A stretch of DNA of 45,701 bases from a virus, in the IMG/VR virus record IMGVR_UViG_3300044625_002374, positions 1-45,701 of that record. One strand, written 5' to 3'. Made by a program: the position numbers and the translations under genes. The first letter of the stretch is position 1. Each line of letters opens with the position of its first letter. The notes under the pieces are model-generated. The model was not told the origin of the DNA and did no database searches. It saw nothing but the letters and a program-made list of their open reading frames with translations. Below are positions 1-45,701 of this stretch, in pieces.

Positions 1-114
1 CGTTCATTAAAAGTTGTCAGCAACATGTTGACATCAGTAAAACGAGGTATTTCTTTAAAGAATCGTGATGCATGTACTTGGTGCGAATTTAAAGGCACAG
101 AACACTGCACTTGA
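1..114 (+). CDS. 3' end of a Cys-rich protein, possibly a PD-(D/E)XK nuclease
   Basis: The frame is open from base 1 and ends at TGA 112-114, giving the last 37 residues of a gene that begins before the window. The tail contains C-x-x-C (CTWC), then a third Cys eight residues later (EHCT) just before the stop. A C-terminal cluster of this kind is seen in Cas4/RecB-like PD-(D/E)XK nucleases, where it holds an iron-sulphur cluster, and such nucleases are common in large phages. Only the tail is visible and the catalytic residues are outside the window, so the nuclease reading is a guess. That the frame is coding is supported by its plausible composition and by the next gene starting 57 bases downstream in the same direction. 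Confidence 0.5.
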   Translation, partial: RSLKVVSNMLTSVKRGISLKNRDACTWCEFKGTEHCT

Positions 115-170
115 AAATTTTTTAAAATTAAGCATTTTTATTACAATTTCTCAAAAGTAGGTAATATATC

Positions 171-1421
171 GTGGTGGCAGATAAAAAAACAATTTTGTTA
201 TTGTCAGATCATCAATTGAGTTCAAGCGGAGTTGGAACACAGGCTCGATGGTTGATTAATGGTCTAATCAATACTGGTAAGTGGAAGTTTAAGTGCTTTG
301 GCGGAGCAGTAAAGCATGAAGATTATAGGACCCTAGTTGTCAATGAAGATTTCATCATTAAGCCGACAAACGGGTTTGGTGATAGAAACATGTTGAGGCA
401 AGTTTTAGCAACTGAAAGACCAGATGTTCTTCTATTATTCACGGATCCTAGATTTTTTATCTGGGTTTGGGAAATGGAAGATGAAATTCATCAGGTATGT
501 CCAATAGCGTACAATCACCTTTGGGACAACTACCCGTGGCCAGAATTTAATAAGGTTCTATATGAATCTACCGACCTCGTCAATTGCATCAACTGGCCAA
601 CCTATCAAATGGTGAAGGAAAGATTCCCAGAAAAAACAAATTATATTCCTCATGCAATTCCACAAGAGGTTTATCATCCCCTCCCGGAAGACCAACAAAA
701 GAAGAACAAGGTAACGTTGTTGGGTTCGCAACGCGAAGATCACTTTACGGCTTTGTTTGTTTCCAGAAATGCCAGAAGAAAGATGCCGTCTGACATCCTG
801 GTTTCATGGAAACAATTTATGGATGAACTAAAGAAAAAGCACGGCCATTCAAAGGCAACACTGGTTATGCATACTGAGCCCCTTGACCCAGAAGGACCAA
901 ACCTTCACCACGTTGTTGACATGCTTGAAATCAAGGATTCTGTCTTCTTCTCGAAGAATAGAATCGAGTTTGGAGACATGAACAAACTTTATAATGCATG
1001 CGATACCGTAGTGAATCGTAGTTGTAATGAAGGATTCGGTCTTTCTACTCTCGAAGCAATGATGTGTGCCAAACCAATCATCGCAATTAAAACGGGCGGA
1101 CTGACTCGACAAGTAGAAGACCTAGAAACTGGAGAGCAATTCGGAATTGGATTGAATCCAGATGCGAGCTCTTTGGTTGGAAATCAGCTTGTTCCATTCA
1201 TTTATGAAGATTATGTTACCCATGAAGCCCTCGCAAATGCATTCATGGAGATGTATGAGTGGGGACCAGAAAAGAGAAAGCAAGTCGGTCAAAGAGCGCT
1301 TGAACACGCAAGAAAAGATTACGACATCAACAACGTAATCAAGGCTTGGGATGAGACTCTTACTAAATTAGTTGACACCTGGCAAGACAATCGTAAAACC
1401 TGGGAAATTAACAAAATTTAA
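171..1421 (+). CDS. Glycosyltransferase, GT4/GT-B type
   Basis: This 416-residue protein looks like a retaining GT-B glycosyltransferase that moves a sugar from a nucleotide-sugar donor. The N-terminus has a Rossmann-like strand (TILLLSDHQLSSSGVGTQAR), and the C-terminal half has the family's E-x7-E signature in NEGFGLSTLEAMM, with E287 and E295, followed by KPIIAIKTGG. The start is GTG at 171; a second GTG follows at once at 174, and AGTAGG lies about 10 bases upstream. A second glycosyltransferase follows 18 bases later, so the two probably act on the same substrate. That substrate could be a virion protein, modified DNA or a host surface glycan; the sequence does not say which. The family call is firm; donor and acceptor are unknown. 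Confidence 0.85.
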   Translation: MVADKKTILLLSDHQLSSSGVGTQARWLINGLINTGKWKFKCFGGAVKHEDYRTLVVNEDFIIKPTNGFGDRNMLRQVLATERPDVLLLFTDPRFFIWVWEMEDEIHQVCPIAYNHLWDNYPWPEFNKVLYESTDLVNCINWPTYQMVKERFPEKTNYIPHAIPQEVYHPLPEDQQKKNKVTLLGSQREDHFTALFVSRNARRKMPSDILVSWKQFMDELKKKHGHSKATLVMHTEPLDPEGPNLHHVVDMLEIKDSVFFSKNRIEFGDMNKLYNACDTVVNRSCNEGFGLSTLEAMMCAKPIIAIKTGGLTRQVEDLETGEQFGIGLNPDASSLVGNQLVPFIYEDYVTHEALANAFMEMYEWGPEKRKQVGQRALEHARKDYDINNVIKAWDETLTKLVDTWQDNRKTWEINKI

Positions 1422-1439
1422 AAGGAATTTAATACCAAA

Positions 1440-2612
1440 ATGAAAAAGGTTATATTCAAAGGCCCAGTACTGACTCAGTCAGGTTACGGTGTTCATGCAA
1501 GACAAGTTGCAAGATGGTTGCTATCAAAAAATGATATCGATGTTAAGTTTGTTGTCACACCATGGGGCGATACACCATGGATACTAAATCGTTCTCATTG
1601 TGATGGGCTAGTTGGTAAGATAATGGAAAGAACAGCAAGCCCTGATTACAAAGCTGATGTCTCTTTTCAACTTCAATTACCAAATGAATGGGATTCAAAG
1701 TTATGTCCGATCAATATAGGAATAACAGCAGCAGTAGAAACAGATCTAGCAAACCCAGATTGGGTAGCTGATTCAAACAAGATGTCTTGTATAGTTCTAC
1801 CTTCCAATCATTCATTAAAAAGCCTAGAAAATGCGGGTACATTGACAGTAGAATCGCATGTAATACCAGAATCTTTTTCTGATGACATTGTCAAGAATGA
1901 TGACAAAACAATCGACCTATCTCATGTCAAAACTTCATTTAACTTTCTATTGTTTGGACAGATGACTGGTAACAATCCATTCAACGATCGTAAAAATCTT
2001 TTATTTACCATCAAGTGGATTTGTGAAGCATTTGAAAAAGACAGTGATGTTGGCATCATCATCAAAACGAATGCTGGAAGAAATACAAAAATCGATAGAA
2101 ATATAGTTCTTCGTAATCTAGAAGTTCTTCTAAAAGAAGTTAGACCAAGGTCTGAAAACCCTAAGGTTTATTTGTTACATGGCGATATGAGTGACAGCGA
2201 CGTCGCTGCATTATATAAACATCAAAAAGTCAAAGCATTAGTTTCTTTAACTCGCGGAGAAGGATACGGCCTACCCATACTAGAAGCTGCTGCTGCAGGA
2301 TTACCAGTCATCGCAACAGGATGGTCAGGCCACCTTGACTTTATGAAACACACAAAGTTTGTCAGCATCGATCATAAGTTAACTCAAATACACCCATCAA
2401 GGGTCGATGACAAAATCTTCATGAAGAATTCTAAGTGGGCTGAACCTATCGAAGAAGATTTCAAAAAGAAGATTACAAAATTCAGAAATAGTTCATCAAC
2501 TCCAAGAGAATGGGCAACACAAGGCGCAAACAAAATTCATGAACTCTATAGTCATGATGCTGTCTCAAAGATGTATGATGAAAAGCTATCAAAATTCTTG
2601 GTTAATTCATGA
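1440..2612 (+). CDS. Glycosyltransferase, GT4/GT-B type (second copy)
   Basis: This 390-residue GT-B glycosyltransferase has the E-x7-E motif in TRGEGYGLPILEAAAAG (E274 and E282), followed by LPVIATGWSGHLDF, a classic donor-binding segment. The N-terminus (KKVIFKGPVLTQSGYGVHAR) has the Gly-rich turn of the acceptor domain. It is related only distantly to the preceding gene, so the pair is probably not a recent duplication. GGAATT about 8 bases upstream may be its ribosome binding site. Its last four bases, ATGA, overlap the start of the following membrane-protein gene, which suggests translational coupling and a single operon leading into the late sigma gene. The acceptor is unknown. Confidence 0.85.
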   Translation: MKKVIFKGPVLTQSGYGVHARQVARWLLSKNDIDVKFVVTPWGDTPWILNRSHCDGLVGKIMERTASPDYKADVSFQLQLPNEWDSKLCPINIGITAAVETDLANPDWVADSNKMSCIVLPSNHSLKSLENAGTLTVESHVIPESFSDDIVKNDDKTIDLSHVKTSFNFLLFGQMTGNNPFNDRKNLLFTIKWICEAFEKDSDVGIIIKTNAGRNTKIDRNIVLRNLEVLLKEVRPRSENPKVYLLHGDMSDSDVAALYKHQKVKALVSLTRGEGYGLPILEAAAAGLPVIATGWSGHLDFMKHTKFVSIDHKLTQIHPSRVDDKIFMKNSKWAEPIEEDFKKKITKFRNSSSTPREWATQGANKIHELYSHDAVSKMYDEKLSKFLVNS

Positions 2613-2908
2613 TTTATGCAATTTTAATAATAACGAACATTTTAACGCTGGCGGCTTGTGTCCTAGCAGTCCAACGTTCTCTTGTTCTTATTGAAAAAAT
2701 TGATGAAATTAACGTTCAGGTAGAAGAATCATTAGACATAATTGACACATCATATGCAAACGTATCTAAACACCTAGAATCCCCAGTCCTATTTGATGAT
2801 CCAGTCGTTGTAGCGATGATAAGAGATGTTAAACAAGCTAGGGATGCCATGCTTTTGGTCGCAAACAAAGTTACAGAACCGTTTCAAAACGACGAGGATT
2901 CAGATTAG
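2609..2908 (+). CDS. Small single-pass membrane protein
   Basis: This 99-residue protein has one hydrophobic segment at residues 2-22 (IYAILIITNILTLAACVLAV) and then a polar, probably helical, region with many acidic residues. It should be an inner-membrane protein with a single N-terminal anchor and most of its mass on one side. It overlaps the preceding glycosyltransferase gene by four bases (ATGA) and ends two bases before the sigma gene, so it is part of that operon. I do not recognise a family. A role at the membrane in assembly or lysis is possible but nothing in the sequence shows it. Confidence 0.7.
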   Translation: MIYAILIITNILTLAACVLAVQRSLVLIEKIDEINVQVEESLDIIDTSYANVSKHLESPVLFDDPVVVAMIRDVKQARDAMLLVANKVTEPFQNDEDSD

Positions 2909-2910
2909 GA

Positions 2911-3681
2911 ATGAACATTGTGATAGAAAAAAATGTAAGAAAAACAAGAAGACGTCGCAAAAAAGGTGATGAAGCAGTCCCTGAAACACCAAATGCAAGA
3001 TTTTATTTTACCGGTGAAACGCAGATAGCCATCTGCGAATTTCAACAATCTGCTGATCGTAAGGTCAGAGAAAAGCTTTATGTTGAAAAGATCATGCCGG
3101 CATTTGAAAAGCTGGTAGAAAATCTAATCAACATTCATAAGTTCAGCGGTCTGCATGACACTTATGAAGACCTTAAGAACGATTGCGTCAACTTCTTATT
3201 CGAAACAATTCACAAGTTCAATCCAAATATGGGAACAAATGCATTCTCATATTTTAATGTCGTTGCAAAGAATTGGCTCATCATCAAGACAAAACAGAAA
3301 GCGCAACGTGGTCGAAGAGACGTTAGCATCGATGACCCCAAAGGACTATCTACAAATGAAATGCAGGTCATTGAAGAACGCAGCATGGTTCCTGCTCAAG
3401 ATTTTTTTCTAGAGAACAATGAGAATATAGCAAATGTTTTGAAGCTCATGTATGAAATACGTTCAAGAGTGAAAGTTGAAAATGAGCTACTTTGCATAAA
3501 CTCCGTCATAACAATTTTTGAAAACATTAACGACATTGACATTTTGAATAAGAGCGCAATTCTTCTTTACATAAGAGAATTATCCGGGTTAAGTCCAAAG
3601 CAACTCACAACCTCAATGCAGGCTGTAAAAAAACACTACAATAAATTGAAAGTGGAACAAAAGTTTGATTTATTCGAATAA
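2911..3681 (+). CDS. 55: T4 gp55-like late-transcription sigma factor
   Basis: This 256-residue protein resembles the minimal phage late sigma factor gp55, which directs host RNA polymerase to late promoters of the TATAAATA type. After a basic N-terminus (KTRRRRKKGD, residues 11-20), residues 55-130 look like sigma region 2: DLKNDCVNFLFETIHKFNPNMGTNAFSYF aligns with the DLIQEG...FSTYA core, read here in two pieces at 88-107 and 108-116. No region 4 is visible, as expected for gp55. The protein ends QKFDLFE (250-256), similar to sliding-clamp-binding tails; T4 gp55 uses its C-terminus to bind the gp45 clamp. The gene sits at the head of the structural cluster it would be expected to switch on. 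At 256 residues it is longer than T4 gp55 (about 185). Confidence 0.72.
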   Translation: MNIVIEKNVRKTRRRRKKGDEAVPETPNARFYFTGETQIAICEFQQSADRKVREKLYVEKIMPAFEKLVENLINIHKFSGLHDTYEDLKNDCVNFLFETIHKFNPNMGTNAFSYFNVVAKNWLIIKTKQKAQRGRRDVSIDDPKGLSTNEMQVIEERSMVPAQDFFLENNENIANVLKLMYEIRSRVKVENELLCINSVITIFENINDIDILNKSAILLYIRELSGLSPKQLTTSMQAVKKHYNKLKVEQKFDLFE

Positions 3682-3713
3682 TTTCTAGCCCCATCAGAAA
3701 ATGAGGAAAGTAT

Positions 3714-4091
3714 ATGCCAGATGTAGCAGATGAGTTGGACCCAATTGAAATTTCAGATCGTAGCATCAAAGATAGGATTAAAGACTTCAACGGCCTCTTG
3801 AGTCAAATTGAATCGATCAATGATAAAAAGAGGCAATTGTGGAAAGAAATCTATGAGAATGCAATAACTGATCGACAAAATGCATACATCATGTTTACTA
3901 AGCTGGTCCTGATAGTTCAAGACAAAAGTACAGAACACGCTGTTCATGGCAGGACAATTTCTTCATATATAGAAAGAATGAGCAAAGCAAACGACCAATT
4001 GATCCGGTTGGCTGAGCTGGTTGCAAAAGCTGAATCCGTCTCAGAAAAGATAGATCCAGATGATATGTTTGATAAGATAAGGAATAACTGA
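3714..4091 (+). CDS. Helical protein of unknown function
   Basis: This is a 125-residue protein with no family I recognise. It is rich in charged residues and in long predicted helices (residues 20-60 and 85-115), with no membrane segment or cysteine cluster. GAGGAAAG about 5 bases before the ATG is a good ribosome binding site. Its final A is the first base of the next gene's ATG, so translation is probably coupled to the baseplate hub gene. It lies between the late sigma and the hub: it could be a T4 gp33-like co-activator or a baseplate assembly factor, but no motif supports either. Confidence 0.65.
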   Translation: MPDVADELDPIEISDRSIKDRIKDFNGLLSQIESINDKKRQLWKEIYENAITDRQNAYIMFTKLVLIVQDKSTEHAVHGRTISSYIERMSKANDQLIRLAELVAKAESVSEKIDPDDMFDKIRNN

Positions 4092-5731
4092 TGTCAGAGA
4101 TTGTTAGAAAAATTGCAGAAGATGGGCACAGAGTATCTGGTGCGCTAAATTCTGTTTACAATAACATTCAAAATGGCCCACCAAACATAAATCTGCCTCC
4201 TGTTTTTCAACGGTGGGTTGTTCTTGATGTAATCTTTGATCCTTACATTATAGATGAAAGCAAAATACAACAATTAGAATCTATACACGGAAAAATAACA
4301 AATTCAATTTATGCTTTAAATACCACGCCTCCTAGAAATACGATAATAGGCAAACAAGTAATAGATTCTCGCCGAGGGAATAAAACCATGGCAGAGAACG
4401 CGATGTTACTATATCCATTATTCCCTTCATCGCTATCCATGCCTTGTAAGCCAGGTGAGCATGTGTGGGTCATGTTTGAATTTTTGACAGAACAAAAAAA
4501 CTTAGGATATTGGGTTTGTTCCATCGTCGGACCAGGACACACCGAAGATGTTAATCATAGCCACTTTCAAAGAAGCTTTGATTCAACGTTTTTAACTAGC
4601 GAAGAAAACGCAAATGCACAAAATAAGCATGAAAAAACGCTTAAAAAACCAAGATATCATTTTAAAAATGGCGTCTACGTAAAAATAATAACCTCTGAAG
4701 AAACTCAAGAAAGTTCGTCAGTAATAGATCCAGCATCTGCGTCTGTCTCAGGTGGAATAGATGCTTATGAAAGAATATTAACTGAATCCGACGCCGCAAA
4801 AGCATCTGTCTACGAATCAGTTCCTCGTTTTAGAAAAAGGCCTGGAGATTTAGCATTAGAAGGAAGTAATAATACTTTAATCGTGCTTGGTAGAGATCGA
4901 ACGGGAAGCGCTGCAGCGTATACTACTGTTGATGTATCTGATCCAAATAATCCGAATGCAAATGGAGCAAGAAGAGTTGACAAAAATTCCAACGACTTAT
5001 TTACAAAAAAAGGAGCAGGATCTATAGACATGGTGGTCGGAAGAGGTCAACTTTCTGGATTTACTCAAACAGGAGGTGTACCAACGCTCAACGATCTAGG
5101 TAATTTAGAATTATCAAAACATAAAGATTCTATAAGCGAAAATGAAGGAAATCCTGACTTTAAAAACGACAGAAGCAGAATTTATATTTCGCAAAATACA
5201 AATATTGATAAAAATCTCGGCACAAATTACTTACAAAAAAACTTAAACCGTAAACCTTCAGTACAAGACTCAGTTGATGGAGATGCAGGGATTCTAATAA
5301 AATCTGATAAAGTTAGAATCTTAGCTAGATCAGACGTTCAAATACTCGTTACTGGTTATGATGATGAATCTGTTCCAACAGGTGTAAATAACGAAAACGG
5401 GTTGAATGAAACAAAGTCTATTAAAACTGAAAAGAGCGATTCAAAAAAATGGGCTTCTATAACCATAAAAAGAAATGGTGACATCGTTTTTGAACCTTCA
5501 GATCTTGGATACATCAAGCTTGGAGGAGAAGATGCAAACAGGGGCATCGTTTGTACAACACAGCCTGTCGTGGCAACAAACGGAGGAGTCTTTGGAAAGC
5601 CCATGTTGACAACAGATGGTGGTCAATTAGCTGGTGCAGCTTCACCCACCCCCCAAGGAAACAAACCTGCATTACCGCAAGACGCCACTTTAGATTTAGG
5701 CACGTATGCAAATAAAGTTTTGATTAAATGA
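4091..5731 (+). CDS. Baseplate hub/spike protein, gp5-like
   Basis: This 546-residue protein is likely the central hub or spike at the baseplate tip. Around residues 90-150 there is a compact beta-rich stretch (AMLLYPLFPSSLSMPCKPGE, then HVWVMFEF and LGYWVCSIVGPGHTE) that reads like the OB-fold domain of T4 gp5 and VgrG proteins. The C-terminal part (about 390-500) is beta-rich, with DGDAGILIKSDKVRILARS and a later ASITIKRNGDIVFEPSDLGY, the repeating strand pattern expected of a spike. No lysozyme domain like that of T4 gp5 is visible; the next gene carries a different peptidase-like domain and may take over that role. Position directly before gp25 and gp6 supports the call. Confidence 0.7.
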   Translation: MSEIVRKIAEDGHRVSGALNSVYNNIQNGPPNINLPPVFQRWVVLDVIFDPYIIDESKIQQLESIHGKITNSIYALNTTPPRNTIIGKQVIDSRRGNKTMAENAMLLYPLFPSSLSMPCKPGEHVWVMFEFLTEQKNLGYWVCSIVGPGHTEDVNHSHFQRSFDSTFLTSEENANAQNKHEKTLKKPRYHFKNGVYVKIITSEETQESSSVIDPASASVSGGIDAYERILTESDAAKASVYESVPRFRKRPGDLALEGSNNTLIVLGRDRTGSAAAYTTVDVSDPNNPNANGARRVDKNSNDLFTKKGAGSIDMVVGRGQLSGFTQTGGVPTLNDLGNLELSKHKDSISENEGNPDFKNDRSRIYISQNTNIDKNLGTNYLQKNLNRKPSVQDSVDGDAGILIKSDKVRILARSDVQILVTGYDDESVPTGVNNENGLNETKSIKTEKSDSKKWASITIKRNGDIVFEPSDLGYIKLGGEDANRGIVCTTQPVVATNGGVFGKPMLTTDGGQLAGAASPTPQGNKPALPQDATLDLGTYANKVLIK

Positions 5732-5744
5732 CGGAAGAACGAAC

Positions 5745-8444
5745 ATGGCAAAAATCGGTTGTTTAGACCACGTTGGGATCTTAGATGAAAATGGAAAGCT
5801 TACAGAAAAAGCTAAAAACACGTTCATAGAAGAGGTTCAAGACATCATCAAGTATGGAACAAAAAATATACCCCCAGAAGTAAAACCTTTATTTTCAGCA
5901 GGTATAGAAATACCGCCGAATCCAAATCCAGAAGCAATACCTGACTTAAAAAACAAAACTATTTTTTCTGCATTTCATAAAAACTACATTGGTAGATACG
6001 AAAAAATAGCAAACGACTTAAACGTTAGCTCAAACTTCAGCCTGCTTCCTGCTATAGCTGATCCAATAGCGTTAGCAGGTTCAGCATTTGGCGTTGAATT
6101 GCCCGCGTTAGATTTCCCAGGCGGGTTTGTTCCATATTTTTCTGGACTTCTTCCTCAAAAATTATTGCTTGATCTTATTGATGCAGGAAAGACAGAATTT
6201 TTAAAACCAGATGGTCTTGTTAAGTTAGTTGATAAGCTTGTCGAATTAAAGGCTCCGCCGATCCCGCCTGTTCCGGTTTTGCCATTAATAACCCCTCCTG
6301 CACCAATACCAGGATTAGTTCCTCCCCCGCTATCAAGTCCTGATCTCACCGACGCCAAAATACCTTCACCAGGTGGGATACCAGAAATTCAACTTCAACT
6401 GCCTGAAATTTCTATACCTCCAAATCCAGAGATCCCATTACCTCCTCAAGCTGTTCTTTCTACACTCGCAGCAAAAGAATTTGCTGCATTTACAAACATT
6501 CCAAAACTTTTATTACAAATAATTGCTAAAATACCAAGCTTGGTTGCAAAACTAGGAAACATTCCAGCAATAATGGAAGAAATATGCAAACTTGTAATAG
6601 GATCTGGAGTTTTAGGGGATATTAAACCTACATCGTCCATAGAACTTGCAGCTTCCATCGTCCTATCTAGAAAGATATCTGAGATGCTATTAACTGCAGC
6701 TATGGGTTCTACAATAGGTTCAGCTCCTGGTAGCGCAACTACAGGCGTCACACAAAAAACTAGCGGTCCTAATGAATTTAGACGATATAAATCAAAACCG
6801 AAGAAAGAGGCGACAAAAGCTCCTGAATTAACTCCTGCACAAAAAGCGAATCAAAGAGCTATCGGTCTAGCTGGTTCTTCGTACGGAGACCCAAGCGAAC
6901 GAAGCAGATATACACAAGGTCTATTCATTATAGAAAGTGTCCTTGGAAAATTTGACCGAGCCTCAATTAACATTTATGGTGAAGCGCGCGCCGACGGCGA
7001 GCCGTATACTGATCAACAAATTCTTAATGCAAAGAAGGCTTCATTTTTAAAAACAAACTCTAAGCTGAGAGCCACTCCGATTAAATCATCTTCAGGATTT
7101 ATAGACTTTGTTGAGTCTGACGTTGCCAAGCAATCTTCTTGTGGCCTTTTTGTAAGATCTTGCCTCACTGCGGCAGGTTGTAACAATTATTTCTTTTTAA
7201 GTCTATATGCAAAAGGACAAGCGATTCAAATTCTACTAAACATAGGGTTAATGAGAAATTACCGCTGGGTAGAAGATGAAGGTAGACCAGGCATAATAAA
7301 TGATCTAAAAAAAGAGGGGCAAGAATACAAAGATCTAAAAGAGCTTATACAGAAGATAGCAGGACCAACAAGCTATGGAGGTCAGGAGTATAAAGATGAA
7401 AATATAACCCAATTTCTCGGTAACTGGGCACTAGATAAAAATCTAGATTCAGCACATCCAGCGTTGCAACCTTACTTAAAACCTTTCGAAGAAAGAGCTT
7501 GTATATTTGGCAAAGAACTTGTGCAGCTAGCAGCGAAGGGACAATTTCCAAAGTTAGTAGCCGGTGATGCAATATTAATTTGCAAGACGGTGGATAATTC
7601 AACAGGATTAGACCGCGCGAGGGGTGGCGAACACATCTTGCTCGTGACGAAAGATAGAAACACGACGGACTTTGCTTATTCAGCGGATCAAAAAGATCCC
7701 AATAATTTATACACATTAACATATCCAATTTTTGCTGTAGAAGGCGGTGCCCTTGACGATGACAATACTGAACCTGGTACAGTAGACCAAGTCTATAAAG
7801 ATGAAGCTAAATTAAAACAATTATTGAATTCCCAAGGTGGAGACATTTTTAAAATGATTCCTGAAAATTATAGAGAAGGTGATCAATATCATGCTAAAGT
7901 AAATGAAGCTGGGAAAGCATACTACCTGAGTGAATTTCAAAAAAATAAAAGTGTAACATTTCATTTAAAGACAGACATACCGAGGCCTTCAGCAATATTG
8001 AACGCAAAATATGATTTAGGATTCATCCAAATTGGCGGCGGAGAATCGCGCGAAGGAACTAATGATTCAGGTACAGGTCTGTTCTTGGGAATATCAGAAA
8101 TTCCAAGAACTAATAAGCTAAAAAATAAAGATCAGATCATTAAAGAAGGTAAAGCCATAGGCATTAATCCGCGTGAACGCCGCGTTCTGGCTATTTTTAA
8201 AACGAACAATTATTGTAAACAAATTGAAAATAACGGACTCCACGCAACAGAAGCAATCCAGCTAATGGACGCGACGCCACCCAACGACGTGTCCAACGTG
8301 TTTAAAGGAGGTGAACTTGACGTACTAGGCGTTTTTACATTCCCAGGATTGCTCGCGGCAAATTTTGGACGGGTCTACAAAAGGGATGCCAACGGCAAAA
8401 TCATACCAGGCCAGTTCGAAGAGACAGCTGAGGTACAGCTGTAA
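5745..8444 (+). CDS. Baseplate hub protein with CHAP/NlpC-like peptidase domain
   Basis: This 899-residue protein has three parts. Residues 1-170 are a mixed domain. Residues 171-236 are strikingly Pro-rich (PPIPPVPVLPLITPPAPIPG and similar), probably a stiff linker. From about residue 370 on there is a domain with SSCGLFVRSCLTAAG, in which C466 stands at the head of a helix, and later GDAILICKTVD and GGEHILLVTKD with H630. A helix-capping Cys followed by a His in a strand is the CHAP/NlpC-P60 arrangement of cell-wall peptidases. The Cys-His gap of 164 residues is longer than usual, so there is an insertion or the reading is wrong. It would cut peptidoglycan during injection. It starts 13 bases after the spike gene. 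Confidence 0.6.
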   Translation: MAKIGCLDHVGILDENGKLTEKAKNTFIEEVQDIIKYGTKNIPPEVKPLFSAGIEIPPNPNPEAIPDLKNKTIFSAFHKNYIGRYEKIANDLNVSSNFSLLPAIADPIALAGSAFGVELPALDFPGGFVPYFSGLLPQKLLLDLIDAGKTEFLKPDGLVKLVDKLVELKAPPIPPVPVLPLITPPAPIPGLVPPPLSSPDLTDAKIPSPGGIPEIQLQLPEISIPPNPEIPLPPQAVLSTLAAKEFAAFTNIPKLLLQIIAKIPSLVAKLGNIPAIMEEICKLVIGSGVLGDIKPTSSIELAASIVLSRKISEMLLTAAMGSTIGSAPGSATTGVTQKTSGPNEFRRYKSKPKKEATKAPELTPAQKANQRAIGLAGSSYGDPSERSRYTQGLFIIESVLGKFDRASINIYGEARADGEPYTDQQILNAKKASFLKTNSKLRATPIKSSSGFIDFVESDVAKQSSCGLFVRSCLTAAGCNNYFFLSLYAKGQAIQILLNIGLMRNYRWVEDEGRPGIINDLKKEGQEYKDLKELIQKIAGPTSYGGQEYKDENITQFLGNWALDKNLDSAHPALQPYLKPFEERACIFGKELVQLAAKGQFPKLVAGDAILICKTVDNSTGLDRARGGEHILLVTKDRNTTDFAYSADQKDPNNLYTLTYPIFAVEGGALDDDNTEPGTVDQVYKDEAKLKQLLNSQGGDIFKMIPENYREGDQYHAKVNEAGKAYYLSEFQKNKSVTFHLKTDIPRPSAILNAKYDLGFIQIGGGESREGTNDSGTGLFLGISEIPRTNKLKNKDQIIKEGKAIGINPRERRVLAIFKTNNYCKQIENNGLHATEAIQLMDATPPNDVSNVFKGGELDVLGVFTFPGLLAANFGRVYKRDANGKIIPGQFEETAEVQL

Positions 8445-8536
8445 TGTTGTACCCAGTGTTTTATGAAGAAGATTTAAAGACTGTTGCAATGCGTTTCCTC
8501 CCCAATACCAAACATAGTTTTCTTGATTGGGCATGA
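8444..8536 (+). CDS. Possible 30-residue protein
   Basis: The ATG at 8444-8446 shares its A with the TAA stop of the preceding hub gene (TAATG), a common coupling arrangement, and the frame runs to TGA 8534-8536. The product would be 30 residues beginning MLYPVFYEEDLKT and ending FLDWA. The gap between hub and gp25 genes (126 bases) is unusually wide for this tightly packed cluster, and the ORF fills most of it. No family can be recognised at this length, so coding status rests on position and plausible composition only. Confidence 0.4.
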   Translation: MLYPVFYEEDLKTVAMRFLPNTKHSFLDWA

Positions 8537-8570
8537 TATCTTCAAACGTTGATATTTACCGGTGGTCGTT

Positions 8571-9035
8571 ATGTCTGTATATAATTTTAAAAGCTCTGGG
8601 AAAACTGCAGTAAAAAGCAAAGAAGAAATTCCTGCATTTACTAGAAGTCCTGTAGGCATAAAGACGCCTTTAAGATTAAATGATAATAATTTATTTGCGA
8701 TGCATTATGATAATGCAGATCAAATTCATGATAACCTTAGAAACTTGTTGTTGACAAATTGGGGTGAAAGACTAGGCTTTTATTATTTTGGCGCAAATCT
8801 TAGAGATTTAACGTCTGAGTTATCTTCTTTGGATGCCTTTGATGGCGAAGCGATACAAAGAATAAAAGATTCAGTTTCGACGTGGATGCCTTTCGTATCG
8901 CTTAAAGATTTCTCTTCAAGATTTGATAGAGAAGAAAACGAAAATGTTGGAATATTAAAAATCGCAATAACTTATAATGTTCCACAACTAAAAATTGAAA
9001 ATAGAGCACTTCAAATATCATTACATGTAATATAG
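8571..9035 (+). CDS. 25: Baseplate wedge protein, gp25-like
   Basis: This 154-residue protein belongs to the GPW/gp25 family, the small lysozyme-like wedge subunit that helps start sheath polymerisation on the baseplate. The middle has the family pattern: DQIHDNLRNLLLTNWGER, then LGFYYFGANLRDL, and a C-terminal segment where beta strands precede the end. I place the start at ATG 8571 (MSVYNFKSSG) because GGTGG at 8561-8565 gives a five-base spacing; an in-frame GTG at 8562 would add three residues and lacks a site. It lies between the hub genes and gp6, as in T4-like baseplate clusters. The length is close to that of T4 gp25 (132). Confidence 0.88.
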   Translation: MSVYNFKSSGKTAVKSKEEIPAFTRSPVGIKTPLRLNDNNLFAMHYDNADQIHDNLRNLLLTNWGERLGFYYFGANLRDLTSELSSLDAFDGEAIQRIKDSVSTWMPFVSLKDFSSRFDREENENVGILKIAITYNVPQLKIENRALQISLHVI

Positions 9036-9042
9036 ATCTAAA

Positions 9043-10878
9043 ATGGCAAAGACAGCGTTAAAACAGTTTAGAAACAGAAGTTATCTTGCAAAAGATTTCG
9101 ATTCTTTGCGAGCAAATTTGCTTCAATACGCCCGCCTCTATTATCCTGACAAGATACAAGATTTTTCTGAGTCTTCATTGGGAGGAATGTTTTTAGACAT
9201 GGCTGCCTATACCGGCGATGTCATGTCGTTTTATCTTGATCATCAATACAACGAGTTAGATTCTGACACAGCAATAGAGACCAGCAACATCGAAAGATTG
9301 ATTAGATCAGCTGGTGTTCCTATATCTGGTGCTGCACCAGCGACTGTTGATGTAACTTTTTTTATAGAAGTTCCGGCCGCGGCTGTTGATGGGAAATATG
9401 TACCTTTATCTTCTTCTCTTCCTGTTGTCAAAGCAAATTCAATTTTTACTTCTACTTCAGGAATAAATTTTTCGTTATTAGCAGATGTAGACTTTGCTAG
9501 CAAAACCTCAGATGGAAGCTATGTCGCGGAGATAAAAGTAGGAAAAATATCCCAATCTGGAAATCCAGTAACATTTACCATGGCTATTGATGGCAAATGC
9601 ATTTCTGGTTATGAAACATCAGAAACGTTTGGACTAGGATCTTTCGTAGCTTTTAAATCTATAACTCTTTCTCAAAACAACATTACGGACATACTTTCAG
9701 TTAGCGATAGCTTGGGGAACTCATACTATGAAGTTAGTACTTTATCAGATGATGTCGTGTATAAAAACGTATTAAACACGGCGCACGATTCAAATGATAT
9801 TTCTGAAGCTTTGAAAGTAGTCCCAGCTCCTTATAGATTCGTTACAGTTGTCGATTTAGCCTCTAGATCAACAACAATGATACTTGGTGGTGGAGACGAT
9901 AACAATATAGATGATGATGCAGTCCCAGATCCTTCTGAGTTTGCTATATCATTCCCATATTCAAAAACATTTTCAAGAACTTCTATTAATCCATTGAAGA
10001 TGTTAAACACTAGAACATTAGGTGTGTATTCCCCAAACACACAACTGTCCGTAACTTATCGTTACGGCGGCGGACTAAACCACAACGTTCCGGCAAGGTC
10101 TATAACTAATATAAATCAGGTTTCTCTTGAGTTTCCTTTGAATCCAAGATTAGAAATAATCAATTCGGTAAGAGGAAGTATGGGAGTAATCAACAAATCG
10201 CAAGCTGCGGGTGGAGAAGATGCTCCAACGATTGATGAACTTAAGTCTTTAATTCCTTCGTCTCGCAACGCGCAGGAAAGAATCGTAACAAAAGAAGATT
10301 TACTCGCAAGAATATACTCTTTGCCTGCAAACTTTGGACGTGTCTTTAGAGCTGCAGTGAGAGCAAATAAAAATAATCCACTGTCAACTCAACTACACAT
10401 TATTTGCAGAACCCCTGATTCAAGATTGATCCCAGCCCCAGATACTCTCAAGGAAAACATAAGAAAATATTTGAATCCTTATCGATTGATTACAGACGCT
10501 ATCGATATTTTGGATGCATCTGTAGTCAATTTATCTTTTCAATTTGATATTGTGATTGATCCTGCTTTAAATCAGCAAACTGTTCTTCAAACAATTTTGA
10601 GTAAGTTAATTGAACAGTTTAATACTACAAAATTTTCAATTGATCAACCGATCGTCCTATCAGATATTCAAAATCTAATTTTTAACACTCCAGGAGTTCT
10701 ATCAATTATCAATATTGAATTCAAAAACTTGAATGGAGAAACGAACGGAAGAACGTATAGCAACTTCAATTATGATGTGAAGAGCAATCTTAGAAAAGGA
10801 ATGTTATACCCACCAGAAGGCGGGATATTTGAATTTAAATATCCAGAGTTTGATATCATAGGAAGGACAGCTTTGTAA
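9043..10878 (+). CDS. 6: Baseplate wedge protein, gp6/gpJ-like
   Basis: This 611-residue protein looks like the gp6/gpJ wedge component that forms the ring around the hub. The N-terminus is diagnostic: DFDSLRANLLQYARLYYPD, then FSESSLGGMFLDMAAYTGDV and SFYLDHQYNEL, which matches the conserved start of gp6-like proteins of T4-like phages. The C-terminal region contains the Baseplate_J-type pattern: SRNAQERIVTKEDLLARIYS near residue 410, followed by a repeated alpha/beta domain (IDILDASVVNLSFQFDIVID). It begins eight bases after gp25, in the order expected in this module. Confidence in the family is high. Confidence 0.88.
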   Translation: MAKTALKQFRNRSYLAKDFDSLRANLLQYARLYYPDKIQDFSESSLGGMFLDMAAYTGDVMSFYLDHQYNELDSDTAIETSNIERLIRSAGVPISGAAPATVDVTFFIEVPAAAVDGKYVPLSSSLPVVKANSIFTSTSGINFSLLADVDFASKTSDGSYVAEIKVGKISQSGNPVTFTMAIDGKCISGYETSETFGLGSFVAFKSITLSQNNITDILSVSDSLGNSYYEVSTLSDDVVYKNVLNTAHDSNDISEALKVVPAPYRFVTVVDLASRSTTMILGGGDDNNIDDDAVPDPSEFAISFPYSKTFSRTSINPLKMLNTRTLGVYSPNTQLSVTYRYGGGLNHNVPARSITNINQVSLEFPLNPRLEIINSVRGSMGVINKSQAAGGEDAPTIDELKSLIPSSRNAQERIVTKEDLLARIYSLPANFGRVFRAAVRANKNNPLSTQLHIICRTPDSRLIPAPDTLKENIRKYLNPYRLITDAIDILDASVVNLSFQFDIVIDPALNQQTVLQTILSKLIEQFNTTKFSIDQPIVLSDIQNLIFNTPGVLSIINIEFKNLNGETNGRTYSNFNYDVKSNLRKGMLYPPEGGIFEFKYPEFDIIGRTAL

Positions 10879-10879
10879 C

Positions 10880-12421
10880 ATGTACAAGGTTTTAGAAGCC
10901 GATAAAGACGCGTATATAACTAATCGATTCATCAAAATCGCTAGTTCGGGTTCATTTAGAACTGGATCGAACGTTGGTGCAGCTGGATCATTGGACCTTT
11001 TCAAACTATTTGGAACTACATTCTCTTCAAATGATGTTGCTAACTTGGAGTTAAGCAGGTTATTGGTACATTTTAACCTACAACCCCTTAAAGACTTAAT
11101 CTCCGCTGGAAAAATCAACGTTAATAGCAACAGTTTTAATTGCTATCTTAAATTATTTGATGTGTACGGTGGACAAACAACACCTTCAAATTTTGATATT
11201 TCTTTATATCCTCTTTCTAAATCATTTGACGAAGGAAGCGGAAGAGACGTTGTTTATTATTCTGATTATGATGCTTGCAACTTTGTATCAGCATCTATCA
11301 ACAATCCCTGGATATCTTTAGGCGCAAACAGCGGAGGTTCTGCAGAGACAATTTGCGATTATATTACTTCTTCTGCTCTAATAGCTGGAACCAATCTAAA
11401 AGTTAATCAACATTTTAATACAGGCGAAGAAGATTTGAATGTTAATGTAACAACAATAGTTTCTGCAACGTTAGCTGGTATATTACCTGATAATGGATAC
11501 AGAATTTCATTCAATCCTTCTCAAGAAAGTGATCAATATTCATATTTTGTAAAAAGGTTTGCAAGCAAGTCAGCTTATAATGAAGCAAAACGCCCAAGAT
11601 TAATCGTAAAATATAACGATTCTATTCAAGACGACTCGCAAAATCTAAGATTCGATGCTCAATCAAGCATTTTTATTAGAAATTATCTTTTTGATGAACC
11701 TTCAAATATTTTAAGCGGATCTTCTTTATCACAAGTAACGGGATCAAATTGTTTACTATTGAAGCTGACAACAACTTTGTCAAACGGTTCAGGAACTTAC
11801 AATATTTTCTTTACCGGGTCGCAACATTATGATGGGTTGAATTATACGACAGGATTATATTCCGCATCATTTATAATCCCTCAATCAAACGTCTTGCTAA
11901 AAAATGAGTTAATGAAATCTGGGTCGGTGGTCTTTACCCCGATATGGGCTTCTTTAGATAATACAGTAGGATACTTGACAGGAAGCAAACTCACAGTCTA
12001 TCCGCCCCAAATTTCTAGCAAAACAATAGATTTTAAAAATTACGTCGTTACAACATCTGGATTACAGGAACTGCATAGATCAGATGAAAATGTATTTGTT
12101 CGTTTAAACATATTCGACCATACTTCTCCATTAATAAAGCTGGTAAAAAAACCCATAGAATTGGCTTCGTTAGTTTTACGTAAAGCGTATTATCAGATTA
12201 GAGATGTTTCTACAAATGAAATTATAATACCGTTTGATGAAACATATTCTTCCACAAGAATAAGCAGCGACTCAGATGGAATGTATTTTAATTTGGATAT
12301 TTCAAACTTAACGAAAGAAAGAAGCTATACGATTGATATAATGTTAGTCATGGGTGGCACTAAAAAGGTTTTTAAATCGGTTTCTAATGTATTTAAAGTG
12401 AGCGATACCCAGGTTAACTAA
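10880..12421 (+). CDS. Baseplate/tail protein with DNRLRE-like domain
   Basis: This 513-residue protein starts one base after gp6. Its first ~135 residues follow the DNRLRE/CBM96 layout: DKDAYITNRFI, then RTGSNVG, then a strand ending SRLLVHFNLQPL, then YLKLFDVYGG and SKSFDEGSG. In other proteins this beta-sandwich occurs on cell-surface and fibre proteins. The remainder is beta-rich with many Ser, Thr and Asn residues and no motif I recognise. Position between gp6 and the gp7-like giant suggests a wedge component occupying the gp7/gp8 place, perhaps forming the outer baseplate. The domain call is moderate and the structural role is from context. Confidence 0.6.
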   Translation: MYKVLEADKDAYITNRFIKIASSGSFRTGSNVGAAGSLDLFKLFGTTFSSNDVANLELSRLLVHFNLQPLKDLISAGKINVNSNSFNCYLKLFDVYGGQTTPSNFDISLYPLSKSFDEGSGRDVVYYSDYDACNFVSASINNPWISLGANSGGSAETICDYITSSALIAGTNLKVNQHFNTGEEDLNVNVTTIVSATLAGILPDNGYRISFNPSQESDQYSYFVKRFASKSAYNEAKRPRLIVKYNDSIQDDSQNLRFDAQSSIFIRNYLFDEPSNILSGSSLSQVTGSNCLLLKLTTTLSNGSGTYNIFFTGSQHYDGLNYTTGLYSASFIIPQSNVLLKNELMKSGSVVFTPIWASLDNTVGYLTGSKLTVYPPQISSKTIDFKNYVVTTSGLQELHRSDENVFVRLNIFDHTSPLIKLVKKPIELASLVLRKAYYQIRDVSTNEIIIPFDETYSSTRISSDSDGMYFNLDISNLTKERSYTIDIMLVMGGTKKVFKSVSNVFKVSDTQVN

Positions 12422-12423
12422 AG

Positions 12424-15400
12424 ATGGCAAGTTATAAGGCGTCCCAGTACATTCCGTCTTTTTTAAGAGCGGCAAATCAAGGTGGAAGATCCATCTCATT
12501 AACGTTTGCAGAAATTTCTGGTTCAAATTTTCAAAATGAAAATTCATTCGCATACGATCCAGATGGCGTTGGATTAAAATCAACTCAACAGCTTAATGTT
12601 GATTGGTCGAAATTTGAGAATCACACGTTCTTCATGTCAGCAGAAGCTAAAGTCAACCTGGCGTTTGAACAGATCATCAACGGATATCCATTCGACGGAA
12701 CAAGAAAAGAAATCGAAGATTTCTTTACAAGTCTAACTGGGTTCGATAAATGGTTGTTCGATAGATTCCCAAAGTATCACGGCCAGCTCCATTTCTCCGG
12801 AACACAAACATCTGAAACTTCCCCAGCATTTGGAACATATATCATCGCAAAAGATATTCCTGGTTCCTTATTTCCTTCCTTAAGCCCAAACGCTACAGCT
12901 GATTCTTCCATTTTAACCCCTAAAAATGGAAAATCATTGAGCATAGAAATGCAATTAAAAATTCCTGAAATTGCAACTAATGGAACACAGATCGTTATTC
13001 AGAAAATTAATCCTAATGACAACCATGGGTTTTCTATAAGGCTTAACCCGACCGTTTCAACTTCTAAAGTTCAAGCACAGTTTGACGTATTCTCTGGGTC
13101 TTTTAATATGTCTGTTTCTAAGGACATAGATAAAGGGAAATTTAATCATTTATGTTTTACGCTTGATAGAGATTCAAAGTTTCATAATCTTAAATTTTAT
13201 AACAATGAATCCTTAGAAGCACAAACATCAAGTAAGGTTCAAATAGGCGATTTAAACATAGATTATGCAGATCTTTTAATAGGAAGCGGATCACAATATT
13301 CAGTTAATGGTTCTACAATTACGCCTTTGCAGACGTTATCAGGAAGTATGGATGAATTGAGGATTTTTCATTCGATTCGATCGATCGGACAACAATCTTC
13401 ATATGCAAAAAAATCAATTTATGCTTCTTCTGATTTAAAGCTCTATTATAAATTTAATGAACCACCACCTCCATTATCTCCAATCACTAATGATGTAATA
13501 AATGCAATAGTTCTTGATAGCTCTGGCAACTCGTTGCATTCTTATATAACGAATTTTACAGGCAGTTTAAGAGAAAATGCAGCATTGGATGTTACAAGTA
13601 ATTTAACTTATGAAAGAGACAGTTTGTCTCCTATTTTGTTTCCTTCGCAAACAGATGTCATAAACTTAAACGTAGAGTTATTGACTAGCGGATCAAGTTA
13701 TGACGAAGTTAATCCAAACTTAATAACCAGATTAATTCCTAGACATTATCTACTAGAGGGAGCAGCAGACGAAGGTTTCAGCGAAGCAGAAGAAAATAAT
13801 GGTTCGCAGTATGGTGGTACTGGCATACCAGGCCAAGGCGAATTAAACAATGTTCAAGTAATGTTATCGCTTCTATACATTTGGGCAAAATTTTTTGATG
13901 AAATCAAATTATTTTTGGACGTGTTCAATACCCTAAAGACAGTCGATTACGACTTGAATAAAAGTATTCCGAACAATTTGCTATCTGATCTAGCAAAACA
14001 TTATGGGTTTTTCTTACCTCCCCTTTTTACTTCTTCTAATTTAGAGCAGTATGTATTGGCAGAAAACATAGATCCTTTAATAAAAGGAAATGAAAGTTTA
14101 TCTCTTCGATCTGTTCAACATGAACTGTTAAGAAGAGTGTTAATAAATCTTCCTACGGTAATTCGTTCAAAGGGAACCCAACATAGCATAAAAGCTTTTT
14201 TGAGGTCTTTAGGCATAGAACCAGATGCAAGCATGAGGTTCAGAGAATATGGCGGACCTACATACCGACAATTAAAAAATGCTAGAGAATCTAAATCAGA
14301 TGTAACTGCAATTGTTAATTTTTCTACATCATCATTAGTCATTTCTCCTTTCTTATCTGCTTCAAGAACAGAAGTTGGATTTCCACAGCCTGAAGGAGTT
14401 TTTGTTAATAAAAAGACATATGATCCTCATGGCATATCAAATTCAGAAAATGATGGATTGTTTACTTCAGGTTCTTGGACGTTTGAGTCAAGTTACAAAT
14501 ATAACCCGACTACCTCTACGATTACTTCGACTACACAAAGCTTAGCCAGGTTATGTGTTACGGGTTCAGGAATTCAAAATCCCGGCCTTGTTGCAAATCT
14601 AGTCGGATATTATGATGAAAAAGCTACCAAAGTTACTCTGTTTTTAAGACCGGGAAACGATTCTCTTGCACCAGTACTAAGCATGTCTTTGGGATTGCCA
14701 AAGAATGCAATATTCGGAGGAGACATTTGGAACGTATCATTCGGGTGTGATAGAAATGATGCAATTGGGTCCACCGTCTCATCATCATACTTCTTAAGGG
14801 CCGGTGTTCAAAATGAAGGTAACGTCGATTATATTACAACAACTTCAAGTTATTTTTATGAGTTGACAGGTTCATCTTCATCTGCTCTTAATTCAAACGT
14901 ACTAAGAAGACTTGATAAAACACATAACACTAACGTATCAGGAACGTTTATAACTTTAGGATCAAACCAAATTATACCTGTAGGAACAACTTCTGCATAT
15001 AGGTTCTTAAATAACTCTACGTCCGTTCAAGATTCAGCCGCTCGAACGACTACATTCGATGGTAGAGCATTAAAATTAAGATTCTGGTCTAAAGCGTTGT
15101 CTGAAACTGAGTGGATTGAACATATTCGAAATTATCAATCCTTAGGAGTATCTGATCCGACAAAAAACTATAACTACGAAGCTGTAGCGACGGGGTCTTT
15201 CGAAAAATTAAGATTAGATTCTTTAACAAAACAAGAAATAAAATTAGCTTCTACCGATGGAAGCATCACGTTTTTAGATTTTAGTGAAAATGGAATGCAT
15301 TTAATCGGTAGAGGGTTCCCGACTGACCATAATTGCATATTGCCAGAAATCATACGCTATTCTCACTTATCTCCTTATTTTGATGAAGCAATAACAAATG

Positions 15401-15906
15401 AAAAAATTCGTGTAAGAAGTTACCAAAGCGAAGACTTGATAAATCAAAATCAATGGGCATCAAAAACGCCAGTTTACGAAATTGTAAGATCAGAATCGCC
15501 ACAAGACGACGTAAGATTTTCAATAGATTTCTCATTGGTAGATGCGTTAAACAAAGACATAATCAACATGTTTTCTACTTTTGATTCTATTGAAAACTTC
15601 ATTGGAAGACCGGAACTGGCATTCTCTCCAGATTATCCTGATCTAGAAAAGTTGAGAAACGTCTATTTCAATAGGTTAAAGAGTAAGTTAAATTTTAAGG
15701 CATTCTTAGAATTTTATAGCTGGTTTGATAATTCAATCAGTACATTCATCGAACAACTATTGCCAAGAAAAACAGTTTTCAAAGGATCAAACTTTGTTAT
15801 TGAATCTCATATGTTAGAAAGACACAAGCATGAATATTATTTCACACAAATGTATTTGAGCCAGGACAGAAAACGACAAGATCCAATATTTGATGTTAAA
15901 TTGTGA
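12424..15906 (+). CDS. Giant baseplate wedge protein with LamG-like domains, gp7-like
   Basis: This 1160-residue protein probably makes an outer wedge arm. Residues about 167-345 form a LamG/concanavalin-like beta-sandwich: KSLSIEMQLKIPE, FNHLCFTLDRDSK and GSMDELRIFHSIRS, then LKLYYKFNEP. A second, weaker LamG-like segment ends near residue 890 with LKLRFWSKALSETEW. Between them, residues 565-610 have the phage tail signature LLRRVLINLPTVIRSKGTQ, followed by SIKAFLRSLGIEPDASMRFREYGG read in two parts. The C-terminal region (LLPRKTVFKGSNFVIESH) also looks like wedge proteins of T4-like phages. LamG folds bind glycans, so this wedge may also touch the host surface. Confidence 0.65.
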   Translation: MASYKASQYIPSFLRAANQGGRSISLTFAEISGSNFQNENSFAYDPDGVGLKSTQQLNVDWSKFENHTFFMSAEAKVNLAFEQIINGYPFDGTRKEIEDFFTSLTGFDKWLFDRFPKYHGQLHFSGTQTSETSPAFGTYIIAKDIPGSLFPSLSPNATADSSILTPKNGKSLSIEMQLKIPEIATNGTQIVIQKINPNDNHGFSIRLNPTVSTSKVQAQFDVFSGSFNMSVSKDIDKGKFNHLCFTLDRDSKFHNLKFYNNESLEAQTSSKVQIGDLNIDYADLLIGSGSQYSVNGSTITPLQTLSGSMDELRIFHSIRSIGQQSSYAKKSIYASSDLKLYYKFNEPPPPLSPITNDVINAIVLDSSGNSLHSYITNFTGSLRENAALDVTSNLTYERDSLSPILFPSQTDVINLNVELLTSGSSYDEVNPNLITRLIPRHYLLEGAADEGFSEAEENNGSQYGGTGIPGQGELNNVQVMLSLLYIWAKFFDEIKLFLDVFNTLKTVDYDLNKSIPNNLLSDLAKHYGFFLPPLFTSSNLEQYVLAENIDPLIKGNESLSLRSVQHELLRRVLINLPTVIRSKGTQHSIKAFLRSLGIEPDASMRFREYGGPTYRQLKNARESKSDVTAIVNFSTSSLVISPFLSASRTEVGFPQPEGVFVNKKTYDPHGISNSENDGLFTSGSWTFESSYKYNPTTSTITSTTQSLARLCVTGSGIQNPGLVANLVGYYDEKATKVTLFLRPGNDSLAPVLSMSLGLPKNAIFGGDIWNVSFGCDRNDAIGSTVSSSYFLRAGVQNEGNVDYITTTSSYFYELTGSSSSALNSNVLRRLDKTHNTNVSGTFITLGSNQIIPVGTTSAYRFLNNSTSVQDSAARTTTFDGRALKLRFWSKALSETEWIEHIRNYQSLGVSDPTKNYNYEAVATGSFEKLRLDSLTKQEIKLASTDGSITFLDFSENGMHLIGRGFPTDHNCILPEIIRYSHLSPYFDEAITNEKIRVRSYQSEDLINQNQWASKTPVYEIVRSESPQDDVRFSIDFSLVDALNKDIINMFSTFDSIENFIGRPELAFSPDYPDLEKLRNVYFNRLKSKLNFKAFLEFYSWFDNSISTFIEQLLPRKTVFKGSNFVIESHMLERHKHEYYFTQMYLSQDRKRQDPIFDVKL

Positions 15907-15931
15907 ACATGAATTCTCATAGAAAAATACA

Positions 15932-16834
15932 ATGAACAACGTATTTAACAGAGCATCTCAGCTATTAACCCCTAAAAAAAATGAAGTATTCTTTTATGGT
16001 TTTTTACCTAAAGTTAGTAAAGAATATTTTGACGATGGCCCAGGTGCAGATAAAGATGAAAAGGTAAAGCCCAGTAACGTTGATCAATACACGTTTACTG
16101 GATCAATTAATACGTCCTTAATTGATGGATTTCGTCAAGGCGTAGAGTTAACAAGAATAAAACATTTCTTTGCAGGAAACTCGCCAAGAATTCATGCAGG
16201 AGAACCTGGTCATGTTCTAAAAAAGAATTTTTACGGCGCTGATAAAAACTTCTTAAAGCAAAACTATTATCAAGAGTTAGATTATTACGATCCAGTTGAG
16301 TATCTTCTATCTCATGAATCTGTTACTTATCCAATTATCACTCATGATAGTGATGAAACTGAAAACTACAATTTCAATGGTGTAATCGAACCGTTTACGA
16401 TTCGTGCTGTCGCGGCATTGTTTAGCATAGACGTTCCATTTGAAGCTCACTCAATAAAAGGTCTCATGATGGATGGGAATACAGATATTATGATGTCAAC
16501 AAGCAGAATTTTAACAGTTGACAATAAAAATACAAAAGATAAAATCCCGCCGTGGATGGATCTCATTGACATGATGGGAACTGTGAAAAAGATTCCAACG
16601 ATGATGTTCTTCAATGATGATAAAACGTACCTAGATCCTTTTAATGATATCTCAACCAAGATACAATTATCAACAAATTTGTCAATTGATATGAATAGCG
16701 CTGTTTTAAAAATGAGCCCATCAACGGAAGAATATGTTTCCGAAGGAAAAATATCAGCAACTTGCGGATGGACTTATGATGACGCATGGTCTAAAGGCAC
16801 TGATTCAATAGCGTTCGGAGGCTTCGCTCACTGA
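15932..16834 (+). CDS. Tail/baseplate protein of unknown family
   Basis: This 300-residue protein has no family I recognise. It lacks membrane segments and cysteine clusters apart from one Cys near the end (ATCGW). The body is mixed, with aromatic-rich stretches (FFYGFLPKVSKEYFDDG, YYQELDYYDPVEYLLSH) and Met-rich stretches (GLMMDGNTDIMMSTSR). Its final A is the first base of the next ATG, linking it to the adhesin-like gene that follows. Placement inside the baseplate and tail-fibre run makes a virion role likely, perhaps as a connector between wedge and fibres. Confidence 0.65.
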   Translation: MNNVFNRASQLLTPKKNEVFFYGFLPKVSKEYFDDGPGADKDEKVKPSNVDQYTFTGSINTSLIDGFRQGVELTRIKHFFAGNSPRIHAGEPGHVLKKNFYGADKNFLKQNYYQELDYYDPVEYLLSHESVTYPIITHDSDETENYNFNGVIEPFTIRAVAALFSIDVPFEAHSIKGLMMDGNTDIMMSTSRILTVDNKNTKDKIPPWMDLIDMMGTVKKIPTMMFFNDDKTYLDPFNDISTKIQLSTNLSIDMNSAVLKMSPSTEEYVSEGKISATCGWTYDDAWSKGTDSIAFGGFAH

Positions 16835-19677
16835 TGCCTACACCAAAATCTTTACGAGCTGCGCCTGATAGAACGTTTGAAAACTATATTCTTACGTTGA
16901 CAGTAGATCAACAAACGGGATTAACAAAAGTTCCACAAGCAAAATTTTCTCAAGTTTCAGGAAACGCAGGAAAGTCAGGGTTGTCAGGCGGATTAAGTGG
17001 TGATACCCCTATTGGATTTGAGTTTCTTTTTGATGGAATTCGCTATTCTAGCTTTAACGTTTCAGTAGACGGGTGGTTGGTTTTAGTAGATCCTACAACG
17101 ACATTTTCTGTTAGTGACGTGCTAGACGGCGGTTTACCATACGAAAATGGATCAATTAAATCATCTTTTTTGGCCAATCATTCATTCTTTGCCGTATGGT
17201 GGGATAATTTAACAAACACTAGTGATGATTCAACGTTAGGAACAGATTTATATAATCGTGGATTATCGCCAGTTAATCCTAGAATCAATCCACGAAAGTT
17301 TGCAATCCAATATTGCAATGATACTTGCCCAGAAGGCAGAAGGCTAATCGTAAGATGGCACTCTATTAACTCTGGTACAACAAATACCAGATTAGAATTT
17401 GAAGCTGTTTTATACGAAAATGGGAAAATTGAATTTAAATATTCTCCAAAAAATCAATTAAGCGTCGGGTCCGTTCCTGCTGGGCAAGGAGCCACAATAG
17501 GCATTTTTATGCCGAACGGAACATGGCGATTTAGAGATTTTTCTTATGAATTAGATTATCAACAGAACCAGAGATCAAAATATAAATTTGGAGGCACTGT
17601 TTCTGGATCTTATGTTGATACAACAACGATTTATACAGTCCCATATTCAGTCAATTTAACAACTGAAGATTATTGGCCGGGACAGGCTAGGTCCGGCGCA
17701 ATTTTTACTTTTCAACCTCCTCTCAACAGAAGAAAAGTTTTGCCGCGACAAACTCTTAGAGAAAGAGATTCAAGGCTAACACTTCCTACAGTTGCAAGAA
17801 CAGGAGATTCTAGATCAGGAAATTCCAGCATCATATTTGATGATAAAAAATCGATAGTTTACAGATCTTCAGGACTTGTCGTGAATTATCCTTCAACGTT
17901 GCCAAGATTCTATGCCCCCGAAACTTTTGGGGTAACAGAAAATCAAGATCTATTTTCAGGAGAGTTTGTAGTAACCGGTGGCATATCAAAATCTAACGTA
18001 CAGGATTATCTAGAAGACAATAAAAAAAGCTATATTTCTCCATTCACGGAAAATAAGCTATTTGAAAATGACCCAGGATCTGATACAGATCAATTTTTTA
18101 CAGTTGGATCTAGCATTCAAGATGTAGGAGAAGGATTTAATCAGTCTCTTAAATCAAAAACGCAGATCAGATTATCTTTCAGAGTTGATCATAAAACAAC
18201 AATGTTTGGTGCTTCTTCGAGTGTATACTATTTTAATTCAAGAACGTCAAGATGGCAATACCCAACATCATCATTTGCTGGTGGACAATTTGATATTGCA
18301 GACCCATATGGAGATGCCCTTAATCTTATAGAGGTTGATAGAGGATTTAACGCATTCGGATTTAATTTAGCTTCAGGATCTAGCAATAGATTAGTAGCGC
18401 CGTATAGCACTGATGCAAGCATTGGAAGCGGATGGAATAGGCAAAATGAAACTCAAGCTATAATAAAGAGATATGATAAAAGTCTTCAAATAGACCAGCG
18501 ATATTCTGCTACGCAAGATGAATCTTTTACGATACCAATTCAACAACCTTTTTTATTGGAAAAAGCAGTCATTGAATTACCACTAGAGGCTGGACCTGGA
18601 TGGTTCAACGATAAAACAAAATGTTTTATACCAATTACGATTGATTCCCCGAACCCACCAGGAGAAGACTCAAGAGCTTTTGACGTAGGAGGACCAGGGT
18701 TAACTGTTGCTCTATACAATCAAGTATCCATAGGTCCTAATAAAACAAAAAGAGACTTAGTTTTATCTGGAACAATTACTCATCAATTAGATGACGTCGC
18801 AGAAATTTCATATTCAAATTCCCCTGATGTTTCAGGCGTAAACTGGCCTACAGACAGTGGAGGATACGCTTGGCAAATTGTTCCTCAAGGTTTTCGAGCT
18901 TATGCAACTCCTTCAGCAATAGTCAATGGCACATTTGATGGGTCAAAATACTCTTTTACAGGATCTATCGCTTTAAAATGCCAAGCGCAGATATCAAATG
19001 GCGTTTTATCAAGAGATGCATTTTATATAACGCAAGCGTATACTGACACAGGGGGAGGATCTTCTCCAAGTGATGCAGTTAATGCTTTGGAATTATTGTT
19101 TAGTTCTTCAACATGGCCAATTGCAGATCGTGGCACTGGGTTTGAAGATTTTGGTACTAGCCCTGGATTTAGAGTTAGATCAATTGTTTCTGTAAATAAT
19201 TTTGGTAGAGGGTGCTCTGGATTTGAACCTTCAGGAAGATCTATACTTGGAAAAGAATACTCCACTACACAAGGAATCTCAACAAGATTTTATGATAATC
19301 CTTTCTATCTTTATCAAGGACAAAGTACTTTACAAAATTTGAAAAATATAGCTAACGGTGTACCTGATGCGGTGTTTTATGCGTCATCATTAATTTCAAG
19401 ACAAAAATCTTTTGCATCTCCTTATCTTGTTTTGCCTGGAGATAGATTAGTACTTTCAGTTTCAAAATCCAGACCTGTCTTTTTTTCAACTGAAATATCA
19501 AGGCCTTATACTTCTGGATCGATTCAACATGATATTAAGCTGACAACAGGAAGCATTAACATCACATTATACGGAAGTTTAGTATCTAACGGACGAGAGT
19601 TCCATGATACTTTAAATCAGTCTTTAGCGTCTGACGCAGTTCATGAAGTTGTTATTGGAGAAACGAAGACATGGTAG
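16834..19677 (+). CDS. Large tail adhesin-like protein with nidogen-like N-terminus
   Basis: This 947-residue protein opens with a domain (about residues 45-240) that has the NIDO-type layout: IGFEFLFDGIRYSSFNVSVD, then GWLVLVD, an aromatic HSFFAVWWDN, RRLIVRWHSI, LEFEAVLYENGKIEFKYSP and ATIGIFMPNG. Bacterial and eukaryotic adhesion proteins carry similar beta-sandwich segments. The rest is a long Ser/Gly/Pro-rich beta region. It overlaps the next gene by seven bases in a different frame. A virion surface role is inferred from the domain and the neighbours; the family of the C-terminal two-thirds is unknown. Confidence 0.6.
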   Translation: MPTPKSLRAAPDRTFENYILTLTVDQQTGLTKVPQAKFSQVSGNAGKSGLSGGLSGDTPIGFEFLFDGIRYSSFNVSVDGWLVLVDPTTTFSVSDVLDGGLPYENGSIKSSFLANHSFFAVWWDNLTNTSDDSTLGTDLYNRGLSPVNPRINPRKFAIQYCNDTCPEGRRLIVRWHSINSGTTNTRLEFEAVLYENGKIEFKYSPKNQLSVGSVPAGQGATIGIFMPNGTWRFRDFSYELDYQQNQRSKYKFGGTVSGSYVDTTTIYTVPYSVNLTTEDYWPGQARSGAIFTFQPPLNRRKVLPRQTLRERDSRLTLPTVARTGDSRSGNSSIIFDDKKSIVYRSSGLVVNYPSTLPRFYAPETFGVTENQDLFSGEFVVTGGISKSNVQDYLEDNKKSYISPFTENKLFENDPGSDTDQFFTVGSSIQDVGEGFNQSLKSKTQIRLSFRVDHKTTMFGASSSVYYFNSRTSRWQYPTSSFAGGQFDIADPYGDALNLIEVDRGFNAFGFNLASGSSNRLVAPYSTDASIGSGWNRQNETQAIIKRYDKSLQIDQRYSATQDESFTIPIQQPFLLEKAVIELPLEAGPGWFNDKTKCFIPITIDSPNPPGEDSRAFDVGGPGLTVALYNQVSIGPNKTKRDLVLSGTITHQLDDVAEISYSNSPDVSGVNWPTDSGGYAWQIVPQGFRAYATPSAIVNGTFDGSKYSFTGSIALKCQAQISNGVLSRDAFYITQAYTDTGGGSSPSDAVNALELLFSSSTWPIADRGTGFEDFGTSPGFRVRSIVSVNNFGRGCSGFEPSGRSILGKEYSTTQGISTRFYDNPFYLYQGQSTLQNLKNIANGVPDAVFYASSLISRQKSFASPYLVLPGDRLVLSVSKSRPVFFSTEISRPYTSGSIQHDIKLTTGSINITLYGSLVSNGREFHDTLNQSLASDAVHEVVIGETKTW

Positions 19678-21149
19678 CCGTTCTTGATCAATACGAAGTA
19701 GAATATAAGGAAACTTATACTTCTGGAACCTATGACCAAGTTGTCATGGGAAAAATGTTTTATCAGATCACCGATAGAGGCATTAAAAAATACGTTTATG
19801 GTAACCGTGGCGTCGTTTATGGAATGATAAACAGTAATCAGGCACCTTTACCTGGAACTGGATTGTTTGATTTTTCTAATTCGCTTTCTTATAGACTACA
19901 ACCTTATAGAGAAAAAGCAGGAAATTGTAAAGCTGCAAAACATGCATGTTATGAAGAGAGAATCTATGACACGTTGACGCCAAACCCAATGGCATGTTTT
20001 AAATTAAATGGGGCTAGCGTTTTTGCAATTAAAGCTGGTAATCCAAATATTAGCCCAGGAGAATCTAGGGTCTATTCTGGCGTCGAAACGATGGAAAACG
20101 CATTTATCATGTTCGACAATTACGTTCCTCCTGAGAGTTCTGCAGACAATTTAAACAACTCTTCAACAACGATAAGCAGAAAAATAATAAATCCAGGAGT
20201 CGATAAGTTTTGGACAAAATCTTTTCCATTTGAACCGAGATATTCAACAGTTAAAAGAGAAAAGCAACAAAATTTTAACAATATTGAAACTAATCTTATC
20301 GCTTCTTTTTATTATGACGCGGGTGCAAACATAACTGCAAGTTTTTATAATTCTCCAATAAGAGTGAAAAGAAGCGGATTGATAGTTGGAACGGTAGGTC
20401 ATCTTGAAACTTCAAGACATAATAGAATTTCTGGTTCCTATTCACCTCCATTGAGCGGCAATTTTTATCACCGGTGGGCCGTCGACGTCGATTTATCGAA
20501 AAAAATACCTGAAGGTGTCGCACCTTATAATAACGTGTGGACGTCGACTGGTTCTTGTGGCCCGTCGGACATGATGAAAGTTTTATTTGGTTTCGGAGAT
20601 ACTAACACAGTATTCTATGACAACCAATTGACATCTTCTACGGATCCAACTGGATATGCAAGAAGAGGAACGAACAATTGGCCAGAATTTAGGTTAACAA
20701 ATAAAACAGGCGGCGGGGCATTTAACACATATTATGGATATGAAGTAGCTTCAGGAAGTCTTTGGTGCGTTTCCCCCATCATAAGAGGATGGAAATACGG
20801 TCTTCACAACGGGTTACCGGACTTTTCTTCAGCATATTTTAGACAAGGAAAATACGGACAGTTTAGGGACATGCTAGAACAACGTTCATACACAAAGTTT
20901 GTTAATGGAAATGAAGAAATATTAACAAGAATTAATTCAGATCAAGGTCCTATAACTGTTAAGTTTTTAGATACAAACGAAAATCTTGTTGATCCGTTGA
21001 ATACACAATCACAAAATTTAAGCATATTTGCTACGTCATCATTACCTTACTTTGATCTTCAACAACGTAATCGTCCTCAAGATACGCCTTTAACTAATCT
21101 TTCATTAATTAACTTTAGCCTAGATAATGCAGGAAACATAACGATCTAA
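19671..21149 (+). CDS. Tail structural protein of unknown family
   Basis: This 492-residue protein starts with an ATG inside the last codons of the preceding gene (19671, overlap of seven bases), a strong coupling signal. It is rich in Tyr, Asn, Ser and Gly with many short beta stretches, typical of phage tail and fibre proteins, and lacks membrane segments. The N-terminal part (VLDQYEVEYKETYTSGTYDQ) and the region near residues 85-100, which holds two Cys (GNCKAAKHACYEER), are its only distinctive points. It ends one base before the ATG of the giant fibre, so it may form the fibre's attachment point. That role is inference from position. Confidence 0.6.
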   Translation: MVAVLDQYEVEYKETYTSGTYDQVVMGKMFYQITDRGIKKYVYGNRGVVYGMINSNQAPLPGTGLFDFSNSLSYRLQPYREKAGNCKAAKHACYEERIYDTLTPNPMACFKLNGASVFAIKAGNPNISPGESRVYSGVETMENAFIMFDNYVPPESSADNLNNSSTTISRKIINPGVDKFWTKSFPFEPRYSTVKREKQQNFNNIETNLIASFYYDAGANITASFYNSPIRVKRSGLIVGTVGHLETSRHNRISGSYSPPLSGNFYHRWAVDVDLSKKIPEGVAPYNNVWTSTGSCGPSDMMKVLFGFGDTNTVFYDNQLTSSTDPTGYARRGTNNWPEFRLTNKTGGGAFNTYYGYEVASGSLWCVSPIIRGWKYGLHNGLPDFSSAYFRQGKYGQFRDMLEQRSYTKFVNGNEEILTRINSDQGPITVKFLDTNENLVDPLNTQSQNLSIFATSSLPYFDLQQRNRPQDTPLTNLSLINFSLDNAGNITI

Positions 21150-21150
21150 T

Positions 21151-24100
21151 ATGTCTGTAACAAAAAAAAAGATAGATGAGTCTGCATTCATCATTGCAAA
21201 AGATAATATAACAAATAATGTCCAAACCGTTGTTGTACCTTCCGGTTTGCAAGTTGGATTAAAAAATGCGCCCGCTGATCTAACTTTAACAGGAAAATTT
21301 TCAACATCTGAAAAAGATTATGTTGCAAATTCATCTAACAATTGGACTTTATCGTTAGAAGATCATGTCACTGTCTCATCAATATCTACGACATACTCTT
21401 CTTCATCTGTACCGTCTGCAGGATATGTTGTAATAAATCTTCCAAAAAATCCTAGAGTAGGCCAACTTGTAATTATTAAAGAGTTTTCTGGTACTGCTAG
21501 CGTAATACCATTGAGGATATATGACGCATCTTCTAAGACGATAGAAGGCGCAAACTATAAGACGATATCTTCAGATTATGGAGCATTACAATTTTTCTGG
21601 CAAGGAACTAACTGGATTTCTATCTCTAACGCTACGGTAGCATCTGGTGCTGCACCAGATTCTGCTTCCTATGTTGTCATCGGTTCTAACGCTATATTGA
21701 CGAATGAAAGGACGCTCACCGCTGGGTCAGGTATTTCTATAGTAGACGGTGGAGCAGGAGCTGCTGTTACAATATCAGCTACGGGAGGAGGTTCAGGCGA
21801 CGTAGTTGGACCAGCATCATCTACCGATAACGCTATTGTTAGATTTGATCTAACAACTGGCAAGCTAATACAAAACTCTGGTGTCACGATCGACGACTCT
21901 AATAACGTAACGATACCTGGTGATATTTCTGTCAACGGTGGTGATATAACAACAACGGCGGCTACAACGAATCTTGTTAATGCCGCAACAACTATCAATC
22001 TAGGATCGACAGCTGTTACTAGAACAACGAACATAGCAATTGGCGCCGCTGATCAGACTGTAACGTTAGGTAGCAATTATGGTGGATCTTACACGAGAAT
22101 AGATGGCGGATTTCTTGGGGTTTTTATTTCTGGTTCCCTAATAACCCTAACAGGCTCTTCTGCAAATGCAAGCCTCTCCGCCGACGCAAGGATCGGCTCT
22201 GTAGAAATTGGAGGCCTTCCCGGATACGGAAATTCTGTGGCCATGTTTGGTCACACAGATTTAAATCATGCCTATAACAACGATACCTCAGCGGGTATGG
22301 GAAATTATGCTCTAGGACAATCTAACGACGGGTCTACATACATAAACTCTCCTCAAAATAAAGGAATTTATTTCCTCACTTCAGGCGCTTCAGGATTACC
22401 CCTTGGAAGAATCTACTTTAAGACTTCTACGTTAAGCTCTGAATTAATTTTAACAGGCGCGTCATATTTCAACTCGAACGTCTTTCTAGGTAGTTCTTAC
22501 GGTCAAAGCAGCACATCGATTTATGCAGGAACAGGCGGAATCATTCTATCAGGTTCCGGAGCATCAACAATAATAACTGGTTCTACTTCTACCCAAGCCG
22601 ACGCATATATCGGTTCAGTTGAAGTCGGCACACATCCTTTCTGGGGTGGAAATTACGCCATGTTCAGTCACAAGGACATGGATAACAGTGTAGATGGAAA
22701 CGCAGCATTAATCCAGGCATACGATGGAGATACATTCTTAGGCGCAAAATCTACAAAATCGATATTCATAAAAAACGGAACATCATTCATTGGCAAACTT
22801 GATAACGATAACATCGAACTGACAGGAGATACATCTACTTCAACTGCAACAATATTGGGAAATTCCTATGGATTGTCTTCTACAAACCTGTACGCAGGTT
22901 TGTTTGGAATAACACTTTCAGGATCTGCGACGACAACAATTACAGGATCTTCCAGCACAAACGCAGAAGCCTACATCGGAACAGCTGAAGTCGGAGAATT
23001 GCCCTATACTAGAACTAGCTTTCCAAATTATTTTGCCATGTTTGGGCATAAAACGTTAGATCATTCTTCTAATGGAAACTACGCTCTTGTACAGTCTTAC
23101 GACGGCGATACGTTCTTAAATTCTGCTAATTCAAAATCAATCTATCTTCAAAATGCAGGAAACCTAATTGGGACATTAGATAATGATAGCATATCTTTAA
23201 CAGGACAAGCTAACACTTCTGTCGCAACAGAAATTGGAAGCGTTTATGGTCTGTCTTCCACAACCATCAAAGGCGGATTATTTGGTCTAATCCTAACAGG
23301 TTCGGGAACGACCATTACGATCACAGGCTCAACAACGTCTCAAGCAGATGCTTACATTGGATCAGCTGAGATTGGCGTACATCCTTTCTGGGGCAGGAAT
23401 TATGCCATGTTCAGTCACAAGGACATGGATAACAGTGTGGATGGTAATTCTGCATTGATACAAGCTTACGATGGAGATACGTTCTTAGGAGCGAAATCTA
23501 CAAAATCAATCTTTATAAAGAATGGTGCTGCTTTTATAGGAAAGTTTGACAACGACAACATAGAATTAACCGGCGACACTTCAACATCAACTGCGACTAT
23601 ATTAGGAAATTCGTATGGCGTGTCTTACACCAATATCTACAGCGGGCTATTCGGAATAACTCTCTCTGGATCAGCAACAACAACGATAACTGGTTCTTCT
23701 TCTGGAAATGCCGATGCTTACATTGGCTCTGCAGAGGTAGGAGTCCATCCATACTGGGGCAGGAATTACGCAATGTTTGGTCACAAGGATCTGAACAATT
23801 CTTCCGATGGAAACGCTGCGTTGATTCAATCAAACGTTGGAGATACGTTCTTAGGCGCTGTAAATAACAACTACCTATATTTTAAGAATGGAACAAGATC
23901 GCTAGGCTATTTTCAATATAGCACGTTCTTTGGAAAAACGATTTTTTCTTTAGACGGCGCAGCAGGATCTCCAGCATCTGTCACTATCGGAAATTCAGAA
24001 AGTTCTTCTAATTTAACTCTTAACGCAGGTTCTGGAAGCATTGATATTGGTTCAACGCCTCAATCAAGATCTACAAACATAGCCACAGGTGCTGCCGTAC

Positions 24101-25398
24101 AGACAGTCACGTTGGGTAGTTCTAATTCTTCTTCTACGTTGACATTAGACGCAGGATCCGGGGGGGTAAATATTGGTACAAATCCCGGAGGATCTAGCAA
24201 GACCATCAACATTGGTACCACAACTGGAATAAATACAGATATCAATGTTGGCAGCGAGTACTTGGCCTCAACAACCGTCATAAAAGCGGGCGGTCCTTTT
24301 GCAAGTCTAGGTGGGATGTATTTAACTGGTTCTACTGCGACAACATACACAGTCGGTGGAGAGACAGGAACCGGAACTATCAACATAGGAAGATCTACAG
24401 CGTCTAATACGATTAACGTCGGTGCTGCTGGAAATAACACATCAAACACTCAGACAATAAATGTAGGAAACGGAACTGGAAAATCAGTCGTTACAATTGG
24501 ATCTCAATCTGGTGTCTCTTCTTTAACGCTTGATGCCGGCGGCGGAAATATAGACATCGGAACATCCGCTACAGCCAGATTAATCAACATCGGCACCGGT
24601 GCTGCAAACCAAACAATTTCTATAGGAAATAATTCCACAGCAAATCAAGTCACGATTTATGGTGGAACTCCCTTCGTCGGCGTTGGAGGTATATATTTAA
24701 CTGGCTCTGCTGGGACACCATATATCATTGGTGGAGAGACAGGAACGGGAACGATATCTTTGGGTCGTTCGACTGCGTCTAATACGATTAATATTGGAAA
24801 CGCAACAACGACGTCAGGAAATACTCAGACAGTTAATATCGCTTCTTCAGCATCTGGTACTGGTCTTGCGGCGATAACGATTGGAAATACAAATGGAGCC
24901 TCATCTTTGGCATTACGGGCCGGGACTGGTGACATTACTATGTCAGGCATAGTAAAAAACTCAAGTCAACCAGGATTTCTTACATCATTAAGCACTTCTC
25001 AATTAAATTTTGCAACTAGCTCCGATGTAACTGTTCTATTCGATTCAGAAATATTTGATAATGCTAGCAATTTTGACACAGGAACTTATACTTTTACAGC
25101 TCCAGAGACCGGTAAGTATCTTTTTAACGTTGCAGTTAGAATAGACAATGTTGATACTGCAGCCGATTATTACACATTGTACTTAATAACGTCGAACCGA
25201 AGTTACAGACTTGCAATAATAGACCCAGGACAGTTTGCTGCAGATCTTGTTTATTGGCATCTGAATGGATCAGCGATTGCCGACATGGACGCCAGCGATA
25301 CAGCATACATTGTAATAAGACAGCAAGCCGGAACTGCTCAAACAGACATAATCAGTGCCACAACAAACTCATTTTTTAGTGGATGGATGCTGGGATAA
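21151..25398 (+). CDS. Giant tail fibre with tandem repeats and C1q-like tip
   Basis: This 1415-residue fibre has four zones. Residues 1-200 are an N-terminal attachment region. Residues 215-310 have a common phage-fibre segment (SSTDNAIVRFDLTTGKLIQN). Residues about 306-935 hold five tandem repeats of roughly 125 residues, each with a L/IG-x-x-YG start, a TLTGS-type strand and a YAMFGHKD-type core. Residues 950-1270 are short NIG-x-G repeats that look like a beta-helical shaft. The last ~125 residues (from about 1290) resemble a C1q/TNF-like head: TYTFTAPETGKYLFNVAVR and later YIVIRQQ, ending FFSGWML. Such heads usually form trimers, so this is a likely receptor-binding tip. It is the longest gene in the window. 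Confidence 0.8.
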   Translation: MSVTKKKIDESAFIIAKDNITNNVQTVVVPSGLQVGLKNAPADLTLTGKFSTSEKDYVANSSNNWTLSLEDHVTVSSISTTYSSSSVPSAGYVVINLPKNPRVGQLVIIKEFSGTASVIPLRIYDASSKTIEGANYKTISSDYGALQFFWQGTNWISISNATVASGAAPDSASYVVIGSNAILTNERTLTAGSGISIVDGGAGAAVTISATGGGSGDVVGPASSTDNAIVRFDLTTGKLIQNSGVTIDDSNNVTIPGDISVNGGDITTTAATTNLVNAATTINLGSTAVTRTTNIAIGAADQTVTLGSNYGGSYTRIDGGFLGVFISGSLITLTGSSANASLSADARIGSVEIGGLPGYGNSVAMFGHTDLNHAYNNDTSAGMGNYALGQSNDGSTYINSPQNKGIYFLTSGASGLPLGRIYFKTSTLSSELILTGASYFNSNVFLGSSYGQSSTSIYAGTGGIILSGSGASTIITGSTSTQADAYIGSVEVGTHPFWGGNYAMFSHKDMDNSVDGNAALIQAYDGDTFLGAKSTKSIFIKNGTSFIGKLDNDNIELTGDTSTSTATILGNSYGLSSTNLYAGLFGITLSGSATTTITGSSSTNAEAYIGTAEVGELPYTRTSFPNYFAMFGHKTLDHSSNGNYALVQSYDGDTFLNSANSKSIYLQNAGNLIGTLDNDSISLTGQANTSVATEIGSVYGLSSTTIKGGLFGLILTGSGTTITITGSTTSQADAYIGSAEIGVHPFWGRNYAMFSHKDMDNSVDGNSALIQAYDGDTFLGAKSTKSIFIKNGAAFIGKFDNDNIELTGDTSTSTATILGNSYGVSYTNIYSGLFGITLSGSATTTITGSSSGNADAYIGSAEVGVHPYWGRNYAMFGHKDLNNSSDGNAALIQSNVGDTFLGAVNNNYLYFKNGTRSLGYFQYSTFFGKTIFSLDGAAGSPASVTIGNSESSSNLTLNAGSGSIDIGSTPQSRSTNIATGAAVQTVTLGSSNSSSTLTLDAGSGGVNIGTNPGGSSKTINIGTTTGINTDINVGSEYLASTTVIKAGGPFASLGGMYLTGSTATTYTVGGETGTGTINIGRSTASNTINVGAAGNNTSNTQTINVGNGTGKSVVTIGSQSGVSSLTLDAGGGNIDIGTSATARLINIGTGAANQTISIGNNSTANQVTIYGGTPFVGVGGIYLTGSAGTPYIIGGETGTGTISLGRSTASNTINIGNATTTSGNTQTVNIASSASGTGLAAITIGNTNGASSLALRAGTGDITMSGIVKNSSQPGFLTSLSTSQLNFATSSDVTVLFDSEIFDNASNFDTGTYTFTAPETGKYLFNVAVRIDNVDTAADYYTLYLITSNRSYRLAIIDPGQFAADLVYWHLNGSAIADMDASDTAYIVIRQQAGTAQTDIISATTNSFFSGWMLG
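22066..23960 (+). repeat. Five tandem ~375-bp repeats inside the giant fibre gene
   Basis: Repeat starts are visible near 22066, 22487, 22855, 23231 and 23602, recognised by the L/IG-x-x-YG codons. Spacing is about 370-420 bases. Copies 2 and 4 share near-identical stretches (YAMFSHKDMDNSVDGN and AYDGDTFLGAKSTKSIFIKN), and copies 3 and 5 share the SGSATTTITGSSS segment; copy 1 is the most divergent. The alternating similarity suggests duplication in blocks of two. Base differences fall largely in third positions, so the protein is conserved more than the DNA. Confidence 0.8.
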
Positions 25399-25410
25399 AG
25401 GAGATTTTAC

Positions 25411-25683
25411 ATGAATATACAAGTTGAAATAAGTGATCTAGACGAAAAAGTGTTACAACATGATTTACTTGAAATCCAACGTTGGATTCAAGATGCCGTG
25501 AATGGAAAAATCAACAACGTAAAGAAAAGGTTGTTAAAAGAGGCACAAGAAAAGTTATTTTCAGATCCAGAAATAGATTCAATCCCAGCCACGGAAGAAG
25601 GTCTTCTAACTCTTTATTTTTCTAGGCCTTACTATAAAAATAGAGAAGAAAAAGAAATTGAAAACGGTTCAACACAAATCTAA
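25411..25683 (+). CDS. Small protein following the giant fibre
   Basis: This 90-residue protein starts IQVEISDLDEKVLQHDLLEI and continues with QRWIQDAVNGKINNVKKRLL, a compact helical domain. Proteins of this general look occur next to tail-fibre genes of T4-like marine phages, but none with a known function comes to mind. AAGGAG at 25398-25403, seven bases before the ATG, is one of the best ribosome binding sites in the window. It is co-directional with the giant fibre, 12 bases downstream, and its last 15 bases overlap tail-to-tail with the minus-strand gene ending at 25669. It could be a fibre assembly factor. Confidence 0.7.
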   Translation: MNIQVEISDLDEKVLQHDLLEIQRWIQDAVNGKINNVKKRLLKEAQEKLFSDPEIDSIPATEEGLLTLYFSRPYYKNREEKEIENGSTQI

Positions 25684-26163
25684 GCTTTCGTCCTGCCGAA
25701 GCATGTCTTCTAACGTTAGATTGTCAGGAAACAGTTCATTAAAGTTAAACTGTTCATCTTTTCTTCCCAAGACCTTCACTCTCATTCCGTTTCTTCTATG
25801 ATTCACAAATCGTAGGTGATCATTAAACATCCATCCAAAATGAATTGACACCATGGAGTCAGGTTCGTCTGTCGGACTCAACTTTCCAGCCTTGACCAAC
25901 CTCACACAGTTTATTCTAATTGTGTCAAATCCTTCATCATGAAAATTTTGGCACCCATTCCACTCTGCTTCAATCCACTCATCTGGATTTAAAGAAACTA
26001 TCTCAATGTCAGGGTGATACTTTAGAATTGATGAAACATTTTGGCTCTTCTTGTTCGGTTTAAAGGTCCTTGTTGCCAACAAGTACAGCATCTCGGCATC
26101 AGGTGCCAAGTAAAATAACCGCTGCTTGGCCTTTGGGGCCAAAGTGACCTTACACTTTTTCAT
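25669..26163 (-). CDS. Protein of unknown function in the NADAR/Pth2 islet
   Basis: This 164-residue protein has a basic N-terminus (KKCKVTLAPKAKQRLFYLAP) and a middle with several Trp and His residues (PDEWIEAEWNGCQNFHDEGF, SIHFGWMFNDHLRF). I do not recognise a family, and no membrane or signal segment is present. It is the last of three minus-strand genes set inside the plus-strand fibre cluster, 63 bases downstream of the Pth2 gene, and has its own late-type box upstream. Its 3' end overlaps the plus-strand 90-residue gene by 15 bases, so the two transcripts meet. Confidence 0.65.
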   Translation of the reverse strand: MKKCKVTLAPKAKQRLFYLAPDAEMLYLLATRTFKPNKKSQNVSSILKYHPDIEIVSLNPDEWIEAEWNGCQNFHDEGFDTIRINCVRLVKAGKLSPTDEPDSMVSIHFGWMFNDHLRFVNHRRNGMRVKVLGRKDEQFNFNELFPDNLTLEDMLRQDESLDLC

Positions 26164-26182
26164 CTACACAACCACTCAATAA

Positions 26183-26190
26183 CATTTATA
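26183..26190 (-). promoter_or_regulatory. Late-type promoter box TATAAATG
   Basis: Reading the minus strand, TATAAATG lies 19 bases before the ATG at 26163. It matches the T4 late consensus TATAAATA in seven of eight bases. The gp55-like sigma encoded at 2911 would be the expected reader. No -35 element is needed for such promoters. Confidence 0.4.
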
Positions 26191-26226
26191 AACCAATTTT
26201 CCCAACAGTTTAAAGGGTTTGTCACA

Positions 26227-26604
26227 TCACAACGGTTTTAGGCTATGAATTAATCTGTTAATCACATCAGGCTCATCTGGTCCCAATGCGATACATGTGA
26301 CATCAGGGTTCTCAGAACCGTTAGGAACAAACACAGGATATGCCTCTATTCCCATGATCTCTGCACGAAACAAAATCTCATCTAGTTGATCTCTATTGGT
26401 CACACCTAAAATGTCCTGAGAAAATGATCCTGTCAACCATGCCTGCTCTTCGCTGGACAGGCTCACCAACAGTTGGTTACCTCTCTCTGCCTCATTGTTC
26501 TCCACAATAAACTTTAGTGAAGCCCTGGCAACTGTTGAGGCCAAATCCCGCTTGTTGAGATTCAAATCTTTTCTGATGATGATAGCTTGTTTCAAATCTG
26601 ACAT
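26227..26604 (-). CDS. pth2: Peptidyl-tRNA hydrolase 2 (Pth2 family)
   Basis: This 125-residue protein matches the Pth2 fold, which releases tRNA from prematurely dropped peptidyl-tRNA. The opening KQAIIIRKDLNLNKRDLAST aligns with the family's K-Q-x-I-V-x-R-x-D-L start, followed by ARASLKFI in place of AHASLKA. The central pattern (DQLDEILFRAEIMGIEAYPV) and the closing CIALGPDEPDVINRLIHSLK are also family features, and the length is right for a single-domain Pth2. Pth2 is typical of archaea and eukaryotes, and most bacteria use the unrelated Pth1. AGGAG lies about 8 bases before the ATG. It is 18 bases downstream of the NADAR gene, in one operon. Confidence 0.85.
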   Translation of the reverse strand: MSDLKQAIIIRKDLNLNKRDLASTVARASLKFIVENNEAERGNQLLVSLSSEEQAWLTGSFSQDILGVTNRDQLDEILFRAEIMGIEAYPVFVPNGSENPDVTCIALGPDEPDVINRLIHSLKPL

Positions 26605-26622
26605 GACACAACTCCTATGTGA

Positions 26623-27159
26623 TCAAGTTTCGTTACTGTCGTCTTCTCGTGCCTGTTTCCTCACCTCCTCTAATATTTTCCCCAACCAATTTTCTCCAAC
26701 CCCACCAGTCATACCAAAAAATCTATCATTCCATCGATTTTCGTTTATAAGCTCGAGGTCATGTGTTTCCAGCAATTGACACCTGAGGAACGGATTCTCG
26801 AATTTTTCATGGATCAACTTCCTCATGATCTCAACTCTGACTTCGCTCCAATCATCTCTTAAAACAAGAGATCTACCCATTTTTTTTGCATCCCAAGGAG
26901 AACGAGATTTTTTTATTAATTCTCTCGTTTCTTGGTTCAAGGTCTTCGCGGCCTGATACGCATGCTCTACGGTGGGATATAACTTGCCTTCGAATGATAC
27001 CGTAGAAGGATGAAAGTTCGACAAGAACTCGGTCCCGTTTTTTTTATTAAATCCGACCAATTTTCCACCCAAGGCATTTTGGTGAATATTTTTAGCACCA
27101 TCCGAAGCCTCGGATAGGCCTTTAAACAACATCCCCCAATAGAGCTCTACGGTCTTCAT
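26623..27159 (-). CDS. NADAR-domain protein (YbiA-like)
   Basis: This 178-residue protein carries the NADAR fold from about residue 36: EFLSNFHPS, then YPTVEHAYQAAK (61-72), and near the end ENRWNDRFFG and GENWLGKILEEVR. NADAR proteins act on N-glycosidic or ADP-ribose bonds; YbiA-type members are linked to riboflavin intermediates, and others reverse guanine ADP-ribosylation of DNA made by DarT-type toxins. I prefer ATG 27159 as the start over an upstream in-frame TTG at 27174. An N-terminal ~35-residue extension is not part of the domain. It is the first gene of the minus-strand islet, with Pth2 next. The family call is firm; a role against host ADP-ribosylation is inference. Confidence 0.85.
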   Translation of the reverse strand: MKTVELYWGMLFKGLSEASDGAKNIHQNALGGKLVGFNKKNGTEFLSNFHPSTVSFEGKLYPTVEHAYQAAKTLNQETRELIKKSRSPWDAKKMGRSLVLRDDWSEVRVEIMRKLIHEKFENPFLRCQLLETHDLELINENRWNDRFFGMTGGVGENWLGKILEEVRKQAREDDSNET

Positions 27160-27318
27160 GGCCCCAACTATCAAACCTACTTTATTAAATAGGCTCTAGT
27201 CAATCATACCAATCATGAAACCTAATAATTTAAAAACAAAAATCAAAGGATAAAATTAACTGGAACAGGATATAATCTTACTTGATAAATAGTACAATCA
27301 CTCGGGCCGCCTTCAAAA
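27160..27318. other. Divergent intergenic region between NADAR and fibre genes
   Basis: This 159-base gap separates the minus-strand NADAR gene from the plus-strand fibre at 27319. It is very AT-rich and contains the GATAAATA late box for the fibre. I found no convincing -10/-35 pair or late box for the NADAR operon, although TTGACT occurs on the minus strand at about 27190. No ORF of note is seen. Confidence 0.5.
27284..27291 (+). promoter_or_regulatory. Late-type promoter box GATAAATA
   Basis: GATAAATA lies exactly 27 bases before the ATG at 27319. It fits NATAAATA, the late box form reported for T4-like cyanophages. The AATAAATA box before the next independent fibre unit (29597) has the same 27-base distance to its ATG. 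Confidence 0.55.
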
Positions 27319-28074
27319 ATGTCGTCACAAGATAAAAATAGATATAGAAAGACTTATTCTTTTTTCAGAGAGCAACCGGTATTTGCTTCCGGAGGCGGTG
27401 GAGGTGGTGGAGGTGGCGGTGACCAGTTCTGGTACTCTACTACTTTAGACTCAATCTATACCACTGGATCTGTTCTCATTAGAGGACAATCTACTTTACT
27501 AGATTCGTCTTATGATGTTGGCGACGACGTTTTTTTCTATGTCTCTGGAACGATTGGTCTTTCAGGTATTGCTTCAGACATAGGTGTGTTCGGTGGAGAT
27601 CTTCTTACAAGCGGAACGCTAGTTGCGAAAAGCGGCCTTTCAGGTTCTTTGACCCGATTAATTGACGGAACATCATATCTTGTAGCCGGCGCAAATATAT
27701 CAATCGTTACTGCATCCAACGGTTCTGTTAGGATATCTTCTTCTGCAACAGCCGGCGCTGCAGGTAATGATACTGAAATTCAGTATAACAATTCCGGAAT
27801 GTTTGGTGCTTCTCCAAATTTCAGTTTTAATTCGATGTCAAGTGTCATGTCGTTGACAGGATCGTTTGGAATGAAAGGAAACATCATCCCAGATGAAGAC
27901 ACTACATACACGCTCGGAACTTCAGAGAAACGTTGGGGCCACATTTACACAGGTGACTTGCACCTAAGAAATGACCGCGGAGATTGGACCATCGTAGAAG
28001 AAGTTGACTACCTGTGCGTTGTAAACAACAAAACAGGAAAAAAATATAAAATGATGCTTGAGCCCGTTGATTAA
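27319..28074 (+). CDS. Short mosaic tail fibre with poly-Gly hinge
   Basis: This 251-residue fibre has a basic start (residues 1-24), a run of ten Gly at about 25-34 as a flexible hinge, then three modules also found in neighbouring fibres: FYVSG...FGGDLLTSG (about 73-95), SGLSGSLTRLIDGTSYLVAG (about 107-126), and a C-terminal block RWGHIYTGDLHLRNDRGD. That last block recurs almost unchanged at the end of the 460-residue fibre downstream. The C-terminal block is probably a trimerisation or release domain. It starts behind a late-type box, so this is the first gene of a new transcription unit after the reversed islet. Confidence 0.75.
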   Translation: MSSQDKNRYRKTYSFFREQPVFASGGGGGGGGGGDQFWYSTTLDSIYTTGSVLIRGQSTLLDSSYDVGDDVFFYVSGTIGLSGIASDIGVFGGDLLTSGTLVAKSGLSGSLTRLIDGTSYLVAGANISIVTASNGSVRISSSATAGAAGNDTEIQYNNSGMFGASPNFSFNSMSSVMSLTGSFGMKGNIIPDEDTTYTLGTSEKRWGHIYTGDLHLRNDRGDWTIVEEVDYLCVVNNKTGKKYKMMLEPVD

Positions 28075-28130
28075 AGTTAATAGAAGATACTTAATCCTGT
28101 CATTTAACATTTTCATAGGAGTAATTCAAT

Positions 28131-29513
28131 ATGGCTTTAGTCGGTCACATATCAGGAAGTACACAATCAAGCTCAGTAATTGGTATTTCAGGTTCAGTAA
28201 TAGTTGCAAATCGTCCTCAGGCTTTGTTCCCAGCAATGCCTGGAACGGACGTTAAGTTCTTCGTTTCTGGCTCGTCGACAACACCGTCTTCCGACGTTGC
28301 TTTGTTCGGCGGCGATCTAATGGCTTCAGGTTCTTTCAACCTCAAGTCAGGTACGGGCGGCGCCTCGCAGTTCTCAGTAAGTTCAACAGGAATGTTGATT
28401 AATACAGCAGTGGGTGTCAATACGATTAACATCGCTGCTTCAACAGGTAACATCACCACATCCGGTGACATTGCTGTCAACGGCGGAGACATTACAACAA
28501 CGTCAGCTACAGCAACATTGTTTAATTCGACCGCGACTGCTGTTGCTATAGCCTCAGCAGGTACTTCGGTTTCTATTGGATCTGCGGCCGGCACCGGTAC
28601 AACAACAATTAATAACAGCCTTACTGGAAAAGGAACTAACAACAATATTGACATGCTGAACGTCACAGGAAGTGCTGGGCTTTCGGTGACAAGAAATGTC
28701 GTTATTTCTGGTGACCTAACAGTCAATGGTGCGATGACCACTGTCAACACAACAAATCTTGAAGTAAAAGATTCAGTCATCGGTCTAGGATTCGCTTCTG
28801 GAACAATTGCCCAGACAGCAGGTGATCGTGGGTGGATCGGCGGTCAGGCCGGTACAAACAATGTGATGAGTAAGTGGGATAACACTGCTTCAGAATTCGC
28901 ATTTGCAACCACAACGTCTTCGGCAACAGGAAGCTTTGGAATCGCAGCTTATTCTAATCTTCATGCAGCAAACATCCAGGGTAATATCGTTTCTGCTTCA
29001 CTAGGTTTCTCAGGATCTTTGACAAAATTGATGGATGGAACTTCATACATCATCGCCGGAAGCGGAATAACCGTTGCATCTGCATCCAACGGAGCAATTA
29101 CACTTTCTGCAGCTGGCGGTGCAGGTGATGTAACTGGGCCTGGATCTTCTACACAATACGCAGTTGCTCTATTCGACGATACAACTGGTAAGGTCATCAG
29201 AAATTCTGCGTTAACGACAAACGGCTCTAATTCACTTTTTATTGCAGGAACGCTTGGTGTTTCTGGTTCGACAACATTTGGCGCTTCAGCATTGCCATCT
29301 GCTGATATGACATATGACCTTGGTTCGCCATCATTCAGGTGGGCTAACGTGTATACAGGCGATTTACATCTTCGAAATGATCGTGGAGATTATACCCTCA
29401 TCGAAGAAGAGGACTTTTTGACGATTCGTTTCAACAAGACAGGTAAGAGATACAAGTTCTTGCTCGAAAGAGTACCAGAGCTTGATGAGGATCCAATCCT
29501 CAACTTCAAGTGA
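28131..29513 (+). CDS. Mosaic tail fibre
   Basis: This 460-residue fibre is assembled from shared parts. Its N-terminus (MALVGHISGSTQSSSVIGIS) matches that of the 1319-residue fibre, so both likely attach to the same baseplate site. The FFVSG...FGGDLMASG module follows near residue 45. A TSYIIAGSG-type module sits near 295-320 and a fibre segment GPGSSTQYAVALFDDTTGKV near 335. The C-terminus (RWANVYTGDLHLRNDRGDYT) is paralogous to that of the preceding short fibre. AGGAGT about 10 bases before the ATG is the ribosome binding site. A strong terminator follows, so the unit 27319-29513 ends here. Confidence 0.75.
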   Translation: MALVGHISGSTQSSSVIGISGSVIVANRPQALFPAMPGTDVKFFVSGSSTTPSSDVALFGGDLMASGSFNLKSGTGGASQFSVSSTGMLINTAVGVNTINIAASTGNITTSGDIAVNGGDITTTSATATLFNSTATAVAIASAGTSVSIGSAAGTGTTTINNSLTGKGTNNNIDMLNVTGSAGLSVTRNVVISGDLTVNGAMTTVNTTNLEVKDSVIGLGFASGTIAQTAGDRGWIGGQAGTNNVMSKWDNTASEFAFATTTSSATGSFGIAAYSNLHAANIQGNIVSASLGFSGSLTKLMDGTSYIIAGSGITVASASNGAITLSAAGGAGDVTGPGSSTQYAVALFDDTTGKVIRNSALTTNGSNSLFIAGTLGVSGSTTFGASALPSADMTYDLGSPSFRWANVYTGDLHLRNDRGDYTLIEEEDFLTIRFNKTGKRYKFLLERVPELDEDPILNFK

Positions 29514-29540
29514 TTGATGTAATTTTCATGTGAAAGGCAA

Positions 29541-29570
29541 GGGGGTGATCATCAATGATCACCCCCTTTT
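29541..29570. terminator. Strong intrinsic terminator
   Basis: GGGGGTGATCA (29541-29551), loop TCAA, then TGATCACCCCC (29556-29566) form a perfect 11-bp stem with a four-base loop, followed by TTTT. Adenines precede the stem, so it could also work in reverse. It ends the fibre unit 27319-29513 and separates it from the late promoter at 29597. Confidence 0.9.
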
Positions 29571-29596
29571 ATTTAAGCACGATTTGTATACGGATG

Positions 29597-29604
29597 AATA
29601 AATA
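29597..29604 (+). promoter_or_regulatory. Late-type promoter box AATAAATA
   Basis: AATAAATA lies 27 bases before the ATG at 29632, directly after a strong terminator, exactly where a new promoter is needed. The same spacing and box occur before the fibre gene at 27319. Confidence 0.55.
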
Positions 29605-29631
29605 ATTAAGGTTTAACAAGAATCAAAAACT

Positions 29632-32600
29632 ATGGCCCTAGTAACGAACAACATATCAGGATCTGCAAGTAACTCTTCTAAGATAGGAATCACAGGAAGC
29701 GTTATCATCGGTAATGCACCAGATGCTAGGTTCCCAACGGCCGGTACAGACGTGGTGTTCTTCGTTTCAGGATCAGATGCATCAAGGGCAGTCTTCGGCG
29801 GAACGGCCGTGGTCTCAGGCTCTCTGATCACTGATGGCAACGTTCTATTAGGGGACTCTAGCAATGATACACTCACCATCAATGCCTCAACAGTATCAAT
29901 TCCAAATAACCTAAACTTTGACAGCAACACACTCTACATTGATTCCGCCAATAACCGCATCGGCATCGGTAAAGTTCCAAATGTCACTTTCGATGTCTCA
30001 GGAACCTTGAACACGGTAGGTGCTGACAAGCCATCGACAATTTTCAATGGTGATACATTCATCTCAGGTGCCTTCGGCGTTTCAGACTACATCCAGATGA
30101 AACCGGTCGGTTCTCTCAGGATTCCAACCAACCAAACCGCCTCATACATCTACACCTCTGGATCTACAAACGATCTGTACTTCACACAATATGCCCCAGG
30201 AACCAATTTCACCAACACAACCAGGTTGAGGTGGTTGGAATCAACACTATCAACCGGGCTTCTTCACGGCGGAATTTTATCCACCCAAGCAGGAACAACC
30301 ACATTCTCCATTACATCAGGTTCCGCTATAATCGTAGCCCCCAATGCGTCTACAACAGAAGATCCATATCCCACGGTCAGCTTAGTCACCTGGTCAAGCA
30401 TAGTTAGCCAGTCATTGAGCTATGTGACTTCCTCGCAGATAACATACATCGGTATCAATCCATCCGGTGGGTTGATCCAAAGAGTGACTCCGTTTCATAA
30501 CGGCGAATATCTCGATTATGTCTCTATCGGCAGAATTCTTCACCAGTCTGGTTCTGTCACCAATGCAGCGGTAACAAATCCAGCCACATCTTACGGATTA
30601 ACCCAACAGCACAGTCACTTCATAAGGGCTTTCGGTCCTCTGAAGATCTCTGGTCACACTCTATCCCACAGCGGATCTACTCTAGGTCTGACCAAGACGG
30701 CCGGTGATTCATATGCTGAAGGTAGAAACTATAGAACAGATCCGGATGATCCGAACTATGTTTCTTCGACATCCGACGTGGCCGTAACAACATCAAAGAT
30801 CTATAAAGAGTATGTCAGCGGATCCGCATACCTCATCGACATAGGAGTCGGTGGTGCAGGTTATACTAACATAGATCCAACGTTGTACAACAACAATGGT
30901 ACTTTGGCCTCCGTCGCGGCAGGACAATATTCAAATCAAAGGGTCTACTGGTTTCCCAATTCCGTTGATAGAGCACTTTATGTTTATTACGGAAACGAAA
31001 CCTATAACTCGCTAGACACAGCCGAAGCTGGAATTGTATCAGAAGCATTCACTGAAGGTGATAACACTAGAACTTCAGCAATATTTGTCGGTGTTGTTGT
31101 GGTAAAAGGTAATGCAACAGATCTCTCTAACACTTCACAGGCAAGGTTTGTTCAAGGTGGATTATTTCGTAACATCGGCGGTGCCGGTGGCGGAGGGGGT
31201 GGTGGAGGGTCCACAACTCCAGGAGGTCTTGATACTTACGTTCAGTTCAACGACGGCGGCTCTACGTTCGGAGGAGATGCTGGCCTTACCTATAACAAAA
31301 CAACTGACACACTAACGATTTCAGGTGATTTAGCCATTAACGGCGGCGATCTAACGTCTACCTCAACAACTTTCAATCTTGTCGACTCGACTGCAACCAC
31401 TGTTAACTTTGCCGGAGCTGCATCGACAGCACTAAACATAGGAAATTCTTCTGGAACAAATACGGTCTCTGGAAAGACAAAGTTCTCTCAAGGATTGAGT
31501 GGTTCTCTCACCCAGCTGACAGATGGCACCTCTTATATCATCGCAGATGGTAACATGTCTGCTGTCACAGGATCAAACGGTGCGATCACTTTAACAGCGA
31601 TACCATCTGGGGCTGATAAACAAATTCAATTCAACGATGGAGGATCCACATTTGGTGGAAATTCTAATCTAACATTTACCAAGGCAACAAACACTCTTGC
31701 AGTTCCGAATATCTCTGTGACTGTACTGACGGCATCATTGACACAGGGAAGCGTTCTATTTTCAGGACCGAGTGGCGTTGTTACACAGGACAATACAAAT
31801 TTCTTCTGGGACGACACGAACAATTATCTAGGAATAGGAACAACAAGCCCTGCAAGACCGTTACACGTCAGCGCGGCGGGAGGATGGAGAGTATCTCTCA
31901 CAACAAGTTCAACTGGGTTTGAATTTATCAACTTAAATTCAACAGCATGGAGATTAAACCCAGTCGGCACGGCAACGGATTTAGAAATTTTCTCGAACGT
32001 CACGATCCCAACAAACGGTACGGCAGGGTTAGGATTTAACCCTAGCGCTGGAACGACAAAAGACACGTTGTTGTATAGATCTGCAATGGGGGTCATAAGC
32101 CTAAGCGGTTCTGCTCCTGGTTTCTTGTTTAATTGGCTTTCAACGTCAACGCCTACCGCGGCCGGCCACCTTGGAATGAATACGTCTTCAGGTAGGCCCC
32201 AGGCTTTCATCAGCGGTACTGTTCGTCAATTATCTCATATCGATGAATTAGTAGCGGGTTCTACAGGTCAAATACAATACAATAATGGAGGATCACCAGG
32301 AGCATCTTCAACTCTTACATTTAACTCTGCAAATAACATCCTTGCATCGCTAAACGTTTCTGCGACAGCAGTGACAGCATCTTCAATAATGGCTGCTGCA
32401 TCATCTGTTAACTTATTTAACACAACTGCAACGACAATAAATTTTGGAGGAGCTGCAACATCTGCGATAAACATCGGTAATTCGTTAGGGACAAACACGA
32501 TATCAGGAACGATAAAAGCCCCACAAGGTTTGAGCGGTTCTTTAACGAAGTTAACAGATGGTACTTCTTACTTGGTTGCAGGAACAAACGTAACAATAAC

Positions 32601-33591
32601 CACGGCATCGAATGGTTCTGTAACAATAACATCAACGGCAAGTGGTGGTGGTACGACTGATGACTTTTTTGATAGCACAACAGCTGGATCTGTTTTTACA
32701 ACTGGATCATTTGCCTTCAGGGGACAAGAAAGTATATCGTCTCCATCAACCAAAGGTTCTGATACATTCTTTTATGTGAGCGGAAGCACCAACGTAACAG
32801 GATCTACGGCCAAAGTATCATTGTTCGGTGGAGATGTTATATCATCAGGAAGCTTGAGCGTTGGTAACGGAGGAACAATTGTAGGTAATCTCACAGCGAT
32901 AAATAACCTCGGCGTCCTTGGATCATTAACGGTAATGTCGAATGGTTTGATCGCAGGAAATGCCACAGTTTCAGGATCAACAACAACAAATACGTTATTT
33001 GTTAATACCGGCAACGTTGTCGGAGCCCCAGGCTCTGGTGCAAACGTTCTATCTTTATTGTCAAGCGGCAATATAGTAATGAAACTAGACGTTAACAATG
33101 ATTCACCAGGTCACAAATTCGAAGTTCAAGATTATCTCGGAATTAGTCAATTTTTCGTGGGAGAAAACGGCAATGCTGAACTTTCAGGATCGCTTGTAAC
33201 AACTGGTTCATTGACTGTTTCAGGCAGTGCTACGTTAGGAATCGTTTCAGAGGTTTTGTCAGGAAGCAATGCAATCGGTGGAACGTTTGTATTCGACACA
33301 ACAAGACAATCGATATTCTATGTCAACAATGCGACTAGCAATATTACTGCAAACTTCACAAACGTTCCTACTGTTGATAATAGAATAATTTCTACGACAG
33401 TCATTCTTTCACAAAGTGCTACCGCTAGAATAGTGAGCGCGGTTCAAATTGCCGGTGTTGCTTCAACAATAAACTGGGCAAACAATGTTACCCCAACAGG
33501 AAACTCTGGCAAACAAGACGTCTTCGGGTTCAACCTTATTCGATCCGGCAGCGCCTGGAAGACCCTTGGTCAAATGAGCACCTACGGATGA
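29632..33591 (+). CDS. Giant mosaic tail fibre
   Basis: This 1319-residue fibre begins with the same attachment region as the 460-residue fibre (ISGSASNSSKIGITGSVIIG). Residues about 150-460 form a unique beta-rich domain with SVTNAATSY-like strands and possible receptor contacts. A Gly-rich hinge (GGAGGGGGGGG) lies near residue 520. After it come two copies of the SLTxLTDGTSYxxA module (about residues 622-640 and 968-985), two QIQFNDGGSTFGG/QIQYNNGGSPG segments, and a late FFYVSG...FGGDVISSG module near 1045. The C-terminus is a compact beta domain (TSNITANFTNVPTVDNRIIS) resembling the tip regions of marine phage fibres. It is followed after four bases by the LamG gene. Confidence 0.75.
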   Translation: MALVTNNISGSASNSSKIGITGSVIIGNAPDARFPTAGTDVVFFVSGSDASRAVFGGTAVVSGSLITDGNVLLGDSSNDTLTINASTVSIPNNLNFDSNTLYIDSANNRIGIGKVPNVTFDVSGTLNTVGADKPSTIFNGDTFISGAFGVSDYIQMKPVGSLRIPTNQTASYIYTSGSTNDLYFTQYAPGTNFTNTTRLRWLESTLSTGLLHGGILSTQAGTTTFSITSGSAIIVAPNASTTEDPYPTVSLVTWSSIVSQSLSYVTSSQITYIGINPSGGLIQRVTPFHNGEYLDYVSIGRILHQSGSVTNAAVTNPATSYGLTQQHSHFIRAFGPLKISGHTLSHSGSTLGLTKTAGDSYAEGRNYRTDPDDPNYVSSTSDVAVTTSKIYKEYVSGSAYLIDIGVGGAGYTNIDPTLYNNNGTLASVAAGQYSNQRVYWFPNSVDRALYVYYGNETYNSLDTAEAGIVSEAFTEGDNTRTSAIFVGVVVVKGNATDLSNTSQARFVQGGLFRNIGGAGGGGGGGGSTTPGGLDTYVQFNDGGSTFGGDAGLTYNKTTDTLTISGDLAINGGDLTSTSTTFNLVDSTATTVNFAGAASTALNIGNSSGTNTVSGKTKFSQGLSGSLTQLTDGTSYIIADGNMSAVTGSNGAITLTAIPSGADKQIQFNDGGSTFGGNSNLTFTKATNTLAVPNISVTVLTASLTQGSVLFSGPSGVVTQDNTNFFWDDTNNYLGIGTTSPARPLHVSAAGGWRVSLTTSSTGFEFINLNSTAWRLNPVGTATDLEIFSNVTIPTNGTAGLGFNPSAGTTKDTLLYRSAMGVISLSGSAPGFLFNWLSTSTPTAAGHLGMNTSSGRPQAFISGTVRQLSHIDELVAGSTGQIQYNNGGSPGASSTLTFNSANNILASLNVSATAVTASSIMAAASSVNLFNTTATTINFGGAATSAINIGNSLGTNTISGTIKAPQGLSGSLTKLTDGTSYLVAGTNVTITTASNGSVTITSTASGGGTTDDFFDSTTAGSVFTTGSFAFRGQESISSPSTKGSDTFFYVSGSTNVTGSTAKVSLFGGDVISSGSLSVGNGGTIVGNLTAINNLGVLGSLTVMSNGLIAGNATVSGSTTTNTLFVNTGNVVGAPGSGANVLSLLSSGNIVMKLDVNNDSPGHKFEVQDYLGISQFFVGENGNAELSGSLVTTGSLTVSGSATLGIVSEVLSGSNAIGGTFVFDTTRQSIFYVNNATSNITANFTNVPTVDNRIISTTVILSQSATARIVSAVQIAGVASTINWANNVTPTGNSGKQDVFGFNLIRSGSAWKTLGQMSTYG

Positions 33592-33595
33592 TAAC

Positions 33596-34351
33596 ATGCT
33601 AGGCAGAATATCTTCATCAACAAGTCCAATTAAACCCTCAAAATCGTCTGATGTTGTTCGGGAAGGTTTAATCTGTTGTTACGAATTTTCTACACCAGGT
33701 TCTTATTCTAGTTCAGCCGGATCAACTGTAACAGATCTTATAGGCAACAGTAATGCATCACTTCAAAATTCTCCTGCTTATACATCACCTGTGGGTCAGA
33801 CTGCGGGATATCTGCAATTCAACGGCACCAATCAATATCTCGTAACGCAAACAAATCTTAATTCAAAATTATCACCTGCTAATACATCTACAATCATCTC
33901 TGTCTTTGTATGGGTGTATATGTCAGACAACGGTGTAATTGTCTCAGAGCTTGGTCAAACTACACCAAATACAGGATGGCATGATTCACAAATTGAGAGA
34001 GTTGCAGGAACGGTTAAATTCTCTGTGTACAACAACGGAACAGGTTTCGCTTCTTCAATCGCAACCAGCACAAATACATGGTATTATATTGGATTTACAT
34101 ACAACGGATCTACCTTGACTGGTTACGTCAACGGAGCATCTGCGGGATCTGCTGCATATTCAAGACAGACTCCATTCAATAATGGTTCAACAGCCTTACA
34201 CTATGGATTAGCCAACAACGATAGCACAAATCTCGGAGACGGAACTTATGCTAATTGTCGTATCGGAGCATTTCACGTTTATAATACAGCGATATCTACT
34301 ACACAAGTATTAAGTAATTTTAACGCTCAGAGAAGCAGATACGGAGTTTAA
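33596..34351 (+). CDS. LamG/concanavalin-like lectin-fold protein
   Basis: This 251-residue protein has a short N-terminal leader (LGRISSSTSPIKPSKSS) and then one LamG_3-type beta-sandwich from about residue 25 to 245: GLICCYEFSTPG, YLQFNGTNQYLVT, SVFVWVYMSDNG, TWYYIGFTYNGSTLTGYVNG and CRIGAFHVYNTAIS. Proteins with this fold bind sugars, so it may be a receptor-binding tip or a decoration on the preceding fibre. It starts four bases after the giant fibre and shares its unit. A 3' remnant downstream repeats its leader peptide. Confidence 0.8.
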   Translation: MLGRISSSTSPIKPSKSSDVVREGLICCYEFSTPGSYSSSAGSTVTDLIGNSNASLQNSPAYTSPVGQTAGYLQFNGTNQYLVTQTNLNSKLSPANTSTIISVFVWVYMSDNGVIVSELGQTTPNTGWHDSQIERVAGTVKFSVYNNGTGFASSIATSTNTWYYIGFTYNGSTLTGYVNGASAGSAAYSRQTPFNNGSTALHYGLANNDSTNLGDGTYANCRIGAFHVYNTAISTTQVLSNFNAQRSRYGV

Positions 34352-34362
34352 TACAGACGTTA

Positions 34363-34506
34363 TGTGGAATATCTTCCTCAACAAGCCCGATTATGCCTTC
34401 TTCAAAGCAGCTACAAATGATGGTGCCCTACGCCCCAGATTTGGTCTATAATAAAGAAAGAAATACAAATGGCGGTTTTATCAAGAGTAAATTATGGTGC
34501 TATTGA
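34363..34506 (+). pseudogene. Relic of a second copy of the LamG gene's 5' end
   Basis: Codons at 34366-34392 (reading GISSSTSPI) match codons 4-12 of the LamG gene (33605-33631) at 23 of 27 bases. Three of the four differences are third-position changes. The frame has no usable start codon just upstream, diverges after PSS and runs into the next gene before a stop at 34504-34506. This pattern suggests a once-functional paralogue reduced to a fragment. An alternative 29-residue ORF from ATG 34362 in another frame looks accidental. Confidence 0.5.
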
Positions 34507-35158
34507 ACTTCTTCAGGTTGATTCTGACCCAAACGGCGTTTCCGCATTGACTAATTCTCTTGCTGTTCTAACCACCAATAACTCCGTCTATAAAAACGTA
34601 GACGGAACAACATGGATTTTATTCGCTCCTGCAGCCACAACAATACCAAACAATCAATTTGCAATTACATCAGGTTCAAAAATCTTAGGTAAAGTATACA
34701 CCGAAAACGGGGCCATGGGTGCCGAAGCTGGCGCAACCATAAGCACAATAACCCCATTAGATGACACGATCCCACAACTTACAGAAGGGACTTCAATTCT
34801 AACATCACCTGTGTATACAGTCAAAAGCAACACTAGTAAAATTCACGTATCTGTCGTTGTTAACGGATCTGTAAGCACAATCGCTTCTTATGCAATACAC
34901 ACTCATCGATCTGACAATGGCGGAAGCTATTCAGCTGACGCAGAAGACGCTACGTGGACTGCATGTATGGTGAATACAGCGAATGTAACAAATACGTTAA
35001 TGTATAGTGTAGCATCTCCAGGAGCTGACGCAACAATTCAATATAAGGTTATAGCTGGTGTAAATGCGGGTACATTGACAATTAACGGTGTTAGCGGAGC
35101 GAGATACTTTGCAGGAAAATATCTATCATCAATTCTTGTCCAAGAAATTGAACAGTAA
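34469..35158 (+). CDS. Tandem paralogue 1 of 3, putative tail tip/adhesin protein
   Basis: This 229-residue protein is the first of three neighbouring relatives. Shared features: a start of the form MA(V/L/I)L(S/T)R...IELL, a short linker with YKN(V/L)...W, then a beta-rich domain with an invariant DD(T/S)IPQ(L/Y)(T/S)EG segment (here DDTIPQLTEG), TVKSNTSKI and a HTHRSDNGGSY stretch with two His. The C-terminal sequence (ILVQEIEQ) also recurs. AAAGAAAG about 7 bases before the ATG serves as the ribosome binding site. I recognise no family. Being last in the fibre cluster and tripled, these are likely exchangeable tips or decorations. Confidence 0.65.
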   Translation: MAVLSRVNYGAIELLQVDSDPNGVSALTNSLAVLTTNNSVYKNVDGTTWILFAPAATTIPNNQFAITSGSKILGKVYTENGAMGAEAGATISTITPLDDTIPQLTEGTSILTSPVYTVKSNTSKIHVSVVVNGSVSTIASYAIHTHRSDNGGSYSADAEDATWTACMVNTANVTNTLMYSVASPGADATIQYKVIAGVNAGTLTINGVSGARYFAGKYLSSILVQEIEQ

Positions 35159-35169
35159 AGAGAAAAATC

Positions 35170-35874
35170 GTGGCACTTTTAACAAGAACTTCTTATGATA
35201 CCATTGAGCTTCTAAGTGTAGATGCTAATCCCAATGGAAGCATTTCTGCATCAACAGGCTCATTAGCCGTGTCTACCAACGGAGACATTTATAAAAATCT
35301 TGGAGGAACTTCGTGGAATCTATTTTTGACAGGGTCTTCGTCCGGTGTACCTGTTCAACCCGTCGCTACCAATGTCACTATTAATCCATCAAAGTTTTTA
35401 GGAAGTGTGTACGCAGAAAATGGATCATTGGGTGGCGAATTTGGAGCAACAATCACCACAGTCGCACCAAATGATGATTCTATTCCTCAATACACCGAAG
35501 GAGAGGTTATTTTAACTTCGCCAAGTTACACCGTCAAAAGTAGCACAAGCAAAATTAGAGTAATTGCCAACACAAATGGAGCGATTAGCACTGGAGGAAG
35601 TTTGCTCGCGATACATACACATCGTTCTGATGACGGAGGAAGTTACGCAGCAAATGCAGAAGGATCTTCTTTTGGAACTATTTCAGGCAGCAGCTTTGGA
35701 ACCAACGTCAACTTAGCTTATCAAGTAAATTCACCCGGGGTTGGGGTCGTAATAACGTATAAGTTGGTTGCAGGACCATCTGCTGGTACTTTATCTATTA
35801 ACGGTGCGTTAGGAAGTAGAAACCTTGGTGGTAAGTATCTAACTACAATTTTGATTCAAGAGATAGAAAGTTAA
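35170..35874 (+). CDS. Tandem paralogue 2 of 3, putative tail tip/adhesin protein
   Basis: This 234-residue protein uses GTG at 35170 as its start; AGAGAAAAA precedes it. It is the closest relative of the preceding gene: DDSIPQYTEGEVILTSPSYT matches DDTIPQLTEGTSILTSPVYT, KSSTSKIRV matches KSNTSKIHV, and HTHRSDDGGSYAANAE matches HTHRSDNGGSYSADAE. Its C-terminus ILIQEIES also aligns. The middle linker is longer, with an SSSGVPVQPV insertion. It is 11 bases after copy 1 and three bases before copy 3. Confidence 0.65.
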   Translation: MALLTRTSYDTIELLSVDANPNGSISASTGSLAVSTNGDIYKNLGGTSWNLFLTGSSSGVPVQPVATNVTINPSKFLGSVYAENGSLGGEFGATITTVAPNDDSIPQYTEGEVILTSPSYTVKSSTSKIRVIANTNGAISTGGSLLAIHTHRSDDGGSYAANAEGSSFGTISGSSFGTNVNLAYQVNSPGVGVVITYKLVAGPSAGTLSINGALGSRNLGGKYLTTILIQEIES

Positions 35875-35877
35875 CTC

Positions 35878-36540
35878 ATGGCTATATTAACTAGAGTTCC
35901 ATTCGGGGACATAGAACTATTGAGCGTAAATGCTGCTCCATACGGCATTTCTGCGTTAACGGGATCTTTGGCGGTTTTAAATTCGAATGGAACAGTTTAT
36001 AGAAACAACGGAACAAGTTGGACGACTGTTAATAAAGAATCAAAAATCATACAATCTACATATAATCAAAATACTGCACTCGGTGGAGAATTCGGCCCCC
36101 CAGGTTTCACTAGCGTCACTTGTCCGTTTGATGATACGATTCCACAACTCTCAGAAGGAAGTGTTTGTTTAACATCAACACCTATAACTACAAAAAGCTC
36201 CACAAGCACAATCAGGATAACATTCAATGGAGTGTTTGCAGTTAACATCGTAGGAAGAGGAATAATTCACGTTCACAGGAACAATGCAGCAAATGCAGAA
36301 TATGTAACGACTCTCACGGCAGGTGGATCAGCAATGCCAACCAGCGCAAACCCGCATACTGCATCTTCTGTTTTTTTTAATTATGAAACAAGCTCGCCCG
36401 GTGCAGGGCAGACACTAACATACAAGGTTATATTCTCTGCTGTTAGCACTGCCGTGACCACAGCCAACGGTCAAGCCGCAGCGATAAGATACGGCGCAAA
36501 TAGATTAGCAATCATGGTCGATGAAATCGAATATTACTAG
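35878..36540 (+). CDS. Tandem paralogue 3 of 3, putative tail tip/adhesin protein
   Basis: This 220-residue protein is the most divergent copy. It keeps the start LTRVPFGDIELLSVNAAPYG, the core DDTIPQLSEGSVCLTSTPIT, KSSTSTIRITF and a C-terminal IMVDEIEYY, but the double-His HTHRSD segment becomes IHVHRNNAANAEY. It is the last plus-strand gene before the strand switch. The retained core with a changed middle fits duplication followed by specialisation. No enzyme motif is visible. Confidence 0.65.
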   Translation: MAILTRVPFGDIELLSVNAAPYGISALTGSLAVLNSNGTVYRNNGTSWTTVNKESKIIQSTYNQNTALGGEFGPPGFTSVTCPFDDTIPQLSEGSVCLTSTPITTKSSTSTIRITFNGVFAVNIVGRGIIHVHRNNAANAEYVTTLTAGGSAMPTSANPHTASSVFFNYETSSPGAGQTLTYKVIFSAVSTAVTTANGQAAAIRYGANRLAIMVDEIEYY

Positions 36541-36557
36541 TTTTGTAAAGTTTTCAC

Positions 36558-36632
36558 TTAGCGATCCTGAAGGGTGTCGATCCCCTCCCTCCTGAGTGCC
36601 AGGTATTCCGAGCCGCGAAACTGCAGGATCAT
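36558..36632 (-). CDS. Possible 24-residue ORF
   Basis: A minus-strand ATG at 36632 opens 24 codons (ILQFRGSEYLALRREGIDTL and a short tail) ending at TAA 36558-36560, in the gap between convergent units. Its bases are richer in G+C than the flanks. No clear ribosome binding site is seen, and the opposite frames are also open, so it may be chance. Confidence 0.2.
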   Translation of the reverse strand: MILQFRGSEYLALRREGIDTLQDR

Positions 36633-36633
36633 C

Positions 36634-36660
36634 AGGCGAAATTTCTTCCGCCTTTATTAT
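36634..36660 (+). terminator. Weak intrinsic terminator for the plus-strand late genes
   Basis: AGGCG (36634-36638) and CGCCT (36649-36653) form a five-base stem around a ten-base loop, followed by TTTATTAT. It sits between the convergent ends of the fibre cluster and the mini-lipoprotein gene. The stem is short, so this is tentative. Confidence 0.3.
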
Positions 36661-36867
36661 TCACTTCTTCTCTGGTGCAACAACGGCGGAAGCGCTTGGT
36701 GCAGCTTCGGCTGTTGCGGTAACAGTTGCTGAAGCTGTTGGTGCTGCTGAAGGAGCTGCAGATGCAGAAACAACTGCTGATGCTGAACCCTCGGCTGGTA
36801 CCTCTGCCTTTGATTGGCAACCGGCAACGAAACATGCAACGACTGAAACTAATGCGAACTTCTTCAT
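36661..36867 (-). CDS. Ala/Ser/Pro-rich mini-lipoprotein
   Basis: This 68-residue protein starts with a clear lipoprotein signal, KKFALVSVVACFVAGCQSK, with lipobox VAGC and lipidated C17. The mature part is low-complexity Ala, Ser, Pro, Val and Thr (for example SASAVVSASAAPSAAPTAS), ending EKK. I chose ATG 36867 because GGAG lies eight bases upstream; an in-frame TTG at 36891 would add eight residues and spoil the signal. Possible roles are superinfection exclusion or an outer-membrane spanin part, but no second spanin subunit is next to it. Such Ala/Ser/Pro tails are common in Myxococcota lipoproteins, which may hint at the host. Confidence 0.7.
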   Translation of the reverse strand: MKKFALVSVVACFVAGCQSKAEVPAEGSASAVVSASAAPSAAPTASATVTATAEAAPSASAVVAPEKK

Positions 36868-36908
36868 TTTATACTCCATTAATGTAACCAAATGTAATCT
36901 GCTTGATT

Positions 36909-36938
36909 ACTTAACATAAAGTATATTTGACCTGTCAC
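36909..36938 (-). promoter_or_regulatory. Weak member of the GTGCAAA-N17 promoter class
   Basis: On the minus strand GTGACAG (36938-36932) is followed by exactly 17 bases and TTAAGT (36914-36909). Both boxes deviate from the class, but the spacer matches. It lies about 40 bases before the mini-lipoprotein ATG. Confidence 0.3.
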
Positions 36939-36969
36939 GTTGTATCTAAAAATTACAACTTGTTACAAT

Positions 36970-38313
36970 TCAACCGGTTGCGGATTTCAGATACGTATCA
37001 CCTGCAGAGACCACCCGCGGGTCGACGTCCCTAACGTCTCGTTCACGGATGAAAACAGGAAACCTGACCTTACCGTCGCGAGTCAACCCATCCCCAGTCA
37101 AAGGATCAGGTTGTCCCTCCATCTCGACCACCCGGCCGATCCATGAATCAGGATCCAGGTTGATCTCAGACTTCATCTTGTCGGTGAATCCACCCGCGAC
37201 TCGGGTCACCACACCATTCGGCAACACGACCTCAAATCCACCCCATAACCCTTCACGTTTCGATCCCCTCCGACCTTCATAGTGACCCACGATAATTGCT
37301 TCATATGTTGCCACTGGTTTCATCTTCCGAATATTAGAAGACCTTTTAAAGAGGTACGGAGACCCAAGGTCCTTCAACATGACACCTTCATACCCTGCAT
37401 CGGTGTCGGCAAGATACACTTCTAACAGTTCGGCTTCATTCTTCACAAGGCGACCTGGAACCTGGACGACTGCAGGATTACCAACCTTTCCCACCAATTC
37501 AGACACAAGTTCTACTCGGCTCTCTAGGTCCAAGGTGGACTCTTGGTCCCTCCAATCAGAGAACGGTAGGGCGTCAAACACATGGAAGATCATGTTCGAA
37601 TCGTCCTTGCCTTTCTTATGAGACATCACGACCGAAGCAGACTCATTCCAATCTGCACCAAGTGCTTCCCCATCGAGGACGAAGTCATCCCAAGGGACAT
37701 TCTCTAGCATGGACTTGATTCGAGGCAATGTTTCAAGAACGTTTCCGTTCCGGGTGAACATGGTAACTTCTCCACCATGTTTCACGGCCACGCAACGGAG
37801 ACCATCTAGTTTGGGTTCAACTCTGATGGGATACGTTACCTGATCTTCAATAACGATTCCTCTACCTTCCTCGTACCGGGTCGACAGGCTCTCGGCAAGT
37901 TGAACGGAGAATCCAACAATGGATCCCGGCCAAACCTTGTTGACCGTGGTCGACTGGACACCACATCGTAGGTTCTTCAGGAGGATCCTGAGGCACCACT
38001 TCTGTTGAGAATGGGTCATTCCTCCGAAGATGTACTGAACAAAATCCTTTGCTGCGTTTCCGGTCTTCTTCCGGGTCGCAAGGTTCTCGTAAATTTCATC
38101 AAGGAATTGTTCAACAACGGCGTCATCGTCACCTTGACCCTCAGCCGGCGGCATCTTGAACTTGTTCACATAGAAGTTGAGGTACGGATCCCCAACTGCA
38201 ACAAAGACTCGTTTGAGAAGTTCATTCTTCTTGTGGTGATCAAGAAGTTCTTCCTTGAATAGACGAGAATTGTTGGACTCTAGCTGTTCTAGAATATCGA
38301 TGATGGATGGCAT
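36970..38313 (-). CDS. ATP-dependent DNA ligase
   Basis: This 447-residue enzyme joins nicks using ATP. Nucleotidyltransferase motifs in order: motif I EPKLDGLR with the adenylated Lys K168, FTRNGN (187-192), motif III FVLDGEALG with E216, motif IV EGVMLKD (309-315), and motif V RKMKP with K330 and K332. An OB-fold follows, ending with GDGLTRDGKVRFPVFIRERD. The length is close to that of T4 ligase (487). The start is ATG 38313, only six bases after the -10 box, so the mRNA should begin at the start codon. The gene has its own promoter (38320-38349), whose -35 box abuts the stop codon of the upstream gene. Confidence 0.92.
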   Translation of the reverse strand: MPSIIDILEQLESNNSRLFKEELLDHHKKNELLKRVFVAVGDPYLNFYVNKFKMPPAEGQGDDDAVVEQFLDEIYENLATRKKTGNAAKDFVQYIFGGMTHSQQKWCLRILLKNLRCGVQSTTVNKVWPGSIVGFSVQLAESLSTRYEEGRGIVIEDQVTYPIRVEPKLDGLRCVAVKHGGEVTMFTRNGNVLETLPRIKSMLENVPWDDFVLDGEALGADWNESASVVMSHKKGKDDSNMIFHVFDALPFSDWRDQESTLDLESRVELVSELVGKVGNPAVVQVPGRLVKNEAELLEVYLADTDAGYEGVMLKDLGSPYLFKRSSNIRKMKPVATYEAIIVGHYEGRRGSKREGLWGGFEVVLPNGVVTRVAGGFTDKMKSEINLDPDSWIGRVVEMEGQPDPLTGDGLTRDGKVRFPVFIRERDVRDVDPRVVSAGDTYLKSATG

Positions 38314-38319
38314 GAATAC

Positions 38320-38349
38320 ACTTTACCACATCCTATGATCGATTTGCAC
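38320..38349 (-). promoter_or_regulatory. GTGCAAA-N17-TAAAGT promoter of the ligase gene
   Basis: GTGCAAA (38349-38343), 17 bases, TAAAGT (38325-38320), then six bases to the ATG at 38313. Predicted +1 is the A of the ATG. The box directly follows the TGA stop of the gene ending at 38350 (TGAGTGCAAA). Confidence 0.75.
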
Positions 38350-38646
38350 TCATTCCCAATAATCTTTTTTAAACTCTTGTTTCATCTCTTCAACGATTGT
38401 TGAAATTTTTTCAATCGCATTTTTGATCACAACACCGTCCCTTGTTGGATCTGTGAGTTTTAGAGATTCGATGGATCTTACAATATCACTAAGCGTAGAC
38501 GCGTTTTCGATTGTCTTCATTGCTCTACGTCTCTTCTCTACAGTCCAAGAATCTTTCTTGTTATTAGATTGCCTTATATCAGCAGAGTGACTCATCGCGA
38601 CATCAGGCTTTTTTTGTTCGACCTCATAAACAACTACTCTCTTCAT
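38350..38646 (-). CDS. Helical protein of unknown function
   Basis: This 98-residue protein is charged and mainly helical after residue 35 (TVEKRRRAMKTIENASTLSD and DGVVIKNAIEKISTIVEEMK). No cysteines, signal or membrane segment are visible, and I recognise no family. Its ATG overlaps the last base of the upstream gene's stop codon, so it is the final gene of the sigma operon. It might regulate or accompany the sigma factors, but only position suggests this. Confidence 0.65.
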   Translation of the reverse strand: MKRVVVYEVEQKKPDVAMSHSADIRQSNNKKDSWTVEKRRRAMKTIENASTLSDIVRSIESLKLTDPTRDGVVIKNAIEKISTIVEEMKQEFKKDYWE

Positions 38647-39098
38647 TAAACTTCCCCTTTAACTTCAGAAACAAGATGATTTTTTTTGATTCGCTTGCGT
38701 TGCTTCTTTGACTGTGATTTACTAACTGTAACCATAGCTTCCTGAAGAACAATAGAAACTTCTTTCTCTCCAGACTCTTCTGTGACAGAAATCTGAGGTT
38801 GTAGATCTTTAAAGTTATCTTCAACATCAAGCTCTGGATTTCCAGTAGATTCTGCAATTACAATTGGTGGTGGAACAACCACTACACCTGCCGAAGGATT
38901 AGAAATGTAATGGTCAACACATTCGATGAAAGATCCCTGATTCGGTGTTAGAACTCCTAGACGTTTGCAAACGCCGTCCAGACCTTCATAAGTTGTGATT
39001 CCACGATCCTTCATGAACTGATTCAATGTTGACTTTCGACGCCGTAGCAAATCTTCGAGTCGAATCTGTGACTTCTGTTGATATTTTGTGGCTTTCAT
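38646..39098 (-). CDS. Protein of unknown function, helical head and basic tail
   Basis: This 150-residue protein has a helical, basic N-terminal third (RLEDLLRRRKSTLNQFMKDR, then YEGLDGVCKRLGVLTPNQ) that could form a small DNA- or protein-binding domain. A Pro/Val stretch (VVVVPPPIV) follows, then an acidic middle, and a very basic C-terminus (KSQSKKQRKRIKKNH). Its ATG directly follows the TGA of the preceding gene. It lies in the sigma operon right after the region-4-like protein. No family recognised. Confidence 0.65.
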   Translation of the reverse strand: MKATKYQQKSQIRLEDLLRRRKSTLNQFMKDRGITTYEGLDGVCKRLGVLTPNQGSFIECVDHYISNPSAGVVVVPPPIVIAESTGNPELDVEDNFKDLQPQISVTEESGEKEVSIVLQEAMVTVSKSQSKKQRKRIKKNHLVSEVKGEV

Positions 39099-39383
39099 TC
39101 AGCACTTCCTGACGGCTTCAATGTCCTGTAGCAATTCAGCAATACCGCTCTGAAACATTGGAGACCTAGCAACGTTTTCCAAGCCTTCTTCGGACATGTT
39201 GACTCCGTATTGATCGGTAATTGCTTCTGCGAACTTTCTCATGACTCGCAACACGTAATTCCTTGCAGAGGAATGATTCATTTTATATCCGATCTCAGTC
39301 ATTGTATCGGCAATATCGCGATAATTTACGCCATCATCAACTGTTGCATATCCGGTGTCAAACTTTTTTCCTTTTTTCATCAT
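39099..39383 (-). CDS. Small helix-turn-helix protein resembling sigma region 4.2
   Basis: This 94-residue protein has a helix-turn-helix at about residues 19-53: NYRDIADTMTEIGYKMNHSS followed by ARNYVLRVMRKFAEAI. The layout echoes sigma region 4.2 (TLEEIG...VTRERVRQIE...LRKLR), including an R-x-x-V-x-x-x-x-R-K-x-A run in the recognition helix. The rest is helical (SEEGLENVARSPMFQSGIAE). It is encoded two genes after an RpoD-like sigma that lacks exactly this part, in the same operon, so it may supply the missing -35-binding module. The resemblance is by eye; it could instead be an ordinary phage DNA-binding protein. Confidence 0.6.
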   Translation of the reverse strand: MMKKGKKFDTGYATVDDGVNYRDIADTMTEIGYKMNHSSARNYVLRVMRKFAEAITDQYGVNMSEEGLENVARSPMFQSGIAELLQDIEAVRKC

Positions 39384-39386
39384 GTT

Positions 39387-39644
39387 TCAATCATCCTTAC
39401 TGGGGTTATTAATGAACTGAACGTGTCGACGTCCCATCTTAGGGGCAAAATTCGACGTCTGTAACACCCTCAACCTTCGATTCAAATCTTCTTCAACTTT
39501 CTCCAATGTTTGAACAGGAGGAGATGAATTCGTCGAATCTTCAGTTTGTCGCTGTTCCATCATCAACTTCTTAATACGAAAATGATTTAAAAAATTACCC
39601 AATAAATTTAATGCTGATAATCCTAAAATGATTTGCAAAATCAT
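39387..39644 (-). CDS. Small membrane protein with cytoplasmic tail
   Basis: This 85-residue protein starts with a hydrophobic stretch at residues 1-18 ([18 protein letters not shown]), followed by basic residues (RIKKL) and a helical polar tail ([20 protein letters not shown]). It should be anchored in the inner membrane by its N-terminus with the tail in the cytoplasm. Its ATG overlaps the sigma gene's stop (AATGA), so it is translated with it. A membrane protein next to a sigma factor recalls anti-sigma arrangements, but no anti-sigma motif is visible. Confidence 0.65.
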
Positions 39645-40474
39645 TTTAATCCTTGGCCTGATTCAACCATCTCTAGTTCTTGGGAGGACATGTTGTATGA
39701 ATCATCTTCAAGAACATCATCCACCAATCCAAAGCGAAGTCGAAGAATTGCAGCTTCTTTAGAACTCAATTGTTCCAAGACGCCTCGCGCAACTTCCATC
39801 ATCTGTTGAGAAGAAATCATTTCAAGAGGATTAAGATTTTTGTCATCGACCAATCGATCTTCCAAAGTATCAGAACCAGCTTCTCCTGACAAAGGTTGAT
39901 CTAGAGAAACGATGTGCCGTCCGGCAAAATGTGTTGCATTAAACACAGCATCTGAAGTGCCGGTCATCTCCTTCAATTCTTCTACGGTTGGATCGACACC
40001 CATCATCTGCCGATATTCCGCCGCGGCGGCGGACATTTTTTTCTGCGCACTTACAGCGTGTGCAGACATGCGAATGATTCGTTTCCGCTTCAGAATGTAT
40101 TGACCGATTGCCTGCTTCACCCACCACGTTGCATATGTTGAAAAACGAAATCCTTTCTTCCAATCGAACTTTTCGATTGACTTCATTAGCCCGAGGTTTC
40201 CTTCTTGAATCAAGTCCTCAAGAGGAATGTTATATCCTCTATAGTTTTTAGCGATGTACACGACAAGACGAAGATTAGATTCTACAAGCTTCTTCTTCGC
40301 CTTTACTGCAGCAACGCCTCCTGACTCATATTCTTTAAAAAGTTCCACCATGTCTGGATGAGACAGTTGAGGATATCTTTTTAATGACGTCAGATAATTT
40401 GCCATTACGCTTTTATCATCGTCGGTCATCCTAAGCCGTTTGGCCGGCCGAGCATTTGATTTCGCTAATTGCAT
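39641..40474 (-). CDS. RpoD-like sigma factor lacking region 4.2
   Basis: This 277-residue protein is a clear sigma-70 family member. Region 1.2 is at 22-52, region 2 at 60-125 with [39 protein letters not shown] and [13 protein letters not shown], and region 3 at about 126-190. Region 4.1 is recognisable in [18 protein letters not shown] (236-253). Then the protein ends in an acidic tail ([20 protein letters not shown]) where the -35-binding helix-turn-helix should be. I start it at ATG 40474 ([10 protein letters not shown]), with GGAG about 10 bases upstream, rather than at 40504. It would direct RNA polymerase to phage promoters, probably with a partner providing -35 contacts. Confidence 0.85.
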
Positions 40475-40475
40475 T

Positions 40476-40820
40476 TCAGTTCTTCTCCAGCGTCGCTGAA
40501 ACATTGTTCAACCACGCTGCATGTGCAGTTCGTCGAGATGACCGAAGCTGCATTTCTTGTTGAACATAACACAACTCGACTTCCCAAGGATACGGGTTCA
40601 GGTTGAATCGAGTCACGCGGTTAATTGAATCAGACAATGATCGACCAAGATTATGAAGCGTCTCGTCATCCATCACAGCGATGTAATCTCGATCGATCTG
40701 CTCAGGATATTGAACAGGATAATCACCGCGATCGGAGCCCCCGGCGTTGCGGTTCATGGTCATCTCGTAGCTCTCGTTAGTCTCAACTTCGTTCATGTGC
40801 TTGTTCTTTTTCTTACCCAT
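40476..40820 (-). CDS. Unknown protein heading the sigma operon
   Basis: This 114-residue protein is hydrophilic with a Lys-rich start ([18 protein letters not shown]) and a C-terminal half with Trp and Cys ([20 protein letters not shown]). No family is recognised and no membrane segment is present. It ends one base before the sigma start. Its ribosome binding site AGGAGG is 18 bases from the ATG, too far in a straight line, with a small GNRA hairpin in between; an internal ATG at residue 9 is an alternative start. It is the first gene after the promoter at 40851-40880. Confidence 0.7.
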
Positions 40821-40844
40821 TTTGTTTTTGCCTTTCGGCCTCCT
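40821..40844 (-). promoter_or_regulatory. Ribosome binding site with hairpin spacer
   Basis: AGGAGG (40844-40839) is followed by GCC-GAAA-GGC, sharing its last G, a three-base stem with a GNRA loop, and then an A-rich stretch before the ATG at 40820. Folding would bring the site to normal distance. Structured spacers of this type are known from T-even phage genes. Confidence 0.45.
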
Positions 40845-40850
40845 CTTTCT

Positions 40851-40880
40851 ATTGTATCAGGTTACGTTTTTACTTTGCAC
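40851..40880 (-). promoter_or_regulatory. GTGCAAA-N17-TACAAT promoter of the sigma operon
   Basis: GTGCAAA (40880-40874), 17 bases, TACAAT (40856-40851). The -10 is preceded by TGA, close to an extended -10. Unlike the ligase and UvdE promoters, it leaves a ~24-base leader with a ribosome binding site. It would drive the operon 40820 to 38350, so the sigma factor may control its own synthesis. Confidence 0.75.
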
Positions 40881-40907
40881 CGCAATTGCGATGAAAACTT
40901 ATAATCA

Positions 40908-41849
40908 TCATTTCAACGGAATGCCAAACTTCTTCGACATATCAAATACTGCGAGATTCTTTTGTTTCGCTTCGACTTCAACATCAATCTTACGATCACG
41001 TAAGAACTTCAGCTGGGCATCAGGAACATAGTGAATCATGTCACTGTGCTTCCTGCGATCCGGGAAAGAACCACTTTCTTTTCCAGGCTCTGTATTGCTG
41101 ATATGTTGCAACGGCAAAATCTCGCCGTGCCATGTTTCCATCGTGGCTTCAATAGCTTCTTCCATCGAAAGATCATCTGGATTGAAAACATGATGATGTG
41201 AATCGAACACAATAGGAACAGAAGTTTGCTTGTGAATATTGAGCAAATCGATGACAGAGTATGCGCTCTCGTCATTTTCCAACGTTAATCGACAACGAAC
41301 ATCATCATCCAATTCATCGATTCTCCGCGACAGTTGTTCAGCTCGATCTGATTTTCCACCATGAATGTTGATTGCATACCTCGGAGTTCGATCCAACCCC
41401 ATCATGTCAAACATCCAGCCATGAATCTTTAATTCAGTAATTGCCTTTTGTACAACATTATCTGAGTCTGATGACAACACGCAGAATTGACCTGGGTGCG
41501 TTGTGACTCGTAAGTTATTATCTTTGATGACCTTACCTGCTTGAGAAAGCAAATTCACGAGCCGCTCGTTACCTTGCCACAGACTTACATCGACTTGGTC
41601 TGCAAGTGGAAACATTGCAGAAGAAATTCGAAATAGTCCGATGCCGGCTTTCACGATTCGCGGCAACATTTCTATAAGAGCAGAAACGTTGTGTTCATAA
41701 GTTCCGGAAATCTGATCGGAAGTATATTTTCCTGTTCGATACCTACCCAACTGCAACGTTCTCTCGTCCATTGCATTGTAGAATTCAGTACGACCAGATC
41801 GAGGAAGAGTACGTTCGTCAAGCCAGTGACAACAAATACCTAAAGCCAT
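40908..41849 (-). CDS. uvsE: UV-damage endonuclease (UvdE/UvsE)
   Basis: This 313-residue enzyme nicks DNA beside UV photoproducts and is a TIM-barrel metal enzyme. Family motifs in order: GLFRISSAMFPL (71-82), THPGQF (117-122), INIHGGKSDRAEQ (160-172), LTLENDE (188-194), VFDSHHH (214-220), and later KHSDMIHYV with H268 and H273, and E291 in DVEVEAKQKN. These supply the expected His, Glu and Asp metal ligands. The length matches bacterial UvsE. The start at ATG 41849 lies nine bases after the -10 box, leaving two or three leader bases at most. Together with the ligase it suggests phage repair of damaged DNA. Confidence 0.93.
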   Translation of the reverse strand: MALGICCHWLDERTLPRSGRTEFYNAMDERTLQLGRYRTGKYTSDQISGTYEHNVSALIEMLPRIVKAGIGLFRISSAMFPLADQVDVSLWQGNERLVNLLSQAGKVIKDNNLRVTTHPGQFCVLSSDSDNVVQKAITELKIHGWMFDMMGLDRTPRYAINIHGGKSDRAEQLSRRIDELDDDVRCRLTLENDESAYSVIDLLNIHKQTSVPIVFDSHHHVFNPDDLSMEEAIEATMETWHGEILPLQHISNTEPGKESGSFPDRRKHSDMIHYVPDAQLKFLRDRKIDVEVEAKQKNLAVFDMSKKFGIPLK

Positions 41850-41858
41850 ATGATTGTA

Positions 41859-41888
41859 ACTTTACCTTGTTTCAACCCTAGTTTGCAC
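41859..41888 (-). promoter_or_regulatory. GTGCAAA-N17-TAAAGT promoter of the UvdE gene
   Basis: GTGCAAA (41888-41882), 17 bases, TAAAGT (41864-41859), identical in both boxes to the ligase promoter. It also directly follows a TGA stop (TGAGTGCAAA) of the gene ending at 41889. The ATG is nine bases from the -10. Confidence 0.78.
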
Positions 41889-42161
41889 TCAACTAATGAT
41901 GTTTAAATCGTTCACCGAAACAATCGTCGATCCACGATGACACATCACTTTGTAGAAAGGTACTGCGGTCATATTATAATGTACAAGACCCATGACAACA
42001 ACGACTTCGCCGGCCCACTCATGCTTGAAAAGACCGTTTATGTACGGTTTTACAATAGCCAAAGTTCCTATTGGAACTTCGTTATGTTCTAAAGTATTCT
42101 TCGATCCCCATGAGTGAACAGGAGGAGGAGGAATTGATCCAGAAGGAATGACAGAAACCAT
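41889..42161 (-). CDS. Small beta-rich protein of unknown function
   Basis: This 90-residue protein opens with a Pro/Ser stretch (SGSIPPPPVHSWGSK), then a beta-rich core (PIGTLAIVKPYINGLFKHEW, then AGEVVVVMGLVHYN) that resembles small SH3-like barrels such as KOW-type domains. The layout resembles the 72-residue protein at 44842. No catalytic residues are visible. It ends immediately before the UvdE promoter and starts five bases after the HAD gene, so both belong to one unit. Confidence 0.6.
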   Translation of the reverse strand: MVSVIPSGSIPPPPVHSWGSKNTLEHNEVPIGTLAIVKPYINGLFKHEWAGEVVVVMGLVHYNMTAVPFYKVMCHRGSTIVSVNDLNIIS

Positions 42162-42166
42162 CTCAT

Positions 42167-42760
42167 CTACCCTGTCCTTACCATGACAGTCTTAATCTTA
42201 ACGTTTTTTATTCCACGAAGATTGTCTCTCAAAGCCCTTACGGCCATGATGTTCTTCGCCGCATCATCATAAAATGTAACTTCACTGATGTCATCCCTAG
42301 ACAAAACTTCATCCTTAATTACATTCGCTTTTGCCTCAGGATCGCTGGTCCCAACTGCGAAGATTCGGATTTCAGGAATTCCTTGAGAATTAAGAAACTC
42401 TCTCACTGGAACTGAATTCCCACGGGCGGTCAATATAAAAACATTGTCTATCCCAGAATCTCTAATGGATTTCATGAGATTCAGCATCATCGGCTTAACA
42501 GGTTCAGGTTCAATTACTTGTTCAAAATCAGAATAATCAAAAACGTCTCCGTGCTGTCTCTTGTACTGCGCATACTCTCTCGGGGTCAGACTTCTCTTAG
42601 CTTCATTACCGACCTCATCTCGAGACGTCAAGTATATCTTGGATTTTGTTTTCACCAACGTATCATCAAAGTCGAAAACATGAATTTCGCTCCCACGGGA
42701 ATCCTGTTCGGCCAATAACCGACCCAACACCCGCAACTCAATGTCATCCATGTATTTCAT
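42167..42760 (-). CDS. HAD-superfamily phosphatase
   Basis: This 197-residue enzyme has all four HAD motifs: motif I HVFDFDDTLVKT with nucleophile D30 and acid D32, motif II ILTARG with T111, a motif III Lys near K145, and motif IV VTFYDDAAKN with D165 and D166. The layout, with a short C1 cap and a FYDD ending, is close to phage and bacterial phosphatases acting on nucleotides or nucleic-acid ends. The exact substrate is unknown; a nucleic-acid 3'-phosphatase role would fit with ligase and UvdE nearby. It starts 12 bases after the VWA gene. Confidence 0.82.
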   Translation of the reverse strand: MKYMDDIELRVLGRLLAEQDSRGSEIHVFDFDDTLVKTKSKIYLTSRDEVGNEAKRSLTPREYAQYKRQHGDVFDYSDFEQVIEPEPVKPMMLNLMKSIRDSGIDNVFILTARGNSVPVREFLNSQGIPEIRIFAVGTSDPEAKANVIKDEVLSRDDISEVTFYDDAAKNIMAVRALRDNLRGIKNVKIKTVMVRTG

Positions 42761-42772
42761 ACAAATGGTATA

Positions 42773-44107
42773 TCAATCTACCCGGGTTATACACCCCGCG
42801 GTCATCCTAACTTCTTTTGCAATCGATTTCGATTCAATACAGGTCTCAGGACACAACATGACAGTGTTCGACACCTTGTCATAATAAAATTCGTCATTTG
42901 CACCAGTACAAAAAGCTTGACCGGCAACAGGATGCAACGAGATTATCTCTCCATCAATCGTTTCAACTTCGACCTGAACAGTAGACACGTCAACTGCACC
43001 TTTCGTTCCTCCTGTTGGAATTTCAACAGTGCACACTGTCGACGTAATAGAATCAATAGAAGAAGCTATCTTCTCAAACACAACATCAAATTCAGCTGCC
43101 TGACACACAGGGTATCGTAACCCACCAGTCATTTTGCTCAACCACTGGTAAGATTGCCCAGCTGCGACAGCAATCGAACATGTATCATCAACAATTCCTT
43201 CAGACGGTGTGAATAAATCTTCAGGCTTGCCCAAAGGATCAATCACAATTCCATTGTCACTGTCAACAGCATTCGGCTTCTCAAGAAGACCAACAATGCT
43301 ATAAAAAGCATAATTTCTCTGGTCTTTTGTCCCAAATTGCTCCGGAGACAATTTCAACAATGCCTTGTCCCACTCTAACGCCGTGATCTGACCCCCAAGA
43401 GATGAATTATAGTCATTAAATAACTTCTTGCCCTTTGAAGAATTCTGATCAGGATACCACGTGCATGCAGACATGTCATCTGTCACTTCAATGAATATCT
43501 TAAATGCAGACTTCCTCAACCACTTCATCCATCCATCAGGAGCTAAACCATACTGGTCTGGACGATTGTTTGTAGCAAACAACGTATCCAAAATGATGCA
43601 CAGCGAATCATTGCTCTGCACATCATAGCTGTAATGATAAAACTTGCCAGGATTGTTTCCAGGAGGTGAACCACCAGACAACTTTGCACAGCCTCCCTTT
43701 GGAATAGTGCTCAACGGCGCCTCAATACAAACAGAATTATAAAGAGTAAATCCAGCACCACCATGCGCAACAATCATGATAACTCGATAATCTAATCCAG
43801 CCTTATCCATCACCTCAGCAAAGTGTTCATTAATGTTATTCTCAATCAACTCCAATTCTTCGGTCATCGACCCAGAATCATCAATAACGAAGATAACATC
43901 AACAGGCCGTGATGTCGATATGTCTATAGCATGAGAATCAATGCAAGTTTCTTGGGAAGTTCCTCCACCAAATCCGGTAAGATCTCCACCCCCACCAACA
44001 CCTGACGAATTCAAAATAGATGCCGCGGCCGTGCATGCACCTATTACCGCAAGGAAAGAAATACCAACTAACCCTAACCTACCATGATGTCCTGTAGTTC
44101 CAATCAT
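42773..44107 (-). CDS. Secreted VWA-domain lipoprotein
   Basis: This 444-residue protein starts with a signal segment (GRLGLVGISFLAVIGAC) whose lipobox would lipidate C25. A Gly/Ser linker follows (SSGVGGGGDLTGFGGG), then a von Willebrand A domain with its metal site VIDDSGSMTEE (D76, S78, S80). The rest has paired cysteines and a C-terminal beta domain. Such proteins are typical of envelope and secreted proteins of Myxococcota and rare in phages. I start it at ATG 44107, with AGG seven bases upstream, over GTG 44113. It may bind metal and a partner on the infected cell's surface. It follows two other genes of one operon, one of them another lipoprotein. Confidence 0.75.
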   Translation of the reverse strand: MIGTTGHHGRLGLVGISFLAVIGACTAAASILNSSGVGGGGDLTGFGGGTSQETCIDSHAIDISTSRPVDVIFVIDDSGSMTEELELIENNINEHFAEVMDKAGLDYRVIMIVAHGGAGFTLYNSVCIEAPLSTIPKGGCAKLSGGSPPGNNPGKFYHYSYDVQSNDSLCIILDTLFATNNRPDQYGLAPDGWMKWLRKSAFKIFIEVTDDMSACTWYPDQNSSKGKKLFNDYNSSLGGQITALEWDKALLKLSPEQFGTKDQRNYAFYSIVGLLEKPNAVDSDNGIVIDPLGKPEDLFTPSEGIVDDTCSIAVAAGQSYQWLSKMTGGLRYPVCQAAEFDVVFEKIASSIDSITSTVCTVEIPTGGTKGAVDVSTVQVEVETIDGEIISLHPVAGQAFCTGANDEFYYDKVSNTVMLCPETCIESKSIAKEVRMTAGCITRVD

Positions 44108-44164
44108 GTTCACGCCTGAACATAAATAGGTAATTAAGAATAATTTTTAAAATTTATCTTGTGT

Positions 44165-44416
44165 TCACTGGCAAGGTTTAGATGGGGTCTCATGAGTTTC
44201 AGTGATCGCGTTCGTCGTCACCGTCTGATTAGCCTCATCTAACTTTGTCGTAACCTGAAGACTTGTCGTCTTCATGCCTGTTTCTTCACAAGGGGAAGCA
44301 ACAATCTTTACCGGCGTTGGCGGGGGTGATTCTACAGTCGTCGGTTCAAATCTTCCAAGATCATATCGATAGGAACACCCAAACAGCATAGCACAGAAAA
44401 AAGTCAATTTTTTCAT
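44165..44416 (-). CDS. Small lipoprotein
   Basis: This 83-residue protein has a lipoprotein signal, KKLTFFCAMLFGCSYRYDLG, with C14 as the lipidated residue. The mature part is Thr/Pro/Glu-rich (TTVESPPPTPVK) and carries two more Cys, one near the middle and one at the end (SKPCQ), which could form a disulphide. I place the start at ATG 44416; an in-frame TTG at 44422 would add two residues. It lies in the operon that also holds the VWA lipoprotein, so both likely act at the cell envelope. No family recognised. Confidence 0.65.
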   Translation of the reverse strand: MKKLTFFCAMLFGCSYRYDLGRFEPTTVESPPPTPVKIVASPCEETGMKTTSLQVTTKLDEANQTVTTNAITETHETPSKPCQ

Positions 44417-44418
44417 GA

Positions 44419-44676
44419 TCAATCCGTAGGCGTCTTTTTCTTCGATTCTTTCTCGGCCATCTCTGCAACGCTGCGAATCAAATCAAACATCTGAACGTTA
44501 AGATCTTCTGCGTTCTTCAAAATCTTTGACGTCGAAGAACTCAAACTTGGCGCGCCACTGGAAATGTCTGTTCGCAAAAGATTAATTTCACGATTTACCC
44601 AATCTCGAAGATTGGAAATCATCGTATCATGATGCGACCAAGTATCAGATTTCGATTTAGTGTTTTTGCTCATCAT
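44419..44676 (-). CDS. Helical protein of unknown function
   Basis: This 85-residue protein is helical and mildly coiled-coil-like (HHDTMISNLRDWVNREINLL, then EDLNVQMFDLIRSVAEMAEK). The start is ATG 44676, which overlaps the TGA of the 41-residue gene (ATGA) and has GGAG seven bases upstream; an in-frame TTG at 44691 is less likely. It ends two bases before the lipoprotein ATG. It has no signal or membrane segment, so it likely stays in the cytoplasm. No family recognised. Confidence 0.65.
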   Translation of the reverse strand: MMSKNTKSKSDTWSHHDTMISNLRDWVNREINLLRTDISSGAPSLSSSTSKILKNAEDLNVQMFDLIRSVAEMAEKESKKKTPTD

Positions 44677-44798
44677 AGTTCTCCCTTCCAAGACTTCTTT
44701 GGATTATTAATTCGCTTCTTTCGACGGTCTTTCATACCAATGGATCCAACATGGCGTTTATTCATTGCAGAAACAAAGGAATTTCGAATGTTCTTCAT
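44673..44798 (-). CDS. Small basic protein, 41 residues
   Basis: ATG 44798 opens 41 codons to TGA 44675-44673. The product is very basic (MKNIRNSFVSAMNKRHVG, then MKDRRKKRINNPKK). The start lies exactly six bases after the -10 box, so the mRNA would begin at the ATG, and the stop overlaps the next gene's start (ATGA). Position, coupling and the promoter argue it is real. If the leaderless reading is wrong, translation could begin at an internal ATG. Confidence 0.6.
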   Translation of the reverse strand: MKNIRNSFVSAMNKRHVGSIGMKDRRKKRINNPKKSWKGEL

Positions 44799-44804
44799 AA
44801 TCTT

Positions 44805-44834
44805 ATTCTATAACTTTTAGTATGGTCTTTGCAC
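44805..44834 (-). promoter_or_regulatory. GTGCAAA-N17-TAGAAT promoter of the lipoprotein operon
   Basis: GTGCAAA (44834-44828), 17 bases, TAGAAT (44810-44805). Six bases separate the -10 from ATG 44798, as at the ligase gene. It would drive the genes from 44798 to about 41889. Confidence 0.72.
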
Positions 44835-44841
44835 TCTTTGG

Positions 44842-45060
44842 TTACATTGCTAACTTTAAATTTGTGTAATGGATTAAACCCTGCTTGCCTCGAGGAGATA
44901 ACAATTTAACCCACCCTGTGTCTGTCACTTCACAAATAACGGTAGCAATTTCTCCATTAACAAGATGATCAACTGCATCATCCAATTCATCGGTCCAAAC
45001 TATCGTTGACTTAAAATTTCTTCCAATCACAAGTTCGCCCGGGCAATATGACGTCTTCAT
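44842..45060 (-). CDS. Small beta-rich protein, possible SH3-like fold
   Basis: This 72-residue protein starts at ATG 45060, which overlaps the TGA of the zinc-finger gene (ATGA); a longer in-frame ORF up to 45180 would overlap that gene heavily. The core (GEIATVICEVTDTGWVKLLS, then PRGKQGLIHYTNLKLAM) has the turn pattern of small SH3-like domains, and resembles the 90-residue protein at 41889. Many T4-like phages carry short proteins of this style with no known role. No cysteine motif or signal. Confidence 0.6.
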   Translation of the reverse strand: MKTSYCPGELVIGRNFKSTIVWTDELDDAVDHLVNGEIATVICEVTDTGWVKLLSPRGKQGLIHYTNLKLAM

Positions 45061-45389
45061 GCACGTCCCTTGTGATTCGTGGCTGTGGATTGGGTTACGG
45101 TCGTGAACTTGACATTGGGGGTACGTTTTTGATAGCCCATCTGACAACTTTTCCCTACCATCATTCCGGAATTGACCCAAAATGCCTGGCGATATTCTTC
45201 TCTGTCAGCATGTGACTCAAATTTTAGGACAGTTAAGCTTGCTTGCTTGCCGTCACCGGCGGACAGACCAAGATACTTGACAGCAGGCTCATCGCTGCAA
45301 TCGGGACAAGTATTGATCCGTCCGCCGGCCATCCGCTTCGCAAGTGAATTGGGGTCAAAGAACCCTCCGCAAACAATACAATCTCGCAT
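45057..45389 (-). CDS. Zinc-ribbon protein
   Basis: This 110-residue protein begins with a Zn-ribbon: CIVCGGFF (C4, C7) and TCPDCSDE (C28, C31), two C-x-x-C knuckles 20 residues apart. The rest is mixed and unassigned. GGAG about 8 bases before the ATG is the ribosome binding site. It lies 26 bases after the tRNA-Lys on the same strand, so a read-through transcript from the tRNA promoter could carry it. It may bind nucleic acid or RNA polymerase, as many small phage zinc ribbons do. Confidence 0.65.
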   Translation of the reverse strand: MRDCIVCGGFFDPNSLAKRMAGGRINTCPDCSDEPAVKYLGLSAGDGKQASLTVLKFESHADREEYRQAFWVNSGMMVGKSCQMGYQKRTPNVKFTTVTQSTATNHKGRA

Positions 45390-45415
45390 GTTTGTGTCTC
45401 CTAAGTTTTAGTTTC

Positions 45416-45491
45416 TGGTGGGTCCGGTGGGGTACGATCCCACAACCTAACGCTTAAAAGGCGTGTACTCTACCAATTGAGTTACGGACCC
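45416..45491 (-). tRNA. trnK: tRNA-Lys (UUU) with encoded CCA
   Basis: The minus strand folds as a full tRNA: acceptor GGGTCCG pairs with CGGACCC, the D arm contains AATTGGTAGAG, the anticodon arm is CACGC-CTTTTAA-GCGTT with anticodon TTT, and the T arm is GTGGG-ATCGTAC-CCCAC. The discriminator A is followed by an encoded CCA. All stems pair without gaps. UUU suits an AT-rich genome that uses AAA Lys codons heavily. It has its own promoter at 45505-45534. Confidence 0.95.
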
Positions 45492-45504
45492 TTAGGTTAT
45501 TCTT

Positions 45505-45534
45505 AATATACCATGCAAAGACTGCACTTTACAC
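45505..45534 (-). promoter_or_regulatory. GTGTAAA-N17-TATATT promoter of tRNA-Lys
   Basis: GTGTAAA (45534-45528) differs by one base from the class -35 box; after 17 bases comes TATATT (45510-45505), 13 bases before the tRNA. The -10 is preceded by GG, as in the ligase and UvdE promoters. Confidence 0.65.
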
Positions 45535-45551
45535 GGACTAAGAATAACTTT

Positions 45552-45701
45552 TTAAAAAGTCTTTTTGATCACGCTTAAAGTAGCAGGATCAACGTGCTCT
45601 ACGTCCTTTGGATTTCCTACTTTGATGATCCGTGCCTGACGGACATTCAATTCATAATTGAATACAATGTCTGTTATCATCCATGAACCCTCATGAACCG
45701 C
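45552..45701 (-). CDS. C-terminal part of an unknown protein, cut by the window
   Basis: The minus frame is open from the window's end and stops at TAA 45552-45554, giving the last 49 residues (containing GSWMITDIVFNYELNVRQAR and VEHVDPATLSVIKKTF). No family can be recognised from the tail. The stop lies within a perfect palindrome ACTTTTTAAAAAGT, which may act as a weak end signal. The start is outside the window. Confidence 0.6.
   Translation of the reverse strand, partial: AVHEGSWMITDIVFNYELNVRQARIIKVGNPKDVEHVDPATLSVIKKTF

Follow-up and report, generated by a model that had tools for sequence, protein, structure and literature searches.

Leaderless mRNAs are common in mycobacteria, and split sigma factors are known from few cases. 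The late sigma of phage T4, gp55 plus gp33, has been described as split; the gp33 part is not a DNA reader, and the late promoters of T4 lack a -35 element (PMC2988020). Bacillus subtilis SigO-RsoA is a sigma factor of two polypeptides (PMC10141391). T4 middle promoters carry the MotA box (wwwTGCTTtA) at about -30, 12 bp from the -10 element (PMC2988021). In group 2 jumbo phages, which have no RNA polymerase of their own, a stand-alone 'minimal' sigma with a single helix-turn-helix (HTH) has been noted; the part of that account considered here keeps minimal and RpoD-like sigmas apart as separate types and puts forward an ancestral relic (PMC7824862).

We analysed a 45,701-nt stretch of viral DNA, IMGVR_UViG_3300044625_002374 (the window), for which the original prediction had placed a recurring promoter class before five minus-strand units. 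We found all five sites exactly at the predicted coordinates and strand, each with a 17-base spacer (Table 1). The -10 boxes were also read correctly (TAAAGT twice, TACAAT, TAGAAT and TATATT), and the -35 box, GTGCAAA or GTGTAAA at all five sites, is indeed unlike TTGACA, MotA boxes and T4 late boxes. The layout is of the sigma-70 type both here and in related phages, with a TAnnnT -10 box and a -35 element about 17 bp away, but TGCAAA fills the hexamer slot in place of the sigma-70 consensus TTGACA.

Table 1. Promoter sites of the class and associated genes in the window
Feature	Position	Strand	Remarks
Ligase promoter	38320..38349	-	GTGCAAA-N17-TAAAGT; 6-nt gap; ATG at 38313; predicted leaderless
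Sigma operon promoter	40851..40880	-	GTGCAAA-N17-TACAAT; followed by 30-nt leader with AGGAGG
UvdE promoter	41859..41888	-	GTGCAAA-N17-TAAAGT; ATG 9 nt downstream (6-9 nt in relatives)
Lipoprotein unit promoter	44805..44834	-	GTGCAAA-N17-TAGAAT; 6-nt gap; ATG at 44798
tRNA-Lys promoter	45505..45534	-	GTGTAAA-N17-TATATT; 13 nt upstream of tRNA
DNA ligase, ATP-dependent	36970..38313	-	behind promoter of the class
94-aa conserved all-helical protein	39099..39383	-	invariant MNHSSARN motif; candidate cofactor; no recognisable sigma region 4
RpoD-like sigma, truncated, 277 aa	39641..40474	-	regions 2-3 and first 18 of 50 Sigma70_r4 positions; without region 4.2
114-aa protein, first gene of sigma operon	40476..40820	-	putative
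Sigma operon leader	40821..40850	-	AGGAGG overlaps GCC-GAAA-GGC hairpin (-4.8 kcal/mol)
UvdE UV endonuclease	40908..41849	-	behind promoter of the class
tRNA-Lys (TTT)	45416..45491	-	behind promoter of the class

The pattern has no match in the window, on either strand, besides these five, and 100 dinucleotide shuffles of the window gave 0.09 matches on average and never more than 2. When spacings from 10 to 25 were scanned, the window gave five matches at 17 and none or one at every other spacing; the same scan gave 22 matches at 17 versus 0-2 at others in G013, a 278-kb related phage record, and 19 versus 0-1 in the related record G006. Because the pattern had been picked after the data were seen, an independent test was needed, and we scored the window with a weight matrix trained on related phages, with the window itself and near-identical contigs left out. 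The five sites rank first (18.0-22.7 bits), and the next best place in the window reaches -2.5 bits. Reversed sequence yielded nothing above threshold. A sixth, weaker copy proposed at 36909-36938 (GTGACAG...TTAAGT) scores -22.5 bits with this matrix and was rejected as a member of the class. Matches at gene starts exceed those in shuffled sequence both in the window and in related phages, in support of the class that had been proposed.

One search recovered the class in 10 of 14 related records and a second in 19 of 20, among them phages with a sigma identity of only about 50%; the reversed pattern, run as a control on the phage records, gave no matches. G013 alone carries 44 sites, 36 of them in an array between 51 and 76 kb. 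Upstream regions of ligase genes chosen by homology alone (45 non-redundant sequences) share a footprint of GTGCAA, a largely free spacer, an extended -10 (TGn-TAnnnT) and an ATG exactly 6 nt later. A TTGACA/TATAAT class is not clearly enriched in the window (6 matches versus 7 in the reversed control) or in G013 (25 versus 14). An unbiased k-mer comparison of gene upstreams outside the G013 array returned ribosome-binding-site-like words and GTGCAAA again (8 versus 0, in a set that includes the window's own sites), with no clear second promoter class. A literature text search for GTGCAAA promoters found nothing relevant. GTGCAAA(G)-N17-TAnnnT, in many cases with the TGn of an extended -10, almost certainly defines a promoter class, probably phage-specific, of an uncultured jumbo phage clade.

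The start codon lies at a fixed distance from many of these promoters. An ATG falls exactly 6 nt past the -10 box at 34 of 44 sites in G013, 27 of 38 in G006 and all 18 at the end of the related record G010, and the reading frames that these ATGs open are mostly 50-435 codons long. Since a fixed 6-nt gap puts the predicted transcription start on the A of the ATG, the mRNAs should be leaderless. Leaderless starts are thus likely at genes of the class, and in the window they are likely at the ligase and at the lipoprotein unit, whose first gene encodes 41 aa. Downstream anatomy varies among the window sites (Table 1), and three of the five depart from a strict 6-nt rule. The predicted coincidence of transcription start and start codon likens these transcripts to the leaderless mRNAs of mycobacteria; unlike those, it is predicted here for dozens of phage genes, each with its own promoter and all of a single class.

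Region 4.2 is the part of a sigma factor that reads the -35 box. The sigma encoded in the window has region 2 (PF04542, E 1.4e-22), but its region 4 is incomplete within the chain (Sigma70_r4 positions 1-18 of 50; RpoD_Cterm 1-194 of 238), and all aligned relatives share this point of truncation. An AlphaFold model of this sigma is of modest confidence (pLDDT 73.5, pTM 0.44) and was left out of the evidence. We found the complementary piece elsewhere in the genome in nine of ten large contigs of relatives, as a small separate ORF matching Sigma70_r4 positions 12-49 (E 3.5e-10 to 4.7e-9); the sigma gene of the same large contigs covers positions 1-18 (1-31 at most). Along a phage sigma profile, the sigma covers 464-690 and the small ORF 692-725, and along Mycobacterium smegmatis SigA (5tw1) the one piece covers 228-422 and the other 422-454, which puts the cut at residue 422. 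The region-4.2 protein is small and cysteine-rich, with four conserved cysteines, and its recognition helix (TRMRICQIEK) is identical in all 20 loci read. The exception among the ten large contigs, G030, has no clear region-4.2 piece, and the gene was not found in the 45.7-kb window; the nearest record with both pieces, G018, encodes a sigma 80% identical to that of the window.

The sigma operon also encodes the 94-aa protein. In all relatives examined its gene is found downstream of that for the truncated sigma, and 53 sequences share its MNHSSARN segment without change. We dropped this protein as a candidate for the missing region 4: neither a profile search nor Foldseek on its AlphaFold model returned a sigma match, and the true region 4.2 was found elsewhere. 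A phage-encoded RNA polymerase was likewise rejected as the reader of the promoters, since none of the ten large contigs has a gene for the RNA polymerase beta subunit.

Overall, we suggest, at a probability of roughly 0.62, that a phage split sigma factor acting on the host RNA polymerase reads this phage-specific, mostly leaderless promoter class. The box sits in the canonical -35 slot, with TGCAAA at -35 to -30 followed by 17 bp. The truncated RpoD-like protein, with its regions 2-3, would read TGn and the -10 box, and the separate small protein, which supplies the region 4.2 that the sigma lacks and has an altered recognition helix, would read GTGCAAA. Transcription would start on the A of the ATG, giving leaderless mRNAs, at two of the window's five sites and at the majority of those in other records. 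As the sigma operon itself stands behind a promoter of the same class, the system would amplify itself. One difficulty is that, were genes of the class the first to be expressed, the virion would have to bring in the split sigma, unless host sigma started them.

This arrangement would resemble T4 gp55/gp33 in that the phage supplies sigma function to the host RNA polymerase as two separately encoded proteins, one resembling sigma-2 and the other occupying the position of sigma-4. It would differ from T4 in both pieces: region 4.2, with its helix-turn-helix, can still be recognised in the second, and the first is of the RpoD type and retains regions 2 and 3. The promoters here, unlike T4 late promoters, also show a strict -35 box. 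A sigma in two polypeptides is shared with SigO-RsoA, a bacterial factor from which the phage pair is set apart, by description, in being cut inside region 4 and in having four conserved cysteines in its second piece. Also by description, the small piece can be likened to the stand-alone sigma HTH of group 2 jumbo phages, for which the part of the account considered here reports neither that the two types are complementary halves nor a cognate promoter (PMC7824862).

Other readers of the box can be envisaged. Early genes of phages without their own polymerase normally use host sigma, and the dense arrays of short genes resemble an early region; the G013 array also differs in composition from the rest of that record (GC 0.55-0.58 versus mostly 0.32-0.47 elsewhere). 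The polymerase and primary sigma of the host could then suffice, in which case the phage would have borrowed GTGCAAA from its host, as a -35 variant that makes a strong early promoter. However, TTGACA is the box that primary sigmas read, and GTGCAAA is unchanged across phages from different samples whose sigmas are only about 50% identical. Moreover, 687 other bacterial genomes from two phyla essentially lack the motif together with its ATG, having given four single matches only. A scan of genomes of 84,980 species for host use of the promoter returned four stretches, spread over three small contigs in metagenome bins; within these bins the motif is confined to small contigs carrying phage-like arrays, and therefore no host was assigned. 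We regard use of host sigma alone as distinctly improbable.

Sigma appropriation, as at T4 middle promoters, is unlikely but deserves somewhat more weight. Here a phage DNA-binding protein would bind GTGCAAA in place of region 4, and the phage or host sigma would read only TGn and the -10 box; the 94-aa protein, a second conserved candidate DNA-binding protein in the sigma operon, could be that reader. Its constant place downstream of the truncated sigma and its invariant MNHSSARN, as expected of a conserved DNA reader, favour this, as does the MotA/AsiA precedent, in which a phage box likewise replaces the -35 element and TGn and the -10 box are kept (PMC2988021). Unlike the MotA box, which differs in sequence and is centred at -30, GTGCAAA stands in the canonical -35 slot at a strict 17-bp spacing; the AlphaFold model of the 94-aa protein has no significant structural match, and a genuine region 4.2 that completes the truncated sigma is encoded apart in most large contigs. 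That the motif is some other repeated signal is very hard to credit. Densely repeated motifs in a phage genome can serve as repressor operators, and many array copies have a ribosome-binding-site-like AAGGA in the spacer, which might point to a translation signal. However, the ligase footprint keeps the two boxes at sigma-factor spacing but leaves the sequence between them largely free, one site precedes an untranslated tRNA, and the order of -35 box, 17 bp, -10 box, 6 nt and ATG fits promoter geometry.

We put even odds on a broader picture, in which a widespread uncultured jumbo phage clade uses a detached region 4.2 with changed DNA specificity to drive dozens of mostly single-gene leaderless transcripts, one geometry setting the start of both transcription and translation. 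The co-occurrence of a separate DNA-reading part with a strict non-TTGACA -35 box makes it directly testable why phages encode sigma domains 2 and 4 apart. The region-4.2 and 94-aa proteins have no match among 50,697 GenBank phage records, and the promoter class offers a simple signature for finding and annotating the clade. With a fixed distance between -10 box and ATG, an entire block of phage genes is predicted to be expressed from leaderless mRNAs, which bears on how such phages may capture host ribosomes.

Across the whole 45,701-base window, GTGYAAA-N17-TANANT matches exactly five times, always on the minus strand (0.09 expected by chance, mean of 100 shuffles). These are the five promoters of the original prediction, each present where it had been placed. 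We scored them with a weight matrix trained on related-phage sites, without the window and its near-identical contigs. They reach 18.0–22.7 bits versus –2.5 for the sixth-ranked place in the window; the matrix keeps orthologous-gene sites from more distant relatives, so the sample is not fully independent and the scoring serves as a cross-check. A proposed weaker sixth copy did not hold up (–22.5 bits). The window is an IMG/VR virus record and probably represents part of a larger genome.

Positions of promoters, genes and associated elements
Feature	Sequence	Position (strand)	Distance past –10 box	Remark
Promoter, DNA ligase	window	38320-38349 (-)	6 nt to ATG	
Promoter, sigma operon	window	40851-40880 (-)	30-nt leader	AGGAGG in leader
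Promoter, UvdE	window	41859-41888 (-)	9 nt	
Promoter, lipoprotein unit	window	44805-44834 (-)	6 nt to ATG	
Promoter, tRNA-Lys	window	45505-45534 (-)	13 nt	
94-aa protein	window	39099-39383 (-)		
Truncated sigma	window	39641-40474 (-)		
Sigma-operon leader	window	40821-40850 (-)		AGGAGG overlaps small GCC-GAAA-GGC hairpin
446-aa protein	window	42773-44113 (-)		phage-encoded; lipoprotein/von Willebrand-A appearance (VIFVIDDSGSM)
Second sigma-like gene	G033 (contig of L180)	132927-133568 (-)		
Upstream of region-4.2 gene	L183	~1329-1370		
Upstream of region-4.2 gene	L193	~2951-2985		

Promoters of this class recur in related uncultured jumbo phages. Contigs carrying relatives of the window sigma reach 278 kb, and those carrying relatives of the 94-aa protein encoded next to it reach 369 kb. 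The strict pattern matches 22 times in contig G013 (278 kb), 13 times in G010 and 19 times in G006 (35.6 kb); the reversed pattern has no strict match in any of the three. The 17-base spacing accounts for 22 sites in G013, 19 in G006 and 11 at the end of G010, with 0–2 for other spacings. When TAnnnT is allowed, G013 contains 44 sites; 37 lie in the 51–76 kb stretch, often 200–600 bp apart. GC content per 10-kb window is 0.55–0.58 in this array part and mostly 0.32–0.47 in the remainder. A matrix scan of G013, whose sites are among the training set, gave 43 matches versus 0 on the reversed sequence. Pattern plus start codon was matched in 19 of 20 further records (reversed pattern, 0/20), including some with a sigma only ~50% identical to that of the window. 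The promoter pattern alone retrieved 10 viral records; the truncated sigma is encoded in seven of these, and the remaining three are 18–73 kb contigs.

Outside two bins with previously recognised phage-like contigs, a check of bacterial genomes (388 from one phylum, 301 from another) found the motif followed by ATG in four, once in each. A scan of 84,980 species genomes yielded four motif stretches, which lie on three small metagenome-bin contigs. Small contigs with promoter arrays in bins labelled Gammaproteobacteria, Proteobacteria and Candidatus Aquidulcis (L096–L099) look like misbinned phage DNA.

The consensus of 119 distinct sites is (C)(A/G)GTGCAAAGT...TATACT, followed by 6 bases (e.g. 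AGGACC) and ATG. The ATG lies exactly 6 nt past the –10 box at 34/44 sites in G013, 27/38 in G006 and 18/18 at the end of G010, and the ORFs beginning there are mostly 50–435 codons long. A –10 box normally ends 6–7 nt before the transcription start. Hence, transcription at the 6-nt sites should begin on the A of ATG, which would make these mRNAs leaderless; in the window, this applies to the ligase and the lipoprotein unit. Ligase upstream regions chosen by protein homology, not by pattern, and reduced to 45 sequences of <80% identity conserve GTGCAA (–36 to –31), TG (–15/–14), TA...T (–12/–11 and –7), C (–1) and the ATG, with spacer positions mostly free. Thus, the –35 hexamer slot is occupied by TGCAAA at 17 bp from an extended –10. 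In relatives, the sigma-operon leader hairpin retains the GAAA loop with an altered stem (e.g. ACC/GGT), so this leader may control translation of the operon. In G013 (L076–L089), Shine-Dalgarno-like words are scarce, standing at the first start of 54/224 long ORFs (genes of at least 150 aa) versus 17 in a control window, so translation in this phage may often do without a Shine-Dalgarno, and not just in the arrays.

The window sigma is RpoD-like (region 2, E 1.4e–22; region 3 weak), and the domain search gave no region 4 match. It covers only positions 1–194 of 238 of RpoD_Cterm and 1–18 of 50 of Sigma70_r4, and the point of truncation is identical in all relatives aligned. A Sigma70_r4 search showed that 9/10 large contigs encode the missing part in a small ORF of its own (matching up to positions 12–49, E 3.5e–10 to 4.7e–9). 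This ORF is far from the sigma gene: ~40 kb away in both G013 and G010, and 67 kb away in G018. The two proteins are complementary on phage sigma profile phrog_351 (464–690 and 692–725) and on M. smegmatis SigA (228–422 and 422–454). The small region-4.2 protein has four conserved Cys, then GPxTLQxIGxIYxLTRMRICQIEK. Relative to SigA TRERIRQIES, its helix has Glu replaced by Met and Arg by Cys at two of the positions through which E. coli sigma-70 contacts –35 bases (E585, R588), so its –35 specificity is expected to differ. All 20 loci read carry an identical helix, paralleling the constant core of the promoter box, and we infer a link between the two. The region-4.2 gene was not found in the 45.7-kb window. 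Where it is encoded, no GTGCAAA promoter precedes it. In distant relatives (L183 and L193), both upstream regions share GAACAATGTA, then TATAAAC ~18 bases on, perhaps another promoter class.

RNA polymerase beta subunit is absent from the 10 large contigs searched, and the host polymerase is therefore the likely engine at these promoters. Eight of the 10 have a single region-2 sigma match only. G033 contains a second sigma-like gene, apparently complete, with one 237-aa frame matching regions 2 and 4. The 94-aa protein is a candidate cofactor and might even read the box itself: it follows the truncated sigma in 84/84 loci tabulated, and its MNHSSARN segment is invariant (n = 53 sequences). Its predicted model is all-helical (pLDDT 82), with no significant match in a structural search. 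A search of 50,697 GenBank phage records found no match to it or to the region-4.2 protein.

T4 gp55 and gp33 have been termed a split sigma; however, T4 late promoters lack a –35 element, and gp33 itself reads no DNA (PMC2988020). At T4 middle promoters a MotA box, placed elsewhere, substitutes for the –35 element (PMC2988021). The sigma factor SigO-RsoA of B. subtilis consists of two subunits (PMC10141391). In its description of group 2, a survey of 224 jumbo phages gives single-HTH 'minimal' and RpoD-like sigma factors as two types (PMC7824862). According to a 2026 review, sigma homologues are frequent in phages that lack an RNA polymerase and likely act at phage-specific promoters (PMC13282480). 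We found no report of complementary sigma halves, a GTGCAAA-type promoter or leaderless arrays in the open-access papers searched, which is weak evidence of absence. Should the arrays be expressed before all other genes, the putative split sigma would have to enter with the virion, or host sigma would have to suffice initially.
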